Shown here one piece after another: positions 1-64,000 of a stretch of 64,000 nucleotides of DNA. Every line of letters begins with the position of its first letter. Position 1 is the first letter of the stretch. The stretch spans positions 310,001-374,000 of the forward strand of contig WRPI01000001.1 in the NCBI GenBank assembly GCA_009773395.1, read 5' to 3'. The stretch comes from Hyphomonadaceae bacterium (GTDB taxonomy: Bacteria > Pseudomonadota > Alphaproteobacteria > Caulobacterales > Aquidulcibacteraceae). A model generated the notes under the pieces. The model worked only from the letters and a program-made list of their open reading frames with translations, was not told the origin of the DNA and did no database searches. A program made the position numbers and the translations under genes.

Positions 1-665
1 TCTGGGTGCCATTGCACCGCGAGAACTGGTGCGCCATATTCCATGCTTGAAAACGCCTCTATCACACCATCGGGAGCACGGGCCAAAACCTCCAAACCAT
101 CACCCAAACGGCCAACGCCTTGGAAATGCACTGAATTTACATTTATTCGGCTGGTTTCATAAAGCCGCGACAGCGCCCCTCTATTTTCCAAAATCACTTC
201 ATGGCCATATTCAAACATTTCCTTATAGCTTACGCCATCGGGTGCATGGTGATTTATTTCGCGCATGCCAGTTGATAAATCGCGCGCCAAAGTGCCGCCA
301 AAATGAACATTTAACTCTTGGAAGCCACGACAAATGCCAAAAACTGGTTTGTTTTGTTTTAGGAAAGCATCAGCCAATGCCATTGCTGCTTTGTCACGGT
401 CGGGGTCAAATGGGCCGGCTGCATCTTCGGCGCCATCACCATAGGCTTTGGGGTCAATATTACTGGCCGAACCTGTTAGCAAAAGCCCATCGAGGCGCTC
501 GGCAATTGCGTCTATGTCCAGAATATCGCCGAGTGACGGGATTAAAAGCGGCGTTGCGCCCATCAAAGGGACGGTATTGGTTATGTATCGCTCCAATACC
601 GCCTGTGCAACAACATCATTTATCAAACGCTTGCAGCAGATTATGCCGACTATTTGCTTAGACAC
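1..665 (-). CDS. puuD: Gamma-glutamyl-GABA hydrolase, class I glutamine amidotransferase fold (partial, C-terminus off the left edge)
   Basis: Predicted to hydrolyse gamma-glutamyl-GABA to GABA and glutamate, the last step of the glutamylated putrescine route. Translating the reverse strand from a GTG at 665 gives a frame open to the window edge. It shows the nucleophile elbow FGICRGFQELN, with the catalytic Cys in GICRG, and near the edge VQWHP, the His of the triad. An AGGGGG ribosome-binding sequence lies about 8 nt before the GTG. It is the last visible gene of the leftward Pot/Puu operon, about 150 nt after potG. Family and strand are clear; the missing C-terminus prevents a length check. 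Confidence 0.88.
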   Translation of the reverse strand, partial: MSKQIVGIICCKRLINDVVAQAVLERYITNTVPLMGATPLLIPSLGDILDIDAIAERLDGLLLTGSASNIDPKAYGDGAEDAAGPFDPDRDKAAMALADAFLKQNKPVFGICRGFQELNVHFGGTLARDLSTGMREINHHAPDGVSYKEMFEYGHEVILENRGALSRLYETSRINVNSVHFQGVGRLGDGLEVLARAPDGVIEAFSSMEYGAPVLAVQWHP

Positions 666-817
666 CAGCAAACCCCCTCAATACACCCACTATCCGAGCG
701 CTTTCAGTTTGAGTGAAATATTGTGAAAACAAGTGGGGCAAAAAGCGGAGCGTATATTCATACGTGAGCATTTTTGCACCGCTTTTTTCGCAATAGTTCG
801 CCAAAATCAAAGCTCGT

Positions 818-1945
818 TCAGTTTTGCAGAAGAACAGGCGAATCACCATGAAAACACAACCAAACCTCATCATCCCAAGTGAAATCTTCTTGGTCCCAAC
901 GCGACAAATTGGGGCGAGTTACGCGCATTATCCGCTCATTTGGCAGCATGACTTCATAAACGCTCTCGGAACCTAAATAGGAAATTTGTTTAATAACGCC
1001 TTTGAAAACATTGCAATCTGGCGGGCAATCTTCCATGGCTGGGGTTGGGCCTTTTTTGACATGTTTTATCATTTCAATTTTTTCGGGGCGAATTCCAACC
1101 CACATGTTTTCATTGGCAGCACCCGAAACCCCATGATCAAAAAACACCTTGCCACCGAGTTCTTCGGAATAAAATTGCGCATGTGAAGGTTCATCGACGA
1201 CTAATTTTCCTGCAAATAGATTTACTGATCCGATAAAATCGGCAACAAACCGATTGGATGGAAATTCATAAAGTGATGAAGGGTTGGCAGTTTGCATCAA
1301 TCGCCCGCGTTCCATAACCGCACACCTATCTGCCATAGCCAATGCTTCGTCCTGGTCGTGGGTGACCATAACAAACGTAACGCCGACTTTTTCTTGCAGC
1401 GCGGTAAGTTCAAAGCGCATGGCTTCACGCAATTTTGCATCCAAAGCCGATAATGGTTCATCAAGCAATAAAACTTTGGGCCGTTTGACTAAAGCGCGAG
1501 CCAGCGCGACCCGTTGCCGTTGCCCGCCCGACATTTGGTCAGGCTTACGATCTGCCAAATGGTCAAGTTTCACATCGGCAAGCGCCGCCATTACTCTTTG
1601 ATATTGGTCGGCTTTCGGCACATTATCAAATTGCAATCCATATGCGACATTGTCAAAAACGCTCATATGGGGAAAAACCGCATAGGATTGAAACACCGTA
1701 TTGATTGGGCGCTTATTTGGTGGGACATTTGAAACATCAACACCATCAATAAAAATTTTGCCCTCGGTTGGCACTTCAAAACCTGCAATCATTCGCAGAA
1801 GCGTGGTCTTACCACAGCCCGACGGCCCAAGCAGCGCGAAAAATTCACCGCGTTTAATTTCGAGACTAACATTGTCAACCGCCGCCACTTTGCCATAGCG
1901 TTTGGTGACGTTTTCAATTTTTATTATTACATCGTCATTTGCCAT
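818..1945 (-). CDS. potG: Putrescine/spermidine ABC transporter ATP-binding protein
   Basis: Cytoplasmic ATPase that powers polyamine uptake with the PotH and PotI permeases and the PotF binding protein. The 375-residue length fits PotG/PotA. Walker A GPSGCGKTT is at residues 40-48, the Q-loop Gln at about 86, the signature MSGGQ near 138-142 and Walker B with LLLDEP near 159-164. A C-terminal extension after about residue 240 fits a TOBE-type regulatory domain. It follows potI by 16 nt in the leftward operon. PotG rather than PotA is inferred from the potF-potH-potI-potG gene set and the Puu enzymes beside it; the substrate is not proven by sequence. Confidence 0.9.
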   Translation of the reverse strand: MANDDVIIKIENVTKRYGKVAAVDNVSLEIKRGEFFALLGPSGCGKTTLLRMIAGFEVPTEGKIFIDGVDVSNVPPNKRPINTVFQSYAVFPHMSVFDNVAYGLQFDNVPKADQYQRVMAALADVKLDHLADRKPDQMSGGQRQRVALARALVKRPKVLLLDEPLSALDAKLREAMRFELTALQEKVGVTFVMVTHDQDEALAMADRCAVMERGRLMQTANPSSLYEFPSNRFVADFIGSVNLFAGKLVVDEPSHAQFYSEELGGKVFFDHGVSGAANENMWVGIRPEKIEMIKHVKKGPTPAMEDCPPDCNVFKGVIKQISYLGSESVYEVMLPNERIMRVTRPNLSRWDQEDFTWDDEVWLCFHGDSPVLLQN

Positions 1946-1961
1946 TTAGCCCTCGGACATT

Positions 1962-2813
1962 TCAATTCGTTGTCGGTTTTGGCGGGTTTTGCAAACGCAT
2001 CGCGGCCACGGTTGCCAAAACCGTAATTAAGATAATAATTGTTGAGGCTGCATTTACTTCAGGCGTTACCGAAAAACGCACCATTGAATAAACTTTGATA
2101 GGAAATGTAACTGTTCCTGGGCCCGATGCAAAGAAGGTGATTACAAAATCATCAAGCGACAAAGTAAATGCCAATAATGCGCCGGCAACTATCCCCGGTG
2201 CCATATGTGGGACAATTACGTCCTTGAATGCTTGCCATTGCGATGCCCCCAAATCCAATGCCGCCATTTCATATTCTTTGTTGAAACTTTCCAGGCGCGC
2301 GCGCACCACAATTGCCACAAATGGAAAAGCAAAAGTTATGTGCGCAATTATTATTTGCGAAAGATTTAGCGGCCAAGGCATGTCATTGGGCCATTTAAGC
2401 CACGCAAAAAACATCAAAACTCCCACGCCCATACATATTTCTGGCACAACAATTGGTAAATTGAGGCCAGATTCGAGCAAGCCTTTTAGCGGAAATTTGA
2501 AACGCCAAAGCACAAATGCAGCCAATGTCCCCAACAGAACCGAAACTGCGGTGCAGGCCACTGCGATAAACAATGAATTGCCCAATGCCTCGCGCAAGCC
2601 CTCATTTTCAAATACTTTACTATACCATTTGAAGGTAAAACCCTTCCAAACAATTGTGCGCTTTGAATCATTAAAACTAAAAACAATAAGCACCAAAAGC
2701 GGCGCGTATAAGAATAATAAAACCGCGCCAATCCAAGCGCGTAGGCGAAAACTCTTAATATATTCAAGCGGGGCGCGCGGTTCTCGTTTGAAAAATCTTT
2801 GCAAACTTGCCAT
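1962..2813 (-). CDS. potI: Putrescine/spermidine ABC transporter permease
   Basis: Inner-membrane permease of 283 residues, expected to pair with PotH to form the polyamine channel. It has about six hydrophobic segments, the first after a basic N-terminus near residues 28-48. The EAA-type coupling loop is visible as EMAALDLGAS, the contact site for the ATPase. Its start abuts the potH stop with no gap, so translation is probably coupled. The family (binding-protein-dependent transport inner membrane component) is clear; PotI is assigned by operon position. Confidence 0.88.
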   Translation of the reverse strand: MASLQRFFKREPRAPLEYIKSFRLRAWIGAVLLFLYAPLLVLIVFSFNDSKRTIVWKGFTFKWYSKVFENEGLREALGNSLFIAVACTAVSVLLGTLAAFVLWRFKFPLKGLLESGLNLPIVVPEICMGVGVLMFFAWLKWPNDMPWPLNLSQIIIAHITFAFPFVAIVVRARLESFNKEYEMAALDLGASQWQAFKDVIVPHMAPGIVAGALLAFTLSLDDFVITFFASGPGTVTFPIKVYSMVRFSVTPEVNAASTIIILITVLATVAAMRLQNPPKPTTN

Positions 2814-3707
2814 TTAATGCACCGCCACCTTTCCGCCCTTGGCTTCGAAATATGAGCGAAGAACAAAAAATATCATGGTGATATACATTAACAGAAATGA
2901 CAACGCTGAGCCAAATGGCCAATTATTTGCACGCTTGAATTGCCGCTCAATTAAACTTGCTATCATCAAGTCATCAGGGCCACCCAATAAATCAGGCGTT
3001 AAATAAGCACCCATTGCGGGAATGAAAGTTATTACCAAGCCAGCGGCAATCCCCGGCAATGCCAAAGGTGCAACCACTTTATACATTGTTTGTAAATGGC
3101 CCGCGCCCAAATCGAGACTAGCTTCAATCAAAGACCGGTCAAGCCTATCGAGCGCGGCATAAAGTGGCAACACCATGAAGGGTAAATGCACATAAACCAA
3201 TCCGATAACAACGGCGAATTTATTGTATAAAAGCGGCATTGGCGCATAATCACCAACTGGTATCCCCACCATTACCGCAATCCCATGCAGCCATTCAAAA
3301 CTATGGTTTATTAGTCCTTCGGTGCGCATAACCGCGATTAATGCATAAGTGCGAATTAGCAAATTCGTCCAAAATGGCAGCATTATCAAAAGCAAAAGCC
3401 AAGATTTGGCTTTGTCGGAAGCGAAAGTCATCGCAATTGCCACAGGAAATGCCAAAATCAAACAGACAAAAGTCGCAATCGCCGCCAAAACTACGCTTTC
3501 ACGCAATACTTTTAGGATTTCAGGGTCAAAAGCCTGGGCATAGTTTTTTATCGTGCCAGTAATTTTCACCCCAAGCAGGCCGTCATTTTCACCAAACGAA
3601 TATCCCCAAACCAAGGCCATTGGTGCAACAAAAAAGAACAAAAACCAAATGGTTGGGGCAAGCATCGTGCCCCAAAAAAACCGCTTGTTTTCAAACCAAT
3701 TTTGCAT
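2814..3707 (-). CDS. potH: Putrescine/spermidine ABC transporter permease
   Basis: Second inner-membrane permease (297 residues) of the polyamine importer. Membrane segments alternate with polar loops, and the coupling loop reads EASLDLGAGHLQ. The long loop after the first segment and the LLIRTYA motif near residue 115 are typical of the PotB/PotH group. It lies 11 nt after potF and directly before potI, the classical order binding protein, PotH, PotI. It should act with PotG and PotF to import putrescine for the Puu enzymes upstream in the same operon. Confidence 0.88.
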   Translation of the reverse strand: MQNWFENKRFFWGTMLAPTIWFLFFFVAPMALVWGYSFGENDGLLGVKITGTIKNYAQAFDPEILKVLRESVVLAAIATFVCLILAFPVAIAMTFASDKAKSWLLLLIMLPFWTNLLIRTYALIAVMRTEGLINHSFEWLHGIAVMVGIPVGDYAPMPLLYNKFAVVIGLVYVHLPFMVLPLYAALDRLDRSLIEASLDLGAGHLQTMYKVVAPLALPGIAAGLVITFIPAMGAYLTPDLLGGPDDLMIASLIERQFKRANNWPFGSALSFLLMYITMIFFVLRSYFEAKGGKVAVH

Positions 3708-3718
3708 CGGACTTCGCG

Positions 3719-4867
3719 CTACGCTGCCCTAACTCTTGTCATGGCCGCTTCTATTGCTTGGGCTTGGTCGGCGCCGAGAAACTTACCATATTCACATTTT
3801 GACATAACCGCATCTGGTGGGAAAATAATTGGATTATTGCGATAAGTATCGTCCATTAGCGCTTTGGCGGCAGCATTTGGTGTCGGATAGAGGATAGTTT
3901 TGGAAATATCCGCGCCATTTTGACCGTCAAGTATGAAATTGATAAACGCATGGGCATTATTGGGGCTTGGCGCACCCATTGGAATACACATGCAATCAGA
4001 GTTTAGAAGCGAGCCTTCTTTTGGCACAACAAAATCAATATCGTCATCTTCGACTTTGATTTGCGCGATGTCACCATTATACTCCAGCACAAGATCGACT
4101 TCTTTCGACATTAGTAAATCTTGACCACTGTCATCATGGAAGTTCTTAATGTGGGATTTTTGTTTCACCAACATATCTTCGGCTTGCTTCACTAATTCGG
4201 GCGTAAAATCATTTACCGAATGACCAAGATATTTGAACACCAAGCGGAACAAATCCATGCTCTCACCGAGCAAAGAAACTTTGCCGCTATAATCAGTTGA
4301 ATCAAATAAATATTTCCAACTATCGGGAATAACCCCGTTTTTCATTTTTGATTTGCGATAGCCAATCCCCAAAGTTAACCAAGTATATGGCATTGAATAT
4401 TTGCGGCCAGGGTCAAAATCAGGGTTGGCAAATTCAGGAGAGATATTTCGCTTATTGGGGATTTTAGAATGATCCAGCTCCATCAAAAGACCAGCTTGTC
4501 CCATGCGCGCAACATATTCGTTCGATGGCACGATAACATCATAGCCAGAATTGCCCGCCCGAAACTTCGCGAAAAGCTCATCATTGCTAGCGAAAATCGT
4601 CATATCGACTTCAACGCCGCTTTCGGCCTTAAAATCAGCCAAGGTGGTTTCGCCGATATAAGTGTCCCAATTATAAAAGTTCAACTTACGCGCTTCTGAT
4701 CCCGCAATGACGCCAGTTTTGGCACCAGCTTCTGGCTTTTTCTCGCAGCCGACAATTGTGAAGGCAGCCGCCGTCGCGCCAAAGGCCGCCATAAAAGCAC
4801 GGCGAGAGCGCATATTTCCGCGTAAAAATCGCGCAACTTCGTCATTAGTAAGTTTAATTTCTGTCAT
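3719..4867 (-). CDS. potF: Polyamine ABC transporter periplasmic substrate-binding protein
   Basis: Extracytoplasmic putrescine/spermidine receptor. ATG 4867 is preferred over ATG 4879 because a GGGGGA ribosome-binding sequence lies just before it; the protein is then 382 residues. The N-terminus has a twin-arginine-like motif SRRAFM (residues 21-26), a hydrophobic stretch and a lipobox-like IVGC (Cys41), so it may be an exported lipoprotein, possibly by the Tat route. The mature part begins with LNFYNWDTYIGE, typical of PotD/PotF binding domains. It precedes potH and follows the glutamine synthetase-like genes. Putrescine as ligand is inferred from the operon. Confidence 0.88.
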   Translation of the reverse strand: MTEIKLTNDEVARFLRGNMRSRRAFMAAFGATAAAFTIVGCEKKPEAGAKTGVIAGSEARKLNFYNWDTYIGETTLADFKAESGVEVDMTIFASNDELFAKFRAGNSGYDVIVPSNEYVARMGQAGLLMELDHSKIPNKRNISPEFANPDFDPGRKYSMPYTWLTLGIGYRKSKMKNGVIPDSWKYLFDSTDYSGKVSLLGESMDLFRLVFKYLGHSVNDFTPELVKQAEDMLVKQKSHIKNFHDDSGQDLLMSKEVDLVLEYNGDIAQIKVEDDDIDFVVPKEGSLLNSDCMCIPMGAPSPNNAHAFINFILDGQNGADISKTILYPTPNAAAKALMDDTYRNNPIIFPPDAVMSKCEYGKFLGADQAQAIEAAMTRVRAA

Positions 4868-4892
4868 GACTTCCCCCATTCAAAATCAATGT

Positions 4893-6290
4893 TTAAGCGT
4901 TACGAAAATACCAATCATAATCTTCAAGCGGAATTGCTGAATTATATCGGCTCTGTTCAGTTCTTTTTACTATGGCATACATTTTTTGGAATTTTTCACC
5001 CATATATTCTACAATAGATGCGCAATTTTCAAATTCGTCAAGTGCAGAATACCAATTCATGGGCAATTTTACGGTCGCTTTTTCCAATTGCGAATAACCA
5101 TCACCAACCACCATTTCGCCGGGGTCAATTTTGTGCTTAATTCCGTGATACACGCCAGCAAGCATTGCCGCCAAACCTAAATATGGACTGGCATCAGCAC
5201 CTGATATTCGGTGTTCAATGTGCCGCGAATTTGGCGGCCCAGCTGTTATTCTTAAACCAACTGTGCGATTATTAACGCCCCATGTCGCTGCAATTGGTGC
5301 ATATGAATTACCAACAAACCGGCGATAAGAATTGGCATTGGGCGCAAAAATTGCCATTGAGGCTGGCATTAGCGCTTGCATGCCACCAATTGCGTGCTGC
5401 ACCATTGGGGTTCCTTTGGGGTCATCCGACGCGAAAAGATTATTGCCTGCCATATCCAAAACCGAAACATGAAGATGCTGGCCATTACCCGCCATGCCTG
5501 CAAACGGTTTTGCCATAAAACAGGCTTCAAGGCCGTGTTTGACCGCCACACCTTTTACCAGCCGTTTATACATCATGGCCTCGTCCGCAACCCGCAATGC
5601 ATCGGCACGGTGTTCAAGGCCTATTTCCAATTGGCCGGGCGCGAATTCGGAAATCGCCGCTTCTATCGGCAAGCCTTGAATTTCGGCGGCTTTGTATAAA
5701 TCACGCAAAAAACCCATATGGTCATCGAGTTCACGCAGGCCATAAACTTCATTGCCGCTTGCAGTATGTCCTGTTATTGGCGAGGCTGGAAGGTGTGGTC
5801 TTTCGCCATGTTTTCTAGGGCCAGTGAGATAAAATTCAAGTTCGCAAGCTACATCAGGAACCATGCCTTCAGCTTCAAAAAGCCTCAATATTTTTTGCAA
5901 TATTCCGCGTGGGTCAAGTTCATGAATTGGGCCATCAAGCTCATAAAGCGAGACTATGCACTGCGCGACATCATTTCCGAGCCACGGCGCATGAACCAAA
6001 GTATTGGCGGCTGGTTTTGCCAATCTATCGGCGTCACCATCTTCCCAAACCAAGCCAGTTTCTTCGCAATCACTGCCAATGGTGTCAACCACTGTGATGG
6101 ATCCTGGCAAATAACGACCATGGCCATAAACCCCCAAAAGTTCATGGGGGCGAATTCGTTTGCCGCGCGGCACGTCGGTTAAAGGCGAATAAATAATGTC
6201 AATGAACGCGATATCGGGGTTCGCCGCCAGAAATTTTTCGGCGTCATTTCGGTTGGCAATTGTAGCAGTGTGGCCTTTATTATTGGTCAA
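4893..6290 (-). CDS. Glutamine synthetase family protein, gamma-glutamylpolyamine synthetase type (copy 1)
   Basis: ATP-dependent ligase of 465 residues in the glutamine synthetase fold, probably joining glutamate to an amine such as putrescine (PuuA activity). Visible family motifs include the Glu-rich ACELEFYLTG metal site, GNGQHLHVSV with the active-site His, and RRFVGNSYAP with NRTVGLRI in the nucleotide and substrate region. It lies 9 nt after a second paralogue and 13 nt or more before potF. Genuine GlnA is unlikely given the polyamine operon and divergent motifs. Which paralogue acts on putrescine and which on another amine cannot be told from sequence. Confidence 0.85.
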   Translation of the reverse strand: MTNNKGHTATIANRNDAEKFLAANPDIAFIDIIYSPLTDVPRGKRIRPHELLGVYGHGRYLPGSITVVDTIGSDCEETGLVWEDGDADRLAKPAANTLVHAPWLGNDVAQCIVSLYELDGPIHELDPRGILQKILRLFEAEGMVPDVACELEFYLTGPRKHGERPHLPASPITGHTASGNEVYGLRELDDHMGFLRDLYKAAEIQGLPIEAAISEFAPGQLEIGLEHRADALRVADEAMMYKRLVKGVAVKHGLEACFMAKPFAGMAGNGQHLHVSVLDMAGNNLFASDDPKGTPMVQHAIGGMQALMPASMAIFAPNANSYRRFVGNSYAPIAATWGVNNRTVGLRITAGPPNSRHIEHRISGADASPYLGLAAMLAGVYHGIKHKIDPGEMVVGDGYSQLEKATVKLPMNWYSALDEFENCASIVEYMGEKFQKMYAIVKRTEQSRYNSAIPLEDYDWYFRNA

Positions 6291-6299
6291 ATTATTTCC

Positions 6300-7673
6300 T
6301 CAGACTTTAAGTAATAAATGTTCGCGTTCCCAGGCCGAAACTACACCTTCAAAATGGTCCAATTCCAATTCCTTTACTGACGCAAAAATCTGGCAAAACT
6401 CTTCGCCCAAAACTTCACGAACCGGCCCGCAAGCATTGAATCTTTCCAAAGCCTCATCCAATGTGCGCGGTAGTGACCTTGGCAAGCGATAAGCCGATCC
6501 CGTGCAAGGCTCGCTTGGCTCTAAACCCATTTGCATCCCAACATAGCCGCACGCTAATGACGCGGCAATCGCCAAATAAGGGTTACAATCTGCGCCCGGT
6601 AAGCGGTTTTCGACGCGGCGGTTTTGACCGTCACTAAGCGGCACGCGAAGCCCACAAGAGCGATTATCACGCCCCCATTGGACATTAATCGGGGCATCAT
6701 ATTGCGGGCGCATCCGTCTGAAGCTATTCACATTTGGCGCAAAAAGTGGTGCGCATTCGGGAAGGAATTTTTGCAAACCCGCAATGAAGGATCGAAACAT
6801 CCAGCTATCTTCGCCATTTGGTTCAGCGAACAAATTATTGCCAGTTTTGGCGTCTTGCAAACTTTGGTGAATATGCATCGCCGAACCTGGTTGATTATCC
6901 ATCGGCTTAGCCATGAAGGTGCCATATACGCCATTCATAAGTGATACTTGGCGGAATATTCGTTTGAACACCAAAACCTGATCCGCAAGTTGCATTGGGT
7001 TGCCGTGATTGAAGTTAACTTCAAGCTGGGCGGCACCTGCTTCGTGAATCATGGTATCAATGTCGATATCGGCTATTTCGCAATATTCATAAACTTGTTC
7101 AATTAGGTCTTCGTGCTCATTTAGCGCTTCAAGGCCGTAAGGTTGCGACACCGTTTCGGCGCGCCCCGAGCGCCCGATTGGCGATTCAAGCGGTAAGTCA
7201 GGGTCAATATTTCGTGCTGTCAAAAAGAACTCAAGTTCTGGCGCAATTATTGGAACCCATCCTTTTTCGGCATAGAGATTCATAATTTTTGTAAGCACTT
7301 GACGCGGCGCGACTTCGATTGGCTCTCCATCTTTGGTAAATGCATCGGTCATAACAAATGCCGTTGGTGTCCGATAACCAGGCGCAACTCTTATCGACGA
7401 CGGGTCTGGTAAAAGCACACAATCGGGGTCTTGAATTGCTTGATCTATGCCCGACGGCAAATCTGGATAGTCGCCTGTCATGGTTACAGTTAAAATGCTT
7501 GAAGCAATGCGCAATGTGCCGCGCTCAACGCCCTGCAAAAAGCGCACCGCAGGCACGACTTTGCCGCGTATGATGCCGTTCATATCGGGCAGCATAAGTT
7601 CAATTTCACTTACGCCTTTTGCCTTTATCCAAGCCTCTAATTTCTTGTGATCTTCGCCATTGTCGAACTTCAT
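6300..7673 (-). CDS. Glutamine synthetase family protein, gamma-glutamylpolyamine synthetase type (copy 2)
   Basis: Second PuuA-like ligase, 457 residues. It shows APELEFFLTA (metal-binding Glu), EAGAAQLEVNF, SAMHIHQSL with the active-site His, and RRMRPQYDAP followed by NRSCGLRV. It is clearly homologous to the next gene but diverged throughout, so the pair is an old duplication or two separately acquired paralogues. The operon order is aminotransferase, this gene, copy 1, then potF. The two enzymes may divide substrates (putrescine, spermidine, ethanolamine or others) or form a mixed assembly; this is inference. Confidence 0.85.
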   Translation of the reverse strand: MKFDNGEDHKKLEAWIKAKGVSEIELMLPDMNGIIRGKVVPAVRFLQGVERGTLRIASSILTVTMTGDYPDLPSGIDQAIQDPDCVLLPDPSSIRVAPGYRTPTAFVMTDAFTKDGEPIEVAPRQVLTKIMNLYAEKGWVPIIAPELEFFLTARNIDPDLPLESPIGRSGRAETVSQPYGLEALNEHEDLIEQVYEYCEIADIDIDTMIHEAGAAQLEVNFNHGNPMQLADQVLVFKRIFRQVSLMNGVYGTFMAKPMDNQPGSAMHIHQSLQDAKTGNNLFAEPNGEDSWMFRSFIAGLQKFLPECAPLFAPNVNSFRRMRPQYDAPINVQWGRDNRSCGLRVPLSDGQNRRVENRLPGADCNPYLAIAASLACGYVGMQMGLEPSEPCTGSAYRLPRSLPRTLDEALERFNACGPVREVLGEEFCQIFASVKELELDHFEGVVSAWEREHLLLKV

Positions 7674-7691
7674 ATCTCACCTTTTGGTTTA

Positions 7692-9107
7692 CTAAACCAC
7701 ATTTTCGAGGATTTGTCTCATTGCTTGCCCATATTTTTTAATTGCATCGGGCGGTAAATTTGGCCCGGCCAAAAGCATATTGTGAAATGGCGTTACCAAA
7801 AAACCGCGATTTATCAGACCGAGATGAATTGCATGTTCCAATTCCATATCGAAAGTTTCGCGCATTTGCTTGGCATTGGTTGGAATCAGCTTTGAAAATA
7901 CAATTTCGAGGCGCGCACCCAAACGAATGATTGACCAATCAAGATCAAATTCCGCGATAATGGCAGCCAGTTCAGCCTCTAATTCGCTTGCCGATGCAAT
8001 CATATCATCATAGACCTCGCGGGTCATCAGGCTTTCTAGGCTCGCTTTAATAGCAGCCATCGCTAACAGCGAGCCGCCCAAAGTCGTGCCGACTCCTGAA
8101 TGCCCTTGCGCCATATTTGCGCGCGCATTTTCCAAACCGGTTTTGACTTTCTCATTAAAACCCCAAATTGCGCAAGGAATGCCGCCAGCCACCGCTTTGC
8201 CAGCAACGAAAATATCTGGCTCAAGGCCAAAACTTCTGGTGTAGCCACCAAGCCCTGTCGAAAGGGTGTGGGTTTCATCGACCACCAGCAAAGTGTCATA
8301 TTTCTCGCAAAGCGCCTCCACCGCTTGCAAATACCCTGCTTCAGGCAAAATAATCCCACAATTTGTTAGGGCTGGCTCCATCAAGATGCACGCAATATCG
8401 CGCGATTTTAGCTTTGCTTCGAGTGCTTCCAAATCATTGAACGGCACACAAACAGTGTTTAGGGCCGGATTAAATGCTGCGCCCCAATTGCTCGGTTTGG
8501 CAATTATTTCGCCATTATCATCCAGAGCCACCACTGTTTCATCAACCGCGCCGTGGTAACAGCCATCAAAAACGAGTATTTTTTGCCGCTTGCTTATCAG
8601 CCGCGAGACCCGCAAAGCAAAGCGATTAGCGTCGGAAGCCGACAATGCCATTTGCCAATAAGCTAGGCCAAAAACTTCCACTAACTTGCGACCAACAAAT
8701 TCACAATGCTCACTTGGCAGCATTGCAGTTAGGCCAGTTTCACTAACGCCATTGAGCGCCCTCATTATGGCGTCAGGAGAATGGCCAAACATCGCACCAG
8801 TGTCACCCAAACACAAATCCACTAATTCGTTACCATCAAGATCGGTGACAATGGTTCCTTTGGCGCTTTTGAGACGAATCGGAAATGGCGAGGGCCAGTC
8901 CATCATCCAATGTTGCGGCACACCGCGCCAAAAACCAGGGGGGCAATTATGATTGAGGCACGAGGATTTTGCGGCCATAGCAAGGCCTTCTGGGCGTGCG
9001 TCAATAAATGCGGCCCGCTCATAACAAATAAAATATGTTAATTTGTCGCGATTGATGCGTGGGTTAGGCGCGATTTTTAGTGCTGACGAATTATTTTGCT
9101 CACTCAA
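7692..9107 (-). CDS. Class III PLP-dependent aminotransferase (polyamine/GABA locus)
   Basis: Fold-type I aminotransferase of 471 residues, glutamate-1-semialdehyde aminomutase-like. The PLP lysine is probably K304 in VAGKAVAGG, with the cofactor-binding Asp in VVDETH at 275-280 and the YHG turn near 184-186. As first gene of the polyamine operon it plausibly transaminates GABA or putrescine, but the family also includes HemL, so the substrate is open. A role as the only HemL is unlikely given the operon. A TTGTTATAACA operator-like palindrome lies 12 nt before the start codon. Confidence 0.8.
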   Translation of the reverse strand: MSEQNNSSALKIAPNPRINRDKLTYFICYERAAFIDARPEGLAMAAKSSCLNHNCPPGFWRGVPQHWMMDWPSPFPIRLKSAKGTIVTDLDGNELVDLCLGDTGAMFGHSPDAIMRALNGVSETGLTAMLPSEHCEFVGRKLVEVFGLAYWQMALSASDANRFALRVSRLISKRQKILVFDGCYHGAVDETVVALDDNGEIIAKPSNWGAAFNPALNTVCVPFNDLEALEAKLKSRDIACILMEPALTNCGIILPEAGYLQAVEALCEKYDTLLVVDETHTLSTGLGGYTRSFGLEPDIFVAGKAVAGGIPCAIWGFNEKVKTGLENARANMAQGHSGVGTTLGGSLLAMAAIKASLESLMTREVYDDMIASASELEAELAAIIAEFDLDWSIIRLGARLEIVFSKLIPTNAKQMRETFDMELEHAIHLGLINRGFLVTPFHNMLLAGPNLPPDAIKKYGQAMRQILENVV

Positions 9108-9118
9108 ACATCACCCAT

Positions 9119-9129
9119 TTGTTATAACA
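9119..9129. promoter_or_regulatory. Predicted GntR/FCD operator before the aminotransferase-pot-puu operon
   Basis: The sequence TTGTTATAACA lies 12 nt upstream of the aminotransferase start. The same core, extended to the perfect palindrome TTGTTATAACAA, occurs between the GntR-family regulator and puuB. Two matches at the two polyamine promoters, and none noticed elsewhere in the window, suggest it is the regulator's operator. FadR/FCD-type GntR proteins commonly bind short AT-rich palindromes of this kind. Confidence 0.6.
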
Positions 9130-9309
9130 TCTTCAGGAAACAGCGTTTTTCTAGCTTCGTCAAGGGGGAAAATTTATGCGCCTGTCTAAGTTAGGTCAAA
9201 ATCGTCTCTTTAAATGCTTACCTGCTCGCGAGCCTCAATCGTAAAGATAACTAGGAAACGGGTCGCCAAATGAAACCAAGTTCATTTTGTACTATTATTG
9301 GTCTTTGGC

Positions 9310-9505
9310 TGGTGACGGGCTTTTGGTGAAATTTGCGTTCACCAAAAACCCTTTGAATATGGTGCTAGCCGCCCCGAGCGCTTGTCAAGGGGCGAAGTGC
9401 TAGCATGGCAAAGCCACCCCTTGACAAGCGCTCGGGGCGGCCCTCACAATCGAACCCAAGTTTTTGTGAAGCTATTAGATTCACCAAAACTTGGTCAAGA
9501 CTCTT
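9310..9505. repeat. Three-hairpin intergenic element, copy 1 (family B)
   Basis: This fills most of the 467-nt gap between the aminotransferase start and the GntR gene stop. Hairpin 1 is at 9317-9351 (GGGCTTTTGGTGAA pairing with TTCACC and flanking bases). The central hairpin is at 9368-9441, with a perfect 25-bp stem 9368-9392/9417-9441 containing TTGTCAAGG, and a 24-nt loop. Hairpin 3 is at 9456-9494 (CCAAGTTTTTGTGAA with its complement). The gaps are 16 and 14 nt. It is close to copy 6 at 54.8 kb, including the loop. The rest of the gap (9130-9309 and 9506-9574) shows no gene. Confidence 0.85.
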
Positions 9506-9574
9506 AAAGGCTCTGACATAACCATTTATCCATATTTTGTGACCTAATAACATAGGGATAGCCCCAAATAATTT

Positions 9575-10243
9575 TTAATGCTCATTCAAATCATGCAGCA
9601 TAAAGTCCAATGCGTCTTTGACATCGGCACTAATTGCGCGCCGCAATGCGGCTTCATCTTTGTCTTTTAGGGCTGCAAGGGCTTCGGCATGGTGGTCTTC
9701 AACGCCATTGATGCCAGCAACATCAGGATACACATGGCGCATGAATGGCCCGAACCTTACCCACAAAGCCTCAATCATTGGCACCAAAACGCTTGATCCC
9801 GACGCCCGATAGAGTGTGAAATGGAAAGCGTGATTGTGCGCCATATAGCCCGCGACATCGCCTTCTTTCAGCGCCTTATTCATATTGGAATCGGCTAAAG
9901 CCATGTCATCCAACATCGCAGCATCTACATAATTCAATGCCATTGCCGCTGCCTCGGGCTCCAAAAGTGCACGAACTAGCAATAATTCACGGATTTTGTC
10001 GTCTGTGAGTTTTGGCACAAAAATGCGCCGAGTGGACGAAATATTAAGTGCCATTTCCGCAGCCAACCGCCAAACCGCGTCCCTGATTGGCGTGACGCTG
10101 CCACCAAATTGCGCCGCAAGGCTTCTGAGACTTAGTGCTTGGCCGGGTGCAAATGCTCCGATTGACAATTTTTTGCGCAACGCTTGATACAATGCTTCGT
10201 GCAAAGGGGCAGTGGTTTTTGCTTTTGCTGAATTATCACTCAC
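9575..10243 (-). CDS. GntR family transcriptional regulator, FCD domain (likely polyamine operon regulator)
   Basis: DNA-binding regulator of 222 residues. A winged-helix GntR domain covers roughly residues 12-75 (FAPGQALSLRSLAAQFGGSV then TPIRDAVWRL). An all-helical FCD ligand-binding domain follows from about residue 80, with LLVRALLEPEAAA and the HNHAFHFTLY metal/ligand His region. It is divergent from puuB, and a TTGTTATAACAA palindrome lies in the 81-nt gap. It probably senses a polyamine catabolite and controls itself, puuB-gabD and the leftward operon. It stands where E. coli uses the unrelated PuuR; the ligand is unknown. Confidence 0.85.
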   Translation of the reverse strand: MSDNSAKAKTTAPLHEALYQALRKKLSIGAFAPGQALSLRSLAAQFGGSVTPIRDAVWRLAAEMALNISSTRRIFVPKLTDDKIRELLLVRALLEPEAAAMALNYVDAAMLDDMALADSNMNKALKEGDVAGYMAHNHAFHFTLYRASGSSVLVPMIEALWVRFGPFMRHVYPDVAGINGVEDHHAEALAALKDKDEAALRRAISADVKDALDFMLHDLNEH

Positions 10244-10283
10244 TTACCCTGCCCCTATTGACAAATTCAACCAAAATGCCAAA

Positions 10284-10295
10284 TTGTTATAACAA
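10284..10295. promoter_or_regulatory. Predicted operator in the gntR-puuB divergent promoter
   Basis: TTGTTATAACAA is a perfect 12-bp palindrome. With its neighbours it forms an 18-bp palindrome that fails at one base pair (positions 10281-10298). It lies 30 nt before the puuB start and 40 nt before the regulator start, so one protein bound here could control both genes. A TTGACA at 10258-10263 could be a -35 box for puuB, though the -10 is unclear. Confidence 0.65.
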
Positions 10296-10324
10296 ATTGC
10301 GCACCACAGCTGCGAACGAAAAAA

Positions 10325-11641
10325 GTGAAACCCGTGACCACAGATTTTCAAAAGTCCCATGTTCCAAATGCTGCAAACCTGAACAATGCTTGGTATCATG
10401 TCAGCTGCCAAAAACTTAACTTGCGCGAAAAAGCACCAAGCGTCAATGCGGCTTATGATGCCCTAATAATTGGCGCTGGTTTCACGGGCGTAAGTGCGGC
10501 ATTAAAATTGGCAAAATCTGGCGCGTCGGTTGCGATTATCGAGCAACACGCGCTTGGCAATTGCGCGTCTGGGCGTAATGGCGGCTTGGTCTGTTCGGGG
10601 TTTCGGCACGATCAAAAATGGTTTGAGGACAAAATTGGGGCTTTGGCAGCGCAAGACGTTTGGCAAGTTGCCGAGGCTGCGAAGGCGCACTTAAGAGCCA
10701 ATCTGCATGAACATAAAATTGAAGCGGACTTTGAAACTGGCTTGGTGTTTGCGGCTCATTCAAAATCCACGCTTGATTGGGCGCAAAAAGATGCAGAGCA
10801 TTTAACAAAACAATATGGATATAAAGCACTAACCAATCTTGATAATGCCGAATGCGCAAATGCACTCGGCACCGATGTTTATTGGGGCGGCGTAAGAGAC
10901 GATGGCGCAGGCCGCATTCACCCTTTGAAATATTTGTTTGGCTTGCTGCAAGCGGCGGACAATGCGGGGGCGCATATTTTTGAAAAATGCCAAGCGCAAA
11001 AAATAGTTGAAACATCAACTGGAATTGAAATCACAACCAATATGGGCGTTATCAAGGCCAAGAAATTATTGCTTTGCGGCGACGGCCAGCTTGAGGGCAT
11101 AAATTCGCAAGTTGAAGCCAAAGTAATGCCAATCGGCAGTTTTATGATTGCCACAAAACCAATTGAAGATGAATTTATGCGAGGCGCGGTTGGTGCGATG
11201 GACACCAAATTCGTAGTCAATTATTTCCAACGCACAAGAGACAATCGTTTGCTTTTTGGTGGCGGCGAAAAATATACGCCGCATTGGCCCAAAGATATTG
11301 CCAGCTTTGTTCGCAAAAACTTGGCCAAAATCTATCCGCAATTTGCTGACATTGAAATAACCCACGCATGGGGCGGGATTTTGGGCATAACCCCGACCCG
11401 CCTTCCCTTTGTGCGCCAAATTTCAAACAATATATTGGTGTCGGCGGGTTATTCAGGGCAAGGAGTTTTGCTTGCACCATTTTTTGGTGATATTTTGGCA
11501 AAAGTGATTTTGAGCGAAAAATCTCCATTTGCAATGATTGACAAGCTACCCGTCCCCGATTTTCCAGGTGGCAAATTTATGCGCTTTCCATTACTTACTG
11601 CTGCATTATCTTATTACTCTATTTTGGATAAATTACCGTGA
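10325..11641 (+). CDS. puuB: FAD-dependent oxidoreductase, gamma-glutamylputrescine oxidase type
   Basis: Predicted to oxidise gamma-glutamylputrescine to gamma-glutamylaminobutyraldehyde. It is a DAO-family flavoprotein of 438 residues, with the FAD dinucleotide motif IIGAGFTG at residues 48-55 and a C-terminal GGILGITPTRLPF and SAGYSGQGV typical of PuuB/OrdL proteins. The frame starts at GTG 10325, and the region before the FAD motif is longer than the minimal fold, so an internal start is possible. Its stop overlaps the GTG of the aldehyde dehydrogenase (GTGA). It is divergent from the GntR regulator. Confidence 0.85.
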   Translation: MKPVTTDFQKSHVPNAANLNNAWYHVSCQKLNLREKAPSVNAAYDALIIGAGFTGVSAALKLAKSGASVAIIEQHALGNCASGRNGGLVCSGFRHDQKWFEDKIGALAAQDVWQVAEAAKAHLRANLHEHKIEADFETGLVFAAHSKSTLDWAQKDAEHLTKQYGYKALTNLDNAECANALGTDVYWGGVRDDGAGRIHPLKYLFGLLQAADNAGAHIFEKCQAQKIVETSTGIEITTNMGVIKAKKLLLCGDGQLEGINSQVEAKVMPIGSFMIATKPIEDEFMRGAVGAMDTKFVVNYFQRTRDNRLLFGGGEKYTPHWPKDIASFVRKNLAKIYPQFADIEITHAWGGILGITPTRLPFVRQISNNILVSAGYSGQGVLLAPFFGDILAKVILSEKSPFAMIDKLPVPDFPGGKFMRFPLLTAALSYYSILDKLP

Positions 11642-13086
11642 TACCCAAATTGAACGACCCGACGCTTCTAAAGTCCCAATGCCTTATCGGTGGAGAATGG
11701 TGCGGCTTGCCCGAAGCCAATGTCACAAATCCCGCCAATGGCGAAGTCATTGCGACAGTTCCACGGATGGGATCAAAGGAGGCGCAAGAGTGCATTGATG
11801 CTGCGTTCATTGCCCAGAAATTATGGGCGAAAAAAACCGCAAAAGAGCGCGCAAACATTCTTCGCAATTGGTTTAATTTAATCATTGCCAATGCCGATGA
11901 TTTAGCGCTGATTTTGACCCTTGAACAAGGCAAACCGCTTGCCGAAGCCAAAGGCGAAATTCTTTATGCCGCGAGTTTTGTTGAATTTTTCGCCGAAGAA
12001 GCCAAGCGAATCAATGGTGAAATTATTCCTTCTCCAAACGCCAATGGCCGTATTTTGGTGCTGCGTGAGCCTTTGGGTGTGGTGGCGGCAATAACTCCAT
12101 GGAATTTCCCAGCCGCGATGATAACCCGCAAACTGGCGCCAGCTTTGGCTGCTGGCTGTGCCGTGGTTTGCAAGCCCGCAGGCGAAACACCTTTGAGCGC
12201 ATTTGCATTGGGTGAATTGGCGAATAGAGCTGGCGTTCCTGCGGGGGTATTGAACATTATCAATGGCAATTCGGCACAAATTGGCGAAGTTTGGTGCGCC
12301 TCACCAATTGTTCGTGGCTTATCATTTACTGGCTCTACCGAAATTGGCAAATTATTGATGCGCCAATGCGCCGATACCGTAAAAAAACTGGCGCTCGAAT
12401 TGGGCGGCAATGCTGCGTTTTTGGTGTTTGATGACGCTGATTTAGAAGCTGCCGCCGAGGGGGTCATGGCTTCGAAATTCCGCAACACTGGCCAAACTTG
12501 CGTATGCGCAAATCGCATTTTAGTGCAAGCCAAAATTCATGATGAATTTGTTGCGATTTTGGGCCGAAAAATCTCAGCCCTAAAAGTGGCGGACGGGCTT
12601 GAAAGCGGTGCAACCCAAGGCCCACTAATCGATGCAAAAGCAATAGCCAAAGTAAATGCACATATAGCGGACGCGACTTCAAAAGGCGCGTCTATTGTAA
12701 TTGGCGGCAAAACCCACGCAAAAGGCGGCAATTTCTTTGAACCGACATTATTGACCGGCGCAACCAATGCAATGGACGTCGCCAAGGAAGAAACTTTTGG
12801 CCCATTATGCCCAATTTTCAAATTCGAAACCGAGGAAGACGGCCTCGCAATGGCAAATGACACAGAGTTTGGGCTTGCCAGTTATTTTTATGCGAAGGAT
12901 TTAGGGCGAGTTTTCCGAATTGCCGAAGGGCTTGAAGCAGGAATAGTTGGTGTTAATTCTGGCCTTATTTCTAATGAAGTCGCACCATTTGGCGGCATAA
13001 AACAATCAGGTTTAGGTCGCGAAGGATCGCACCACGGCATAGATGAATATACCGAAATCAAATATGTTTATCTTGGGGTTGGTTAG
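11638..13086 (+). CDS. gabD: NAD(P)-dependent succinate-semialdehyde dehydrogenase family
   Basis: Aldehyde dehydrogenase of 482 residues. The catalytic Cys288 is in FRNTGQTCVC, the general-base Glu254 in LELGGN, and the cofactor region near PWNFP at 154-158. The double-Cys GQTCVC and overall pattern fit GabD-type succinate-semialdehyde dehydrogenase. It could also oxidise gamma-glutamylaminobutyraldehyde (PuuC role), since no other dehydrogenase is seen in the locus. It starts at GTG 11638, overlapping puuB by 4 nt, so the two are translationally coupled. It would complete GABA to succinate after transamination. Confidence 0.85.
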   Translation: MIPKLNDPTLLKSQCLIGGEWCGLPEANVTNPANGEVIATVPRMGSKEAQECIDAAFIAQKLWAKKTAKERANILRNWFNLIIANADDLALILTLEQGKPLAEAKGEILYAASFVEFFAEEAKRINGEIIPSPNANGRILVLREPLGVVAAITPWNFPAAMITRKLAPALAAGCAVVCKPAGETPLSAFALGELANRAGVPAGVLNIINGNSAQIGEVWCASPIVRGLSFTGSTEIGKLLMRQCADTVKKLALELGGNAAFLVFDDADLEAAAEGVMASKFRNTGQTCVCANRILVQAKIHDEFVAILGRKISALKVADGLESGATQGPLIDAKAIAKVNAHIADATSKGASIVIGGKTHAKGGNFFEPTLLTGATNAMDVAKEETFGPLCPIFKFETEEDGLAMANDTEFGLASYFYAKDLGRVFRIAEGLEAGIVGVNSGLISNEVAPFGGIKQSGLGREGSHHGIDEYTEIKYVYLGVG

Positions 13087-13158
13087 AGGATTCAGGTAGT
13101 TTTCCGAACGCCTATTTTTCCCATTTCTGCGACTTCTACGAAAGTCAAAAACCAAGTG

Positions 13159-13251
13159 TGTCATCCCCGAATTTTCGCAGAAAATATCGGGGATCTCAGA
13201 GAATTATACTACCAGATCCCCGACAAAATCTTTGATTTTTCGGGGATGACA
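13159..13251. repeat. REP/BIME-like double palindrome (TCATCCCCGA ... TCGGGGATGA)
   Basis: The outer arms TGTCATCCCCGAA at 13159-13171 and 13239-13251 are perfect 13-bp inverted repeats. Inside them, CGGGGATCT at 13188-13196 pairs with 13214-13222. Each half can also fold alone (ATCCCCGA with TCGGGGAT). Units of the type TCATCCCCGA-N-TCGGGGAT are common dispersed repeats in alphaproteobacterial genomes. The copy lies between the convergent gabD and DUF3426 genes. No other full copy was noticed in this window. Confidence 0.75.
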
Positions 13252-13299
13252 ACAAACTCTAAGACTTTCGCGGAGGTCTCAACTTGGAAATCCAACGCT

Positions 13300-14157
13300 C
13301 TAACGGCCCGCCGTTGGCGCTGGGGCATGAGTGGTTTCATTTGCGCCCGCCAATTTATCGGCTGCTTCACCATGCGATTCAATTTGCGGTTCGGCATGGG
13401 GTGCGCTGTGAACTACTTTGGCGGAACTTGGCCTCGCGACATCGGTTGGTGGTTGCGAAAAAGTGACAATAGCCACCAATTGACCAGCAGGCGGATTACG
13501 CCAAATGGTTTCGAACTCTTTTTTGCCGTGCGCTTTTAGAACTGTAACTCCAGGGTCAGCGAGCCATTTGGCTTTTTGCACACCGCTTGCATCGACCAAC
13601 ACGACGCGAAGATATGGGACAAGTTTGTCAGTGTTGGAAATGGACTTAATTACGCCGCTTACTACTAGTCTGGGTCCTTGCGCATCAATTCCCGAACGAA
13701 CTTTTACTTGGGTAATTTCAATGCCATAAATGTTTGCAGGAACGCCAATAAAAGCGAAGGCACTCGCCGATTTTGGCCATTTAGCGACAATTGAGTTGCG
13801 ATTGCTTATTGCTGCAAATAGACCACCGCCAACCACTGCTATTGCCAAGACCCAACCAATTGCAATGGCTGCGACTTGCAAGAAGATCTTTTTATCGATT
13901 GCTGCTTTTCTTATTTTTTCGTGCGGCGCATTTGAGTTTGATTTTTGTGCGCCAAAACCCTTGTTATTGGTCGAATCTTGCGAACCAATATCCCGCACAG
14001 CTGTGCTTTGGTTAAGCTCTAATTCATTTTCATCATCAAACGGCAATTGATACCAAAAATGGCCACAGGCCGCACAACGGACATTGCGCCCCGCTTCCGG
14101 GATTGCAGTTTTGGCGATTTGATATTTCGCGCTACAAGCAGGACAATTAAGAAGCAT
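13300..14157 (-). CDS. Zinc-ribbon (MJ0042-type) membrane protein with DUF3426-like region
   Basis: The N-terminal zinc ribbon shows Cys pairs CPAC and CAAC and a GHFWYQ end, in the first 35 residues. A low-complexity linker follows, then one membrane segment near residues 95-120 (VAAIAIGWVLAIAVVGGGLFAAI), then an extracytoplasmic domain resembling DUF3426. The start is set at ATG 14157 so that the ribbon is N-terminal; an in-frame GTG at 14166 would add three residues. It is divergent from ftsE, a pairing conserved in Rhizobiales. The function is unknown; the C-terminal tail is Ala/Pro/His rich. Confidence 0.8.
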   Translation of the reverse strand: MLLNCPACSAKYQIAKTAIPEAGRNVRCAACGHFWYQLPFDDENELELNQSTAVRDIGSQDSTNNKGFGAQKSNSNAPHEKIRKAAIDKKIFLQVAAIAIGWVLAIAVVGGGLFAAISNRNSIVAKWPKSASAFAFIGVPANIYGIEITQVKVRSGIDAQGPRLVVSGVIKSISNTDKLVPYLRVVLVDASGVQKAKWLADPGVTVLKAHGKKEFETIWRNPPAGQLVAIVTFSQPPTDVARPSSAKVVHSAPHAEPQIESHGEAADKLAGANETTHAPAPTAGR

Positions 14158-14178
14158 TAGAACCACAATTCACTTAAA

Positions 14179-14278
14179 GCGCAATCCACTCAAGTGGAAT
14201 CACTTGGGGGGTAAATTGCGCGACAAAACAATAAACTAGCGCGGTTTTCAAGTTCCACTTAAAAAGCCACCGCGCTAG
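14179..14278. promoter_or_regulatory. Two inverted repeats in the DUF3426-ftsE divergent gap
   Basis: GCGCAAT at 14179-14185 pairs with 14215-14221 and encloses a smaller CACTCAAGTG palindrome. CTAGCGCGGT at 14236-14245 pairs perfectly with 14269-14278 over a 23-nt loop. Both lie in the 214-nt gap between divergent genes and have no T-run, so they are not simple terminators. They may be regulator sites or a remnant hairpin element. No promoter boxes are obvious. Confidence 0.5.
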
Positions 14279-14371
14279 AATCAAAATAACAGGTCAATTG
14301 CATTGACCTACGAACAGAAATAACAATGATGGAATTGCAATTCAAACCTTATTCGGCAAAATAGTCCACTC

Positions 14372-15154
14372 ATGAATGACAAAAGCGCACACACTCGGTC
14401 AAATTTCGGCAAAAGAGGCACTGACAACGCCGATTTTCCGAAGGCGCTCGTCCAATTTGAAAATGTCTCTTTGAAATATAATAATTCAATTGCCGAAAAA
14501 AATAGGAATTTGGCATTGGATAGAGTTTCTTTGCGACTTGAGCGTGGCGGGTTTTATTTTTTAACTGGCCCGTCGGGCGCTGGTAAATCAACTTTGCTCA
14601 AATTGATGTATTTGGCGCTAAGACCTAGCCAAGGCGATATTGAAATGTTTGGCGTAAATGTCGGTAAGGCGGACCGCGACGAACTGCCCAGTTTGCGGCG
14701 ACGTATCGGCGTGGTTTTCCAGGATTTCAGACTTTTGCCGCATTTGAGCGTGTTTGATAATTTGGCTTTGCCTTTCCGAGTGCGCGATAAAGCACCCGCC
14801 GATTATATCGATGATGTCGAAGAATTATTAAATTGGGTTGGTCTTGGCAAAAGAATGGACGCACTACCCGAAACCCTTTCGGGCGGTGAGCAGCAAAGAG
14901 TCGCAATTGCGCGCGCAGTGGTTGGCAAACCAGATTTGCTAATCGCGGACGAGCCAACTGGTAACGTAGATCCACAAATGGGCGCACGGCTTATACGTTT
15001 GTTTGTGGAGCTTAATAAGTTGGGCACGACAATTGTTATTGCAACCCACGATCACGAAATGGTGGCAAGGTCGGGTGCGCCAGTTTTAAGGCTTGAACAT
15101 GGCAAATTGACGCAAATTTCGGCACCGCATCGCGCCGCAAATTCAAGGCATTAA
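14372..15154 (+). CDS. ftsE: Cell division ATP-binding protein FtsE
   Basis: ABC ATPase of 260 residues that works with FtsX at the septum to activate murein hydrolases. Walker A GPSGAGKST is at residues 66-74, the signature LSGGEQQRVAIARA follows near 170-183, and Walker B LLIADEPTGNVDP closes the site. About 25 residues before the ABC domain are unusual for FtsE (usual length about 220), so the true start may be later, though no ATG closer to the domain was found. ftsX follows after 2 nt. Confidence 0.92.
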   Translation: MNDKSAHTRSNFGKRGTDNADFPKALVQFENVSLKYNNSIAEKNRNLALDRVSLRLERGGFYFLTGPSGAGKSTLLKLMYLALRPSQGDIEMFGVNVGKADRDELPSLRRRIGVVFQDFRLLPHLSVFDNLALPFRVRDKAPADYIDDVEELLNWVGLGKRMDALPETLSGGEQQRVAIARAVVGKPDLLIADEPTGNVDPQMGARLIRLFVELNKLGTTIVIATHDHEMVARSGAPVLRLEHGKLTQISAPHRAANSRH

Positions 15155-15156
15155 AA

Positions 15157-16083
15157 ATGAAATTTGGCGATTTTGGTTTCTTAAATTTTGAGTTTTTTCG
15201 GCGGTTTTTCGGTGCTGGCGAAACCCCATTATTGCCAGCCGATAGTCGCCAAGTGCGGCCACTAACTATTGTTGTCGCGATTATGTGCGGGCTTGGCTGT
15301 CTTGCGGCACTGACGGTTCGATCTGGTTTTCGCGCCGCCGACAATTGGACCAATGATCTTGAAAGCGCCTTGACGGTTTTAGTTTCATCACCGCGCGACG
15401 AACAATCGCTTACACGCGCAGTAGTGATTTCAAGGAGCGTAGAGGGGATTGCAAGCGCCAACTTAATGCCAAGAACAAAAGCCAAAGCATTGTTGCGAAC
15501 ATATGGCGCCAATATTGGCGCTTTGATTGACGAATTGCCGCTCCCGAGTTTGATTGAAGTGGGGTTAGTAAATAAAGATAAAAAAGCCGCAGGCCTACTT
15601 GAAGCCGAGTTAAAAAAAGCTGGATTTAACGTGGAAATAGACGACCATAGTCGTTATTCGGGCGAAATTTTGCGCACTTCCATGGTGTTGCGCGGCTTTG
15701 CACTTTTGGCACTTTTGGCGTTGATAATAGCCGCAGTTGCATCAATTGGTTTCGCTGCCAGAGCTGCGTTGGAAACCCGCCGAGACGCAGTCGAAATTCT
15801 GCACCTTGTGGGCGCGGAGGACGCATTTGTTGCCCGCGAAGTTCAATCGCGGTTTATGCGCCTTGGTTTAATTGCTGGCAGTATTGGGGCATTTGGCGCG
15901 GGCTTGATGACAGTCTTGGGCTCTGGACTGATGTTTATCGGCGCAAGCGGTATGACCAAGGGCGCGGATTTGCTAAAATGGTATGATATTTGGATTTTGC
16001 TTCTCGCGCCAATTGTCACGGCGGTGGCCAGTGCAATTGCAGCGCGAATAGCGGCTCGCTCAACACTTCGCGAATTGGTGTGA
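15157..16083 (+). CDS. ftsX: Cell division protein FtsX
   Basis: Membrane partner of FtsE, 308 residues, with a cytoplasmic N-terminus, a first membrane segment near residues 30-50 (TIVVAIMCGLGCLAALTV), a periplasmic domain of roughly 100 residues, and three further segments in the C-terminal half (VLRGFALLALLALIIAAV and two later). ETRRDAVEILHLVGA after the second segment is a family hallmark. It is coupled to ftsE and followed after 2 nt by the YdcF-like gene. Confidence 0.9.
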   Translation: MKFGDFGFLNFEFFRRFFGAGETPLLPADSRQVRPLTIVVAIMCGLGCLAALTVRSGFRAADNWTNDLESALTVLVSSPRDEQSLTRAVVISRSVEGIASANLMPRTKAKALLRTYGANIGALIDELPLPSLIEVGLVNKDKKAAGLLEAELKKAGFNVEIDDHSRYSGEILRTSMVLRGFALLALLALIIAAVASIGFAARAALETRRDAVEILHLVGAEDAFVAREVQSRFMRLGLIAGSIGAFGAGLMTVLGSGLMFIGASGMTKGADLLKWYDIWILLLAPIVTAVASAIAARIAARSTLRELV

Positions 16084-16085
16084 CC

Positions 16086-16733
16086 ATGAAGAAATTTAGG
16101 CTCGCAAGCATTATTTCGCGTTTTTTCTTTATCCTTGGTTTTGGTGCGGTCATATTTATATTGGCCGGCTTTTTTAAATTTGCTGAAGCTACAATCAATA
16201 CGGGAAATAATCTGCAAAATATAAGGGCGCAGGACGGCATAGTTGCGCTCACGGGCGGCTCAGCTGAACGCCTTAAAGCTGGCGTTAGCTTACTTGAACG
16301 CCACAAAGGCAAGAAGTTGTTGATTTCGGGAGTTTTCAAGTCTGCGACAAAAGAGGAAATTCGTGCAATTGCTGGCGGCAGCCGCGAGCTTTTCGCTTGT
16401 TGTGTGAACCTCGGCAAAGACGCGACGGACACAATCGGCAACGCCCAAGAAGTAAAAAAATGGGCGCATGACAATCATTTTGAAAGCCTGATAATTGTGA
16501 CTGATAATTATCATATTCCAAGGTCAATGTTGGAAATTTCACACGCCGCGCCTGAACTTGAGTTGGTTCCGTTTGCAACAAGGGTCAGCCCATTTATTGA
16601 CAAATATTGGTGGCAAGACGAAAAAGCGGTAAAAGGATTGGCAACTGAATATTCGAAATATTTGCTCGCTGGCTTACGCTTGAAATTAGGCATTGAACCA
16701 CAGCGTAAGGATTTGGGTAACAAAAATGACTAA
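16086..16733 (+). CDS. YdcF/SanA-like DUF218 membrane protein
   Basis: Protein of 215 residues with an N-terminal membrane anchor (residues 8-32, FFFILGFGAVIFILAGFF) and a DUF218 domain: IVALTGGSAERLKAG, LISG and IIVTDNYHIPRSM are the family blocks. DUF218 proteins such as ElyC and SanA act in envelope biogenesis, but the reaction is unknown. ATG 16086 is chosen because it follows the ftsX stop by 2 nt and begins the anchor; an earlier in-frame start would lie inside ftsX. It overlaps plsC by 8 nt. Confidence 0.82.
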   Translation: MKKFRLASIISRFFFILGFGAVIFILAGFFKFAEATINTGNNLQNIRAQDGIVALTGGSAERLKAGVSLLERHKGKKLLISGVFKSATKEEIRAIAGGSRELFACCVNLGKDATDTIGNAQEVKKWAHDNHFESLIIVTDNYHIPRSMLEISHAAPELELVPFATRVSPFIDKYWWQDEKAVKGLATEYSKYLLAGLRLKLGIEPQRKDLGNKND

Positions 16734-17457
16734 AACAATCAATTTATTGCGCTCAATAATATATGAAATTTGGTTTTACCTCACAATTTTATTTGTCGGC
16801 GGCATTGGCATGATTTTCACTTTAATCAACCCTAAATTCGCGCTTAATGTTGTCAATATTTGGTCGCGGGTTTCTCTTTTTGGCCTTCGCCACATCATGG
16901 GCATTGAAATCGAAATTAGGGGCCGCGAAAATCTAATAAATGGCCCAATGCTGGTTGCTGGCAAGCATTTATCAACGCTAGACACACTTGTTCCGTTTAC
17001 GGTTATGAACACGCCGGCATTTGTATTCAAAAATGAATTGTTCAAAATGCCGATTTTTGGTTGGTATCTGAAATCTGCGGGCATGATTGGTATCGACAGA
17101 AGCGGCGCAATGGCAGCCCTTAAATCAATGGTGACTATGGCAAAAATTCGCAATGCCGAAGGACGGCCAATTTTGATATACCCTGAAGGCACGCGCAAAG
17201 AATTGGGTGCCGAAACGGACTATAAGCCGGGCGTTGCCGCTATTTATGGTTTGCTTGGCGTGCCATGTGTGCCAATGGCACTGAATACTGGCATTCATTG
17301 GCCAGCACATGGATTGCGAAAAACCCCAGGTAAAGTCGTGTTTGAGTTTTTACCAGCAATCGAAATTGGGCTTAAGCGCCAAGATTTTATGGAACGGCTT
17401 GAAAACGCCATTGAAACCAAAACCGCTGAACTCATAAAAGAAGGCCAAAATGGCTGA
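16726..17457 (+). CDS. plsC: 1-acyl-sn-glycerol-3-phosphate acyltransferase
   Basis: Membrane acyltransferase making phosphatidic acid from lysophosphatidic acid. The HX4D catalytic motif is H81 to D86 in KHLSTLD, and the substrate motif YPEGTR is at 152-157. The first 35 residues are hydrophobic and anchor the protein. The start at ATG 16726 overlaps the end of the upstream gene (ATGACTAA), suggesting coupling; it gives 243 residues, normal for PlsC. The next gene overlaps its end by 8 nt, so ftsE to DUF2125 looks like one transcript. Confidence 0.9.
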   Translation: MTKTINLLRSIIYEIWFYLTILFVGGIGMIFTLINPKFALNVVNIWSRVSLFGLRHIMGIEIEIRGRENLINGPMLVAGKHLSTLDTLVPFTVMNTPAFVFKNELFKMPIFGWYLKSAGMIGIDRSGAMAALKSMVTMAKIRNAEGRPILIYPEGTRKELGAETDYKPGVAAIYGLLGVPCVPMALNTGIHWPAHGLRKTPGKVVFEFLPAIEIGLKRQDFMERLENAIETKTAELIKEGQNG

Positions 17458-18415
17458 AAATAAGCCGCCAAAAAAGGCCGATACTAAATTGCTCTTGGTC
17501 TCGTGGGGCTTGGGATTGGCCTTAGTTGTTTTCTATGTCGGCTATTGGGTTTTTGTTGCACACAAAATTGAAACCCAATTAGAAGCGCGAAAAAATGCCG
17601 ATTTTTCTTTTACGAGCGCTAAAATTAGCGGCTTTCCTTATCGTTTTACTTTGACCATAAAAGAATTGAACGCAAAAATTGGGCAAGTCACCTTATTGAG
17701 GGCGGAAGAATTTTCCGCGTCGGCTTCGACTTTTGAACCGCAATTATGGGTATTAGAAGGCGCGGCACGCCCGTCAATCTGGCTTGATAACCCTGCCTAT
17801 TCTGACACAGTGGCTTTTCAATTCGAACTAAAGCCAAACAACTTCCAAGCATCAGTACGATTTGACCCAAAATCACGCGAAATTGAAAGACTATCAATCC
17901 AATTTAGTGGCATAGCAAGCAGTGGGTCGCAATATCCAGAAATTTTTTCGATGGGGCGTGGTGAAGTTCATTTAATCAAAGATAACACCAATAATAATTA
18001 TGCGTTTTCAGTTGATCTCAATGCCGTTACGAATTCCCTAAACACTTCATTGCCAAACCGTTTATTGCTTCGTGGCCTACTTAATAACCCGCAAAATCTC
18101 AATCGAAACTGGGATTATTGGACAAAGAATGGCGGTATAATAGATATAAAATATGGCATGTTTGGGGAAAAAACTGGTGTCCAATACGCCGATAATATGC
18201 GAGGCAAGCTCTATTTTAATTCAGAAGGGAAATTTTCAGGCAAAATAAATGCGGATATTGAACTGAGTTTGGGGCCACACAGGTTTGGGCCGTTTAATGG
18301 CTCAATGTATCTAAAGGATAGCGAGGTTGACGAGCCCGCAACCGCCCAAGAATTGATGGAAATCGAGGCTTTTAGGCAACATGAAGCGCTATTATTCTCT
18401 GGTCGGACTTTTTAG
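17450..18415 (+). CDS. DUF2125 domain-containing membrane-anchored protein
   Basis: Protein of 321 residues with a single N-terminal membrane segment (about residues 14-37, LLLVSWGLGLALVVFYVGYW) and a long extracytoplasmic domain matching DUF2125, a family found mainly in Alphaproteobacteria. Typical features are the FSFTSAKISGFPYRF start of the domain and alternating beta-strand-like repeats, reminiscent of lipid-carrier domains. The function is unknown; its operon with plsC suggests a link to envelope lipids. It overlaps plsC by 8 nt. Confidence 0.82.
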   Translation: MAENKPPKKADTKLLLVSWGLGLALVVFYVGYWVFVAHKIETQLEARKNADFSFTSAKISGFPYRFTLTIKELNAKIGQVTLLRAEEFSASASTFEPQLWVLEGAARPSIWLDNPAYSDTVAFQFELKPNNFQASVRFDPKSREIERLSIQFSGIASSGSQYPEIFSMGRGEVHLIKDNTNNNYAFSVDLNAVTNSLNTSLPNRLLLRGLLNNPQNLNRNWDYWTKNGGIIDIKYGMFGEKTGVQYADNMRGKLYFNSEGKFSGKINADIELSLGPHRFGPFNGSMYLKDSEVDEPATAQELMEIEAFRQHEALLFSGRTF

Positions 18416-18579
18416 ACGCAGCGCAGCCAGTATCGGTCATTATTCACCTTGCATCAAAATGAGTTGCACACCTTTAAAAGTTAACCAAAGATAATTTATG
18501 GTGCTAATGCGGCTCATTACAACATAAAACAGTCAAACGGAATTAATTACCTTCTGTCAAAGCATTGAAGTTTTGGCTT

Positions 18580-18785
18580 GAGAAAGGAAGTTTAAGTGGC
18601 TTTGGAATGGTTTATGGAAAATCATGCTTTTCCAAAACCATTCGATGAGCGTGAGTGCGCCCTAGGTTTTTGTCAAGGCCGCGCTTTGCGCCCGAAGGCT
18701 TTGGGCCTTGACAAAAACCTAGGACGCGAAGGGATAATAACCGAATGGGCTTAAGACAAACCTGCGCTTAAGACCATTCCAGACA
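18580..18785 (+). repeat. Three-hairpin intergenic element, copy 2 (family A)
   Basis: It lies in the 659-nt gap between the DUF2125 gene and rplU. Hairpin 1 is 18605-18643 (GAATGGTTT with AAACCATTC). The central hairpin is 18657-18727, with a perfect 20-bp stem 18661-18680/18704-18723 reading CCTAGGTTTTTGTCAAGGCC. Hairpin 3 is 18743-18779 (GAATGGGCTTAAG with CTTAAGACCATTC). The gaps are 13 and 15 nt; the second contains the conserved GGGATAATA. GGAATGGT at hairpin 1 can instead pair with ACCATTCC at hairpin 3. The outer arms seen in copy 3 have mostly decayed here. A TATAAT at 18803-18808 just after it might be an rplU promoter. Confidence 0.85.
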
Positions 18786-18955
18786 AAATCTTATATGTAA
18801 TCTATAATCTCCTGCTACTGCAACGCAATTGCACCGTAACACTAAAGATATCGGCTCATAATCCGCTTATAGTAATTCCGAAATGAACGAAGCTCGCAAA
18901 AAGCAATTAATTTTAAACAGCTAATGCTCTAATTCTGCCAATCCCAATTGACTCT

Positions 18956-19017
18956 TGCGAGCGCAAACTATAGTTACGCCACTTCAATCGCTCGCAGTTA
19001 GTTTGCGGGCATTTTTT
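18956..19017 (+). promoter_or_regulatory. rplU leader: overlapping stems in pseudoknot order ahead of a T-run
   Basis: TGCGAGCG (18956-18963) pairs perfectly with CGCTCGCA (18989-18996). CGCAAACTA (18962-18970) pairs perfectly with TAGTTTGCG (18999-19007). The arms alternate 1-2-1-2 and the 5' arms share two bases, so the stems are either a pseudoknot or alternatives. The second stem is followed after GGCA by TTTTTT at 19012-19017, like an intrinsic terminator. The rplU start is about 58 nt on. This suggests autogenous attenuation by a ribosomal protein, by inference only. The stretch 18416-18579 before the repeat holds no visible gene. Confidence 0.55.
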
Positions 19018-19074
19018 GCATGAATTTTGCAGCTTCATTTATCAAAAATGGGCGATTATAGAAGGAAAACACCG

Positions 19075-19386
19075 ATGTTCGCGGTGATTAAAACAGGCGG
19101 CAAGCAGTATAAAGTCGCAGCTGGTGACAAGTTTGTCATTGAAAAATTAGAAGGTGAAGCGGGTTCAAAAGTTGTTTTTGATCAAGTTTTGATGGTTGGT
19201 TCCGACAAAGGCGTTACTGTTGGTGCGCCGTTTGTTTCGGGCGCAACGGTTTCGGCTGAATTGGTCGATACGTTCAAAGGTGATAAAGTAATGGTTATCA
19301 AAAAGACCCGCCGCAACACATATCGTCGCCGCCGTGGTCATCGTCAACTTGGTACTTTGGTACAAATTACCGCACTAAACGCATAA
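19075..19386 (+). CDS. rplU: 50S ribosomal protein L21
   Basis: L21, a 23S rRNA-binding protein of the large subunit, 103 residues, the normal length. It starts MFAVIKTGGKQYKV and ends with the basic KKTRRNTYRRRRGHRQ region typical of L21. ATG 19075 is preferred over an upstream in-frame start because of the GAAGGA ribosome-binding sequence and the conserved N-terminus. rpmA follows after 11 nt. The leader carries a possible attenuator. Confidence 0.97.
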   Translation: MFAVIKTGGKQYKVAAGDKFVIEKLEGEAGSKVVFDQVLMVGSDKGVTVGAPFVSGATVSAELVDTFKGDKVMVIKKTRRNTYRRRRGHRQLGTLVQITALNA

Positions 19387-19397
19387 GGATTTAGGTA

Positions 19398-19664
19398 ATG
19401 GCACATAAGAAAGCCGGTGGTTCAACTCGCAACGGTCGCGATTCCCACTCAAAACGCTTGGGCGTTAAAAAATATGGCAATGAAACTGTAGTTGCTGGCA
19501 ATATTTTGGTGCGCCAACGCGGCACTAAGTTCTTTGCGGGTGACAATGTTGGTATGGGCAAAGACCATACTTTGTTTGCAACTGTTAATGGCATGGTGTC
19601 ATTCCGCCGCAAAGCCGATGACAGATGCTTTGTATCAGTTACGCCGGCACTTGCTGCGGAATAA
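19398..19664 (+). CDS. rpmA: 50S ribosomal protein L27
   Basis: L27, 88 residues, located near the peptidyl-transferase centre. The N-terminus [20 protein letters not shown] is the conserved tail that reaches the tRNA acceptor ends, and [12 protein letters not shown] follows. It is co-transcribed with rplU and ends before a strong intrinsic terminator at 19690-19712. Start and length are standard; the N-terminus is not the processed long form known from Firmicutes. Confidence 0.97.
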
Positions 19665-19689
19665 ACATTGCAGCCAATTTGTTTGAATT

Positions 19690-19712
19690 AGGGGCTGCAA
19701 AGCCCCTTTTTT
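19690..19712 (+). terminator. Intrinsic terminator after rplU-rpmA
   Basis: AGGGGCT (19690-19696), loop GCAA, AGCCCCT (19701-19707), then a T-run to 19712. This is a textbook rho-independent terminator 26 nt after the rpmA stop. It separates the ribosomal operon from obgE. Confidence 0.9.
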
Positions 19713-19746
19713 ATTGTAAAAAAGGAAAGTGATTTTGCAATCCAAT

Positions 19747-19830
19747 CCAACTTGCATAAGCAAGTTGGCAAGGCCAAGCGGCCGTCGCGCCTCGTGGCGC
19801 GCCCCCGCGGAGCAATTTGCGAAGCAAATT
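19747..19830 (+). promoter_or_regulatory. Four tandem hairpins in the obgE leader
   Basis: In 84 nt there are four successive perfect hairpins: CCAACTTGC/GCAAGTTGG with a 4-nt loop (19747-19768); GGCC/GGCC around AAGC (19772-19783); CGCGCC/GGCGCG around TCGT (19786-19801); and AATTTGC/GCAAATT around GAA (19814-19830). The last includes GCGAAGC, known as an unusually stable DNA mini-hairpin. They end 17 nt before the obgE ATG. They could be an RNA leader, a protein site or a decayed repeat. Confidence 0.6.
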
Positions 19831-19838
19831 AGGCGTGA

Positions 19839-20899
<1,061 letters not shown>

Positions 20900-20900
<1 letters not shown>

Positions 20901-22057
20901 TGCACCCATTATTTGGACAATCCGAACCAACGCGCCTTCACACCGCCAAGCGAATTGTCGTAAAATTCGGCTCATCTATTCTAGTTAATGCCAAAACTGG
21001 TGAGCCAAATCGTGAGTATTTATTGTCTATTGCTCGAAATATCCAAGAATTATTGGTGCATGGGGCGCAGGTTTTGATTGTTACTTCGGGCGCGGTTGCA
21101 ATTGGTCGCCGCATATTAGGGCTCGATGGCGCCAAAATGAAGCTTGAAGAAAAACAAGCCGCCGCCGCAACTGGGCAAGTCGCCTTGATGCAGGCTTGGC
21201 AAGCGGCATTGGCGGAATATAATATAAAATGTGCGCAATCTCTGCTAACCGCTTATGACACCGAAAGACGCCGCAATTGGTTAAATGCACGGGCAACTTT
21301 TGATGCTTTGTTCACGCTAGGGGTAGTACCGATTGTCAATGAGAACGACACGGTCGCAACAAGCGAAATCCGCTATGGTGACAATGATCGTCTTGCGGCG
21401 CGCGTGGCACAAATGATTGGCGCGGATTGTTTGATATTGTTTTCTGATATTGATGGGCTTTATGATAAGAACCCGCGTCAATTTTCCGAGGCAAAACACA
21501 TTGATGTTGTTGGCGCAATTACCCCCGCTATCGAGGCCATGGCAGGTGAAGCAAACGCCGCTGTGGGTATGGGCTCAGGGGGAATGCGCACCAAAATTGA
21601 AGCTGCAATTATTGCAACATCGGCGGGCTGCGCGGTGGCAATTTGCGACGGCCGTGGGCTTGGCGCTTTGGCACGTTTAGGCAATCACGGCAAAGCCACT
21701 TGGTTTGAAGCAGCAACCGACCCAAAAACCGCGCGGCATTTGTGGTTGGCACATAATTTAAGGCCACAAGGCACATATGTCATTGATAAAGGCGCCGTCA
21801 CTGCGCTGTTGGCTGGAGCCAGTCTTCTGCCAATCGGGGTTGTTTCGGTGGAAGGTAATTTTGAGCGCGGTGACGCTGTTGCCATCAAAGGCAAAAACGG
21901 CAAAATCGTCGGACGCGGCATAAGCGCATACAGCTCTGGCGATGCTGGGCAAATTATTGGCGTCAAGTCCGAAGAAATTGAGCGTATTCTTGGATTTTCT
22001 GGCCGCCCCGCGCTTGTCCATCGTGATGATATGGTGGTTGGCGCAATAGTTGAATGA
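20900..22057 (+). CDS. proB: Glutamate 5-kinase
   Basis: Phosphorylates glutamate for proline synthesis. The amino-acid kinase domain starts with IVVKFGSSILV and contains IVTSGAVAIGRR, NENDTVAT and GSGGMRTKIEAA; the C-terminal third is a PUA domain. ATG 20900 overlaps the obgE stop; an in-frame TTG at 20888 lies inside obgE and is not preferred. The length of 385 residues is usual. proA, which often follows proB in Alphaproteobacteria, is not in this window. Confidence 0.93.
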
Positions 22058-22117
22058 ACTGCAACAATTTTTGGATAAATCTTGCAAAGCACTGCACTTT
22101 TGCCCATTGGTGCGAGT

Positions 22118-22879
22118 ATGAACTCCGATAAAACCGATAGCCCAGAAGATATTTCCCAATTGCGTGCAAAAATTGATGCGATTGATGCGCAAATCGCGAA
22201 TCTATTGGTTGAGCGCACCGAAATATCGCAAGCAGTTGCTTTTTCTAAAAATAGTGACGCAAAAAATGCTAATATGGAGCTCAGTTTTGGTTGGCGGCCC
22301 AAGCGTGAAATCGAGATATTGCGCCATATAAGGCAGGCCCAACCTAGCCTTGGCAAACGGCTTTCATATATGGTGTGGCGCGCGATGATTACCCGCAATT
22401 TGGCATCACAAGCACCAATGGAAGTTATTTGCGTAAGGCAATCCGAAGCCGCCAGCCGTATTGGTTTTGGTGCGGCGATTGTTCCGCGCATTGTTGAAAA
22501 TTGTGATTTTGCACTTCAAATTTCTAACTCAACCGAGAACATAATATTGTCGCTTCCTTGGCCCGATGAAAACCAAAATTGGTGGCTTAGGTTGCTTGAG
22601 CCCCAATATAGTGATTTGAAAATCAATATGGCGTTACCGCATATTGATGACCGCGAGCCCGAGGCCCTTTGCCTTGCCCGCATTGCGCCTATTGAAACTG
22701 GAAATGATTTTAGTCTGATCGCGACCAAGACAGCGGAAATCGAATTTCCAAATCCCGCCGATGCTGAATTGATTTCAACTGCATGTGGCCATTGCCTTTG
22801 GCGTTTGCGCGGCTTTCACAGCGAACTAACATCTCCAAATGAACCAGTGTATTTCCTCGGTGCATACGCACTTGTATAA
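22118..22879 (+). CDS. Chorismate mutase domain protein
   Basis: The N-terminal 80 or so residues form an AroQ-type chorismate mutase helix bundle: QLRAKIDAIDAQIANLLVERTEISQ, then KREIEIL and MVWRAMITRNL. That domain converts chorismate to prephenate for Tyr and Phe. The remaining roughly 160 residues carry no motif I recognise; they occur in alphaproteobacterial homologues next to hisC and tyrC. The start is set at ATG 22118; an upstream in-frame TTG at 22082 would add 12 residues. The next gene is the aminotransferase acting in the same pathway. Confidence 0.8.
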   Translation: MNSDKTDSPEDISQLRAKIDAIDAQIANLLVERTEISQAVAFSKNSDAKNANMELSFGWRPKREIEILRHIRQAQPSLGKRLSYMVWRAMITRNLASQAPMEVICVRQSEAASRIGFGAAIVPRIVENCDFALQISNSTENIILSLPWPDENQNWWLRLLEPQYSDLKINMALPHIDDREPEALCLARIAPIETGNDFSLIATKTAEIEFPNPADAELISTACGHCLWRLRGFHSELTSPNEPVYFLGAYALV

Positions 22880-22898
22880 CCCCATAAAGGCCTTTGAA

Positions 22899-23987
22899 AT
22901 GCAACCCGAACCCCTGAATAATATTCTTGATATCGTCCCTTATAAAGGTGGCGAAGCGCAAATTGAGGGCGTGTCAAAAATCTATAAATTGTCGTCCAAT
23001 GAAAACCCGTTGGGCTGTTCGGGCACTGCCCGTGCCGCATATATACAGGCCGCCGATGCTCTTAATATTTATCCCGATGGTGCGCATGATGAATTGCGCG
23101 CGGCAATCGCCACCCGTTTTGGCCTTGATGCGGGGCGTATTATTTGCACCAATGGATCGGACGAAGTTTTCCAACTTTTGGGACGAACTTATTTGCAGCC
23201 GGGTGATGAAATTATTCAAAGTGAATATGGTTTTCTGGTCTATCGATTGATTGCACAGCAATCTGGTGCAAAATGCATCAGCGCGCCGACCAAAAATTTC
23301 ACGGCGCAAGTTGACGCTATACTTGCAGCGGTAACGCCAAAAACCAAAATTATATTTCTCGATAATCCCAGCAATCCATGCGGAACATATATTGGGTTCG
23401 ACGAAATCAAAAGGCTTCACAGTGGCTTGCCTTCCAATATTTTATTGGTGCTTGATGCAGCCTATGCCGAATATGTAAATGCCAATGATTATTCGGCTGG
23501 CCTTGAATTGGCGGCAACATTTGACAATGTTTTGATGACACGAACATTTTCAAAAATCCTCGGCCTTGCGGCACTTCGCATTGGTTGGGCTTATGGCCCC
23601 CAACGGGTCGTCGATGCATTAAACCGCGTCCGCGGGCCGTTCAATGTGACCGCCCCATCACTTTGCGCTGGCGCAGCAGCCATGCGCGATATGTCTTTTA
23701 GCCAAGAAAGCAATAGCCACAATCAAAAATGGCTCGATATTTTGACAAAGGAAATTGAGGATCTTGGCTTAGCGCCCGTCAAAAGCGTCGCCAATTTTGT
23801 TTTGGTTGGCTTCGCGCAAAATGGTGCAAAAACGGCTGATGCTTGTGATGAATTCTTAAAGTCCAAGGGTCTTATTGTGCGCAAACTGGGGGCATATGAA
23901 TTGCCAAACCATCTACGCATCAGCATAGGCACCGATGAAGCAAATCATGCACTTATTGCTGCATTAAGGGATTTTATGCGTGAATAA
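22899..23987 (+). CDS. hisC: Histidinol-phosphate/aromatic aminotransferase
   Basis: PLP enzyme of 362 residues, fold type I. Motifs: SSNENPLG near the N-terminus, NGSDEVFQLL, FLDNPSNPCGT, and the Schiff-base lysine in TRTFSKILGLAALRIGWA. It may serve histidine synthesis, Tyr/Phe synthesis, or both; in this locus, between chorismate mutase and prephenate dehydrogenase, an aromatic role is likely. ATG 22899 is chosen because the upstream GTG start would overlap the preceding gene by 41 nt. The stop overlaps tyrC by 8 nt. Confidence 0.9.
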   Translation: MQPEPLNNILDIVPYKGGEAQIEGVSKIYKLSSNENPLGCSGTARAAYIQAADALNIYPDGAHDELRAAIATRFGLDAGRIICTNGSDEVFQLLGRTYLQPGDEIIQSEYGFLVYRLIAQQSGAKCISAPTKNFTAQVDAILAAVTPKTKIIFLDNPSNPCGTYIGFDEIKRLHSGLPSNILLVLDAAYAEYVNANDYSAGLELAATFDNVLMTRTFSKILGLAALRIGWAYGPQRVVDALNRVRGPFNVTAPSLCAGAAAMRDMSFSQESNSHNQKWLDILTKEIEDLGLAPVKSVANFVLVGFAQNGAKTADACDEFLKSKGLIVRKLGAYELPNHLRISIGTDEANHALIAALRDFMRE

Positions 23988-24885
23988 GTTCAACAAAATC
24001 GCGATCATCGGTATTGGCTTAATCGGCTCCTCGATTGCGCTAAAAGCACGAGAAATAAACATCGCGGGAGAAATTGCGCTTTATGACATCGACCCCGAAG
24101 TGCGCGAAATAGCGCGCGAATTGAAATTGGGGCGGGTTTATGAAAATTTCGCTGAATTATTGCGCGGCGCAGATTTGGTGATTTTATGTGTGCCATGCGG
24201 CGCTATGGAAGCGGTTAGTCAACAAATCGCGCCATTCCTTAAAGCTGGCACTATTTTGACCGATGTTGGCTCGGTCAAAGGCGAAATTGTCAAAATATTG
24301 ACTGCAAATGCGCCCGAAAATGTGTTTGTGATACCCGGTCACCCAATTGCAGGCACCGAACAATCGGGGCCGCGAGCAGGCTTCGCCGAATTGTTTGACG
24401 GGCGTTGGTGTATAATTACGCCGATAAACCAAAGCGAGGAATATTTGGCGGCACTTGCCAAACTATCTGATTTTTGGACCAGCCTTGGCTCAAAAATTGA
24501 GCTTATGGATCCTGCGCGGCATGATTTGGTATTGGCCATGACCAGCCATATTCCGCACCTAATCGCTTTTTGCATTGTAAACACCGCTGAGGACACTGAA
24601 ACCCTTAGTGAAAGCGAAGTTGTTAAATACTCGGCTGGTGGCTTTCGCGATTTTACACGAATTGCAGCATCGGATCCAACTATGTGGCGTGATGTGTTCT
24701 TGCTAAATAAAGACGCGGTATTAGATATTTTGGGGCGGTTTTCGGAAGATTTGACCGCACTTCGCCGCGCGATACGTTGGGACGACGGCGACGTATTATT
24801 TGACGTCATCACCCGCGCGCGCCGTATGCGTAAAGAAGTTATTGATGCTGGCCAAGACAGCGAAAAACCGAATTTCGGTAGATAA
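23980..24885 (+). CDS. tyrC: Prephenate/arogenate dehydrogenase
   Basis: NAD(P)-dependent dehydrogenase for tyrosine synthesis, 301 residues. The N-terminal Rossmann motif is IIGIGLIGSSIALKA; PGHPIAGTEQSGP is the conserved active-site His block; the C-terminal half is helical. GTG 23980 overlaps hisC by 8 nt. With chorismate mutase and HisC it forms a short Tyr pathway operon, as in Rhizobiales. Preference for prephenate over arogenate cannot be decided from sequence. Confidence 0.9.
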   Translation: MNKFNKIAIIGIGLIGSSIALKAREINIAGEIALYDIDPEVREIARELKLGRVYENFAELLRGADLVILCVPCGAMEAVSQQIAPFLKAGTILTDVGSVKGEIVKILTANAPENVFVIPGHPIAGTEQSGPRAGFAELFDGRWCIITPINQSEEYLAALAKLSDFWTSLGSKIELMDPARHDLVLAMTSHIPHLIAFCIVNTAEDTETLSESEVVKYSAGGFRDFTRIAASDPTMWRDVFLLNKDAVLDILGRFSEDLTALRRAIRWDDGDVLFDVITRARRMRKEVIDAGQDSEKPNFGR

Positions 24886-24910
24886 GCAGCGACATGCATT
24901 TGCCATAACA

Positions 24911-24941
24911 TTCATATATGCTAATATACGCAAATTATGAA
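24911..24941. promoter_or_regulatory. Possible BigR-type operator before its own gene
   Basis: An AT-rich stretch with TTCATA and TATGAA as outer arms lies 13 nt before the ArsR-family start codon. On the reverse strand it contains TATATTAGCA, a 10-mer also found in the strong palindrome at 28214-28239. The inner symmetry is poor, so this may be a weak autoregulatory site. Confidence 0.4.
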
Positions 24942-24953
24942 GGCAGAGACCCT

Positions 24954-25286
24954 ATGATTGAATCAATGAGCGAAGCACAAATGGAAGTGATGGCCGAAGA
25001 AGCTTCTGGGCTTTTATTGGCAATGAGCAATCCTAAGCGGCTTTTAATTATGTGCAACCTCCTTGATGGCGAACTTTCGGTCAATCAATTGGCGGCAAGA
25101 GTCAATCTCAATCAATCGGCCTTGTCACAGCATTTGGGAAAATTACGTGCACTGAAATTAGTGGCAACACGGCGCGATGCGCAAAATATTTTCTATCGCC
25201 TCGCATCAAACGAAGTTACCGAAGTTTTGTCAGTATTGAATAAATTATACTGCCAAAGCGATGGGACCGCCGCCTTGGCGTGCTGA
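24954..25286 (+). CDS. bigR: ArsR-family persulfide-responsive repressor (BigR/SqrR type)
   Basis: Winged-helix repressor of 110 residues. The recognition region reads VNLNQSALSQHLGKLRALKLV. Two cysteines, Cys34 (LIMCNLL) and Cys100 (KLYCQSD), are 66 residues apart, as in the dithiol pair of BigR and SqrR that forms a tri- or tetrasulfide with reactive sulfur and releases DNA. ATG 24954 gives this register; an upstream in-frame TTG would add 12 residues. It sits convergent to SQR and near a rhodanese and a DUF2892 protein, the usual BigR regulon. A metal-sensing ArsR is less likely because the metal-site CxC motif is missing. Confidence 0.85.
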   Translation: MIESMSEAQMEVMAEEASGLLLAMSNPKRLLIMCNLLDGELSVNQLAARVNLNQSALSQHLGKLRALKLVATRRDAQNIFYRLASNEVTEVLSVLNKLYCQSDGTAALAC

Positions 25287-25290
25287 AAAT

Positions 25291-25331
25291 GACGCCACTC
25301 CAATTCATCGATTAGTAGTGGCGTCGCTTTT
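25291..25331. terminator. Bidirectional terminator between bigR and sqr
   Basis: GACGCCACT (25291-25299) pairs perfectly with AGTGGCGTC (25317-25325), followed by GCTTTTGT on the + strand. It lies in the 48-nt gap between convergent stops and probably ends both transcripts. Confidence 0.75.
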
Positions 25332-25334
25332 GTA

Positions 25335-26606
25335 TTATTCCTTCAACTTCTTAATTCCCAAGAAGTCCATAACGAATTTCTCGTAAAACGGCTCAGTATT
25401 GCCGCTTCTGACTTTGCCAAGGAAATATTTTTCAAAGCCAATTTTCGCCAAATGAACCCATTTGCCTTTGCTGGACCAATTGCGATTGCGTGGTGGGATT
25501 TGTGGTTCGGCAACGAACGCTATCCCGCTGTCGCCAAAGTCCGCTAGGCAAACCGCATTCCAGCTTGCAATATGCGTGGCTTCATTTCCGCGCACTAATT
25601 GCCCGATATTTAACGCGGTGGCAGTAACCATAGATTCAATCATAAACCCTGTTTTTGGCACACCACATGGCACAGGCGTTGGGCCTGCTGGCGCAATTGC
25701 AACGCACACGCCAACCGCGAACACATTTTGATATGTTGGGTTTCTTTGGTTTTTATCAACCAAAATGAAACCGCGTGGATTGGTAAGTTTTTCAATGCCA
25801 AAAACAGCGGGAACGCCCCTGAACGCTGGCAGCAGCATCGCAAAGCCAAAAGGAATTTCTTTTTGCGCTTTCACCGTACCGTCGTCATTTATTTCTTCAA
25901 TAAATAATTTGCCTTCTTCGGCCTTTTGCACTTTGGACGAAGTATGCCACTTAATGTGCCGATCTCGGAAAGCGCTTTCAAGAAGGCCTTTGGTATCGCC
26001 AACGCCATCAAGCCCTAAATGGCCAATGTAAGGCTCCGAAGTGACAAATGTCATTGCGACTTTATCGCGGATTTTGCGTCGCCTTAATTCAGTGTCCAAA
26101 ATCATGGTGAATTCATAAGCTGGGCCATAACATGATGCGCCTTGAACTGCGCCAACCACGATGGGGCCAGGGTTTTTGCAGAATTCTTCAAATTTATCCG
26201 AAGCTTTAAGCGCATGATCCACATGGCAAATGCTGGTGGTGTGGCCTTCGGGGCCGAGACCTGAAATTTCATCAAATGCCAAATCAGGCCCAGTTGCGAT
26301 AACTAAATAATCATAATCCAGTTTACGGCCGTCATTAAGTTCGACTTGATTGGCGTCTGGGTGAACTCTTTTTGCACCACAATCTTCCAAGCCGATGTGA
26401 TGTTTTGCAAACGCCGCGCGAAGATCTACTTCTATTGATTCGCGGTTACGCCATTTTACCGCAACCCACGGATTTGACGGAACAAAATGATAGATTGAAC
26501 CGTTGTTTACTACCGTCAATGTGTCTTCCGAGCGAATTTGCTCTTTCAATTCATAAGCAGCAATTGCACCGCCTAGACCTGCTCCTATAAGTATAATTTT
26601 TGCCAT
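25335..26606 (-). CDS. sqr: Sulfide:quinone oxidoreductase
   Basis: Membrane-associated flavoprotein of 423 residues oxidising sulfide and reducing quinone. The N-terminal FAD motif is ILIGAGLGGAIAA. Cys127 (SICHVD), Cys159 (GASCYGP) and Cys353 (NAVCLADFGD) match the positions and context of the three redox cysteines of SQR (128, 160 and 356 in the Acidithiobacillus enzyme). That separates it from NADH dehydrogenase type II. It is the third gene of a leftward operon after DUF2892 and tolC, 30 nt from tolC. It should supply persulfide to the adjacent rhodanese. Confidence 0.88.
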   Translation of the reverse strand: MAKIILIGAGLGGAIAAYELKEQIRSEDTLTVVNNGSIYHFVPSNPWVAVKWRNRESIEVDLRAAFAKHHIGLEDCGAKRVHPDANQVELNDGRKLDYDYLVIATGPDLAFDEISGLGPEGHTTSICHVDHALKASDKFEEFCKNPGPIVVGAVQGASCYGPAYEFTMILDTELRRRKIRDKVAMTFVTSEPYIGHLGLDGVGDTKGLLESAFRDRHIKWHTSSKVQKAEEGKLFIEEINDDGTVKAQKEIPFGFAMLLPAFRGVPAVFGIEKLTNPRGFILVDKNQRNPTYQNVFAVGVCVAIAPAGPTPVPCGVPKTGFMIESMVTATALNIGQLVRGNEATHIASWNAVCLADFGDSGIAFVAEPQIPPRNRNWSSKGKWVHLAKIGFEKYFLGKVRSGNTEPFYEKFVMDFLGIKKLKE

Positions 26607-26636
26607 TTCTCATCCCTTTTTGTTTTATTTGGCCCC

Positions 26637-27917
26637 TTAATTCATGATACCAATTGCGGCCATAATTTGGTATCTTGTGCTAATTAACTTGCCGCTGGTC
26701 ATTGCCAGAGCCATTTGTGCCGAAGTTAAATCCCTTTGCGCATTAAGCAAGTCCACAATTGGTCGCATGCCAACTCGAAACTCGGCTTCGACACTATCTT
26801 TGGCAATTTGCCGCGCATTTAGGCTTGCGCGGGCAGCAATTAGACTTGCTTGCGCAGCTTCATAGTCCGCATATGCGCGCTCAACCCCAAAAATAATATT
26901 GCGGTTAATTGCAGCATTTTGTGACTTCAGTGCATCGCGATTAGCGCGCGCGACATCAATATTTGCACTGGTCCGGCCCGCTGTCCAAAGCGGAACCGAA
27001 AAATTGACATAAGCGCCAATATCGTCGGATTTATATCCCGCAAGAAACTGATCGCGAACTGTGCTTGCGCGCGCGCTTACCGAGACATTTGGATAGCGGC
27101 TGGCATATGCCGCACGCACCATCGCTTCTGCTGCCGCCAGTTTTGCTTTATTGGCTGCTAATAATGGGTGGTCTGCAAGTGCTTGTTCGCGCGCTGTTGC
27201 AATATTTTGCGGAATATAATTGGGCAAGCCGTCCAAATTCGGATTGGTAAAATCGCGGCCTGTTAATCGCCGCAAATTGGCATTTGCTGTGGCAAGACTG
27301 CCCTGAGCTTCAGATACCAATGATTGCGCCCCAGCAAGCGCCGCCAATGCTTCGGCTTTGCGCGAAACTGGCACTTCGCCAGCATTAAATTGCAAAGTCG
27401 CGTCATTCGCATATCTTTGCATTGCCGCCAAATTGTCATTGGCAAATCTAAGCGCCTGACCCGCAACATATGCATCGCTATATGCTTTTGCAACTTCAGC
27501 GACTAATTGGTTGAGGGCGTTCTCATACTCACCGTTTTGCGCCGCCAAATTATATTCTGCGGCGGAAACTTGCGCCAATGATGCGCCACCATCGAACACC
27601 CGCCTTTCCCAAGCGATTGCCAATGAACGCGGATAAATTTCGCGAGAACCGGCACCAAAGTCCGCACTACTGGCACCAAATGAGCCCTGAGCACCAACCG
27701 AGGAGCGCCGATTAGCCCGCGCAAGCTGATATTGTGATTGCGACACATTCACCATGGCACCTACAGCTTGGAGTGATGGTTCGCCCAAAACCGCCGCTTC
27801 AATCGCGCTTTGCAAGCTCTGTGAGTTGGCATTCGCACTTTGAGCATAAGCCAACGGCGGCACGGCGGTCAATATTGAACCAAATGCAAATATTGCGGCA
27901 ATTAGTGACTTTTTCAT
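26637..27917 (-). CDS. TolC family outer-membrane efflux channel
   Basis: Outer-membrane factor of 426 residues with a signal peptide cleaved about after AYA (residues 24-26) and two homologous alpha-helical repeats rich in Ala, Gln and Asn, as in TolC. It overlaps the DUF2892 gene by 4 nt. The matching inner-membrane parts (MFP and RND) are in the opposite operon starting at the same divergent promoter, so the three should form one tripartite pump. The substrate is unknown. Confidence 0.85.
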   Translation of the reverse strand: MKKSLIAAIFAFGSILTAVPPLAYAQSANANSQSLQSAIEAAVLGEPSLQAVGAMVNVSQSQYQLARANRRSSVGAQGSFGASSADFGAGSREIYPRSLAIAWERRVFDGGASLAQVSAAEYNLAAQNGEYENALNQLVAEVAKAYSDAYVAGQALRFANDNLAAMQRYANDATLQFNAGEVPVSRKAEALAALAGAQSLVSEAQGSLATANANLRRLTGRDFTNPNLDGLPNYIPQNIATAREQALADHPLLAANKAKLAAAEAMVRAAYASRYPNVSVSARASTVRDQFLAGYKSDDIGAYVNFSVPLWTAGRTSANIDVARANRDALKSQNAAINRNIIFGVERAYADYEAAQASLIAARASLNARQIAKDSVEAEFRVGMRPIVDLLNAQRDLTSAQMALAMTSGKLISTRYQIMAAIGIMN

Positions 27918-28117
27918 TTGAAGTGATCACCAGCTTTTAAGCCGAGCTTTTTGAAAACCGCCGCTGCGGGGCAAAATTTAGTAAATGAGGCTTGCAACAT
28001 ATTGGCACCAGCAAAAGCAGTGAGCCATAAAAAGTTCTCATTTACAAATTGCCCCAAAGCAAGCGATACTAAAACCACAATTCCTGCAAAACGGAATACT
28101 GCACCATCAATCGTCAT
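27914..28117 (-). CDS. DUF2892 (YgaP transmembrane type) small membrane protein
   Basis: Protein of 67 residues with two hydrophobic segments (about 10-24 and 30-42) and the FCPAAAVFKKLG end found in DUF2892 proteins. These small proteins are usually next to or fused with rhodanese domains, as in YgaP, and are frequent members of BigR regulons. Its exact role is unknown; it may hold the cytoplasmic rhodanese to the membrane. It is first in the operon with tolC and sqr. Confidence 0.85.
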   Translation of the reverse strand: MTIDGAVFRFAGIVVLVSLALGQFVNENFLWLTAFAGANMLQASFTKFCPAAAVFKKLGLKAGDHFK

Positions 28118-28190
28118 TGTTTTCTTTCCTTAAAGCGTGAAGCCGAAACCAATGTCACAATCAAATGACAAAAGATTTCCTCGCCTGCGC

Positions 28191-28239
28191 TTGACATTTA
28201 CTCAACGCCAATACATATATTAGCAAATGCGAATATATG
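28191..28239. promoter_or_regulatory. Divergent promoter with 26-bp palindromic operator (predicted BigR site)
   Basis: The palindrome has the form CATATATT-N-GC-N4-GC-N-AATATATG at 28214-28239, with both arms perfect. On the + strand TTGACA at 28191-28196 is followed after 17 nt by CATATA, inside the operator. On the - strand TTGCAT, 17 nt and TATATG fit a second promoter inside the same palindrome. One repressor bound here would shut both the rhodanese-MFP-RND and DUF2892-tolC-sqr operons. Assignment to the BigR-type protein is inference. Confidence 0.75.
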
Positions 28240-28280
28240 CAAGCATTAAAATGTGATTTGATTTTGAGAGGGCTTTGGGA

Positions 28281-28613
28281 ATGTTTTTTGGAAAACCGAT
28301 AAGGACGTTATCGCCATTTGAAGTAAATGATGGACTTAAAAAAGGTGAAGTTCTGCTTGTGGACGTGAGAGAGCGCGCTGAAAATGCTGCGGCCTGCATC
28401 GATTGCTCATTATTGCTGCCACTTTCAGAGTTTAACCCAAATCAAATCCCAAGCGCCGACGGCAAACTTATTGTGATTTATTGTCGAAGCGGAGTTCGTT
28501 CTGCCGATGCCGTTAAAAGATGCGTAAACGCCGGCATTGAAAATATTGCCCATATGGGCGGCGGAATAATTGCGTGGTCGGCGCAACAACTGCCAATAGT
28601 CAGCAAGAGATAA
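28281..28613 (+). CDS. Single-domain rhodanese sulfurtransferase
   Basis: Cytoplasmic rhodanese of 110 residues with the active-site loop YCRSGVRS, catalytic Cys68. It probably accepts sulfane sulfur from SQR-made persulfide. A second pair of cysteines, CIDC at 39-42, is unusual and might also be redox-active. The start is ATG 28281; an in-frame TTG six nt earlier is less likely. It overlaps the MFP gene by one base (TAATG). First gene of the rightward operon from the palindrome-covered promoter. Confidence 0.87.
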   Translation: MFFGKPIRTLSPFEVNDGLKKGEVLLVDVRERAENAAACIDCSLLLPLSEFNPNQIPSADGKLIVIYCRSGVRSADAVKRCVNAGIENIAHMGGGIIAWSAQQLPIVSKR

Positions 28614-29830
28614 TGATGACATATAAAAAACCCATACCCAAAAAGTTTTTGACGGCTTTAATCGGCATCGCAATTATTGCTGCCTTTCCATTGGCGTCAT
28701 GCGAAAAGAAACCTGAAGTCAAGCACGCGGTTGCCGCATATAACCCAGCCACAAAATATACAGTTACAAAACAAAGCATAAATAGCAATAAAACCATCAC
28801 AGCATTTTATACGACAAGTGATGCAGCGGTGTTGCGGGCGCGCATTGGTGGGACTTTGGTTCGGCTTATGGTTGATGAAGGTGACTATGTAAATCAGGGC
28901 CAGACTTTGGCAATTATTGACGAAGAACGCTACGCGGCAGAAGTCGCTGCAGGGCAAGCCAATGCAGCCGCCATGCAAAGCGCAGCAAGCGCAAGTGTTG
29001 CCAGTTCACGCGCCGCCCCAGCGCAATTAGCGGCAGCGCGGGCAAGCGCAGCACTTGCCCAAGCAGATTACAATCGCACCAAGTCACTTTTCGACCAAGG
29101 CGTATATGCCCAAGCGCGGCTTGATCAAGTGAACGCAGCTTTGGGCGTTGCCAATGCCCATGTCGCAATTGCCCAATCGGGCGTTGCTGCAGCCAATGCC
29201 AGTGCCAATGCAGCACGCGCCCAAGCGCAAAGTGCAAGATCCAATGCAGCGATTGCACAGGCAGTTCGCGCGCAAGGGCGCATTACCGCACCCAAGGCTG
29301 GGCGCGTAATAACAGCGCCCGTGCCGCAAGGTTCAGTTGTAATGCCAGGCGAAGTAGTAGTGGCAGTTGCTGCTGGGCAACCGATCATCAGGTTCATGGC
29401 GCCAGAGCAAGATGCGGCGCATTATCGCCTTGGCCAATCAATTTCCATTGTCGAAAATGATGGCAAAATTATTGGCAATACAAGAATATCCAAAATCTAT
29501 CCCAATGCCCAAAATGGCCAAATCCAAGTCGAAGTGGAATCTGATGGAACCGAGCATTTTGATGGTGAACGCGTAAATCTTGCGGTTGCAACGGGGCAAA
29601 GAGAAGCAATTCTCATTCCTTCCAATTACATAATATTGCGTCAAAATATCGCCTATGTACGCCTGTTGCGCGGTGAAATGGTTTTGGAAATTCCGATTGG
29701 ACGCGGGCAAAGCGTCAATACTAATACACTCACAAATGCAACAGAGGTGCTTAGTGGGCTGAATGCTGGCGATATTCTCGTTGCCCCAAGCGCACCAAAT
29801 CAGCCGCAAAATCAAAATAAAAGGCATTAA
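28613..29830 (+). CDS. RND efflux periplasmic adaptor (membrane fusion lipoprotein)
   Basis: HlyD/AcrA-type adaptor of 405 residues. The N-terminus carries a signal with lipobox PLASC, Cys30. A lipoyl half-motif (LMVDEGDYVNQGQTLAIID) is followed by an Ala-rich helical hairpin (about 110-220), then beta-barrel and proximal domains. It bridges the RND pump and the TolC-type channel. It overlaps the rhodanese stop and ends 3 nt before the RND gene. Co-regulation with sulfide genes suggests export of a sulfur-related or redox-stress compound; this is inference. Confidence 0.88.
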   Translation: MMTYKKPIPKKFLTALIGIAIIAAFPLASCEKKPEVKHAVAAYNPATKYTVTKQSINSNKTITAFYTTSDAAVLRARIGGTLVRLMVDEGDYVNQGQTLAIIDEERYAAEVAAGQANAAAMQSAASASVASSRAAPAQLAAARASAALAQADYNRTKSLFDQGVYAQARLDQVNAALGVANAHVAIAQSGVAAANASANAARAQAQSARSNAAIAQAVRAQGRITAPKAGRVITAPVPQGSVVMPGEVVVAVAAGQPIIRFMAPEQDAAHYRLGQSISIVENDGKIIGNTRISKIYPNAQNGQIQVEVESDGTEHFDGERVNLAVATGQREAILIPSNYIILRQNIAYVRLLRGEMVLEIPIGRGQSVNTNTLTNATEVLSGLNAGDILVAPSAPNQPQNQNKRH

Positions 29831-29833
29831 CAA

Positions 29834-32800
29834 ATGGACGATAAAAAGCTCGGGATTGCTGGTCGCATCACTAAAGCGACTATCCAGTCGCCCATGACAT
29901 TATTGATGCTTTTGGTCGCATTTGCAGTTGGGATAATGGCGCTTTTGGCGATTCCACGCGAAGAAGAACCGCAAATTAGCGTGCCAATGGTGACAATTCA
30001 AATTCCAGCCCCCGGCCTTAGCGCGGGCGAAGTTGAAAGCCTTGTTACAAAAAGAGTGGAATTGGCATTGCGCGGTCTTGATAAGGTTGAGCATGTCTAT
30101 TCGCAATCGCAAGACGATGGCGTAATGTTAACCACGCGCTTCGTGGTTGGCACTGACGCTGAAGACGCGGTCGTGCGGATTCAGCAAAAACTGCGCGAAC
30201 CAAGTGTATTGCCAGATCACGGAATATTAGAGCCAATTGTCGCTGCCAAAGGCATAGATGATGTTCCCATAATGGTGGTTACCATATCACCTGATGCTGC
30301 GGTTGCGGATAGATGGTCGAACGCCGCCCTTTTTGATTTAGCAAGCGATATTAAATCTGAGCTTACCAAAGTCGAAGATGTCGGGTCTTCATTCATGGTG
30401 GGGGGTAAGCCTGATAAAGTTCAAATAATCCCTGATGCAGCAAGGCTTAAATCCTTAAATGTGCCGCTGGGAGCTTTGATAGATGCTGTTCGCACTTCTG
30501 CAGCCCAAGTTCCGCTTGGTAGTGTAAAAACCAATGGGCAAGCTGCCAGCCTTAGCCTTGGCAATTCATACAAAGACCTTGCAAATATTGGAAGTCTCGA
30601 TGTGCCGAGTTTGGGCGGCAATTCAGTATTAGTGTCGGACGTTGCGGATATCGTAATGTCACCCGATAACGAAAATATTGCGGCATTTCATTATGTGCGC
30701 AATGGCGAAAATTGGTCGCGAGTCCCGACAATTGCAATTGCAATCGCCAAGCGCCCTGGCGTGAATGCGGTGAAATTGACGTCTGCGGTGCATGAGCGAC
30801 TAGAGGCATTGCATGGCAATTTGATACCCGAAGGTATTCGCGCTGAAATTGTTCGTGATTATGGCCACACAGCCAATGAGAAGGCCAATGAATTATTGTT
30901 CCATTTGGCGCTGGCAACACTTTCGATTGTCGCTTTGATATTTTTTGCCATTGGCAAGCGCGAAAGTTTGGTGACTTTGGTAGTAATACCAACCACAATA
31001 TTGCTTACAATGTTTGCCGCAAATTTCATGGGATATACGATTAATCGAGTTAGCTTATTTGCCTTGATATTTTCAATCGGGATTTTGGTTGATGATGCCA
31101 TTGTTATTATTGAGAATATCGCCAGGCATTGGGCAATGCACCCCAAGAGATCTCGCATAGATGGGGCGATTGCTGCGGTGGCCGAGGTTGGCAACCCGAC
31201 GATTGTTGCAACACTCACAGTTGTTGTTGCGCTTTTGCCGATGATGTTTGTTTCTGGTCTTATGGGGCCCTATATGGCACCAATTCCCGCGAATGCATCG
31301 GCAGCAATGATTTTTTCTTTCTTCGTTGCTGTGATTATTGCGCCGTGGTTAATGGTTAAATTCGCGCCTAAAAATCAAAGCAATACCCATGCCCATGACC
31401 CCGAAGCCGAAGGGAAATTGGGGCAATTATATCGCAAAATCGCGGCTCCAATTATTAAAACCAGAAAGTCGGCGTGGCAGTTTTTGCTTATTGTCGGCAT
31501 CGCGACAATTGCAGCTTGTTTTCTATTTTACACCAAGACAATCACCGTAAAACTCCTGCCTTTTGACAATAAATCTGAGTTCCAAATTGTGGCCGACATG
31601 CCAGAAGGAACCAGCATCGAATCAACCCAACGCGCTCTATTTGAAGCGGCGGCATTAGTTGGGCAAATAGAGGAAGTCGAAAGCATGGAGGCCTATGCAG
31701 GCACTTCAGCACCATTCAATTTCAACGGACTGGTGCGGCACTTTTTCTTGCGCACCCGCCCTGAAATGGGTGATTTGCAGATAAATTTAAAGCCCAAAGA
31801 CGATCGCAAACGCGCAAGCCATGAAATTGCTTTGCAAGCGCGGGCAATGTTGCGCAATATTCCAGTGCCCAAAGGTGGCTCGCTAATTGTAGTGGAAGTC
31901 CCGCCGGGGCCGCCGGTTATTTCAACTTTGCTCGCCGAAGTTTATCACAAAGACGGGGCAACCCGCCGACAAATTGCGGATAATTTGAAAGCTCTAATGG
32001 CCAAAATCCCATATATTGTCGATATTGACGATTATTATGGCACGCCACGCCCGAAAACCGTGCTTATTCCTAATCGCGCTGCAATGACATCATTGGGCGT
32101 TAATGAGGGGCAGGTTTTGCAATCAATTAGCGCTGCCATGAATGGCATAAGCGTCGGCAGCCTTAACCGAGGCAATGACCGCGAACCCTTGAATATTGAA
32201 ATTTCACTGCCCCAGGAAAATCGGGATTGGAACGGAGCACTTTCGGCGATGCCCGTGGCAATTTCGCAATCCGCGACTGGCGCGAGATTGGTCGAAATTG
32301 GCGAAATTGTCCAAGCAAATGAGACACAGCAAAATTACCCAATTTTCCGTAGAGACGGCCTGCAAGCCGAAATGGTGGTTGCCGATTTAGCTGGCAAATA
32401 TGAAGCGCCGATTTATGGGATTTTTGACACTAATAAAGCAATTGCCAATCACAATTGGGGCGCATTGCCGACACCAAAAATATCTTGGCACGGCCAACCC
32501 AAGGACGAAAATGACGCAACCATATTATGGGACGGCGAGTGGGAAATAACTTATGTCACTTTCCGCGACATGGGCGCAGCGTTCGGAGTGGCAATTATTG
32601 GCATTTATATTTTGGTGGTCGCCCAATTCGGCAGCTTCAAATTGCCATTGGTGGTTTTGACACCGATTCCATTGACTTTAATTGGGATTGTTTTTGGCCA
32701 CGCAATATTTGGCGCGCCATTTACGGCGACTTCCATGATTGGCTTTATCGCCCTCGCGGGGATAATTGTGCGAAATTCGATTTTATTAGTGGATTTCATT

Positions 32801-33049
32801 CGCAACGCAAAAACCCCCGATAAGTCGCTGCGCGAGGTTTTGCTCGAAGCTGGTGCCATTCGATTTAAGCCGATTATGCTTACAGCCTTGGCGGCGATGA
32901 TTGGCGCAATTGTGATATTGGGAGATCCGATTTTTCAAGGATTGGCGATTTCGCTTTTGTTCGGCTTGATGTCTTCAACTTTGCTCACTGTTTTGGTTAT
33001 CCCCGCAATTTATGTTGCATTGCGCGATGATGAAGCGAAAAGGGCTTAG
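29834..33049 (+). CDS. RND family efflux transporter, inner-membrane pump
   Basis: Proton-driven pump of 1071 residues with the duplicated RND layout: segment 1 near residues 20-40, a large periplasmic loop, six clustered segments, and a repeat of this in the second half. The proton-relay pair is seen as ILVDDAIVIIENIARH near residue 415. PREEEPQISVP after the first segment is typical of the RND branch often found outside classical multidrug operons. Substrate unknown. It is followed by repeat copy 3 and a convergent glycosyltransferase. Confidence 0.9.
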   Translation: MDDKKLGIAGRITKATIQSPMTLLMLLVAFAVGIMALLAIPREEEPQISVPMVTIQIPAPGLSAGEVESLVTKRVELALRGLDKVEHVYSQSQDDGVMLTTRFVVGTDAEDAVVRIQQKLREPSVLPDHGILEPIVAAKGIDDVPIMVVTISPDAAVADRWSNAALFDLASDIKSELTKVEDVGSSFMVGGKPDKVQIIPDAARLKSLNVPLGALIDAVRTSAAQVPLGSVKTNGQAASLSLGNSYKDLANIGSLDVPSLGGNSVLVSDVADIVMSPDNENIAAFHYVRNGENWSRVPTIAIAIAKRPGVNAVKLTSAVHERLEALHGNLIPEGIRAEIVRDYGHTANEKANELLFHLALATLSIVALIFFAIGKRESLVTLVVIPTTILLTMFAANFMGYTINRVSLFALIFSIGILVDDAIVIIENIARHWAMHPKRSRIDGAIAAVAEVGNPTIVATLTVVVALLPMMFVSGLMGPYMAPIPANASAAMIFSFFVAVIIAPWLMVKFAPKNQSNTHAHDPEAEGKLGQLYRKIAAPIIKTRKSAWQFLLIVGIATIAACFLFYTKTITVKLLPFDNKSEFQIVADMPEGTSIESTQRALFEAAALVGQIEEVESMEAYAGTSAPFNFNGLVRHFFLRTRPEMGDLQINLKPKDDRKRASHEIALQARAMLRNIPVPKGGSLIVVEVPPGPPVISTLLAEVYHKDGATRRQIADNLKALMAKIPYIVDIDDYYGTPRPKTVLIPNRAAMTSLGVNEGQVLQSISAAMNGISVGSLNRGNDREPLNIEISLPQENRDWNGALSAMPVAISQSATGARLVEIGEIVQANETQQNYPIFRRDGLQAEMVVADLAGKYEAPIYGIFDTNKAIANHNWGALPTPKISWHGQPKDENDATILWDGEWEITYVTFRDMGAAFGVAIIGIYILVVAQFGSFKLPLVVLTPIPLTLIGIVFGHAIFGAPFTATSMIGFIALAGIIVRNSILLVDFIRNAKTPDKSLREVLLEAGAIRFKPIMLTALAAMIGAIVILGDPIFQGLAISLLFGLMSSTLLTVLVIPAIYVALRDDEAKRA

Positions 33050-33068
33050 TTTACTGGAGCATCGGACG

Positions 33069-33379
33069 TTCAAGTTGCATCAAATATTTGCAATTGAATT
33101 CTTGTTTGAGAAAACGAGAATAAGTGGCTTAGGAATGGTTTATGGAGGAACATGTTCCCCAAAACCATTCTTCAATGGTGATATGCGCCCTAGGCTTTTG
33201 TCAAGTCCTCGCGCATTGCAAGGCCGCGAAGCGGCTTCGAGACTTGACAAAAACCTAGGGCGCTAAGGCATAATAGCCGAATGGGCTTAAGGCAGACCTG
33301 TCCTTGAGACCATTCCAAAGCCACTTAATCTCTCTTTCCCAAACAACACGCAAAATGTTGATATTTGATGCAACTTGAA
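33069..33379 (+). repeat. Three-hairpin intergenic element, copy 3 (family A, full length with terminal inverted repeats)
   Basis: It fills the 341-nt gap between convergent genes. The ends are a perfect 19-bp inverted repeat at 33069-33087 and 33361-33379 (TTCAAGTTGCATCAAATAT). AAGTGGCTT-AGGAATGGT on the left pairs with ACCATTCCAAAGCCACTT on the right. Hairpin 1 is 33133-33170; the central hairpin is 33185-33263, a 23-bp stem with one mismatch and a GCCGCGAAGCGGC loop hairpin; hairpin 3 is 33279-33315. The gaps are 14 and 15 nt. No target duplication is evident at the ends. Only about 20 and 11 nt outside the element are free. Confidence 0.9.
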
Positions 33380-33390
33380 GGGGTGTCGCT

Positions 33391-34257
33391 CTAATCGCGC
33401 GGCTTTGCACGCTGCTTTGAGAAACTAGCGTCCCAATTTCCCATGAAGCTGCCACCATAACGCTCCATGCGCTGTCGATTAAAGCTCAGTGCAGCCAGTA
33501 GATATTTCGAACCATTTTTAAGCAAATCCGCAAATGACTTGGGTTTAATTCCATATTTGCGACAAACATAAATGCGCGACCAGGCCATGTGATAACGAGC
33601 AAGAAAAACTCGGCCTTTTTGCGGTTGTGTGGACTTCCCGCGCGCATGGAGTGCCATCGCGCCATCGATATGGATTAGACTTAAGCCAGAGTCAAAAAAC
33701 CTTCGACACAAATCGTCGTCTTCATAAAATAGGAAAATATTCTCATCAAACCCGCCCAAATCCAAAAAGCTGTCGCGATTTATGAGATAGCTAGCACCCG
33801 ATAAAAACGGTAAGCAACAATCACCATTTGGCGTCATGTTTTTGGCTTGGTTTAAGTGAAATGGTGATAAAAGCGAGCGCGGTTGGATAAAAACTCGCCC
33901 ATCATTTTCAACAATTCGCGGGGCAATTATTCCAATATTTTCATAGGTTTTGGTGGCGGCCAATAGCGCCTTTATTGACGCTTCATCAATTTCGATATCT
34001 GGGTTTAGCATAAGCACCCAAGGCGTAGCCGCAGCTTTTACGCCGATATTATTGGCGACCCCAAACCCAAGATTTGCACGGTTTTCGATGACATGCGCAC
34101 CGTATTTTATCGCAATCTCAACGCTAGCGTCCGTTGAACCATTATCAACAACAATTGTCTTAACCTTCGCTTTTGCAAGCAAGTTAAGCGCATTGCCAAT
34201 AATGTGCGCGCTATTAAAACACACTATTATTGCGGTTAGGTCTTTGATGGTGGTCAT
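33391..34257 (-). CDS. Glycosyltransferase family 2 (rhamnosyltransferase-like)
   Basis: Protein of 288 residues with a GT-A fold: AIIVCFNSAHIIG, VVDNGSTDAS, NLGFGVANNIG and MLNPDIEID (the DxD-like site), then FLSGASYLINRDSFLDLGGFDENIFLFYEDDDLCRR. This pattern matches WbbL-type glycosyltransferases that add a sugar in O-antigen, capsule or exopolysaccharide. No sugar-nucleotide genes are adjacent, so donor and acceptor are unknown. It is 36 nt after the DUF882 peptidase gene. Confidence 0.85.
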   Translation of the reverse strand: MTTIKDLTAIIVCFNSAHIIGNALNLLAKAKVKTIVVDNGSTDASVEIAIKYGAHVIENRANLGFGVANNIGVKAAATPWVLMLNPDIEIDEASIKALLAATKTYENIGIIAPRIVENDGRVFIQPRSLLSPFHLNQAKNMTPNGDCCLPFLSGASYLINRDSFLDLGGFDENIFLFYEDDDLCRRFFDSGLSLIHIDGAMALHARGKSTQPQKGRVFLARYHMAWSRIYVCRKYGIKPKSFADLLKNGSKYLLAALSFNRQRMERYGGSFMGNWDASFSKQRAKPRD

Positions 34258-34293
34258 GGTTCCTTATTGAGAGCTAATTATCAAAGAATCAAC

Positions 34294-34872
34294 TCACCAA
34301 TAGCGGACGCGGCCCGTATCAACATGAACAAAGTCGGATCTAGCATAAAAGCCGACGCCACCTTTGCGCATATCTTTGGCGACGTTTCTAAGGTGCGTAA
34401 GCGCGACCCCCGGAACCCTAATATCAATGGCCTTGCCTTGCATATGCAAACTGCCACGAGCGACCCCATCGGAGCGTGCCGCCAATGCTGCATTGGTTTG
34501 CGGCGACCTGTATCCAGAAATCACGTTAAACGGAACATTGACTTCTAATTTATTTTTCAAGTCATCAAGCAAGTCGAGTAAACTAACATCAATTTGAATA
34601 ATTTCATTGGTTCGAAAATCGCGCAATATGTGGTTTACTTCGTCCAATGCGCCGGGGATAATTTGGCCGCGTTCTTTGTAAACTACATCGGTCGATTCAT
34701 CAGTATGAAGGTTGTAGAAAGCAAGTTTGCGCAAGGCTGGTTCTAACATCGCGGCGCGCGCCAATCGTAATTCTTCTAAATCTTCACCAAATACTTGGAT
34801 TGGCAAAGCAAGCCCTGTGGCCAAAAGCCCAGCGCCAGTTCCAGTTCTTAGTAATTTGCGTCTATCGATCAT
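34294..34872 (-). CDS. DUF882/peptidase M15-type murein endopeptidase (YcbK/MepK-like), Tat substrate
   Basis: Protein of 192 residues. The N-terminus MIDRRKLLRTGTGAGLLATG has a twin-arginine motif and a hydrophobic stretch, so Tat export is predicted. The domain shows SGYRSPQTN, SLHMQGKAIDIR (zinc His and Asp) and DFVHVDTGRVRYW (zinc His), the metallopeptidase motifs of the D-Ala-D-Ala/YcbK group. It probably cleaves peptidoglycan crosslinks. It is followed by a glycosyltransferase and preceded by an L,D-transpeptidase, an order also seen for ycbB-ycbK in enterics. Confidence 0.87.
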   Translation of the reverse strand: MIDRRKLLRTGTGAGLLATGLALPIQVFGEDLEELRLARAAMLEPALRKLAFYNLHTDESTDVVYKERGQIIPGALDEVNHILRDFRTNEIIQIDVSLLDLLDDLKNKLEVNVPFNVISGYRSPQTNAALAARSDGVARGSLHMQGKAIDIRVPGVALTHLRNVAKDMRKGGVGFYARSDFVHVDTGRVRYW

Positions 34873-34979
34873 AATTGTCTCATTGGTTTATAAATTTGAG
34901 TAATTATTCGGTTCTTGCAGGCATTGAGTCAATCTTTTGATGAACATGCGCTGATAATTTGGTCATATTGACCAAGAAT

Positions 34980-36488
34980 TCATGGTGCGGCAATTATTTT
35001 GGCATCATTTGCCACAGATGTAGGCTTCGAACTCCTAGGCTGTTTACTCGAAGCGATGAGGTTTTCGAGCACGCTGTCCCATTCATAAACATCGTCCACA
35101 AACTGGACTTTGTTGATATTAGCCCCTGCTTTAGCAACGTAAGCAGTTCGATACAAGAGCGCAACTGGGGTTTGTGTCTGAAGTTTAATATTTCGAGTAA
35201 CCACATGAGACGTGATTTCATCAATTTGCGCCCGATTTATTCCTTGCGGCGCCAGCAGAAGTTCGGCCAAGTCCTTGGGCTTGTCCAAGCGTACACAACC
35301 ATGACTTAGATTGCGCCTTGTGGCTGAAAATGGCGCATGATTAGGCGTATCATGAAGATACACTGAAAAATCATTCAAAAAGTCAAACTTCACTCGTCCT
35401 AGCGCATTATTTGGCCCTGGCGGTTGCACACGTTGGCGGCGCGATATCGACCTTGGCACATGCCAAGGTGGATTAAGCACTATTGAATGGACATTTGACG
35501 CAAATATGGGGGTTTTGGTCGAATTTGCGCCAACAATCGTTGCCATAGTAAGTGCGGGTCGGTTATCCTTATAATAAACCAATGTCGCTTCGGGAATATT
35601 CACCTCAATCCGCGTCGCAGGATTAGTGCGCGGCAACCATCTTTCGCGTTCAAGATTGAGATCTATTTGTTTTATTCGCGCTTCAATTGGGACTTCTAGC
35701 GCAGCAAATGTTTTTTCCCCCATTTCACCATTTGGGTTTAGGCCGTGGGCTTGTTGATAAAGCGACAACTGATTTGCCAATGCTGCGTCAAACAAATTTG
35801 GCGTTGGCGTTGGGCCTGCTTCAAAGTCTTCTTGGGCGAGCCTTGACCTGAGTATAGCCACTTGCGGATTATCGGCACCTTTAACTAAGCCAGTGCGCGA
35901 GTTCAGTTTTATAAAGCCGCCATTTAACAAAATTTGCGCATATTGATTGCGCGCGCCAACTAAGCTACGATAAGCATCGTGACTTGGAGCGAGATTATCG
36001 AGCCAATTTCTTAATGTATCGCTTTGGATTGCGGTTTCGAAACTCGTTCTCACGTCTCGAGCTGTGGGGCGCAATGCCCAATCTTTGCGAGCTTGCGTCC
36101 AATCAATCCGCGACCCGCCGACTTCTTCGCCAAACTTCACTATTGCCTCAATTAGAGCGGCTTTTTCATCTGCACGCAAATTGCGGCCAGTTTGCAATGT
36201 CTCATACATTGGCGCTAAATCTATCGTCTGCAACCCATGATCCGAAGCATTGCTCAAATAGCCAAGAATCATTTCAACTTGGGTTTTGTTTAAGGTTTCT
36301 TCGGCTGGGCGTTCTTTTAGGCCGACTAAGCTTTGCAAATCAATTGTTTTGGCGGCTTTCGGAGCATCGCCTTGATAATGAGTTGAGCGGGGCGTTGATA
36401 ATTTTTGTTCAGAGGCTCGACTATAAAAATAGAAGCCAGCAACAGCAGTAAATGTGAGCCCTGCGAAAATTATCGAAAGTCGCTTCAT
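34980..36488 (-). CDS. L,D-transpeptidase (YcbB/LdtD-like)
   Basis: Makes 3-3 peptidoglycan crosslinks or anchors to murein. It has 502 residues: an N-terminal membrane anchor (3-23), a helical region, a peptidoglycan-binding domain at about 230-266 (LSLYQQAHGLNPNGEMGEKTF, split here by function), and a YkuD catalytic domain from about 296. The active-site Cys is Cys398 in SHGCVRLDKP, with the His of SHG just before it. The C-terminal 25 residues look disordered. Next downstream is a YcbK-like peptidase, consistent with a murein-remodelling pair. Confidence 0.9.
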   Translation of the reverse strand: MKRLSIIFAGLTFTAVAGFYFYSRASEQKLSTPRSTHYQGDAPKAAKTIDLQSLVGLKERPAEETLNKTQVEMILGYLSNASDHGLQTIDLAPMYETLQTGRNLRADEKAALIEAIVKFGEEVGGSRIDWTQARKDWALRPTARDVRTSFETAIQSDTLRNWLDNLAPSHDAYRSLVGARNQYAQILLNGGFIKLNSRTGLVKGADNPQVAILRSRLAQEDFEAGPTPTPNLFDAALANQLSLYQQAHGLNPNGEMGEKTFAALEVPIEARIKQIDLNLERERWLPRTNPATRIEVNIPEATLVYYKDNRPALTMATIVGANSTKTPIFASNVHSIVLNPPWHVPRSISRRQRVQPPGPNNALGRVKFDFLNDFSVYLHDTPNHAPFSATRRNLSHGCVRLDKPKDLAELLLAPQGINRAQIDEITSHVVTRNIKLQTQTPVALLYRTAYVAKAGANINKVQFVDDVYEWDSVLENLIASSKQPRSSKPTSVANDAKIIAAP

Positions 36489-36591
36489 TAAGGAACTATA
36501 GCCTTTTAATGTAAAAATCCAATTAAACGAGATAAATAACTAGTTTTACATGAATTTGACAATCCATCACCCTATTCAAACACAGGGGATT

Positions 36592-37281
36592 TTACCTAGC
36601 CAAATCAGGTGAGATCTTCTCAAAATCAAAAAACATAGGCTTGCAATCGCCCAAGCCTTTTGTTTCATAGCGAGTTGTGAAATGATCTGGTTTTGGAGTT
36701 TGCCAATCAGTTGCGACTTCAGCGCCCCATTCCAAGTCTTTATTGCCAAGAAAAACTGCCAAAGCTTTATTTGCATAATCGGCCCAATCTGTCGCAAATC
36801 TTAGTTTGCCTGCTGGCTTCAAAATACGGACTAAGTCTTCCACAAAGCTCTTGTTGATTAGGCGGCGCTTATTATGTTTTGATTTTTGCCACGGATCTGG
36901 GAACAGAATGAATATTCGTTCGAGTGTATTATCGGCTAGGCAATTTAGAAACGGCCGCACGTCCGCGTTGATTAAACGAATGTTTTTTATGCCGTGAACT
37001 TCAATTTCTTTGACCGCCTTGGCAACGCCTTCGATAAATGGTTCGGCGCCAATAAACAAGACATCTGGGTTATTTTGGGCCTGCTTTATTAAATGTTCGG
37101 CACCACCGAAGCCGATTTCAACCCACACTTCTTTAGCAGACGGCATTAGTTCAATTGGCACGAAATCCAAGCGTATGTCATTCGGCACCAATAGCGAGGC
37201 CAAATTGGATTCAAGTAGTTCCGCCTGATTTCTTGACAATGGTCGGCTTCGGGTGCGCCCGAAACTGCGGATTGGGCGCAA
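36592..37281 (-). CDS. trmB: tRNA (guanine-N7-)-methyltransferase
   Basis: SAM-dependent methyltransferase forming m7G46 in tRNA, 229 residues. Motifs: VWVEIGFGGAEHLI (SAM site), IFILFPDPWQKSKHNKRR and the acceptor region LRFATDWADY. It begins with TTG at 37281 directly after the XRE gene stop, with no gap, so reinitiation is likely. In related Rhizobiales, metK usually lies between the XRE gene and trmB; it is missing here. Confidence 0.93.
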   Translation of the reverse strand: MRPIRSFGRTRSRPLSRNQAELLESNLASLLVPNDIRLDFVPIELMPSAKEVWVEIGFGGAEHLIKQAQNNPDVLFIGAEPFIEGVAKAVKEIEVHGIKNIRLINADVRPFLNCLADNTLERIFILFPDPWQKSKHNKRRLINKSFVEDLVRILKPAGKLRFATDWADYANKALAVFLGNKDLEWGAEVATDWQTPKPDHFTTRYETKGLGDCKPMFFDFEKISPDLAR

Positions 37282-37695
37282 TTAGTTTTCCGCCTCATTA
37301 GCGAAAATGCGAACTAGCTCGACGATTTTTTTGCGCTGCTGCGGTGATTGAATTTTCGCATATTCGGACAATAATTCCATTGCGCCTGGTGCTGCCAAAA
37401 GTGCTGCCACCGATAACGGGCTTTCTGCCTCAAGTTCGTTTTCTTCGGCAACGCCGCTTTTGGCTTCAAGACCCTCAAAGAAATATGCGGTAACGACATT
37501 CATCACTTCAGCGATTTGAAACAAGCGGCTTGCGCCAACGCGATTAAAGCCACGTTCATATTTTTGAACTTGTTGAAATGATATTCCCAATTGTTGCGCC
37601 AATTTTTCTTGGCTTAGGCCAAGCTCGTCACGTCTCTGCTTTAACCTACGACCAACATACGCATCAATTGCGTTGGAGCTTCGTTCGTTACTCAT
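37282..37695 (-). CDS. XRE family helix-turn-helix transcriptional regulator
   Basis: DNA-binding protein of 137 residues. The HTH covers about residues 10-65 (VGRRLKQRRDELGLSQEKLA, then GISFQQVQKYERG and NRVGASRLFQIA). The C-terminal half is Ala/Glu rich and ends in a helical segment. Orthologues lie between lnt and metK in many Rhizobiales and are thought to regulate growth or cell-cycle functions, but the targets are unclear. It starts 2 nt after the lnt stop. Confidence 0.87.
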   Translation of the reverse strand: MSNERSSNAIDAYVGRRLKQRRDELGLSQEKLAQQLGISFQQVQKYERGFNRVGASRLFQIAEVMNVVTAYFFEGLEAKSGVAEENELEAESPLSVAALLAAPGAMELLSEYAKIQSPQQRKKIVELVRIFANEAEN

Positions 37696-37697
37696 TT

Positions 37698-39311
37698 TTA
37701 TTGCCCTTTACCCGAAAGTAATCTCGATATTTTCTCTAGTGTCAATAAGCACAAAACACTTGTTCTGCCAAACGCTATCCCCATACAGGCGAAAACGAAC
37801 ATGATACCACCATAGATAATCTCGCCATATATGCTGTATGGGGTATTGGGAATTTTCAGTGGCAAAATGGCGGAAACCATTTCGCCGCCGCTCCGTATTT
37901 CGATAAGTGCTTGCCCTTTGCCATTTACGATTGCCGACCACCCACCGCTTGCGGAGCGAACTAGTGGCAGGCCAGTTTCAATAGATCGCCATCTTGCCTG
38001 ATTATAATGCTGATCGGGGCCCAACAAGTCGCCATACCATGCATCAACCGATACATTGACAATCCAATCCGCTGGAGCTTGCTGTTTTTGCCTGAAATTT
38101 GGAAAGATAATTTCATAACAAACCCGTGGGTCAATTGCTGGCAATCCCGCTATTTCGATAGTCTTGGGCGATGGCCCTTTGGTGAAAACTTCTCCTATGG
38201 AGACCAGGCTGGAAATTCCCAAAGCACGAAACATTGCGCCAAACGGCAAATATTCGCCGAACGGTACTAAGTGATATTTGTCATAAATCGCCAATGTTTG
38301 CGGCATGCCATTGCCAGCTTTTAACCAAGCAATTGAATTGTAATAACTCTCGCCCAATGTGCCAAATTCACGACGCGGTGCACCGAAAATGAGTGTCCTT
38401 TGCCCCAAGGATTGGTTAATTTCATAAAGCAGATTTCCGTCTTCAAGTGCTAAAACTGGAAATGTGCCTTCGGGCCAAACCACAACATCAGCCGCCTTTG
38501 CTTCGCGCGAATTTAGCAATTTAAGATATTCGCGCGCGACAAGATTTTCATTACCGGGCGTGAATAATTGTTTTTGCGAAAAGCCCGCATTGCCCACAGC
38601 GATTCTTATGCCGCCACTAGCAACTGGTTGTGACGGAACATTCAGTCGCATAACGCCATAAAACCAAGCCGTGGCGAAAACCGCAAGCGCAGCCAAGCAA
38701 ATGGCCTTGCCAAATTTCTCCCTTATCACTGCAAATGAAGAAAACAAAAATATTGTCATTACAGAGACACCATAAGGCCCAATGATTGCGCCAGATTGGG
38801 AAATAGCGCCGCCAGCTTTCCAAATATATGCGGGCAAATTCCACGGCAAGCCAGTTAATATATTTCCTCGTAAAAATTCAAATAGCCCAACGCAAAAGGC
38901 AAACCAAAATACCCGAAAAGCTTTATTGCCACTTATGCCATATAATACGGCCGCGAGACCATAAAAAATCGCCAATCCCGCTGGCAATAAAGTCACAGCA
39001 AATGGCATTAGCCATGCGAATTGTTCGGCATCAACCAAAAAAGCCGCGCCAACCCAAAACATGCCAAAGAGAAAATGGAAAAAGCCAAAGACCCATCCTC
39101 GGCAGAACAGGTGCCAAAATCTATTATCTAGGCTCTTTGCTTCATCCAATAGCGCGAAAAGCACAAATATTGCCAAACCATACGCTGGCCAAAAGAAAAT
39201 CGGCGCAAAACCCAAAACCGCCATTGCGCCTGAAATCGCCAGACTGATATAAGGCCGTTTAAGAACTAAAGCCCACAAACACTCCCAATTTTGCTTTATC
39301 CACTGAATCAT
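37698..39311 (-). CDS. lnt: Apolipoprotein N-acyltransferase
   Basis: Inner-membrane enzyme adding the third acyl chain to lipoproteins. It has 537 residues, with about six membrane segments in the first 220, a nitrilase-like domain, and a C-terminal segment near 500-525. The catalytic triad is visible as Glu281 (WPEGTFP), Lys345 (YDKYHLVPFGE) and Cys398 (DPRVCYE). Its substrates in this window include the LptM-like protein, the MFP lipoprotein and possibly PotF. It follows corC by 8 nt. Confidence 0.93.
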   Translation of the reverse strand: MIQWIKQNWECLWALVLKRPYISLAISGAMAVLGFAPIFFWPAYGLAIFVLFALLDEAKSLDNRFWHLFCRGWVFGFFHFLFGMFWVGAAFLVDAEQFAWLMPFAVTLLPAGLAIFYGLAAVLYGISGNKAFRVFWFAFCVGLFEFLRGNILTGLPWNLPAYIWKAGGAISQSGAIIGPYGVSVMTIFLFSSFAVIREKFGKAICLAALAVFATAWFYGVMRLNVPSQPVASGGIRIAVGNAGFSQKQLFTPGNENLVAREYLKLLNSREAKAADVVVWPEGTFPVLALEDGNLLYEINQSLGQRTLIFGAPRREFGTLGESYYNSIAWLKAGNGMPQTLAIYDKYHLVPFGEYLPFGAMFRALGISSLVSIGEVFTKGPSPKTIEIAGLPAIDPRVCYEIIFPNFRQKQQAPADWIVNVSVDAWYGDLLGPDQHYNQARWRSIETGLPLVRSASGGWSAIVNGKGQALIEIRSGGEMVSAILPLKIPNTPYSIYGEIIYGGIMFVFACMGIAFGRTSVLCLLTLEKISRLLSGKGQ

Positions 39312-39319
39312 AATGAAGC

Positions 39320-40222
39320 TCAGGCGGCTTGGGGCGCACTGCGCAATAAGATGCGTTTAATGCTGCGTGGGTCGGCGTCCAAAATTTCCAATTCAAAACC
39401 ATTGGGGTGCTTTATGATTTCGCCCCTTGGTGGAACGCGGCCAGCCAATGCAAATGCCAAGCCACCCAAAGTGTCGATTTCATCTTCCATATTTTCGAGG
39501 TTCAAATCTATAGACGTAAGCTCTTGGAATTCTGCCAGATCCAATTTCGCGTCGGCTTCCCAAATATTGGGCGCTCGTTCAACAATCAATGGCGCTTCTT
39601 CATCATCATGTTCGTCATCAATGTCGCCGACAATTTCTTCTACCAAATCTTCAATGGTAATAAGGCCATCGGTCCCGCCATATTCGTCAACAACCAGCGC
39701 CATATGGCAACGCAAGGCCCGCATTTGCAAAAGCAAATTTGGAAGCCGCATTGACAAAGGCACATAAACCAATTCACGGCCAATTTTGCTTAATGGCAAC
39801 TCACTAAATACGGCCTCGACTTTGCCATTTTCATCTGGAGCCAATAATTCAAGAACGTCTTTTACGTGCACAAACCCCAAAGGATTATCGAGGCTATCAC
39901 GGTAAATCGGCAATCGCGAATGTTGATGCTTCGCCATTATACGTGCGAGTTCACCGAGATTCGTGTCAATTTCTACCGCCAAAATATCGGCACGCGGAAC
40001 CATAACATCGCCGACCGTCAATTTATCAAATGACGCGACTTTATATAACATCTCACGTTTATTGGTCTCTAATTCTTCGCTTACTTTTTCGAGGCTTTCA
40101 ACGATTTTCTCGGCATTGTGTTTTTTTTCATTTTTGCGCGCGAAAACTGATTTGATGCGTCTAAATAGCCCCGACTTCTTTTGGTTCGGCTCATTTTCGT
40201 CTGACGGTGAATTCGTGTTCAT
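39320..40222 (-). CDS. corC: CBS-domain CorC/HlyC family protein
   Basis: Protein of 300 residues without membrane segments: a charged N-terminus, two CBS domains from about residue 65 (VMVPRADILAVE, then VDEYGGTDGLITIEDLVEEIVG), and a CorC/HlyC C-terminal domain. It is the YbeX-type protein of the ybeY-ybeX-lnt group, linked to magnesium/cobalt homeostasis and ribosome metabolism. It begins directly after the ybeY stop. Confidence 0.88.
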   Translation of the reverse strand: MNTNSPSDENEPNQKKSGLFRRIKSVFARKNEKKHNAEKIVESLEKVSEELETNKREMLYKVASFDKLTVGDVMVPRADILAVEIDTNLGELARIMAKHQHSRLPIYRDSLDNPLGFVHVKDVLELLAPDENGKVEAVFSELPLSKIGRELVYVPLSMRLPNLLLQMRALRCHMALVVDEYGGTDGLITIEDLVEEIVGDIDDEHDDEEAPLIVERAPNIWEADAKLDLAEFQELTSIDLNLENMEDEIDTLGGLAFALAGRVPPRGEIIKHPNGFELEILDADPRSIKRILLRSAPQAA

Positions 40223-40744
40223 TTAATTCACACCCTCAGCATCTTTATCGCGATTATCTACAATTAAATAAGGGTCAGCTATGTCGAAGTCACGCAAAAT
40301 TTCTGCTTCCAGGCTTTCCATTTCTTCCGCCTCTGTCTCATTTATATGATCATAGCCCAAAAGATGCAAAACACCATGAATTAATAAATGCGCGAAGTGA
40401 TTTTTGAAGGTCTTGCCTTGGCCAATTGCTTCAGCTTCACAATATTCAAATGCCATAGCGATGTCACCTAGAGCGAAATCCAAGTCTATATTCGGAAATG
40501 ACAAAACATTAGTGGGCTTATTTTGCCCACGCCATTCCAAGTTCAGTTTTTGAATTGCCGCATTATCGGACAGCAATATTATTATTTTCGAGTTGGGGCT
40601 TTCATGGCGTTTAAGCACGTTGTTGCATATTGCAACACACAATAATTCCAAGCCAGAGATTTCCTTTTCCCAACCATCATCTTCAATTACGAGCTCTGCA
40701 ACTTGAATAGGTGAATCAGCATGACACTTTTTTGCCTTGGGCAC
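40223..40744 (-). CDS. ybeY: Endoribonuclease YbeY, rRNA maturation factor
   Basis: Zn-dependent RNase for 16S rRNA 3' end maturation and 70S quality control, 173 residues. The metal motif is HLLIHGVLHLLGYDH, with three histidines. A GTG start at 40744 lies just after the miaB stop; the first 20 residues are variable, so a later start is possible. The phoH gene that normally separates miaB from ybeY is absent. Confidence 0.92.
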   Translation of the reverse strand: MPKAKKCHADSPIQVAELVIEDDGWEKEISGLELLCVAICNNVLKRHESPNSKIIILLSDNAAIQKLNLEWRGQNKPTNVLSFPNIDLDFALGDIAMAFEYCEAEAIGQGKTFKNHFAHLLIHGVLHLLGYDHINETEAEEMESLEAEILRDFDIADPYLIVDNRDKDAEGVN

Positions 40745-42100
40745 TTACGCATTCTCCAAAACTGAAACCCGTTCGGCTGCGAGTGATTGCGCGGTTGCAC
40801 CGACAATTTTCACATCGACAATCTGACCGATAAGTGCGTCCTCACCATGGAGATTTACCGATTGCAGCCAAGGGCTTTTTCCAAAAAGTCGGCCATTTTT
40901 GCGGCTTTTTTGGGTAATTAGGACTGGTAGATTTGTGCCAATTTTCTGGACGTTAAAAATAGTTTGCTGCTTGGTCAAAAGCGCTTGTAATTCTTGTAAT
41001 CGCTCATTTTTCACTTCTTCAGCAATTTGATACATCATCGCCCCTGCAGGAGTTCCTGGGCGTTTGGAATATTTGAAACTATATGCGCTGGCATAGCCTA
41101 TTCCCTCAATCAGGCTCAATGTATCACTAAAATCATCGTCAGTTTCGCCAGGAAAACCAACAATAAAGTCCGACGCAATGGCAATATCAGGCCGATATTT
41201 ACGAACGCTTTCGATAATATCAACATAGGATTCGCGAGTGTGTTTTCGGTTCATTGCTTTAAGGATATTATTGGACCCTGATTGCACTGGAAGATGCAAA
41301 AATGGCATTAATTTTTCAATTTGGCCATGCGCCGCGATTAAATCCGCCCCCATGTCACACGGATGGGAAGTGGTATAACGTATGCGTTCAACGCCTCCTA
41401 AATCGGCAATAGCGGCTATTAATTGCGCAAACGACATATCGCCACCGCCATGATAGGCATTCACATTCTGTCCAAGCAGCACAATTTCTTTTGTGCCTTT
41501 ATCAATCAGTGATTTTGCCTCATCCAAGATTTTGCCTGATGGCCGCGAATATTCTGGGCCACGAGTATATGGCACAACACAAAATGAGCAGAATTTATCA
41601 CAACCTTCTTGCACCGACAAAAACGCCGTAGCGCCAGTATTTTCGCGCGAAGTGCCAAGTGCGTCGAATTTTGAAATTACATCAAAACTGGTATCCAGTT
41701 TTTCACCATTTGTACGGGCTTCGCGTGCCAATAATTCTGGCAAATGATGATATGCTTGTGGGCCAACCACGATTTCAACAATTGGGGCGCGGTTCATGAT
41801 TTCCGCGCCTTCGGCCTGGGCGACACATCCAGCAACCGCGACTTTAAGATTCCCACCAGTTTTCTTTTTGGCGTCTTTCAATATCTTAAGACGTCCGATT
41901 TCGGAATAGACTTTTTCGGTTGCTTTTTCGCGAATATGGCACGTATTCAACACCACTAAATCGGCATCTTCGGCATTTTCAACGCTTTTATAGCCATGCG
42001 GAGCCAAGACATCTATCATTCGTTGCGAATCATAAACGTTCATTTGGCAACCATAGCTTTGAATATACACGCCTTTTCGGTTATCCTGTGGCTTTGCCAT
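40745..42100 (-). CDS. miaB: tRNA-2-methylthio-N6-dimethylallyladenosine synthase
   Basis: Radical-SAM methylthiotransferase acting on A37 of tRNAs, 451 residues. The N-terminal cluster cysteines are in SYGCQMNVYDS, NTCHIRE and VAGCVAQAEG. The radical-SAM CX3CX2C is CDKFCSFC, followed by VVPYTRGPE. A TRAM domain ends the protein. It starts with ATG 42100, 22 nt after fur, within the tsaB-to-lnt block. Confidence 0.95.
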   Translation of the reverse strand: MAKPQDNRKGVYIQSYGCQMNVYDSQRMIDVLAPHGYKSVENAEDADLVVLNTCHIREKATEKVYSEIGRLKILKDAKKKTGGNLKVAVAGCVAQAEGAEIMNRAPIVEIVVGPQAYHHLPELLAREARTNGEKLDTSFDVISKFDALGTSRENTGATAFLSVQEGCDKFCSFCVVPYTRGPEYSRPSGKILDEAKSLIDKGTKEIVLLGQNVNAYHGGGDMSFAQLIAAIADLGGVERIRYTTSHPCDMGADLIAAHGQIEKLMPFLHLPVQSGSNNILKAMNRKHTRESYVDIIESVRKYRPDIAIASDFIVGFPGETDDDFSDTLSLIEGIGYASAYSFKYSKRPGTPAGAMMYQIAEEVKNERLQELQALLTKQQTIFNVQKIGTNLPVLITQKSRKNGRLFGKSPWLQSVNLHGEDALIGQIVDVKIVGATAQSLAAERVSVLENA

Positions 42101-42122
42101 TAGTCTTTTTTCAAACCCGTAT

Positions 42123-42530
42123 TCATTTTAGTGGAATGCCATATAGTTCCATGCGATGATCCACCAATTCAAACCCCAATTGCTTAGCGATTTCGCGTTG
42201 CAATTCTTCGATTCTTGGATCTGAGAACTCCAACACCTTGCCAGTCCGCATATCAATTAAATGGTCATGGTGATCGGTGCCCAATTCTTCATAACGCGAC
42301 CTGCCATCGCGGAAATCATGGCGTTCAACAATTCCGCTTTCTGAGAGCAAATGAACTGTACGATAGACCGTTGCAATCGAAATCCTTTTGTCCAAGGCCG
42401 AAGCGCGCTTATGCAATTCTTCGACATCGGGATGATCACTCGATTGCGATAAAACGCGGGCGATGATGCGACGCTGCTCGGTCATTCTCAAGCCTTTTTC
42501 AACGCATAATTTTTCAATTCTATCTTGCAT
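42123..42530 (-). CDS. fur: Fur/Mur family metalloregulator
   Basis: Metal-responsive repressor of 135 residues from ATG 42530, preceded by AGGTGG; an upstream in-frame start would add 20 residues but lacks this site. The winged helix reads MTEQRRIIARVLSQ and RISIATVYRTVHLLSESG. The metal region DHHDHLIDMRTGKV is present. The C-terminal Cys pairs of enteric Fur are missing, as usual in alphaproteobacterial Fur/Mur, so iron and manganese sensing cannot be told apart. Confidence 0.88.
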   Translation of the reverse strand: MQDRIEKLCVEKGLRMTEQRRIIARVLSQSSDHPDVEELHKRASALDKRISIATVYRTVHLLSESGIVERHDFRDGRSRYEELGTDHHDHLIDMRTGKVLEFSDPRIEELQREIAKQLGFELVDHRMELYGIPLK

Positions 42531-42621
42531 TTTCCACCTATAATTCTTGATAATAGCGGCTTTGTTGCGAAATTCTAGTCGCATTCGCAATAATAACCAG
42601 TGTCAGCAGCAAGAAAAGCCG

Positions 42622-43062
42622 CTAAATTGCCGCACGCATTACAATGGCATCGCAATAGTCATCATTATTTCGCTTGTAATATTGTTTTCTTATGCTTAGC
42701 GTTAGGAAACTAGCTTTTTCATATATTTTGATTGCCGCAATATTATCTTTTGCCACTTCGAGAAAAACGGTTTTTATGTTGTCCGCCCGCAGTATTTCTA
42801 AAAGCTGCTTAAGTGCTGCGCCGGCCAATCCTTTTCCGCGCAAATGCGGCGTCACCCACAACATAATTATTTCGGCTTCGTCCAAGACAATTTGCAGCAA
42901 AATGAACCCAATCGCTGGGTCGCCAAAAACCCATAGTTTTTGGGTCTCCACGTCAAAATCATCTAACCAATGTTGGTAATTAGGGTCCATCACTAGATTT
43001 TGGCGCAAAGCCATCATATCCGCATCATTTGCCAATCGGAGCAAAGTTTCAATCTTGCTCAC
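42622..43062 (-). CDS. rimI: Ribosomal-protein-S18-alanine N-acetyltransferase family (GNAT)
   Basis: GNAT acetyltransferase of 146 residues. The acetyl-CoA loop is HLRGKGLAGAALKQLL and the core shows NIAAIKIYEKASF. GTG 43062 is chosen; it overlaps the tsaB end by 14 nt, and longer frames run further back into tsaB. Its place after tsaB is the usual rimI position in Proteobacteria, although the substrate could differ because GNAT proteins diverge quickly. Confidence 0.83.
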   Translation of the reverse strand: MSKIETLLRLANDADMMALRQNLVMDPNYQHWLDDFDVETQKLWVFGDPAIGFILLQIVLDEAEIIMLWVTPHLRGKGLAGAALKQLLEILRADNIKTVFLEVAKDNIAAIKIYEKASFLTLSIRKQYYKRNNDDYCDAIVMRAAI

Positions 43063-43687
43063 GGCGCGCGCCTTTCCAAAGTTTTGCATCCGCGCCACGC
43101 AAATATAGCGGTTCGGCCTTTTGCGATATTGGCAAATGCGCGCCATATGAAGCCAGAACAAATGGATTTATTTCGGCTTGATTTATGACGCCAAATTGCG
43201 GGTAAAATTCTTGCGCTTTGATTGCAGCTGGGCCGACCAAAACAAAATCATTTTCATGTTTTTCAAGAAAAGAAAAATCGGTGGCACGGGTCGGCACGAC
43301 AATTTCCTTGCGGCCTTCATAAACCGCGTAAAAAACACTGCCCGCGACACTGATTAGCGGTATTGCCTTGGCCGCTGCACTTTGCATTGCAAAAACCTCA
43401 AGGGTCGATACTCCAATACACGGAACTGCAATTGCCAAAGCCAGTGATTTTGCGAATGCCAAACCAACGCGCACCCCAGTGAATGACCCCGGGCCAGTAG
43501 TTACAATAATTCGGCTTAAATCCTTCGCCGCGATTTGGGCCTGCGCCATGGCGCGTTCCACCATTGGCGCTATTTCCTCGGCTTGGGAATTGGGCCCATG
43601 TAGGCTCGCGCTATAAATCTGCTCGCCATTTTTGGAAATCGCCACCGAGCAATGTTCAAGCGCCGTATCTAATCCCAAAATCAGCAT
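43049..43687 (-). CDS. tsaB: tRNA threonylcarbamoyladenosine synthesis protein TsaB
   Basis: Partner of TsaD and TsaE in t6A37 synthesis, 212 residues, ASKHA fold. The N-terminus ILGLDTALEHCSVAI, VTTGPGSFTGVRVGLAFAKSLA and PCIGVSTLEVFA are the family blocks. Its ATG coincides with the end of the ArsC-like gene (one-base overlap) and its end overlaps rimI, so all three look translationally linked. Confidence 0.92.
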   Translation of the reverse strand: MLILGLDTALEHCSVAISKNGEQIYSASLHGPNSQAEEIAPMVERAMAQAQIAAKDLSRIIVTTGPGSFTGVRVGLAFAKSLALAIAVPCIGVSTLEVFAMQSAAAKAIPLISVAGSVFYAVYEGRKEIVVPTRATDFSFLEKHENDFVLVGPAAIKAQEFYPQFGVINQAEINPFVLASYGAHLPISQKAEPLYLRGADAKLWKGARREQD

Positions 43688-44034
43688 TATTTCAACGCCA
43701 ACATAGCCTCAATTGGCCGCCCGACAATTGCTTCATCGACCTTAATCAAAATAGGGCGTTGCAATAAGCTCAAATCACTTACGATGGCTGCAATGAGCGC
43801 ATCATCGCTTTGATCTAGCTCCACCCCTTTTTCGATCGCGGTTTTTTCACGAATAATCGCACGAACCGAACCAATCATGCGCCCGATTTGGGCGATTTGA
43901 GTTTCGCTCAAACCCTCAGTCATATAATTGATGAGTTGCGGCTTCATGCCGTGTTCATGCAAAAGCGCTAGGCCTTTCACGCAGGTCGAACATTTGGGGT
44001 AGTAAATTAGAGAATATTCCATATTTGCGCTCAT
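43687..44034 (-). CDS. ArsC/Spx-like thioredoxin-fold protein
   Basis: Protein of 115 residues of the arsenate reductase (glutaredoxin-type) family. The N-terminus has YYPKCSTCVKGLALL, with the reactive Cys and a second Cys three residues on. RPILIKVDEAIVGRP near the C-terminus is the ArsC RPI block. True arsenate reduction is uncertain; many such proteins have unknown thiol functions. No other ars genes are nearby. It overlaps citE by 4 nt (ATGA) and tsaB by 1. Confidence 0.82.
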   Translation of the reverse strand: MSANMEYSLIYYPKCSTCVKGLALLHEHGMKPQLINYMTEGLSETQIAQIGRMIGSVRAIIREKTAIEKGVELDQSDDALIAAIVSDLSLLQRPILIKVDEAIVGRPIEAMLALK

Positions 44035-44912
44035 AACATTTTTTGTATTGTTTCAGCAGTGACTAGTAGTTTTTTTGCCATTTCAAGATGCAGTAATTCC
44101 GCCATTTGCCCATTCACATTTATCACGGCTTTGCCAAAGTTTGCGGGATCTGAAAATGCTGCCACAATTGCCCGCGCGGCTTCAATTTCACTTGGCGAAG
44201 GCGAGAATATTTGGTTGCAAGGCGCAATTTGGGTGGGGTGGATTACGCACTTGCCATCGAAGCCGAAATCTCTGGCTTGTACGGACTGTTTTGCAAAACC
44301 ATCCGCATTTGCTATGTCATTAAACACCGCATCAATTGCCGCAATTCCATACGCGCTGGCGGCATTTACTGCGGCTGCCATTGCATAATGGAAAGCCGCG
44401 CGATTTGCATCCAATTTTGCACCGGTATCCTTTGCCATATCATTGAGGCCCAATATGATACCCTGTAATGGCAATGTTTCGGCGGCGCTGCAAATTTGCG
44501 CAATATTAATTATTGCCATCGGGGTTTCAATCATCGCCCATAGTGCAACCGACTTGCCGCCATTATTGATTTTGATGAAGCAATCAACTTCTTCAAGATC
44601 TGCTTTTGAAGATATTTTTGGAACCAATATTGCAGCGCAATTAGTTGCAATTGCGGCCTTAATGTCGTTTTCAAACCACTCACTATTTATTGCATTGGTG
44701 CGAATTATTAGCTGGCGTGAGCCATAACCACCCCCAGCTATGGCATCCACAACTGTGCCCCGCGCGGCATTCTTGGCATCTGGCGCAACTGCGTCTTCAA
44801 GATCAAAAATAATGCAATCTGCGGGCAAGGATTTCGTTTTTTCCACCGCTTTTGAATTTACTCCGGGAACAAAAAGAAAAGAACGCCGCAATGCAATATT
44901 TTTGGTTGTCAT
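44031..44912 (-). CDS. HpcH/HpaI aldolase family, CitE-like (malyl-CoA lyase/thioesterase-like)
   Basis: Protein of 293 residues of the CitE group. Key blocks: RRSFLFVPGVNSKAVEKT, CIIFDLEDAVAPDAK (metal Glu/Asp), LWAMIETPMAI with the conserved Glu, and GFDGKCVIHPTQI. It may be a malyl-CoA or citramalyl-CoA lyase, or an (S)-malyl-CoA thioesterase; the citrate lyase alpha and gamma subunits are absent, so a citrate lyase role is unlikely. The start is ATG 44912, with upstream frame rejected because it runs past the divergent promoter. Confidence 0.82.
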   Translation of the reverse strand: MTTKNIALRRSFLFVPGVNSKAVEKTKSLPADCIIFDLEDAVAPDAKNAARGTVVDAIAGGGYGSRQLIIRTNAINSEWFENDIKAAIATNCAAILVPKISSKADLEEVDCFIKINNGGKSVALWAMIETPMAIINIAQICSAAETLPLQGIILGLNDMAKDTGAKLDANRAAFHYAMAAAVNAASAYGIAAIDAVFNDIANADGFAKQSVQARDFGFDGKCVIHPTQIAPCNQIFSPSPSEIEAARAIVAAFSDPANFGKAVINVNGQMAELLHLEMAKKLLVTAETIQKML

Positions 44913-44980
44913 AAATCTTTCCTTTGTGGCATTATGATAATGCGCTGCTTTGAGTGGCGCAAGCATTTAGAAAGTTTACA

Positions 44981-46099
44981 ATGAGCGTGCAAGTTTCAGG
45001 TTATGTTGCCAATGGTTTTGAAAGGGTTTTTGACCAATTCAATGAAAATTTTATTGACGGCCTCGAATTGGGCGCTGGATTTTGCGTGCAAATTGAAGGC
45101 GAAGTTGTTGTCGATTTGGTCGGTGGCTTTGCCGATAGGGCCAAGGAAAATAAATGGGACAGCCAAACCTTGGTTCCAATATATTCAACCACCAAAGCTA
45201 TTGCTGGCATTGTTATTGCGCGATTGATGGACAAAGGCCTGCTGACATTTGATGATAAAGTTTCCAAATTATGGCCCGAATTTGCGGCGCATGGCAAAGA
45301 TGTAACCATTGCGCAAGCTATGAGCCACCAAGCTGGCGTGCCGGGGTTTGCAAACCCAATTGACCCAGCCTTATGGCTTGACCCGCCCAAACTTGCGGCA
45401 GAATTGGCGAAACTCGCGCCAATGTGGGAAGTTGGAACCAAGGCGGGCTACCACCCTTTAACCTGGGGATATATTGTCGGCGAATTGGCAATGCGTGCCG
45501 AGGGACGCAGCCTTGGCAGCCAATTGCGAGACGATATTTGCGCGCCTTTGGGCATAGATTTTTGGATTGGCCTGCCCGAAGCCGAACACGACAGATGCGC
45601 GCAAATTGAAAAACCGCGCGAAGCGCCCGCACTTGGTGACATTTCGCCGTTAAAGCAAGCGGCTTTTTGGAAACCCTGGTCGGCACCCAATCGTGGTGGG
45701 CGTGATTGGCGCGAGGCGGAAATTCCGTCCGCCAATGGCCATGGCACTGCGAAATCGGTTGCAACTCTTTACGGCATTTTTGCAAATGATGGCGAAATAT
45801 TGGGACGGCAAATTGTCAGCAAACCAACTATGAAGGAATTTACGAAAGAGCGTATTCGCGGCCAGGATTTGGTGTTGCCGTTTGATATGCATTGGGCCGC
45901 AGGCTTAATGATAAATAATAACCATTTTTATGGGCCAAATCCCAATTCGCTGGGGCATTCAGGTTGGGGCGGTTCATGCGGTTTTGGCGATCCAGCCCGC
46001 AGAATTGCTTGCGCCTATGTTATGAACAAGCAGTCAAGCTATTTAGCAGGGGATAGTCGCGCGACCAGTTTAATAGAAGCGCTTTATGGTTGTTTATAG
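44981..46099 (+). CDS. Beta-lactamase-family serine hydrolase (EstB/class C-like)
   Basis: Protein of 372 residues from ATG 44981. The SXXK motif is STTK in [11 protein letters not shown], with a Tyr motif in [13 protein letters not shown]. No signal peptide is evident, so it is probably a cytoplasmic esterase or peptidase rather than a secreted beta-lactamase. [13 protein letters not shown] near the end replaces the KTG box. It is divergent from citE and its last 6 nt overlap leuB on the other strand. Confidence 0.82.
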
Positions 46100-47161
46100 C
46101 TCGGCAATTACTGCGTCGCCCATTTGTGAAGTGTTTAATGTCCCACCCAAATCTTTAGTGCGTGCGCCTTTATTAAGAGCCGCAATCACCGCAGTATACA
46201 ATAAATCGGCCAGATCTTCGCGCTCCAAACTATTGCGCAGTGCCATTTCAAAGGACAGTATCGCCGCCAATGGATTGGCTAAGCCTTTGCCTGCTATATC
46301 GGGCGCCGAGCCGTGAATTGGTTCGTAAAGGCCAGGTTTGCCTTTTTCACCCAATGCCGCCGATGGCAAAAGGCCAATTGAACCAGTAATTGCCGCCGCC
46401 AAATCGGACAACACATCGCCAAACAAATTGTCGGTTAAAAGCACATCAAATTGCTTGGGTGCGCGCGCGATTTGCATTGCGGCATTATCGGCTAAAACAT
46501 GTTCCAGCACCACATCTGAATAATGCTCTTGGTGAATTTGCGTAACCACTTGGCGCCACAAAAGCCCTGATTCCATGACATTGGATTTTTCCAAACTTGA
46601 AACATGATTTTTGCGTTTGCGAGCCAGTTCAAAAGCAACATGGGCGACACGTTCAATTTCGCCTGTAGTGTAAACCTGTGTATCATAACCACGTTTTGAA
46701 CCATCGGGTAGGACATCAATGCCGCGCGGCTGGCCAAAATAAACGCCGCCACAAAGTTCGCGCACAAACATAATATCAAGCCCCGCGACCAATTCACGTT
46801 TAAGCGAACTTGCATCTGCGAGGGCATCAAAACAAATGGCCGGGCGAAGATTGGCGAAAACTTCCATTTCTTTGCGAAGATTAAGCAGCCCCATTTCAGG
46901 GCGTTTATCGCGCGGGGCATTTGCCCATTTTGGACCACCAACCGCACCCATTAAAACTGCATCTGCGGATTTAGCACGGGCGATTGTTTCATCCGAAATT
47001 GGAACGCCACAAGCGTCAATAGAAGCGCCGCCAAAAAGCGCGCTTTCAACATTCAGGCTCAAGCCGTGCGAAACGCGCAAAACATCAATCACACGTTCAA
47101 CTTGCGTGATAACTTCGGGCCCAATGCCGTCGCCGTGGAGAAGGAGGAGAGTTTTGCTCAT
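46094..47161 (-). CDS. leuB: 3-isopropylmalate dehydrogenase
   Basis: Third step of leucine synthesis, 355 residues. Motifs: [11 protein letters not shown] at the start, [34 protein letters not shown] and, near the end, [18 protein letters not shown] (NAD site). ATG 47161 gives the canonical N-terminus; nine more codons could precede it. leuC and leuD are not in the window. Its 3' end overlaps the convergent hydrolase gene by 6 nt. Confidence 0.94.
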
Positions 47162-47225
47162 GATAATTACCCAAATTGATGGGGGCAATTAGCCAGCATT
47201 TTGGCAATAGTCAAATTATTAGGGA

Positions 47226-47390
47226 TTATTCGCTTAGTTCGGCAGTTGTTGTGATTTGTTCTTGCAAAAGCGCGTTTCTTAAAGTCCGTTCAATCGCAAT
47301 TGTCGGCGCAAACATCACGCAAAGCGGACCAAGCGCCGAACCAATGACGGCAGCCAACGCATCAATAATATCAGGAGTGACAATTTCCAC
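47226..47390 (-). CDS. Small hydrophobic protein (candidate, unrecognised)
   Basis: A 54-residue frame with a GTG start and a GAGG ribosome-binding sequence about 9 nt upstream. It has a hydrophobic centre (IIDALAAVIGSALGPLCVMF) and a charged C-terminus ending TTTAELSE. It lies upstream of leuB on the same strand, 64 nt away. I do not recognise it. A + strand frame over the same bases lacks a good start and is less plausible. The 145 nt between this and the next gene show nothing. Confidence 0.4.
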   Translation of the reverse strand: MEIVTPDIIDALAAVIGSALGPLCVMFAPTIAIERTLRNALLQEQITTTAELSE

Positions 47391-47535
47391 CAAAATACCT
47401 CATTACAATGAGCATTAACTATTTATCAATCAATGTTAAGCAAATATTAAGATGGAAATCAAGTATCTATTGCATTTACAATGCGTTAACCATGTTTGTT
47501 GCAAGCAAACAGCAAGTTAGGCTGAAGCCAACCTA

Positions 47536-47751
47536 TTAGCTTATTTTGCGCCTATCGTTCACTTCGGCATTGATAGCCTTAGAAAAATCAAACTTGGTAA
47601 TTGGCGCGCCGCCAACTTCAGGCGATAAACGACCCAAACGCCGCGCCACAAAACGGCTAAGGCGAACTTTGCCTGTAATACCAGTTAATTTGCCCAAATA
47701 ACTAACTTGGGCCGGAGTAGGCGGAAAAATCGGACTTAAAACTGCACTCAT
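47536..47751 (-). CDS. Hypothetical protein
   Basis: A frame of 71 residues from ATG 47751, beginning MSAVLSPIFPPTPAQVSYLG; an upstream in-frame start would add 14 residues. It is basic, with RLSRFVARRLGRL in the middle, and has no membrane segment or known motif. It stands alone between leuB and fabI on the same strand. Pro-rich beginning and Arg-rich middle suggest nucleic-acid or protein contact, but no function can be given. Confidence 0.5.
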   Translation of the reverse strand: MSAVLSPIFPPTPAQVSYLGKLTGITGKVRLSRFVARRLGRLSPEVGGAPITKFDFSKAINAEVNDRRKIS

Positions 47752-47984
47752 AACTACACCTTCATGCTTGTTACAGGAACAAGATAAGAACAAATAGTTA
47801 ATAAGTCAAGCCCAAAAATTAACTAAATCGGTGATTTACCTTAAAAATCGGCAATGTTAGGATTTGGTACGTCCGTATTTGGCGTGGTGAGCGACATTTT
47901 TGTGCATTTGGGGAAAATTTCGAAAATCCAACGACAAAATATTTGTCTTCTAAGACAAGTGTATTGAGAGTTTATCTGACCGCT

Positions 47985-48180
47985 TTGGCTTAGGAAGGCC
48001 TTTGGGCAATGCTGCCAAAGGCCTCCAATGAGTTTACTTGCGATGTTTCTATGTCAACCCCCAGGGCCGCTTCGCGGTCGCGCTAAGGCGCGAGGGGTTG
48101 ACATAGAAACATCGCGGACATCAAAATCGAAACAAGGCTTTACTGGCAAGAAATGCCATAAAGCCGTTCCAAGTTTTTTC
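47985..48180. repeat. Three-hairpin intergenic element, copy 4 (family C)
   Basis: It lies in the 438-nt gap between the hypothetical gene and fabI. Hairpin 1 is 47996-48024 (AGGCCTTTGGG with CCAAAGGCCT). The central hairpin is 48040-48115, with a perfect 22-bp stem 48040-48061/48094-48115 reading GCGATGTTTCTATGTCAACC and two more C; the loop has CCGCTTCGCGG. Hairpin 3 is 48136-48165 (GGCTTTA-CTGGCA with TGCC-ATAAAGCC). The gaps are 15 and 20 nt. The sequence differs from families A and B except for TGTCAA/TTGACA, but the layout is the same. Bases 47752-47984 show no gene. Confidence 0.8.
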
Positions 48181-48189
48181 TTTTCTATT

Positions 48190-48993
48190 TTAAGCTTCCA
48201 ACCCGTCTGGCACGCCGACCACATGGAAGCCAGCATCGACATGGACCACTTCGGCGGTCGTGGATTGGCCCAAATCAGACAATAGCCACAATGCACAACC
48301 GGCAATGCCTTCCATTGTGGTATCTTCCTTTAGCAAAGACCAATTGCGCCCAGTACCGACCAAATCGCGCCCGCCTTTAATACCTGCGAGTGCCAGTGTG
48401 CGCATGGGGCCAGCTGAGATTGCATTGACGCGAATTCCCTGCGGCCCCAAATCGCGAGCAATATAGCGAGTGCAGGCTTCAAGTGCCGCCTTAGCAACTC
48501 CCATAACATTATATGAAGGAATTACCCGTTCTGCGCCCAAATATGAAAGCGTAATCATGGATCCGCCGCTTTGCATCATTTTTGAAGCGCGTTTTGCCAC
48601 AGCAACCCAAGAAAAAGCTGAAATATCCATAGTGCGCAAAAAATTCTCGCGCGTGGTGTTTTCAGTGAAAGAGCCTTGCAACTCGTTTTTGTCTGAAAAA
48701 GCAATTGCGTGAACCAAAAAATCAATTTTGCCCCACGTTTTTTCAAGCGCCGCGAACGCTGCATCCATGGCTTCATCATTTGTGACGTCACATTCCAATA
48801 TTAGGCTCGAACCAATTGATTCTGCCAATGGGCGCATCCGCTTTTCCAGCGCCTCACCTTGATAGGTAAAGGCTAGTTCTGCGCCTTGTGCCGCCAAACC
48901 TTGAGCAATGCCCCAAGCAATCGACTTATCATTGGCAACACCCATAACCAAACCGCGTTTGCCTGCCATTAAATTTCCAGTTGGATAAGCCAT
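48190..48993 (-). CDS. fabI: Enoyl-[acyl-carrier-protein] reductase (NADH)
   Basis: Last reductive step of fatty acid elongation, 267 residues. SDR fold with GLVMGVANDKSIAWGIA, and the FabI catalytic pair Tyr161 and Lys168 in SYNVMGVAKAA, with SYLGAERV before it. MVHVDAG-like VVHVDAGFHVVG ends the core. This is the FabI type inhibited by triclosan in other bacteria. A Rhizobiales-type palindrome lies just upstream and repeat copy 4 just downstream. Confidence 0.95.
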   Translation of the reverse strand: MAYPTGNLMAGKRGLVMGVANDKSIAWGIAQGLAAQGAELAFTYQGEALEKRMRPLAESIGSSLILECDVTNDEAMDAAFAALEKTWGKIDFLVHAIAFSDKNELQGSFTENTTRENFLRTMDISAFSWVAVAKRASKMMQSGGSMITLSYLGAERVIPSYNVMGVAKAALEACTRYIARDLGPQGIRVNAISAGPMRTLALAGIKGGRDLVGTGRNWSLLKEDTTMEGIAGCALWLLSDLGQSTTAEVVHVDAGFHVVGVPDGLEA

Positions 48994-49006
48994 AATTTCC
49001 CTTTCG

Positions 49007-49065
49007 AAGCGCTACATAGAGCATTTCCCAAAAAGTGTGAAGCGGTTTTTGGATTAGAAATGCGA
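49007..49065. repeat. Dispersed palindrome of Hyphomicrobiales type upstream of fabI
   Basis: The segment contains AGCGCTACATAGAGCATTTC, then AGTGTGAAGCGG and GAAATGCG. GCATTTC (49021-49027) pairs with GAAATGC (49057-49063), and CAAAAA with TTTTTG inside. I recognise this as a variant of a palindromic repeat found many times in Rhizobiales genomes, usually in intergenic regions. It starts about 14 nt upstream of the fabI start codon. Confidence 0.65.
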
Positions 49066-49082
49066 CAAACAAATAAATCATT

Positions 49083-49113
49083 AGCCCCGTTCTGATTTTG
49101 TCATAATGGGGCT
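49083..49113 (-). terminator. Possible terminator hairpin after the COQ9 gene
   Basis: AGCCCC (49083-49088) and GGGGCT (49108-49113) form a stem, about 80 nt past the COQ9 gene stop. There is no good T-run on the minus strand, so termination would be weak or assisted. Confidence 0.35.
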
Positions 49114-49191
49114 ATTGCCGCAATAGTAATTGTAGTTTTGCTGATAATTTCTGGCCAGGTCAAGATTAGATGTCGGCTCGCAAAGTTTTGA

Positions 49192-49845
49192 TTATGGCAA
49201 AGGCCGCGCGCCAAACCTTAATTTTGAAATGAATGGAATTGGGTCTGGCAATTTTTCTTTGAGTTTTCGCAATTTGGCTTTCGCTTTTTCAAACTGCATT
49301 ATGTTTTCAATGCGCCTATCCAAAAATGCCCATGTATCTTGGTTATCCCTACTGTCGTCACCCAAGAAGAAAGTTGCTGTAGCTAAATCTACACCCAAAA
49401 GAATCGTCCGTTTGGAATAATAATTGAAATCAGTCGAGGTGTCGCCAAATGCCCGCCAAGCTGCATCGGCAAAGCGATAACCGATTTCTACACCGCGCCG
49501 TGCATTATGCGGCAGGGCAAGCTGCACAATTGAGTGGCGCAAGGCTTCTTTATGCTGCCGCAGAAATTCTAAACGAGAGCGAATTGCCAAAGTGGCTTTT
49601 TGGCGAATTTTAAGGCCGTTACTTGCCGAAAGCGATGCCACCATTGCATTATCGGCAAGGGAAAACCAATAATCAATCATGCTGATGACGCCATTCGGGG
49701 CAATGATTTCGGTTTCGCCTTTGGATAGGCCTATATTTGCAGCTGCTTTGCGTAAGCTTGCCGCACTTAATCCGCCAAACAAGGCTTCATCAAGAAGCAC
49801 GAAAAGCAATTCAGATTTTTTATTTTTTTTGGTTTGGTTTTCCAT
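49192..49845 (-). CDS. COQ9 family ubiquinone biosynthesis protein
   Basis: Protein of 217 residues. The C-terminal COQ9 domain is recognised by DYWFSLADNAM, RRGVEIGYRFADAAWRAFGD, TSTDFNYYSKRTILLGVDLATATFFLGD. COQ9 proteins bind lipid and help the COQ7-type hydroxylase in ubiquinone synthesis. The N-terminal 50 residues resemble a TetR-like helix bundle. It is divergent from rpsU, as in many Alphaproteobacteria, with an rpsU promoter in the gap. Confidence 0.9.
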   Translation of the reverse strand: MENQTKKNKKSELLFVLLDEALFGGLSAASLRKAAANIGLSKGETEIIAPNGVISMIDYWFSLADNAMVASLSASNGLKIRQKATLAIRSRLEFLRQHKEALRHSIVQLALPHNARRGVEIGYRFADAAWRAFGDTSTDFNYYSKRTILLGVDLATATFFLGDDSRDNQDTWAFLDRRIENIMQFEKAKAKLRKLKEKLPDPIPFISKLRFGARPLP

Positions 49846-49973
49846 ACAAAGGCTTTCTCGCTGATTGCGTCATTATACCGCCTTCCTCAAAGCGATAAAC
49901 CCCCAAAAGTGCGACAAGTTTACAATGTGAAATATAAAAACCTGCTTAAGTGTAAGGAATCTTCGCCAAGGTG

Positions 49974-50002
49974 TGGACAAGTCAAACTGCATTAGCTATA
50001 GG
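49974..50002 (+). promoter_or_regulatory. Predicted sigma-70 promoter of rpsU
   Basis: TGGACA at 49974-49979, a 17-nt spacer and TATAGG at 49997-50002 match the housekeeping consensus. Transcription would begin about 50009, leaving a leader of about 33 nt with GGAG at 50031-50034. Confidence 0.6.
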
Positions 50003-50041
50003 CTCGCATCACACAGTTTTGACTATTGATGGAGAAGTATC

Positions 50042-50260
50042 CTGGTTCAGATTATCGTGCGCGAAAACAACGTTGATCAAGCGTTGAAAGCACTTAAAAA
50101 GAAAATGCAACGTGAAGGCACATTCCGTGAAATGAAGCGCCGTAATCATTTTGAAAAACCATCAGAAAAGCGCGCTCGCGAAGATGCCGAAGCTATTCGT
50201 CGCACCCGCAAGCTACAGCGTAAACGTGCGCAACGCGAAGGCCTAATCGCTATACGCTAG
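50042..50260 (+). CDS. rpsU: 30S ribosomal protein S21 (apparent CTG start)
   Basis: S21, 72 residues if translation begins at CTG 50042. The frame reads (M)[18 protein letters not shown], and other alphaproteobacterial S21 proteins start MVQ followed by an equivalent segment. GGAG at 50031-50034 is 7 nt before the CTG, which is ideal; the next usable codon, GTG 50057, is 22 nt from it and would remove five conserved residues. The basic C-terminus ([15 protein letters not shown]) is typical. A base error or true non-AUG start remain to be distinguished. Confidence 0.88.
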
Positions 50261-50283
50261 ATTTTTGGGCTGAGTCTGAATTT

Positions 50284-50317
50284 GCCGCCGTGAACCGTGG
50301 GTTCTGGCGGCTTTTTT
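50284..50317 (+). terminator. Intrinsic terminator after rpsU
   Basis: GCCGCC (50284-50289) with GGCGGC (50306-50311), inner GAACC/GGTTC, then TTTTTT. It lies 24 nt after the rpsU stop. Confidence 0.88.
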
Positions 50318-50380
50318 GCGCGTAAATAGGCAAGGTTCAAGGTGAATCGATTTTTGGCTTGTGGTTAATTGTTGAATATG

Positions 50381-50681
50381 GCTTAATGCGTCTCAATAGC
50401 AATCGTATCAAAGTTGCCAAGAAGGAATTTGCTTGGGAATGGTCTTAGTGGCAAACTTGCCCTAAGCCCATTCGATAATTATCCCTATGCGCCCTAGGTT
50501 TTTGTCAAGGCCGCGCTTTGCGCCCGCGAAGCGGCTATGGGCCTTGACAAAAACCTAGGGCGCGACACAAACTCGATGAATGGTTTTGGTTAGACAAATC
50601 TAGCCAAAAACCATTCCAAAGCCACTTAATCTCTCTTTTTCAATCAAAACAACAAATGCAGTTAATTGATGCAACTTGAAC
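50381..50681 (-). repeat. Three-hairpin intergenic element, copy 5 (family A, inverted relative to copies 2 and 3)
   Basis: It lies in the 451-nt gap between convergent rpsU and engB. Left hairpin 50437-50473; central hairpin 50489-50563, with a perfect 24-bp stem 50489-50512/50540-50563; right hairpin 50578-50616. The gaps are 15 and 14 nt. ACCATTCCAAAGCCACTTAA follows on the right, and the end TTGATGCAACTTGAA (50666-50680) matches the terminal repeat of copy 3. The left end is diverged. Read on the minus strand it aligns with copies 2 and 3, including the GGGATAATTAT spacer. Between it and the rpsU terminator nothing is seen. Confidence 0.88.
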
Positions 50682-50711
50682 TTCAGAAGTTCTAATTGCT
50701 AAAATGCTCTT

Positions 50712-51350
50712 TTAAGCCAAAGACATTATTTCTTCGCGCAATTCTTGTAGCCCCTGCCCATTATGTGCAGACACTGCCATAACTTCGGGGTGGGCGGCGG
50801 GGCGTTTGGCGATAATTGCGGCGGTTTTCTCATTCAATGATGTTAGTTCTGCTGACTTTAATTTATCAGTTTTGGTCAATATTATTTGATACGACACTGC
50901 CGCGCCATCAAGCTCTTTCAATATTTCCAAATCATTGGGCTTAAGGCCGTGACGAGCATCAATAAGCACAAAGACACGCTTCAAGGCGGTTCTGCCCTTC
51001 AAGAAATCACGGGTTGCGCTGGTCCAACGCGCAATTTCGGTTTTGGAAGCCCGGGCATAGCCATAACCCGGCAAATCAACAATTCTAATATATTCCGCTC
51101 CGACTTTGTCGTTAAGGCTAAAGAAAATCAATTCGCGGGTTCGCCCTGGTTCTGAAGATGCCCGTGCCAAGCCTCTGCGATTAAGGGTTGCATTAACCAA
51201 GGAAGATTTACCAACATTAGACCTGCCTGCAAAGGCGACCTCATTTGCACCCATTGGCGGTAGCTGCGACATAGTTGCCGCCGCCCACATAAAAACCGGT
51301 TCTAGGCGTAATAGTGATTTTTCCGCGTCGCTTGCACCTAAAATATCCAT
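50712..51350 (-). CDS. engB: Ribosome biogenesis GTP-binding protein EngB/YsxC
   Basis: Small GTPase of 212 residues for 50S assembly. G1 is AGRSNVGKSSL (residues 41-51), with LARASSEPGRT (switch I), G3 DLPGYGYA and G4 LTKTDK. It follows yidC by 15 nt in the order rpmH-rnpA-yidC-engB usual for Rhizobiales. argB, often next, is replaced by repeat copy 5 and the convergent rpsU. Confidence 0.93.
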   Translation of the reverse strand: MDILGASDAEKSLLRLEPVFMWAAATMSQLPPMGANEVAFAGRSNVGKSSLVNATLNRRGLARASSEPGRTRELIFFSLNDKVGAEYIRIVDLPGYGYARASKTEIARWTSATRDFLKGRTALKRVFVLIDARHGLKPNDLEILKELDGAAVSYQIILTKTDKLKSAELTSLNEKTAAIIAKRPAAHPEVMAVSAHNGQGLQELREEIMSLA

Positions 51351-51365
51351 TTTGCGTCGGGCCGC

Positions 51366-53162
51366 CTATTCAGCTGCGGCTTTGGGCTTGCCGAGCTTTG
51401 CGAAAAACTCATCAATCGGGTTGGAATTGCCAGAGCGTTTCGCGATCACATATTGCTGCACAATTGTTAGCAAGTTGGACCAAGTATAATAAATCACCAG
51501 ACCCGATGAAAATGACGCGAAAATAACTGCAAACATCCATGGCATAAGCGCAAATACTCTTGCTTGCACTGGATCGGTCGCAGTGGGCTGCATTTTCTGC
51601 AATAGCCACATCGATACCCCATACATCAAAGGCCAAGCGCCAATACCCAACATCACACCAATCAAAGGTATTGCGGTTGGGTCAAATGGCAATAAGCCAA
51701 ATAAATTGAACAAAGAGGTAGGGTCTTTCGCCGAAAGATCATCTATCCAGCCATAAAATGGCGCGTGTCGCAATTCAAGGCTGATTGATAAAACTTTGAA
51801 CAAGGCAAGGAAAATTGGCATTTGCAAGAGCATAGGAATGCAGCCAGCCACGGGATTGATTTTCTCCACTTGATAGAGCTTTATCATTTCCTGTTGCGAG
51901 CGTTCCTTGTCATTCGCGTATTTTTCTTGCAGCTCTTTCATTTTCGGCCCCAAATCGCGCAATTTGGCAAAACTCTTGTAGCTTTGGTAAACTAATGGGA
52001 AAGTGACAGTTTTCACGACAACAGTCATTGCCAACATTGCCAGACCAATATTGCCAATTTTGGAAGTAAAAAATAGCATTAGCCAATAGACAGGCTTGGA
52101 CAAAAACCACAACACGCCCCAATCAACAGCATTGTCAAATCGGTCTAAGCCGAGGGTTTCTTGATAATGATTAAGCTCGGCCACTTTTTTGGAGCCAGCA
52201 TAAACCCGCTCGGTATGGGTAGTGCTTTGGCCGGGCGCAATTACTGTGCCTTGGCCAACAAATGATGTTTCATATGATTGGCCACCAGCAGCACCCATGC
52301 TTTTGTAATTGGTTTGAATGGTCTCGTTTTGATTGGGTATTAAAGCGACCAGCCAATAAGTATCGGAAAAACCAAGCCAGCCGCCATGCGAAGTGGTTTG
52401 ATTGGCTTTGCCCTTGTCCATTTCCCGATATCTTAGGCGGGTCAATTTGCCATCCAATATCCCGACAGCGCCTTCATATGACGCTGCACCCTTGATGATT
52501 TCAGGGGCATAATAACGCCTAACCGCGCCATATGGCTTCAAATTAACTGCCGCAGCCGATGTATTGGTCACAGTGTCGGTATAAGTGAAAAGATATTCAT
52601 TATCGACTTCAATTTTGCGGCTGAATTTCAAGCCTTGCCCGTTGTCAAATTCAAGCACTATTGGGCTATTTGGCGCAAGCGCTGTTCCGCTTACCAAATT
52701 CCAAATGCTATCAGGGCCAGGGATCGCGCCAGTATAACCATCGGCCGCCCAGCCAAAAAAGGCAAAATAGCCACGGCCCGATGCTTGGGGGCTAAGCAAT
52801 TCAATATTTGGTGAATTGGGATCTATAGTCAAACGGTGATCTTTAAGATTAATATCATCGAGCCTGCCGCCGAAAGTTGACAATGACCCCTTTACTTTGC
52901 TGGTTTCAATGGTGATGCGTTGCGACAAGGCCAAAGCCTGCGTTCGCGAAACTGGCGCGCTAGTTGCGGCGGGCGCAGCAGGCAAGGCGCTATTTGTGCT
53001 CGGTGTTGTTGGCGCTGCTGGGCTTGCAGCTTTTTGCTGCGCCAAAAGCGCTTTGGATTGTGGCTCAACCCAAAAAGTTTGAAACCCAAAAAGTATCGCA
53101 AGTGATATAATAATTGCTATTAAAAAATTCTTGGTGTCGGGCTGCTGTTGATTTGGCTGCAT
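51366..53162 (-). CDS. yidC: Membrane protein insertase YidC
   Basis: Inserts and folds inner-membrane proteins, with or without SecYEG. 598 residues: an N-terminal membrane anchor (12-27, FLIAIIISLAILFGFQTFW), an Ala/Pro/Thr linker, a large periplasmic beta domain to about residue 350, and five C-terminal segments with YQSYKSFAKLRDLGPKMKELQEKY, the family loop. It lies 3 nt after rnpA. Confidence 0.95.
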   Translation of the reverse strand: MQPNQQQPDTKNFLIAIIISLAILFGFQTFWVEPQSKALLAQQKAASPAAPTTPSTNSALPAAPAATSAPVSRTQALALSQRITIETSKVKGSLSTFGGRLDDINLKDHRLTIDPNSPNIELLSPQASGRGYFAFFGWAADGYTGAIPGPDSIWNLVSGTALAPNSPIVLEFDNGQGLKFSRKIEVDNEYLFTYTDTVTNTSAAAVNLKPYGAVRRYYAPEIIKGAASYEGAVGILDGKLTRLRYREMDKGKANQTTSHGGWLGFSDTYWLVALIPNQNETIQTNYKSMGAAGGQSYETSFVGQGTVIAPGQSTTHTERVYAGSKKVAELNHYQETLGLDRFDNAVDWGVLWFLSKPVYWLMLFFTSKIGNIGLAMLAMTVVVKTVTFPLVYQSYKSFAKLRDLGPKMKELQEKYANDKERSQQEMIKLYQVEKINPVAGCIPMLLQMPIFLALFKVLSISLELRHAPFYGWIDDLSAKDPTSLFNLFGLLPFDPTAIPLIGVMLGIGAWPLMYGVSMWLLQKMQPTATDPVQARVFALMPWMFAVIFASFSSGLVIYYTWSNLLTIVQQYVIAKRSGNSNPIDEFFAKLGKPKAAAE

Positions 53163-53165
53163 GAT

Positions 53166-53549
53166 TCACTCTGAAATATGGGTTTTGGTTGGGGATAATT
53201 TCTTTAGTAGATAATTCACGTCTTGGGTAAGGTCTTGCCATTTCGCAACTATTGTTTGTGGCCTTGCGATAGCAACATAATCACTGCCTGCAATGCCATA
53301 AAGAGGGAGCGCCTTGGATAAAGCAGCTCGAAGTCGCCGCCTTGCACGATTTCTGCTCACCGCATTGCCAACTTTTTTGGAAGCTGTAAGGCCAAAACGA
53401 ATTTCGGGGCTTTTTATCAGATTTGGCGAAGTTTCTCGCACGCGCATTTGCAATGACAAAAATCGCCCATTGGCTTTTTTGCCCTGGGCGACGTAAAGAA
53501 ACTGTGCTCGTTTTTTTAGGCCAGCAATTTTTTTGGTAATATCGGGCAT
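53166..53549 (-). CDS. rnpA: Ribonuclease P protein component
   Basis: Protein subunit of RNase P, 127 residues from ATG 53549. The RNR signature is seen as KKVGNAVSRNRARRRLRAAL. The N-terminus LKKRAQFLYVAQGKKANGRFL is the usual start. A longer in-frame reading upstream overlaps rpmH in another frame and is rejected. It is 46 nt after rpmH. Confidence 0.93.
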   Translation of the reverse strand: MPDITKKIAGLKKRAQFLYVAQGKKANGRFLSLQMRVRETSPNLIKSPEIRFGLTASKKVGNAVSRNRARRRLRAALSKALPLYGIAGSDYVAIARPQTIVAKWQDLTQDVNYLLKKLSPTKTHISE

Positions 53550-53595
53550 CAATGCGCCCCCCTCATACCAAACGGAATTGCTGTAACATGTCCAA

Positions 53596-53730
53596 TTATG
53601 CGCTGATACGCTTACGGCCTTTGGCGCGACGACGAGCCAAAACCGCTTGACCGCCACGAGTGGCCATACGTGCGCGAAAACCATGACGGCGAGCGCGAAC
53701 AAGTTTAGAAGGTTGATATGTCCGTTTCAC
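53596..53730 (-). CDS. rpmH: 50S ribosomal protein L34
   Basis: L34 of 44 residues, too short for routine ORF cutoffs. It begins with GTG 53730 ([20 protein letters not shown]) and ends [17 protein letters not shown] is 8 nt upstream. It heads the rpmH-rnpA-yidC-engB operon. The frame is fully conserved for L34; the GTG start is common for this gene in the group. Confidence 0.96.
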
Positions 53731-53828
53731 GGGGTAAACTCCTGTGGACTAAATAAATTGCCACATTGAAAATTGAAGTGTGGCTGCTACTGGTCTTATA
53801 GGAAAAAGTCAATTCAAAGGGTGATATT

Positions 53829-54782
53829 TTGCTGCAATCTAACAACCAAAAACCAGCAACTTCGTCAAAAGGCTTGTTACGTGGAATAAATATCACAATA
53901 TTTGCGTCGATTGCATCAGTTGCTGTTGCGGTGGTTTTAGTCGTCATAAAAGGCGCGGCGGCCTATACTTCGGGATCAAACGCAGTTTTGGCTTCACTGG
54001 CGGACAGCGGATTGGATCTTATCGCTAGCTTTGTGACGCTTTTATCGGTGCGTTTTGCACAAACCGCCCCTGATGACGAGCATCGCTTTGGCCATGGCAA
54101 AGCCGAGGCATTGGCGGGAGTATTTCAAGCGGGGCTTGTGGCAGTTTCGTGTGCCCTGATTGGGCTTTCATCGATAGACAGATTATTACACCCAAGACCA
54201 TTGGCAATCGAAGGCGTCGCGATTTCTGTGATGGTTGTCTCGATTTTATTGACAGCGGCTTTGGTCACATTTCAGTCTTGGGCTGTGAAGCAAACCAAAT
54301 CAATCGCCACAAAAGGGGATCGCGCCCATTATATGTCGGACCTTTTGTCTAATCTTGTCGCCTTAATCGGCATCATTATGGCAAGCTCTTTGGGTTGGCA
54401 TCAAGCCGATGCTTTGGCAGGGTTATTTATCGCGATTTGGTTGTCAGTCGGGGCGTGGCATATTGCCAGTGAAGCTGCGAGCCATTTATTGGATCAAGAA
54501 GCACCAGACGCAACCAGAAACCGAATTAGGGAACTTGTTGCCGCATCGGACGAAAATCTTGAAATTCACGATTTGCGAACCCGCATTTCGGGCCCGTGGC
54601 TTCATATTCAATTTCACTTGGATTTGCCAAGTGAAATGATGTTGGTTGATGCGCACAAAATTTTGGTAGCTGCCGAAAACCGCGTCCGCACTGAATTTCC
54701 TGATGCTGACATAATAATTCACCCCGACCCCGATGAGGGCGCCGAAAAACACGGGCACCCAGTTTTTGGAGAAATGGCGTAA
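53829..54782 (+). CDS. Cation diffusion facilitator family transporter (FieF-like)
   Basis: Divalent metal:proton antiporter of 317 residues with six membrane segments and a cytoplasmic C-terminal domain. The metal-binding motifs are DSGLD (segment II), HRFGHGKAEAL, HYMSDLLSN and HQADAL (segment V). The first two fit FieF/YiiP-type zinc and iron transporters. It starts at TTG 53829, with a second start unlikely because segment 1 follows at residue 25. It is divergent from rpmH; repeat copy 6 follows. Confidence 0.87.
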   Translation: MLQSNNQKPATSSKGLLRGINITIFASIASVAVAVVLVVIKGAAAYTSGSNAVLASLADSGLDLIASFVTLLSVRFAQTAPDDEHRFGHGKAEALAGVFQAGLVAVSCALIGLSSIDRLLHPRPLAIEGVAISVMVVSILLTAALVTFQSWAVKQTKSIATKGDRAHYMSDLLSNLVALIGIIMASSLGWHQADALAGLFIAIWLSVGAWHIASEAASHLLDQEAPDATRNRIRELVAASDENLEIHDLRTRISGPWLHIQFHLDLPSEMMLVDAHKILVAAENRVRTEFPDADIIIHPDPDEGAEKHGHPVFGEMA

Positions 54783-54799
54783 AAGATTTTAGATTGCCA

Positions 54800-54990
54800 A
54801 GGCTCAGGAAGGGCTTTTGGTGAAAACTTTGTTTTAACAAAAACCCTTCAAATATGGTCCTGCCGCCCCGAGCGCTTGTCAAGGTGCGAAGTGCAAGCAT
54901 GGCGAAGCCACCCCTTGACAAGCGCTCGGGGCGGCTTTCACAATCAATACCAAGTTTTGTGAAGCTACAAGTTTCACCAAAACTTGGTCA
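54800..54990 (+). repeat. Three-hairpin intergenic element, copy 6 (family B)
   Basis: It fills most of the 274-nt gap between convergent transporter and lysA genes. Hairpin 1 is 54808-54849 (GAAGGGCTTTTG with its complement). The central hairpin is 54862-54935, with a perfect 23-bp stem 54862-54884/54913-54935 reading GCCGCCCCGAGCGCTTGTCA and AGG. Hairpin 3 is 54950-54987. The gaps are 12 and 14 nt. It matches copy 1 at 9.3 kb in all three hairpins and in both spacers (AATATGGT before the central one), with scattered changes in loops. Confidence 0.87.
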
Positions 54991-55056
54991 TGACTCTTTG
55001 AAAATTCGGCCAAATCAACGGGCTTTTATTGAATTGACGACTGGGCGTCGAAGGGT

Positions 55057-56319
55057 TTATCCCCAATTGGGAATTACCTCGCCTTGCCACATGTCTTCAT
55101 AGGATTGGCGCGCGCGCACCACTTGCCACTTATCCCCACTTACCATGACTTCGGCAGCCAATGGACGTGAATTATAAGTGGACGCCATCGCAAAACCATA
55201 AGCGCCAGCCGACATAAATGCCAATAAATCATCGGGGTTCACTTTCGCCATCGGCCTATCGACAGTAAAAGTATCCCCAGTTTCGCAAATTGGCCCAACC
55301 ACTGTAATGGGCATCAAGTTCGCGCCAATCGGTGGTTCTTTCACGGCCAAAATCTGGTGGTAAGCATCGTAAAATGCGGGACGCAATAAATCATTCATGG
55401 CGGCGTCAATCACCACAAATTCACGCCCGCCATTTGCTTTAGTCACCAAAGCGCGCGCCAAAAGCACGCCAGCATTGGCGCAAATCAGCCGTCCGGGTTC
55501 AATTTCAATTTTAACACCCAATGGCCCAATTATTTCGCGCACCATTTGCCCATAGGCCTCAAGATCTGGCCCCTCGCCTTTATCGTCATAAATCGCGCCC
55601 AAACCGCCACCAAGATCCAGCCTTGTAATTGCATGGCCCGACAACCGCAATTGCTGCACCATTAAGGCCAAGGCTTCATAGGCAGCACGCATCGGCGCAA
55701 TATCAATAATTTGGCTGCCAATATGCACGGCAAGGCCGCAAATTTTAACGCCCGAAAGCTGTTTCGCATTTTCAAACATTGCAAATGCAGTGGCTGGGCT
55801 GACACCAAATTTTGAAGTCGCATAGCCAGTAGCGATTTTGGAATGCCCGCCTGCCTCAACGTCTGGGTTGACCCTTATGACCACATTTTGAACTTTTCCC
55901 AAATTGTTTGCGATTTCGGCAATGGTTATAAGTTCTTGTTCGCTTTCAACATTTATTTGGTGAATTTCAGTTTTGATAGCAAATTCAAGTTCACGCTTGG
56001 TCTTGCCGACCCCTGAAAATACAATGCGATTAGAAGGCACGCCAGCGCGCATGGCTCTTAAGATTTCACCTTCGGAAACAGTATCCGCACCCGCGCCCAT
56101 TGTCGCCAAAGTTGCGATAACGGCGGCGTTGGAATTGGCTTTAATCGCGAATGCAATATTTATATCAAGGCCATGAAGCGCAGCTTTAAGCACATTGTAA
56201 TGATGCTCTAAAGTTGCTTTGGAATAAACATAAGTCGGGGTTCCTACGGCTTCGGCAATGGCGCGAAGTGGAACGGTCTCGGCGCAAAGTTCGCCGTCAA
56301 TATAATCAAAAAAACGCAT
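55057..56319 (-). CDS. lysA: Diaminopimelate decarboxylase
   Basis: Final step of lysine synthesis, 420 residues, PLP enzyme of the alanine racemase-type barrel. The cofactor lysine is in INIAFAIKANSN, followed by GAGADTVSEGEI; ICGLAVHIGSQI and LDLGGGLGAIY bind the phosphate, and GPICETGDTF supplies the active-site Cys. It follows the LptM-like gene by 14 nt and shares the operon with argH. Confidence 0.94.
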   Translation of the reverse strand: MRFFDYIDGELCAETVPLRAIAEAVGTPTYVYSKATLEHHYNVLKAALHGLDINIAFAIKANSNAAVIATLATMGAGADTVSEGEILRAMRAGVPSNRIVFSGVGKTKRELEFAIKTEIHQINVESEQELITIAEIANNLGKVQNVVIRVNPDVEAGGHSKIATGYATSKFGVSPATAFAMFENAKQLSGVKICGLAVHIGSQIIDIAPMRAAYEALALMVQQLRLSGHAITRLDLGGGLGAIYDDKGEGPDLEAYGQMVREIIGPLGVKIEIEPGRLICANAGVLLARALVTKANGGREFVVIDAAMNDLLRPAFYDAYHQILAVKEPPIGANLMPITVVGPICETGDTFTVDRPMAKVNPDDLLAFMSAGAYGFAMASTYNSRPLAAEVMVSGDKWQVVRARQSYEDMWQGEVIPNWG

Positions 56320-56333
56320 AATAATACTCGGAA

Positions 56334-56531
56334 TTATTTGGGAACAGAAATGGCGGAAGGACTTTCCTTTTGCTTTTCCATCTGGGCATTTGTTGCCCTT
56401 TGTTCCTCATAATTAGCGCGCTCATTGCCCCACATTGGCGGCGCGGTTTTCAAATTGCCCTGCACACCACAAGCAGTTAAAATCACCATTCCGCAAACCA
56501 AAATAAGAAGGTTCGTATAGATTTTATTCAT
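56334..56531 (-). CDS. lptM: LPS translocon maturation factor LptM-like small lipoprotein
   Basis: Lipoprotein of 65 residues, with a hydrophobic signal and lipobox LTAC, Cys21. The mature part GVQGNLKTAPPMWG matches the YifL/LptM family, which assists disulfide formation in LptD. Its place between argH and lysA is conserved in Alphaproteobacteria. It overlaps argH by 8 nt. The family match is short, so confidence rests partly on context. Confidence 0.83.
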   Translation of the reverse strand: MNKIYTNLLILVCGMVILTACGVQGNLKTAPPMWGNERANYEEQRATNAQMEKQKESPSAISVPK

Positions 56532-57933
56532 GCTCGTCCTTCCATTTCTCTATTTGCATTTTGACATTATTTGGCGCGGTCCCGCCAAGCGAAGTGCGTG
56601 AACTAACCGATGCTTCGACATTTAGCAAGGATAAAGCAGCTTCACTTATGCGCGCATCAATTTTTTGGAACTCACTTAAAGGCATTAATGCCAATTCTGG
56701 ATAGTTATTTTGTTCGGCATGTTTAACCACTGCACCAACAATGTGATGCGCTTCACGGAACGGCAAGCCCAATTCACGCACTAACCAATCTGCCAAATCG
56801 GTAGCAGTTGAATAACCTAATTTCGCAGCTTTCAGCATATTCTCGCGGTTGAATGTGATGGTTTCCATCATGCCGCGCATCGCAGTTATACTTAGCCAAA
56901 AATCTTCAAACGCACCAAAAACCAAAACTTTATCTTCTTGCAAATCCTTGGAATAAGTAAGGGGCAAGCCTTTAAGTATCATCAAAAGCGCATTTGAATT
57001 TGCGCATATTTTCGCGGCTTTCGCGCGGATAAGCTCAGCTGCATCGGGGTTGCGTTTTTGCGGCATGATTGACGAGCCGGTGGACCAATCATCGCTAAGC
57101 CTTGCAAAGCCAAATTGCGGCGACGACCATAAAACAATTTCATCGGCCAAGCGTGATAAATTGACGATTGCAATTGAAAGCGCACCAAGTGCTTCAAGTG
57201 CAAAATCACGCGATGCAACGCCGTCCATTGAATTGGCATTCGGGCAGTCAAAGCCCAATTCTTGCGCGACAGTTTCACGATCTATTGGAAATGGCGTTCC
57301 CGCCAGCGCTGCCGACCCCAAAACACATTCGCCTGCATTATGAAACGCATTATTAAGCCTAAAATTGTCGCGTTCTAACATCTCAACATAGGCCAATAAG
57401 TGATGACCCAATGTCACTGGTTGTGCGGTTTGCAAATGGGTGAAGCCTGGCATTATCCAATCAAAATGCTGTTCAGACCGATTGACCAATATGTTTTGCA
57501 GGGATTCGATTTGCGTAATAGTGCTTTGCAGCGCCCGTCGTGTCCAAAGTTTGAAATCATTGGCGACTTGATCATTACGCGAACGCCCCGTGTGCAGGCG
57601 TTTACCTGCTTCACCGATCATCTCAGTTAGCCGTGCTTCAATGTTCAAATGTATGTCTTCAAGCTCAATTGAAAATTCAAATTCGCCATTTTCAATTTGA
57701 CTTGTGATTTTTTCCAAGCCCCCAATAATCGCAACTTTGTCGGTTTCACTAATAATTCCTTGCGCCGCCAGCATATTGGCATGGGCCACGGAACAATCAA
57801 TGTCTTCGCGCCACATTTTTTGGTCAACCGAAATCGAAGCATTAATTGCTTGCAAAGCCTCACTTGGAAGTGCTTCAAAGCGGCCACCCCACATTTTTTG
57901 TTGGGTTTCGCTGCCCTTATCCTTATTATCCAT
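56524..57933 (-). CDS. argH: Argininosuccinate lyase
   Basis: Last step of arginine synthesis, 469 residues. The signature GSSIMPQKRNPDAAELIR is present, and HTGRSRNDQVANDF near the first third carries the Ser/His region. ATG 57933 is the usual start; a longer in-frame reading runs into the divergent tlpA gene and is rejected. Only 26 nt separate its start from tlpA, so promoters must overlap coding sequence. Confidence 0.95.
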   Translation of the reverse strand: MDNKDKGSETQQKMWGGRFEALPSEALQAINASISVDQKMWREDIDCSVAHANMLAAQGIISETDKVAIIGGLEKITSQIENGEFEFSIELEDIHLNIEARLTEMIGEAGKRLHTGRSRNDQVANDFKLWTRRALQSTITQIESLQNILVNRSEQHFDWIMPGFTHLQTAQPVTLGHHLLAYVEMLERDNFRLNNAFHNAGECVLGSAALAGTPFPIDRETVAQELGFDCPNANSMDGVASRDFALEALGALSIAIVNLSRLADEIVLWSSPQFGFARLSDDWSTGSSIMPQKRNPDAAELIRAKAAKICANSNALLMILKGLPLTYSKDLQEDKVLVFGAFEDFWLSITAMRGMMETITFNRENMLKAAKLGYSTATDLADWLVRELGLPFREAHHIVGAVVKHAEQNNYPELALMPLSEFQKIDARISEAALSLLNVEASVSSRTSLGGTAPNNVKMQIEKWKDEHE

Positions 57934-57959
57934 CAAACCAATTTCCGTAAAAGTTGCCA

Positions 57960-58586
57960 ATGACACAAAATATGACAAATTCCAACCAAAACCCGCAAAA
58001 AGCCAAAAACTTGTTTCGGTTTTCAATTGCCATGTGTTTGCTGTTAGTTCTTATTTTGCTTGCGGGCTATTTCGCGCTGTCCCTTAACACTCAAAGCCAT
58101 AAATTGGAAAGGTTTAGAACTGGTGGTTTGGCAGCATTGGAAATTTTGAACAAAGCGCCACAACAGCCACAACAAGTATTTTTTGATGCACAGAAAAAGG
58201 AAATCACCCTCGCAGATTTTCGCGGCAATATTTTGGTGGTTAATATTTGGGCCACTTGGTGCGGGCCGTGTATTGAAGAAATGCCGTCATTGGCAAATTT
58301 GCGCGCGGAATATAAAGACAAGCCAATTGAAATTATTGCAATAAGCGTTGACAGGGCCGATTTCGCACCCAACGCAAAGCAAAAACTCGAAGAACTTAGC
58401 GGTGGAAAATTGGCTTTTTATCACGACCCAATGATGCGAATTGCTTTTCCAATTAGGGCAAAGGGCTTTCCCACCACTGTGATATATGATGCACAAGGCG
58501 TCGAGATTGCTCGAGTATCTGGTGCTGCCAATTGGGATAGCCCAGAAGCGCGCCATTTGATGGACGCTCTCATGCCGTCCAATTAG
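57960..58586 (+). CDS. tlpA: TlpA-family thioredoxin-like disulfide reductase
   Basis: Membrane-anchored periplasmic thiol protein of 208 residues, with an anchor at about 20-42 and the active site WATWCGPC (Cys101, Cys104). It probably reduces metal-chaperone or cytochrome oxidase copper-site cysteines, as TlpA does in Bradyrhizobium. ATG 57960 gives a basic N-tail; ATG 57972 is possible. The divergent pairing with argH is conserved in Rhizobiales. Confidence 0.88.
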   Translation: MTQNMTNSNQNPQKAKNLFRFSIAMCLLLVLILLAGYFALSLNTQSHKLERFRTGGLAALEILNKAPQQPQQVFFDAQKKEITLADFRGNILVVNIWATWCGPCIEEMPSLANLRAEYKDKPIEIIAISVDRADFAPNAKQKLEELSGGKLAFYHDPMMRIAFPIRAKGFPTTVIYDAQGVEIARVSGAANWDSPEARHLMDALMPSN

Positions 58587-58683
58587 TTTACGGCTATCAT
58601 AGTGCGGCATTTGGCCTTATAGAAAAATAGCGATTCTGTGCGAAAATCCGAATGCTGACTTTGGAATTAGAAGGGGAAAGCCA

Positions 58684-59193
58684 ATGCACAAACCACAAAT
58701 CCATTTTGCAATAAAGCTGGTGACAATCTGCGTTGCAATAGCGTCATTTTGTGCTGCTTTATTTGCAAGCCAAGTTCAAGCCCAAAACATACCAAGGGAC
58801 ATTGGTGGTCGTTGGGCAAGTCAAGGATTTAGTTCAATTGTTGATTTTCATGGATGCTTGCAAGACGTAAGAAAATTATGTGGCACGGTTAAATGGCTTT
58901 GGATTTCAGAAGAAGAGGGCGGCGGCCATCGCACCGACCGCAACAACCCCAATCGCGCCTTGCGCTCGAGACCAGTGGTTGGATTGGAAATTGTGCAAAA
59001 CTTCGAGCGCACTGCACCAAACACTTGGTCAGGTGGCACGCTTTACAACCCAATTGATGGTCGCACTTTCAACGGCACAATTCGCGTTGATCACGGAACA
59101 TTGCGTCTGCGTGGTTGCGCAATGGGCTTCTGCAAAACCCAAATTTGGCGCCGCCCTGAGGATTTGATTGCAGCGGCGCGCGGCAATTTTTGA
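58684..59193 (+). CDS. DUF2147 domain-containing secreted protein
   Basis: Protein of 169 residues with a signal peptide cleaved near SQVQA (about residue 34) and a DUF2147 domain: GGRWASQGFSSIVDF, LCGTVKWLW, NPNRALRSRPVVGLEIVQNF and GTLRLRGCAMGFCKTQIWRR. The family is periplasmic or extracellular and of unknown function; two cysteines near the end could pair. It is followed by the convergent hydrolase gene. AGAAGGGGAAA before the ATG is a good ribosome-binding site. Confidence 0.83.
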   Translation: MHKPQIHFAIKLVTICVAIASFCAALFASQVQAQNIPRDIGGRWASQGFSSIVDFHGCLQDVRKLCGTVKWLWISEEEGGGHRTDRNNPNRALRSRPVVGLEIVQNFERTAPNTWSGGTLYNPIDGRTFNGTIRVDHGTLRLRGCAMGFCKTQIWRRPEDLIAAARGNF

Positions 59194-59211
59194 GGGTTGA
59201 TGGTGTGGAAA

Positions 59212-60069
59212 TTATTGAGCGCCAATTATGATATTCGGGGCAAAATCCATTGGCACCAAACCAATAAACCGCCAATAGTGATCATAAACCCCGTCTCGAG
59301 TTAAAGTATTGTGATCCGAATTTTTCATCTCGACAAACTTCTTGGGCGAGTTTGCCATTGCAAATAATGAGCGGCCTTGGGAGAAAGGAATTACGACGTC
59401 ACCAGTGCCATGCGCAATCAATAGTGGCATCTTAACTTTGTGAATGCGCCTTTTGTTTTCAAATCGGTTTCGCATCATTAAATCAATTGGCAAATATGGA
59501 TAATGCGCCTTGGCAACTTCAGGAGCAGACAAGAATGGTGCTTCCAAAAGCAGCGCTCGTGCTGGTTTAAGGCTTGCAACGTGAGTAGCAACGCCGGTTC
59601 CAAGTGAATGGCCATGAATTATGATGTTTTCGGGCCGTATTCTTTGGGCGACTAACCACTCATATGCTGCAATCCCGTCATTCAAAATACCAGCTTCACT
59701 CGGGGTTCCGCTTGATTCCCCATATCCGCGATAAGCAATTGCAAGATAACCAACACCTTGTTTATGCATACGCAAATAGCGCCACTTTGACATTTCAAGA
59801 AGCGTGGCATTTCCGTGGAAAAACAAGACTGTTGGTCGATTTGGTTTTGCTGGTTCGTACCAAGCTTGTATCGTTTCCCCATCTGAGGTCCTAATTCTGA
59901 TATCTTGGATGTCCAGCTTTTCAATATTTGGGTGCTGAGTTACCTTTTGGTTTTGGAAAAGCAACTTATCTTGATTGACGAAGAAATGGATAATAATCGA
60001 AAAATAAATCAGAATTGGAATGGACACCGAGATGATAGATATTCGGACTATGTTATTTGATTTCTTCAT
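59212..60069 (-). CDS. Membrane-anchored alpha/beta hydrolase (BEM46/ABHD13-like)
   Basis: Protein of 285 residues from ATG 60069, MKKSNNIVRIS; a longer in-frame reading starts at 60132. A membrane anchor is at about 8-30. The hydrolase fold shows VLFFHGNATLL (oxyanion), IIHGHSLGTG (nucleophile Ser), HGTGDVVIPFSQG (Asp) and NSDHNTLT (His). The BEM46 group is usually a serine esterase or peptidase with unknown substrate. It is convergent with the DUF2147 gene and divergent from sdhC. Confidence 0.82.
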   Translation of the reverse strand: MKKSNNIVRISIISVSIPILIYFSIIIHFFVNQDKLLFQNQKVTQHPNIEKLDIQDIRIRTSDGETIQAWYEPAKPNRPTVLFFHGNATLLEMSKWRYLRMHKQGVGYLAIAYRGYGESSGTPSEAGILNDGIAAYEWLVAQRIRPENIIIHGHSLGTGVATHVASLKPARALLLEAPFLSAPEVAKAHYPYLPIDLMMRNRFENKRRIHKVKMPLLIAHGTGDVVIPFSQGRSLFAMANSPKKFVEMKNSDHNTLTRDGVYDHYWRFIGLVPMDFAPNIIIGAQ

Positions 60070-60289
60070 TTTGCCGTTCCATAAAACTTCCATTGTCCTA
60101 ATCAAAGAATAATGGCAATTTAACGGCGGCAATAACTTATCTATGAAAACTGTAAGCGCTGTTTTCTATTGTGCCATATCTCCCCATTGCAATTGACCGC
60201 AAACGGGAAAGTATTATTAGGAAGTGGTGAGATAGTTAGTCAAAGTGATTTGCTTTTTGTGAGCAAAAGAACGAAAAACAGGGGCGTTT

Positions 60290-60688
60290 ATGGCAGATTC
60301 AATTCAATCAAAACCGCTTTCGCCACATCTGCAAATTTGGCGGTGGCACGTTACTATGACGACCTCTATTTTGCACCGCGCCACAGGGGTTGCCAATCTC
60401 GCGGCGATAGTCGTGCTTTTAGCGTGGTTAGCAGCTTTGGCGGCGGGGCCGGAGCAATATGCAGCTTTTCAAGCGCTAATTGGCTCGGCATTTGGGCGGT
60501 TGGTGTTATTTGGATGCTTGGTTTCGGTTTCCTATCATATCGCAAACGGCATCAGGCATTTATTGTTTAATCTTGGAATTGGGCTGGATAAAAAAACTGC
60601 CACAATAAGCGGTTGGGTTGTTATTGTTCTTGGGTTTACTGGCGCAATTAAAATGATGTGGCTTGGTTATAGAGCTTTAGGGCATTAG
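60290..60688 (+). CDS. sdhC: Succinate dehydrogenase cytochrome b556 subunit
   Basis: Membrane anchor subunit of complex II, 132 residues, three helices. SPHLQIWRWHVTMTTSILHR contains the quinone-site residues (Ser27-like and His29), and SYHIANGIRHL carries the heme ligand His83. Start ATG 60290. sdhD follows after 9 nt. Confidence 0.94.
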   Translation: MADSIQSKPLSPHLQIWRWHVTMTTSILHRATGVANLAAIVVLLAWLAALAAGPEQYAAFQALIGSAFGRLVLFGCLVSVSYHIANGIRHLLFNLGIGLDKKTATISGWVVIVLGFTGAIKMMWLGYRALGH

Positions 60689-60697
60689 GTGGGGCAA

Positions 60698-61087
60698 ATG
60701 GCAACAAAAGATTTTCGCACACCATTATCAAAAGCGCGCGGCAATGGCGCTTCGGGACATGGCACTGAGCATGTAATTCATCAGCGGGCTTTGGCGGTTG
60801 GCTTATTATTGGGCTTTATTTATGCTGCAACTTCAATATTATTTTTCACCAATTTATCGCATCAAGCAATGGTGGAGTGGTTTTCAAACCCCTTTAATGC
60901 TAGCGTTATGGCTTTATTGATTATCGCTGCTGCTGGGCATTTCAACCTTGGTGTTCAAGTTGTCATCGAAGATTATATTCATAAGCCTTCGAGCAAAGCG
61001 CTTTTGATGCTTGGCATTAATTTTCTTGCAGCTTTGATCGCGGCAATTGGAATCCTATCCATTATTAAAATCTATCTGGGAGCATAA
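60698..61087 (+). CDS. sdhD: Succinate dehydrogenase hydrophobic anchor subunit
   Basis: Second membrane anchor of complex II, 129 residues, three helices. It binds heme and quinone with SdhC. ATG 60698 is preferred over the GTG at 60689 because AGGTGGGG lies about 6 nt before it. H near the second helix in [21 protein letters not shown] is the probable heme ligand. sdhA starts one base after the stop. Confidence 0.9.
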
Positions 61088-61088
61088 A

Positions 61089-62882
61089 ATGACCGCATCA
61101 CATAAATGGATTGACCATGTTTATGATGTGGTGGTGGTTGGTGCTGGCGGCTCTGGCCTACGTGCTGCACTTGGTTGCGCCCAAGAAGGGCTAAAAACGG
61201 CCTGTATTTCCAAAGTTTTCCCAACCCGTTCACACACTGTTGCCGCCCAAGGCGGTATTTCGGCTTCGCTTGGCAATATGGGTGAGGATCATTGGCAATG
61301 GCATATGTATGACACTGTGAAAGGTTCCGATTGGTTGGGGGATCAAGACAGCATTGAATATCTAACCCGCAATGCCTCCGCCGCAGTTTATGAGCTTGAA
61401 CATTGGGGCGTGCCATTTTCACGCACCAGCGAAGGCAAAATCTACCAACGCGCGTTTGGTGGCATGACCAAAAACTTCGGCGAAGCCCCCGTTCAACGCA
61501 CTTGCGCCGCCGCTGACCGCACTGGCCACGCCATGCTGCATACGCTTTATGGCAACAGCCTTAAATACGACGTTGAGTTCTTTATCGAATTTTTCGCGCT
61601 CGATTTAATTATGGACGAAGATGGCACTTGCCGTGGGGTTACGGCTTGGGAACTTGCAACTGGTAAACTTCACCGCTTTTCTGCCCAACGCACAGTTTTG
61701 GCGACTGGCGGTTATGGCCGCGCATATTTTTCCTGCACCTCGGCGCATACTTGCACGGGCGATGGCAATGCAATGGTTTTGCGCGCGGGATTACCCTTGC
61801 AGGACATGGAATTTGTGCAATTCCACCCGACTGGTATTTATGGAGCGGGCTGTTTAATCACCGAGGGCGCACGCGGCGAAGGCGGCTATCTTACCAATTC
61901 CAATGGCGAAAGATTTATGGAGCGTTATGCACCAACCGTGAAAGACCTTGCGCCGCGCGACATGGTTTCACGCGCCATGACAATTGAAATCCGCGAGGGG
62001 CGCGGCGTTGGCAAAAATAAAGACCATATCTTCCTGCATCTTGATCACCTTGACCCTAAGATATTGCATGAACGCCTTCCGGGGATTTCCGAATCTGCAA
62101 TGGTATTTTCGGGCGTTGATGTTACTAAAGCGCCAATTCCAGTTTTGCCTACGGTTCACTATAATATGGGCGGCATTCCCACTAATTATCACGGCGAAGT
62201 GGTTATTAAAGACGGCGACAACCCTGATAAAGTGGTCGAAGGGCTTATGGCAGTTGGTGAAGCTGCATGCGTTTCGGTGCATGGGGCTAACCGCCTTGGC
62301 TCAAATTCATTGATTGATTTGGTAGTGTTTGGCCGCGCAGTTGGCTTGCGTTGCGGTGAAGTTCTCAAAAGCGGCGTGCGCCAACCTGCCATCACTGACA
62401 GCCAAACCGACGGCCATTTGGCGCGGCTTGAAAAATTGCGCAATGCCGATGGTGGCACTTCCACCGCCAAACTTCGGCTTGAAATGCAGAAAATCATGCA
62501 GACCAATTGCGCAGTTTTCCGCACTGGGGAAACCCTGCAAGAAGGCTGCGATTTAATCGACAAAGCCTATGCCAAACAAAGCGATTTAAGCGTTAAAGAC
62601 CGTTCTATGATTTGGAATAGTGATTTGGTCGAAGCGCTTGAATTGGAAAACCTATTGCTCCAAGCCAGCGTCACCATGCACGGCGCCAATAATCGCAAAG
62701 AAAGCCGTGGCGCACATGCCCGCGAAGACTTTGCGGATCGTGATGATAAAAATTGGATGAAACATACTCTGGCATATTTGGACGTGCCAACCGGCAAAGT
62801 TTCAATTGATTATCGCCCCGTGCATATGAACACTATGACTGATGATATTGAGACCATTCCACCGAAGGCACGCGTCTACTAA
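61089..62882 (+). CDS. sdhA: Succinate dehydrogenase flavoprotein subunit
   Basis: Catalytic subunit of complex II, 597 residues. The covalent FAD His is His49 in [11 protein letters not shown]. The FAD motif [16 protein letters not shown] is at 14-29, and [11 protein letters not shown] with EGARGEGG and [11 protein letters not shown] form the active site. The sdhB gene, normally next, is absent: the following gene is on the other strand. Confidence 0.96.
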
Positions 62883-62884
62883 CT

Positions 62885-62921
62885 CAAATCGCCGCCCTCG
62901 CTTCGCTCACTTAGCGATTTG
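62885..62921. terminator. Hairpin after sdhA
   Basis: CAAATCGC (62885-62892) pairs with GCGATTTG (62914-62921) over a 21-nt loop containing CGCTTCGC. An AT-only stem, AATAAAAA with TTTTTATT, follows at about 62940-62965. Together they could end both the sdh and exonuclease transcripts. There is no clear T-run after the first hairpin. Confidence 0.35.
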
Positions 62922-62993
62922 GAAAAAGCGGACAACAAAAATAAAAAAGCGTGGTTTTTATTTTTATTGGCATTTTGTTATTGAAGCGTGCTT

Positions 62994-63563
62994 TCAGACA
63001 CTCCCAACTCCTCGCTTCGCTTTCTTCCTATGCGTCAAGATTTCGTGCCATTGGGTTAGGGTATATTCGCCGTCCGCCAAAGCTTTGCACAACAACTCCC
63101 CCGACACCCGCGCATCTTCGCAGGCGTCGTGGTGTTTGAATTCAATTTCGAAATCGCGGGCCAAATTGCCAAGGCCATAGCCGCGCTTTGAATATTTTGG
63201 CCAGGTTCTGCGAATAATGGTGGTGGCATCAAGCCAAGAATAGGCCTTTTGCGGTATTAGATTCTCGATTATGGCTCGATAAATTGCGCTTCTATCAAAA
63301 TAACTATGCGAGGTTACAATACCCGAAGACAGCCAAGCATCAATTTCGTCAAAAATTTCAAAGAATTTTGGCGCGCTTCTTACCATTTCGGCGTCAATGC
63401 CATGAATTGACGTATTCATGCCGAGGAAAAAGCTCTGTGGATTAATCAGCCTGTCATAGCTTTCAACCGCGACACCGTTTTCAAAACGCACCATACCGAT
63501 TTGGCAAATGCTGCTGATGTCATTGTTGGCAGTTTCAACGTCGATGGAAATAAAACAGGGCAT
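62994..63563 (-). CDS. DnaQ-like 3'-5' exonuclease
   Basis: DEDD-family nuclease of 189 residues. Exo I is FISIDVETAN; the middle Asp is in SHSYFDRSAI; Exo III is HHDACEDARVSGEL, with the DEDDh-type His. It resembles a free-standing epsilon-like exonuclease; a role in repair or RNA turnover is possible. It is convergent with sdhA and 3 nt after uppP. Confidence 0.85.
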   Translation of the reverse strand: MPCFISIDVETANNDISSICQIGMVRFENGVAVESYDRLINPQSFFLGMNTSIHGIDAEMVRSAPKFFEIFDEIDAWLSSGIVTSHSYFDRSAIYRAIIENLIPQKAYSWLDATTIIRRTWPKYSKRGYGLGNLARDFEIEFKHHDACEDARVSGELLCKALADGEYTLTQWHEILTHRKKAKRGVGSV

Positions 63564-63566
63564 GTT

Positions 63567-64000
63567 TTAATTTAGGAAGATGGCCAGCATCAAAATGCCC
63601 GCCACAATTCGATAATAGGCAAACGGAACAAACCCATATTTGGTAACAATTGCCATAAATGCCTTGACCACAATAATTGCCGAAATAAAAGATATCACAA
63701 ACCCAATACCAACAATCATCAATTCTTGACCGCCTTGGCCCAATAATTCGGCGCGGTTCTTATAGGCATCATAAACAAACACCCCAATCATGGTTGGAAT
63801 TGCCAAAAAGAAACTAAATTCGGCGGCAGCTTTGCGTTCCACTTTCATCAACATCGCGCCAATAATGGTGGCCCCAGACCTTGAGACTCCGGGTATCATC
63901 GAAACGCATTGCACCAAACCGATTTTAAGGGCCGTGACAAAACCAATATCATCAACTTCCATAATTGCTGGCGCAGGGCGAAATTTCTCGGCCAAAATAA
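63567..64000 (-). CDS. uppP: Undecaprenyl-diphosphatase (partial, N-terminus off the right edge)
   Basis: C-terminal part (about 144 residues) of the BacA-type lipid phosphatase that recycles the peptidoglycan carrier. The motif PGVSRSGATI is present, and at least four hydrophobic segments follow. The frame stays open to the window edge, so the start lies outside. An internal TTG near the edge is not the true start. Confidence 0.9.
   Translation of the reverse strand, partial: ILAEKFRPAPAIMEVDDIGFVTALKIGLVQCVSMIPGVSRSGATIIGAMLMKVERKAAAEFSFFLAIPTMIGVFVYDAYKNRAELLGQGGQELMIVGIGFVISFISAIIVVKAFMAIVTKYGFVPFAYYRIVAGILMLAIFLN

Follow-up and report, generated by a model that had tools for sequence, protein, structure and literature searches.

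REP/BIME sequences and REPINs are inverted hairpins that are arranged in mosaic units and lie mostly downstream of genes. Another group of short dispersed repeats, the CIR elements, comprises the CcrM-associated intergenic repeats of Caulobacter (PMC2229807, PMC10969869). As far as these two accounts describe them, CIR elements are alphaproteobacterial, strictly intergenic and of several types per genome, with paired stem-loops, TA ends and an unproven mobility, all of which they have in common with the element described here. Together with Correia/NEMIS, RUP and REP/BIME they are, on the descriptions consulted, its nearest known kinds; no publication describing the element itself was found by titles and abstract openings.

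The window is the whole stretch of 64,000 nucleotides that was analysed, positions 310,001 to 374,000 of contig WRPI01000001.1 (C7) of a Hyphomonadaceae bacterium (GCA_009773395.1), and the features found in it are collected in Table 1. All copies have a common layout: a hairpin (H1), a long central palindrome and a second hairpin (H3), which form a non-coding core of about 190 bp (173-189 nt in alignment A2; three hairpins in about 180-200 bp). Searches of the entire genome (2.63 Mb, 17 contigs) recovered 30 copies of family A, two of them damaged, 4 full copies and 1 partial copy of family B, and 3 copies of family C, and the copy to which an earlier note on this DNA had drawn attention is one of the 30. 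The copies are short, non-coding, intergenic and dispersed. Between C7:250001 and 536424, all 23 of 23 inverted repeats with arms of at least 16 and loops of at most 70 nt are centres of this superfamily. Rfam 15 gave 0 matches at gathering score within the window. RplU finds its best match (82%) in a Hyphomonadaceae MAG, and the bacterium is thus probably an uncultured one of this group.

Table 1. Element copies and their parts in the window (window coordinates; strand "." where none applies).
Feature	Position	Strand	Basis or remark
Family A copy (H1, central palindrome, H3), subject of the earlier note	18604..18780	+	one of 30 A copies
Flank hairpin H1, GAATGG...CCATTC	18605..18643	+	sequence, alignment, pair counts
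Central palindrome with 24-nt arms (96% complementary) separated by 23 nt	18657..18727	.	inverted-repeat search
Promoter-like motif TTGACA - 19 nt - GATAAT, directed at H3	18708..18738	+	sequence, motif count
Flank hairpin H3, GAATGG...CCATTC	18743..18779	+	sequence, alignment, pair counts
Second family A copy	33132..33316	+	genome search (C7:343132-343316)
Outer inverted repeat round copy 33132-33316; ends 33055-33083 and 33365-33393 match TAGAGC...TTCAAGTTG	33055..33393	.	
Third family A copy	50436..50617	-	genome search (C7:360436-360617)
Family B copy	9307..9510	+	
Family B copy	54808..54998	+	C7:364808-364998
Family C copy	47992..48171	+	

The reported copies lie on contigs C7, C8, C4 and C11, nearly all of them on C7 and C8, and no copy was reported on C15 (at least 537 kb) among the best first-look candidates scored there. 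GC skew in the examined stretches is flat and uninformative on this clustering, so that an explanation through the origin or terminus of replication, which was considered, gains no clue from it. Alignment A2 contains 28 of the 30 family A copies; L038 (C7:290807-290904), which is without most of its central palindrome and part of its spacer, and L022 (C8:103934-104088), which carries a short palindromic insert of about 50-70 nt within its H1 loop, were left out. With respect to the flank hairpins, the central palindrome or its loop is turned one way in some copies of A, B and g6 and the other way in others, g6 being a sister genus.

The earlier note had held that the two flank hairpins mimic each other in every family and change together between families. 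In family A this was borne out, for both flanks have the form GAATGG...CCATTC and are nearly invariant in the 28 aligned copies, with single changes in the 5' arm of H1 (L013, L030), the 5' arm of H3 (L011, L026, L027) and the 3' arm of H3 (L016, L021, L023, L025). The likeness is partial in the other two families of this genome: H1 and H3 of family B both have TTTTGGTGAA / TTCACCAAAA, but their outermost arms differ (GAAGGG vs CCAAG in B2-B4; 4 full copies), and family C reaches a mean longest complementary run of 4.7 (3 copies). The 18-bp pairing that the note described for its copy 3 reads, in the copy at 33132-33316, as 10 + 8 pairs round one mismatch, and it sits in a 71-nt, 80% inverted repeat (33069-33139 / 33309-33379). 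Across seven families (A, B, C, g6, L199, L175/L177 and L178) a permutation test revealed that the complementarity between the 5' half of H1 and the 3' half of H3 is higher within than between families, with 15 of 5040 permutations as good by longest run and 81 of 5040 by duplex energy; the hairpin limits for this test were set by hand, five of the groups (A, B, C, g6, L175/L177) have clear bounds, and the TTTGGTG core common to B, g6 and L175/L177 means that these three are not independent. The proposal that the flanks change together thus holds over the seven families, although C is weak and one weak sister-genus match, L178, has unrelated flank hairpins. The family-specific likeness of the two flank hairpins is supported by these results, and mirrored flanks with two folds would suit a mobile unit whose ends match as well as a protein site with symmetry.

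Because its arms are mirrored, the element can also fold in a second way, with the 5' arm of H1 paired with the 3' arm of H3. This predicted pairing is energetically real in family A and negligible in families B and C. When it was forced on the 28 aligned A copies the mean penalty was 2.6 kcal/mol, being 0 in 7 copies, at most 4.3 kcal/mol in 27 and 18.8 in the remaining copy, L021; the alternative amounts to a partner swap at a four-way junction, in which the outer arms exchange and the inner hairpins stay. These values support the existence in family A of two mutually exclusive folds of nearly equal energy. The expected number of swapped pairs is 0.00-0.02 in family B and 0.00-0.24 in family C, while in g6 (22 copies of 24 cores fetched, L208 and L215 out) it is below 1 in 16 of 22 and below 1.5 in 17 of 22; it reaches 2.5-4 in L196, L201 and L203, and in L205 and L211 the swapped fold prevails. 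The minimum-energy fold of L175 and L176 is likewise long-range. The comparison of folds that the earlier note had proposed therefore has a divided outcome, near iso-energetic in A but with next to no swapped pairing in families B and C or in 16 of the 22 copies from g6, and the similar energies that a switch would call for in all members do not hold in these. Furthermore, mirrored arms give rise to two folds close in energy even where nothing selects for a switch, so that such folds are expected of any element with mirrored hairpin ends and by themselves are no evidence of a switch.

Covariation is revealing of where selection acts. Within the local hairpins of the 28 A copies, 59 cells changed on both sides were counted, compared with 14.9 in shuffles (0 of 500 as high), and further pair types were not raised (26 vs 27.2). 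The same count for the swapped pairing of H1 with H3 gave 5 cells against 3.8 in shuffles (135 of 500 as high), and all five derive from the outermost position, where 12 of 27 copies form a pair. In g6 there are two H1 subtypes that differ in the outer stem; each difference is balanced by a matching change within H1 itself, and H3 varies little between the subtypes. The local hairpins are what is under selection. The arms of family A hardly vary, as they would also do if both folds were important, and for this reason the covariation test draws its weight from the outer position, from the other families and from g6. A switch, one of the two possibilities raised by the earlier note, is not supported, as compensatory change is found in the local hairpins and none above shuffles between H1 and H3, and the second fold of family A is probably a by-product of its mirrored arms.

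A promoter-like motif, TTGAC-N16/18/19-NAHAAT, lies between the centre and H3 in 51 of 58 copies (26 of 28 in A, 5 of 7 in B and C, and 20 of 23 in g6, L215 being out of the 24 cores fetched). Its spacing is 18 or 19 nt in A, 18 in B and C and 16 in g6, and the sequence of the spacer differs. On the H1 side the motif was found twice in A and never in B, C or g6, and with 2 of 58 copies a promoter on that side was rejected. The background at TTGAC sites is 64 of 724 on C7, where the elements themselves are included, and 11 of 622 on contig C73 of genome G009. Judged from the position of the motif, a transcript from the predicted promoter would begin near the base of H3 and would be without H1.

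The two flanks also differ in the pairs that they tolerate on either strand. On the + strand of family A the H3 stems have 15 G-U and 0 A-C cells and the H1 stems 0 G-U and 7 A-C, with 4 and 6 in the central palindrome, as if each flank hairpin were read outward, on which the other measures are divided. Fold energies by strand exhibit no preference in family A, and the g6 pair counts (22 of 24 cores, L199 and L208 out) do not repeat its bias, with G-U:A-C ratios of 15:31 in H1 and 3:7 in H3. The g6 fold energies (21 of 24 cores, L199, L208 and L215 out) do show an outward strand bias, in 19 of 21 copies for H1 and 18 of 21 for H3.

Divergent genes seldom flank the element. On gene calls that are rough, 17 of the 30 A copies lie between convergent genes, 12 between tandem genes and one beside a place where no left gene was called, so that 0 of 29 copies with both genes called have divergent neighbours. 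Considering all families on C7, 8 of 24 copies are convergent, 15 tandem and 1 divergent, against a background of 23 convergent and 35 divergent among 122 gaps, and the convergent excess there (8/24 vs 23/122) is weaker than the 17 of 30 in the A set. In a survey of 14 g6 loci, 0 of the 13 with both neighbours called were divergent. A candidate empty site was found between DUF2125 and rplU, where the interval is 659 bp with the element and 183 bp in G001 without it, a comparison of one locus between diverged genomes; the attempt at L014 gave no ortholog, its left gene having only remote relatives in the genus.

The phylogenetic distribution of the element is patchy. BLAST for family A found it absent from 60 relatives, and a covariance model of A found nothing in 4 other genomes of its own genus but matches in 7 of 9 searched genomes of sister genus g6 (43 candidates per genome scored). 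A class-wide run of the model returned the own genome only (1 of 385), which is weak evidence since the best 6 candidates per genome were scored. The exact H1 pattern had no match in collections of genome contigs and viral contigs, from which the own or very near records are possibly excluded. In g6 the layout is H1, a palindrome with TTGAC near its loop, (A)ACAAT and H3; the 24 cores fetched for the g6 analyses are a subset of the matches, and L195 and L196 represent one locus in two species. A run that included the own genome, G008 and G011 (124 candidates per genome scored) gave matches in the latter two that were partial or centre only and were left out of the copy counts. Long, nearly perfect palindromes do occur in these two other genera (L165, G008:C21:1496-1620; L166, G011:C18), that of L165 with TTGAC in its arm and without clear mirrored flank hairpins.

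Many A cores are enclosed in degenerate outer inverted repeats, TAGAGC...TTCAAGTTG, whose end motif has 26 matches in the own genome and 0 in 12 other genomes. The motif was found to the left of 21 of 30 A copies and to the right of 13, being missing at the right end of many, and many outer ends bear TA with no clean target duplication. The g6 core lies in a different mirrored frame, with GATGAC about 30 nt to the left in 8 of 19 copies and GTCATC to the right in 11 of 19, mostly at a distance of about 24 nt, over backgrounds of 3.5% and 3.0%; the count covers 22 of 24 cores (L208 and L215 out), 19 of which have long enough flanks. The presence of one core in two different frames in two genera suggests that the core moved on its own. 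Flanking genes end at the TAG of the outer repeat at the left of 11 and at the right of 6 of the 30 A copies, by eye, and in L013 and L014 this is true of the two convergent neighbours alike, which looks like an insertion of the frame into stop codons that overlapped.

Related repeats exist without the core. A distinct repeat, about 164 bp long and with TAGAGCGTTGGATGTTCAAGTTGAATCGA as its mirrored ends (L063, L065, L066 and L067, all on C7 of this genome, G000), has an end motif in common with the outer frame of family A, with further matches to this motif on C6, C8, C10 and C15. One GANTC site is present in each of the four copies read, and at L064 another short palindromic insert lies within a 164-bp repeat. 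At 13159-13251 of the window is an inverted repeat, TGTCATCCCCG...CGGGGATGACA, without the three-hairpin core, and its end motif also frames the core in sister genus g6.

The element is dispersed, has mirrored ends with a family-specific likeness of H1 and H3, covaries within its local hairpins and carries a conserved promoter-like motif. These properties are best explained by a non-autonomous, interspersed mosaic element of the MITE or BIME kind with mirrored end hairpins and an outward predicted promoter, a reading to which we give a probability of roughly 0.55. Mobile elements need matched ends, and family-specific matching is expected of them; the mirrored hairpins would then be the ends of a mobile unit and hence change together, either through recognition by one enzyme or by being made alike when the palindrome is copied. 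Supporting this reading, the spread is patchy in a way typical of mobile DNA (family A in one genome, relatives in 7 of 9 g6 genomes and none in genus mates), the rplU interval is longer where the element is present, the core lies in different outer frames in two genera, and one copy is without most of its centre while another has an insertion in H1. Local covariation in the presence of none across the two flanks points the same way, as do the promoter-like motif, at 51 of 58 on the H3 side vs 2 of 58 on the H1 side, and the scarcity of divergent neighbours (0 of 29 in A, 1 of 24 on C7, 0 of 13 in g6). Against it stand the negative search for a transposase of the Y1 family and the outer frame motifs, which are present in part of the copies (21 and 13 of 30 in A, 8 and 11 of 19 in g6), and the copy counts are not independent because copies within a genome are related. 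The core may have spread inside larger mirrored repeats, the TAGAGC...TTCAAG frame here and GATGAC/GTCATC in g6, and may survive where it is least harmful, downstream of genes; its promoter would make a short RNA with H3 at its start, and the second fold seen in family A would be a side effect of the mirrored arms.

The hairpins may alternatively serve the genes that they follow. In a REP/BIME-like 3'-end element they would stabilise or terminate the mRNAs arriving from either side, with the mirrored pair serving two opposite transcripts and mobility being past or incidental. Such a role would account for the location of the 30 A copies (17 convergent, 12 tandem, 0 divergent), the strong conservation of the local hairpins and the opposite biases of G-U pairs by strand in A (H1 0:7, H3 15:0) and of fold energy in g6 (19/21 and 18/21). 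We nevertheless consider it unlikely, as the A consensus is without a T run after the hairpins, the bias is absent by energy in A and by pair counts in g6, the TTGAC/NAHAAT motif is left unexplained and harmless insertion alone would give the same location. This motif is central to another explanation, a multicopy small-RNA gene: the motif, lying between centre and H3, would be the promoter of a regulatory RNA whose 5' hairpin is H3, and the copies would be kept by selection for this RNA. The persistence of the motif in 51 of the 58 copies, with a spacing of 16, 18 or 19 nt and differing spacer sequence, and the G-U bias of H3 on the + strand in A, are consistent with such a gene; H1 and the left half are, however, conserved as well as H3, the sequence 3' of H3 is poorly conserved in A and the g6 pair counts do not repeat the H3 bias, which makes it distinctly unlikely.

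Two further explanations take the folded forms themselves as functional. A folded-DNA recombination site, at which a recombinase cuts a cruciform or single-strand structure made by the palindrome and the mirrored hairpins and also flips the central loop, would explain the long, nearly perfect central arms, the centre found in either orientation among copies and the four-way junction that mirrored arms permit. It is very unlikely given that the enzyme search (Y1) was negative, that template switching can also flip loops and that the swapped fold is not favoured in most copies outside A. The least probable explanation is a bistable RNA switch, in which an RNA that covers H1, centre and H3 alternates between three hairpins and the exchanged-arm fold. 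The near iso-energetic folds of family A, the family-specific likeness of the H1 and H3 arms and the long-range fold favoured in L205, L211, L175 and L176 are in its favour, but the swapped pairs are without covariation while the local hairpins covary strongly, the swapped fold plays next to no part in B, in C or in 16 of the 22 copies from g6, and with the promoter-like motif downstream of H1 the element's own transcript would be without H1. Having been tested by energies and covariation, the switch is not supported; what is left of it is a fold that is feasible by energy in family A and in a few copies of the sister genus.

A bolder reading may also be put forward, although it is unlikely in all its parts. 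The element of these Hyphomonadaceae-type bacteria would be a movable promoter cassette with mirrored hairpin ends that entered the middle of two unrelated mirrored repeats in two genera and makes an RNA beginning with H3, and the exchange of arms would be a real DNA junction formed during movement or during inversion of the central loop. If the preferred reading of a non-autonomous interspersed element is right, these bacteria carry dozens of movable promoters between their genes. The co-changing end hairpins would also let one ask what keeps the ends of a non-autonomous element matched, enzyme recognition and palindrome copying being the candidate causes.

With REP/BIME and REPINs the element has in common inverted hairpins, mosaic units and a location mostly 3' of genes. 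A GTAG/CGTC tag at the stem feet was not seen by eye in the A and g6 alignments, the feet being of GAATGG/GGAACC type and GCGC, and Y1 transposases of the RAYT type (PF01797) gave 0 matches in the genome with controls positive in 5 of 14; a RAYT/REPIN identity was rejected on the absence of the Y1 transposase from the genome. RUP of pneumococcus and other TA-target MITEs are, as described, similarly non-coding and dispersed with TA outer ends (PMC2229807), and our element differs from them in that no parent insertion sequence was found, the Y1 family having been looked for. CIR elements, by the accounts cited, are about 110 bp long and consist of two arms and a linker (PMC2229807, PMC10969869), unlike the three hairpins in about 180-200 bp found here, and the GANTC exposed in their repeat loop is a trait that the family A core almost always lacks, with GANTC present in the core of 1 of 30 copies; the flank on the outer 3' side does contain GANTC in 16 of the 30. 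Compared by description, the element departs from the Correia/NEMIS repeats of Neisseria in its three separate hairpins and its one promoter-like motif on one side; those repeats are short and mobile, with inverted ends, promoters and stem-loops in transcripts (PMC2229807), traits that our element shares or is predicted to share.
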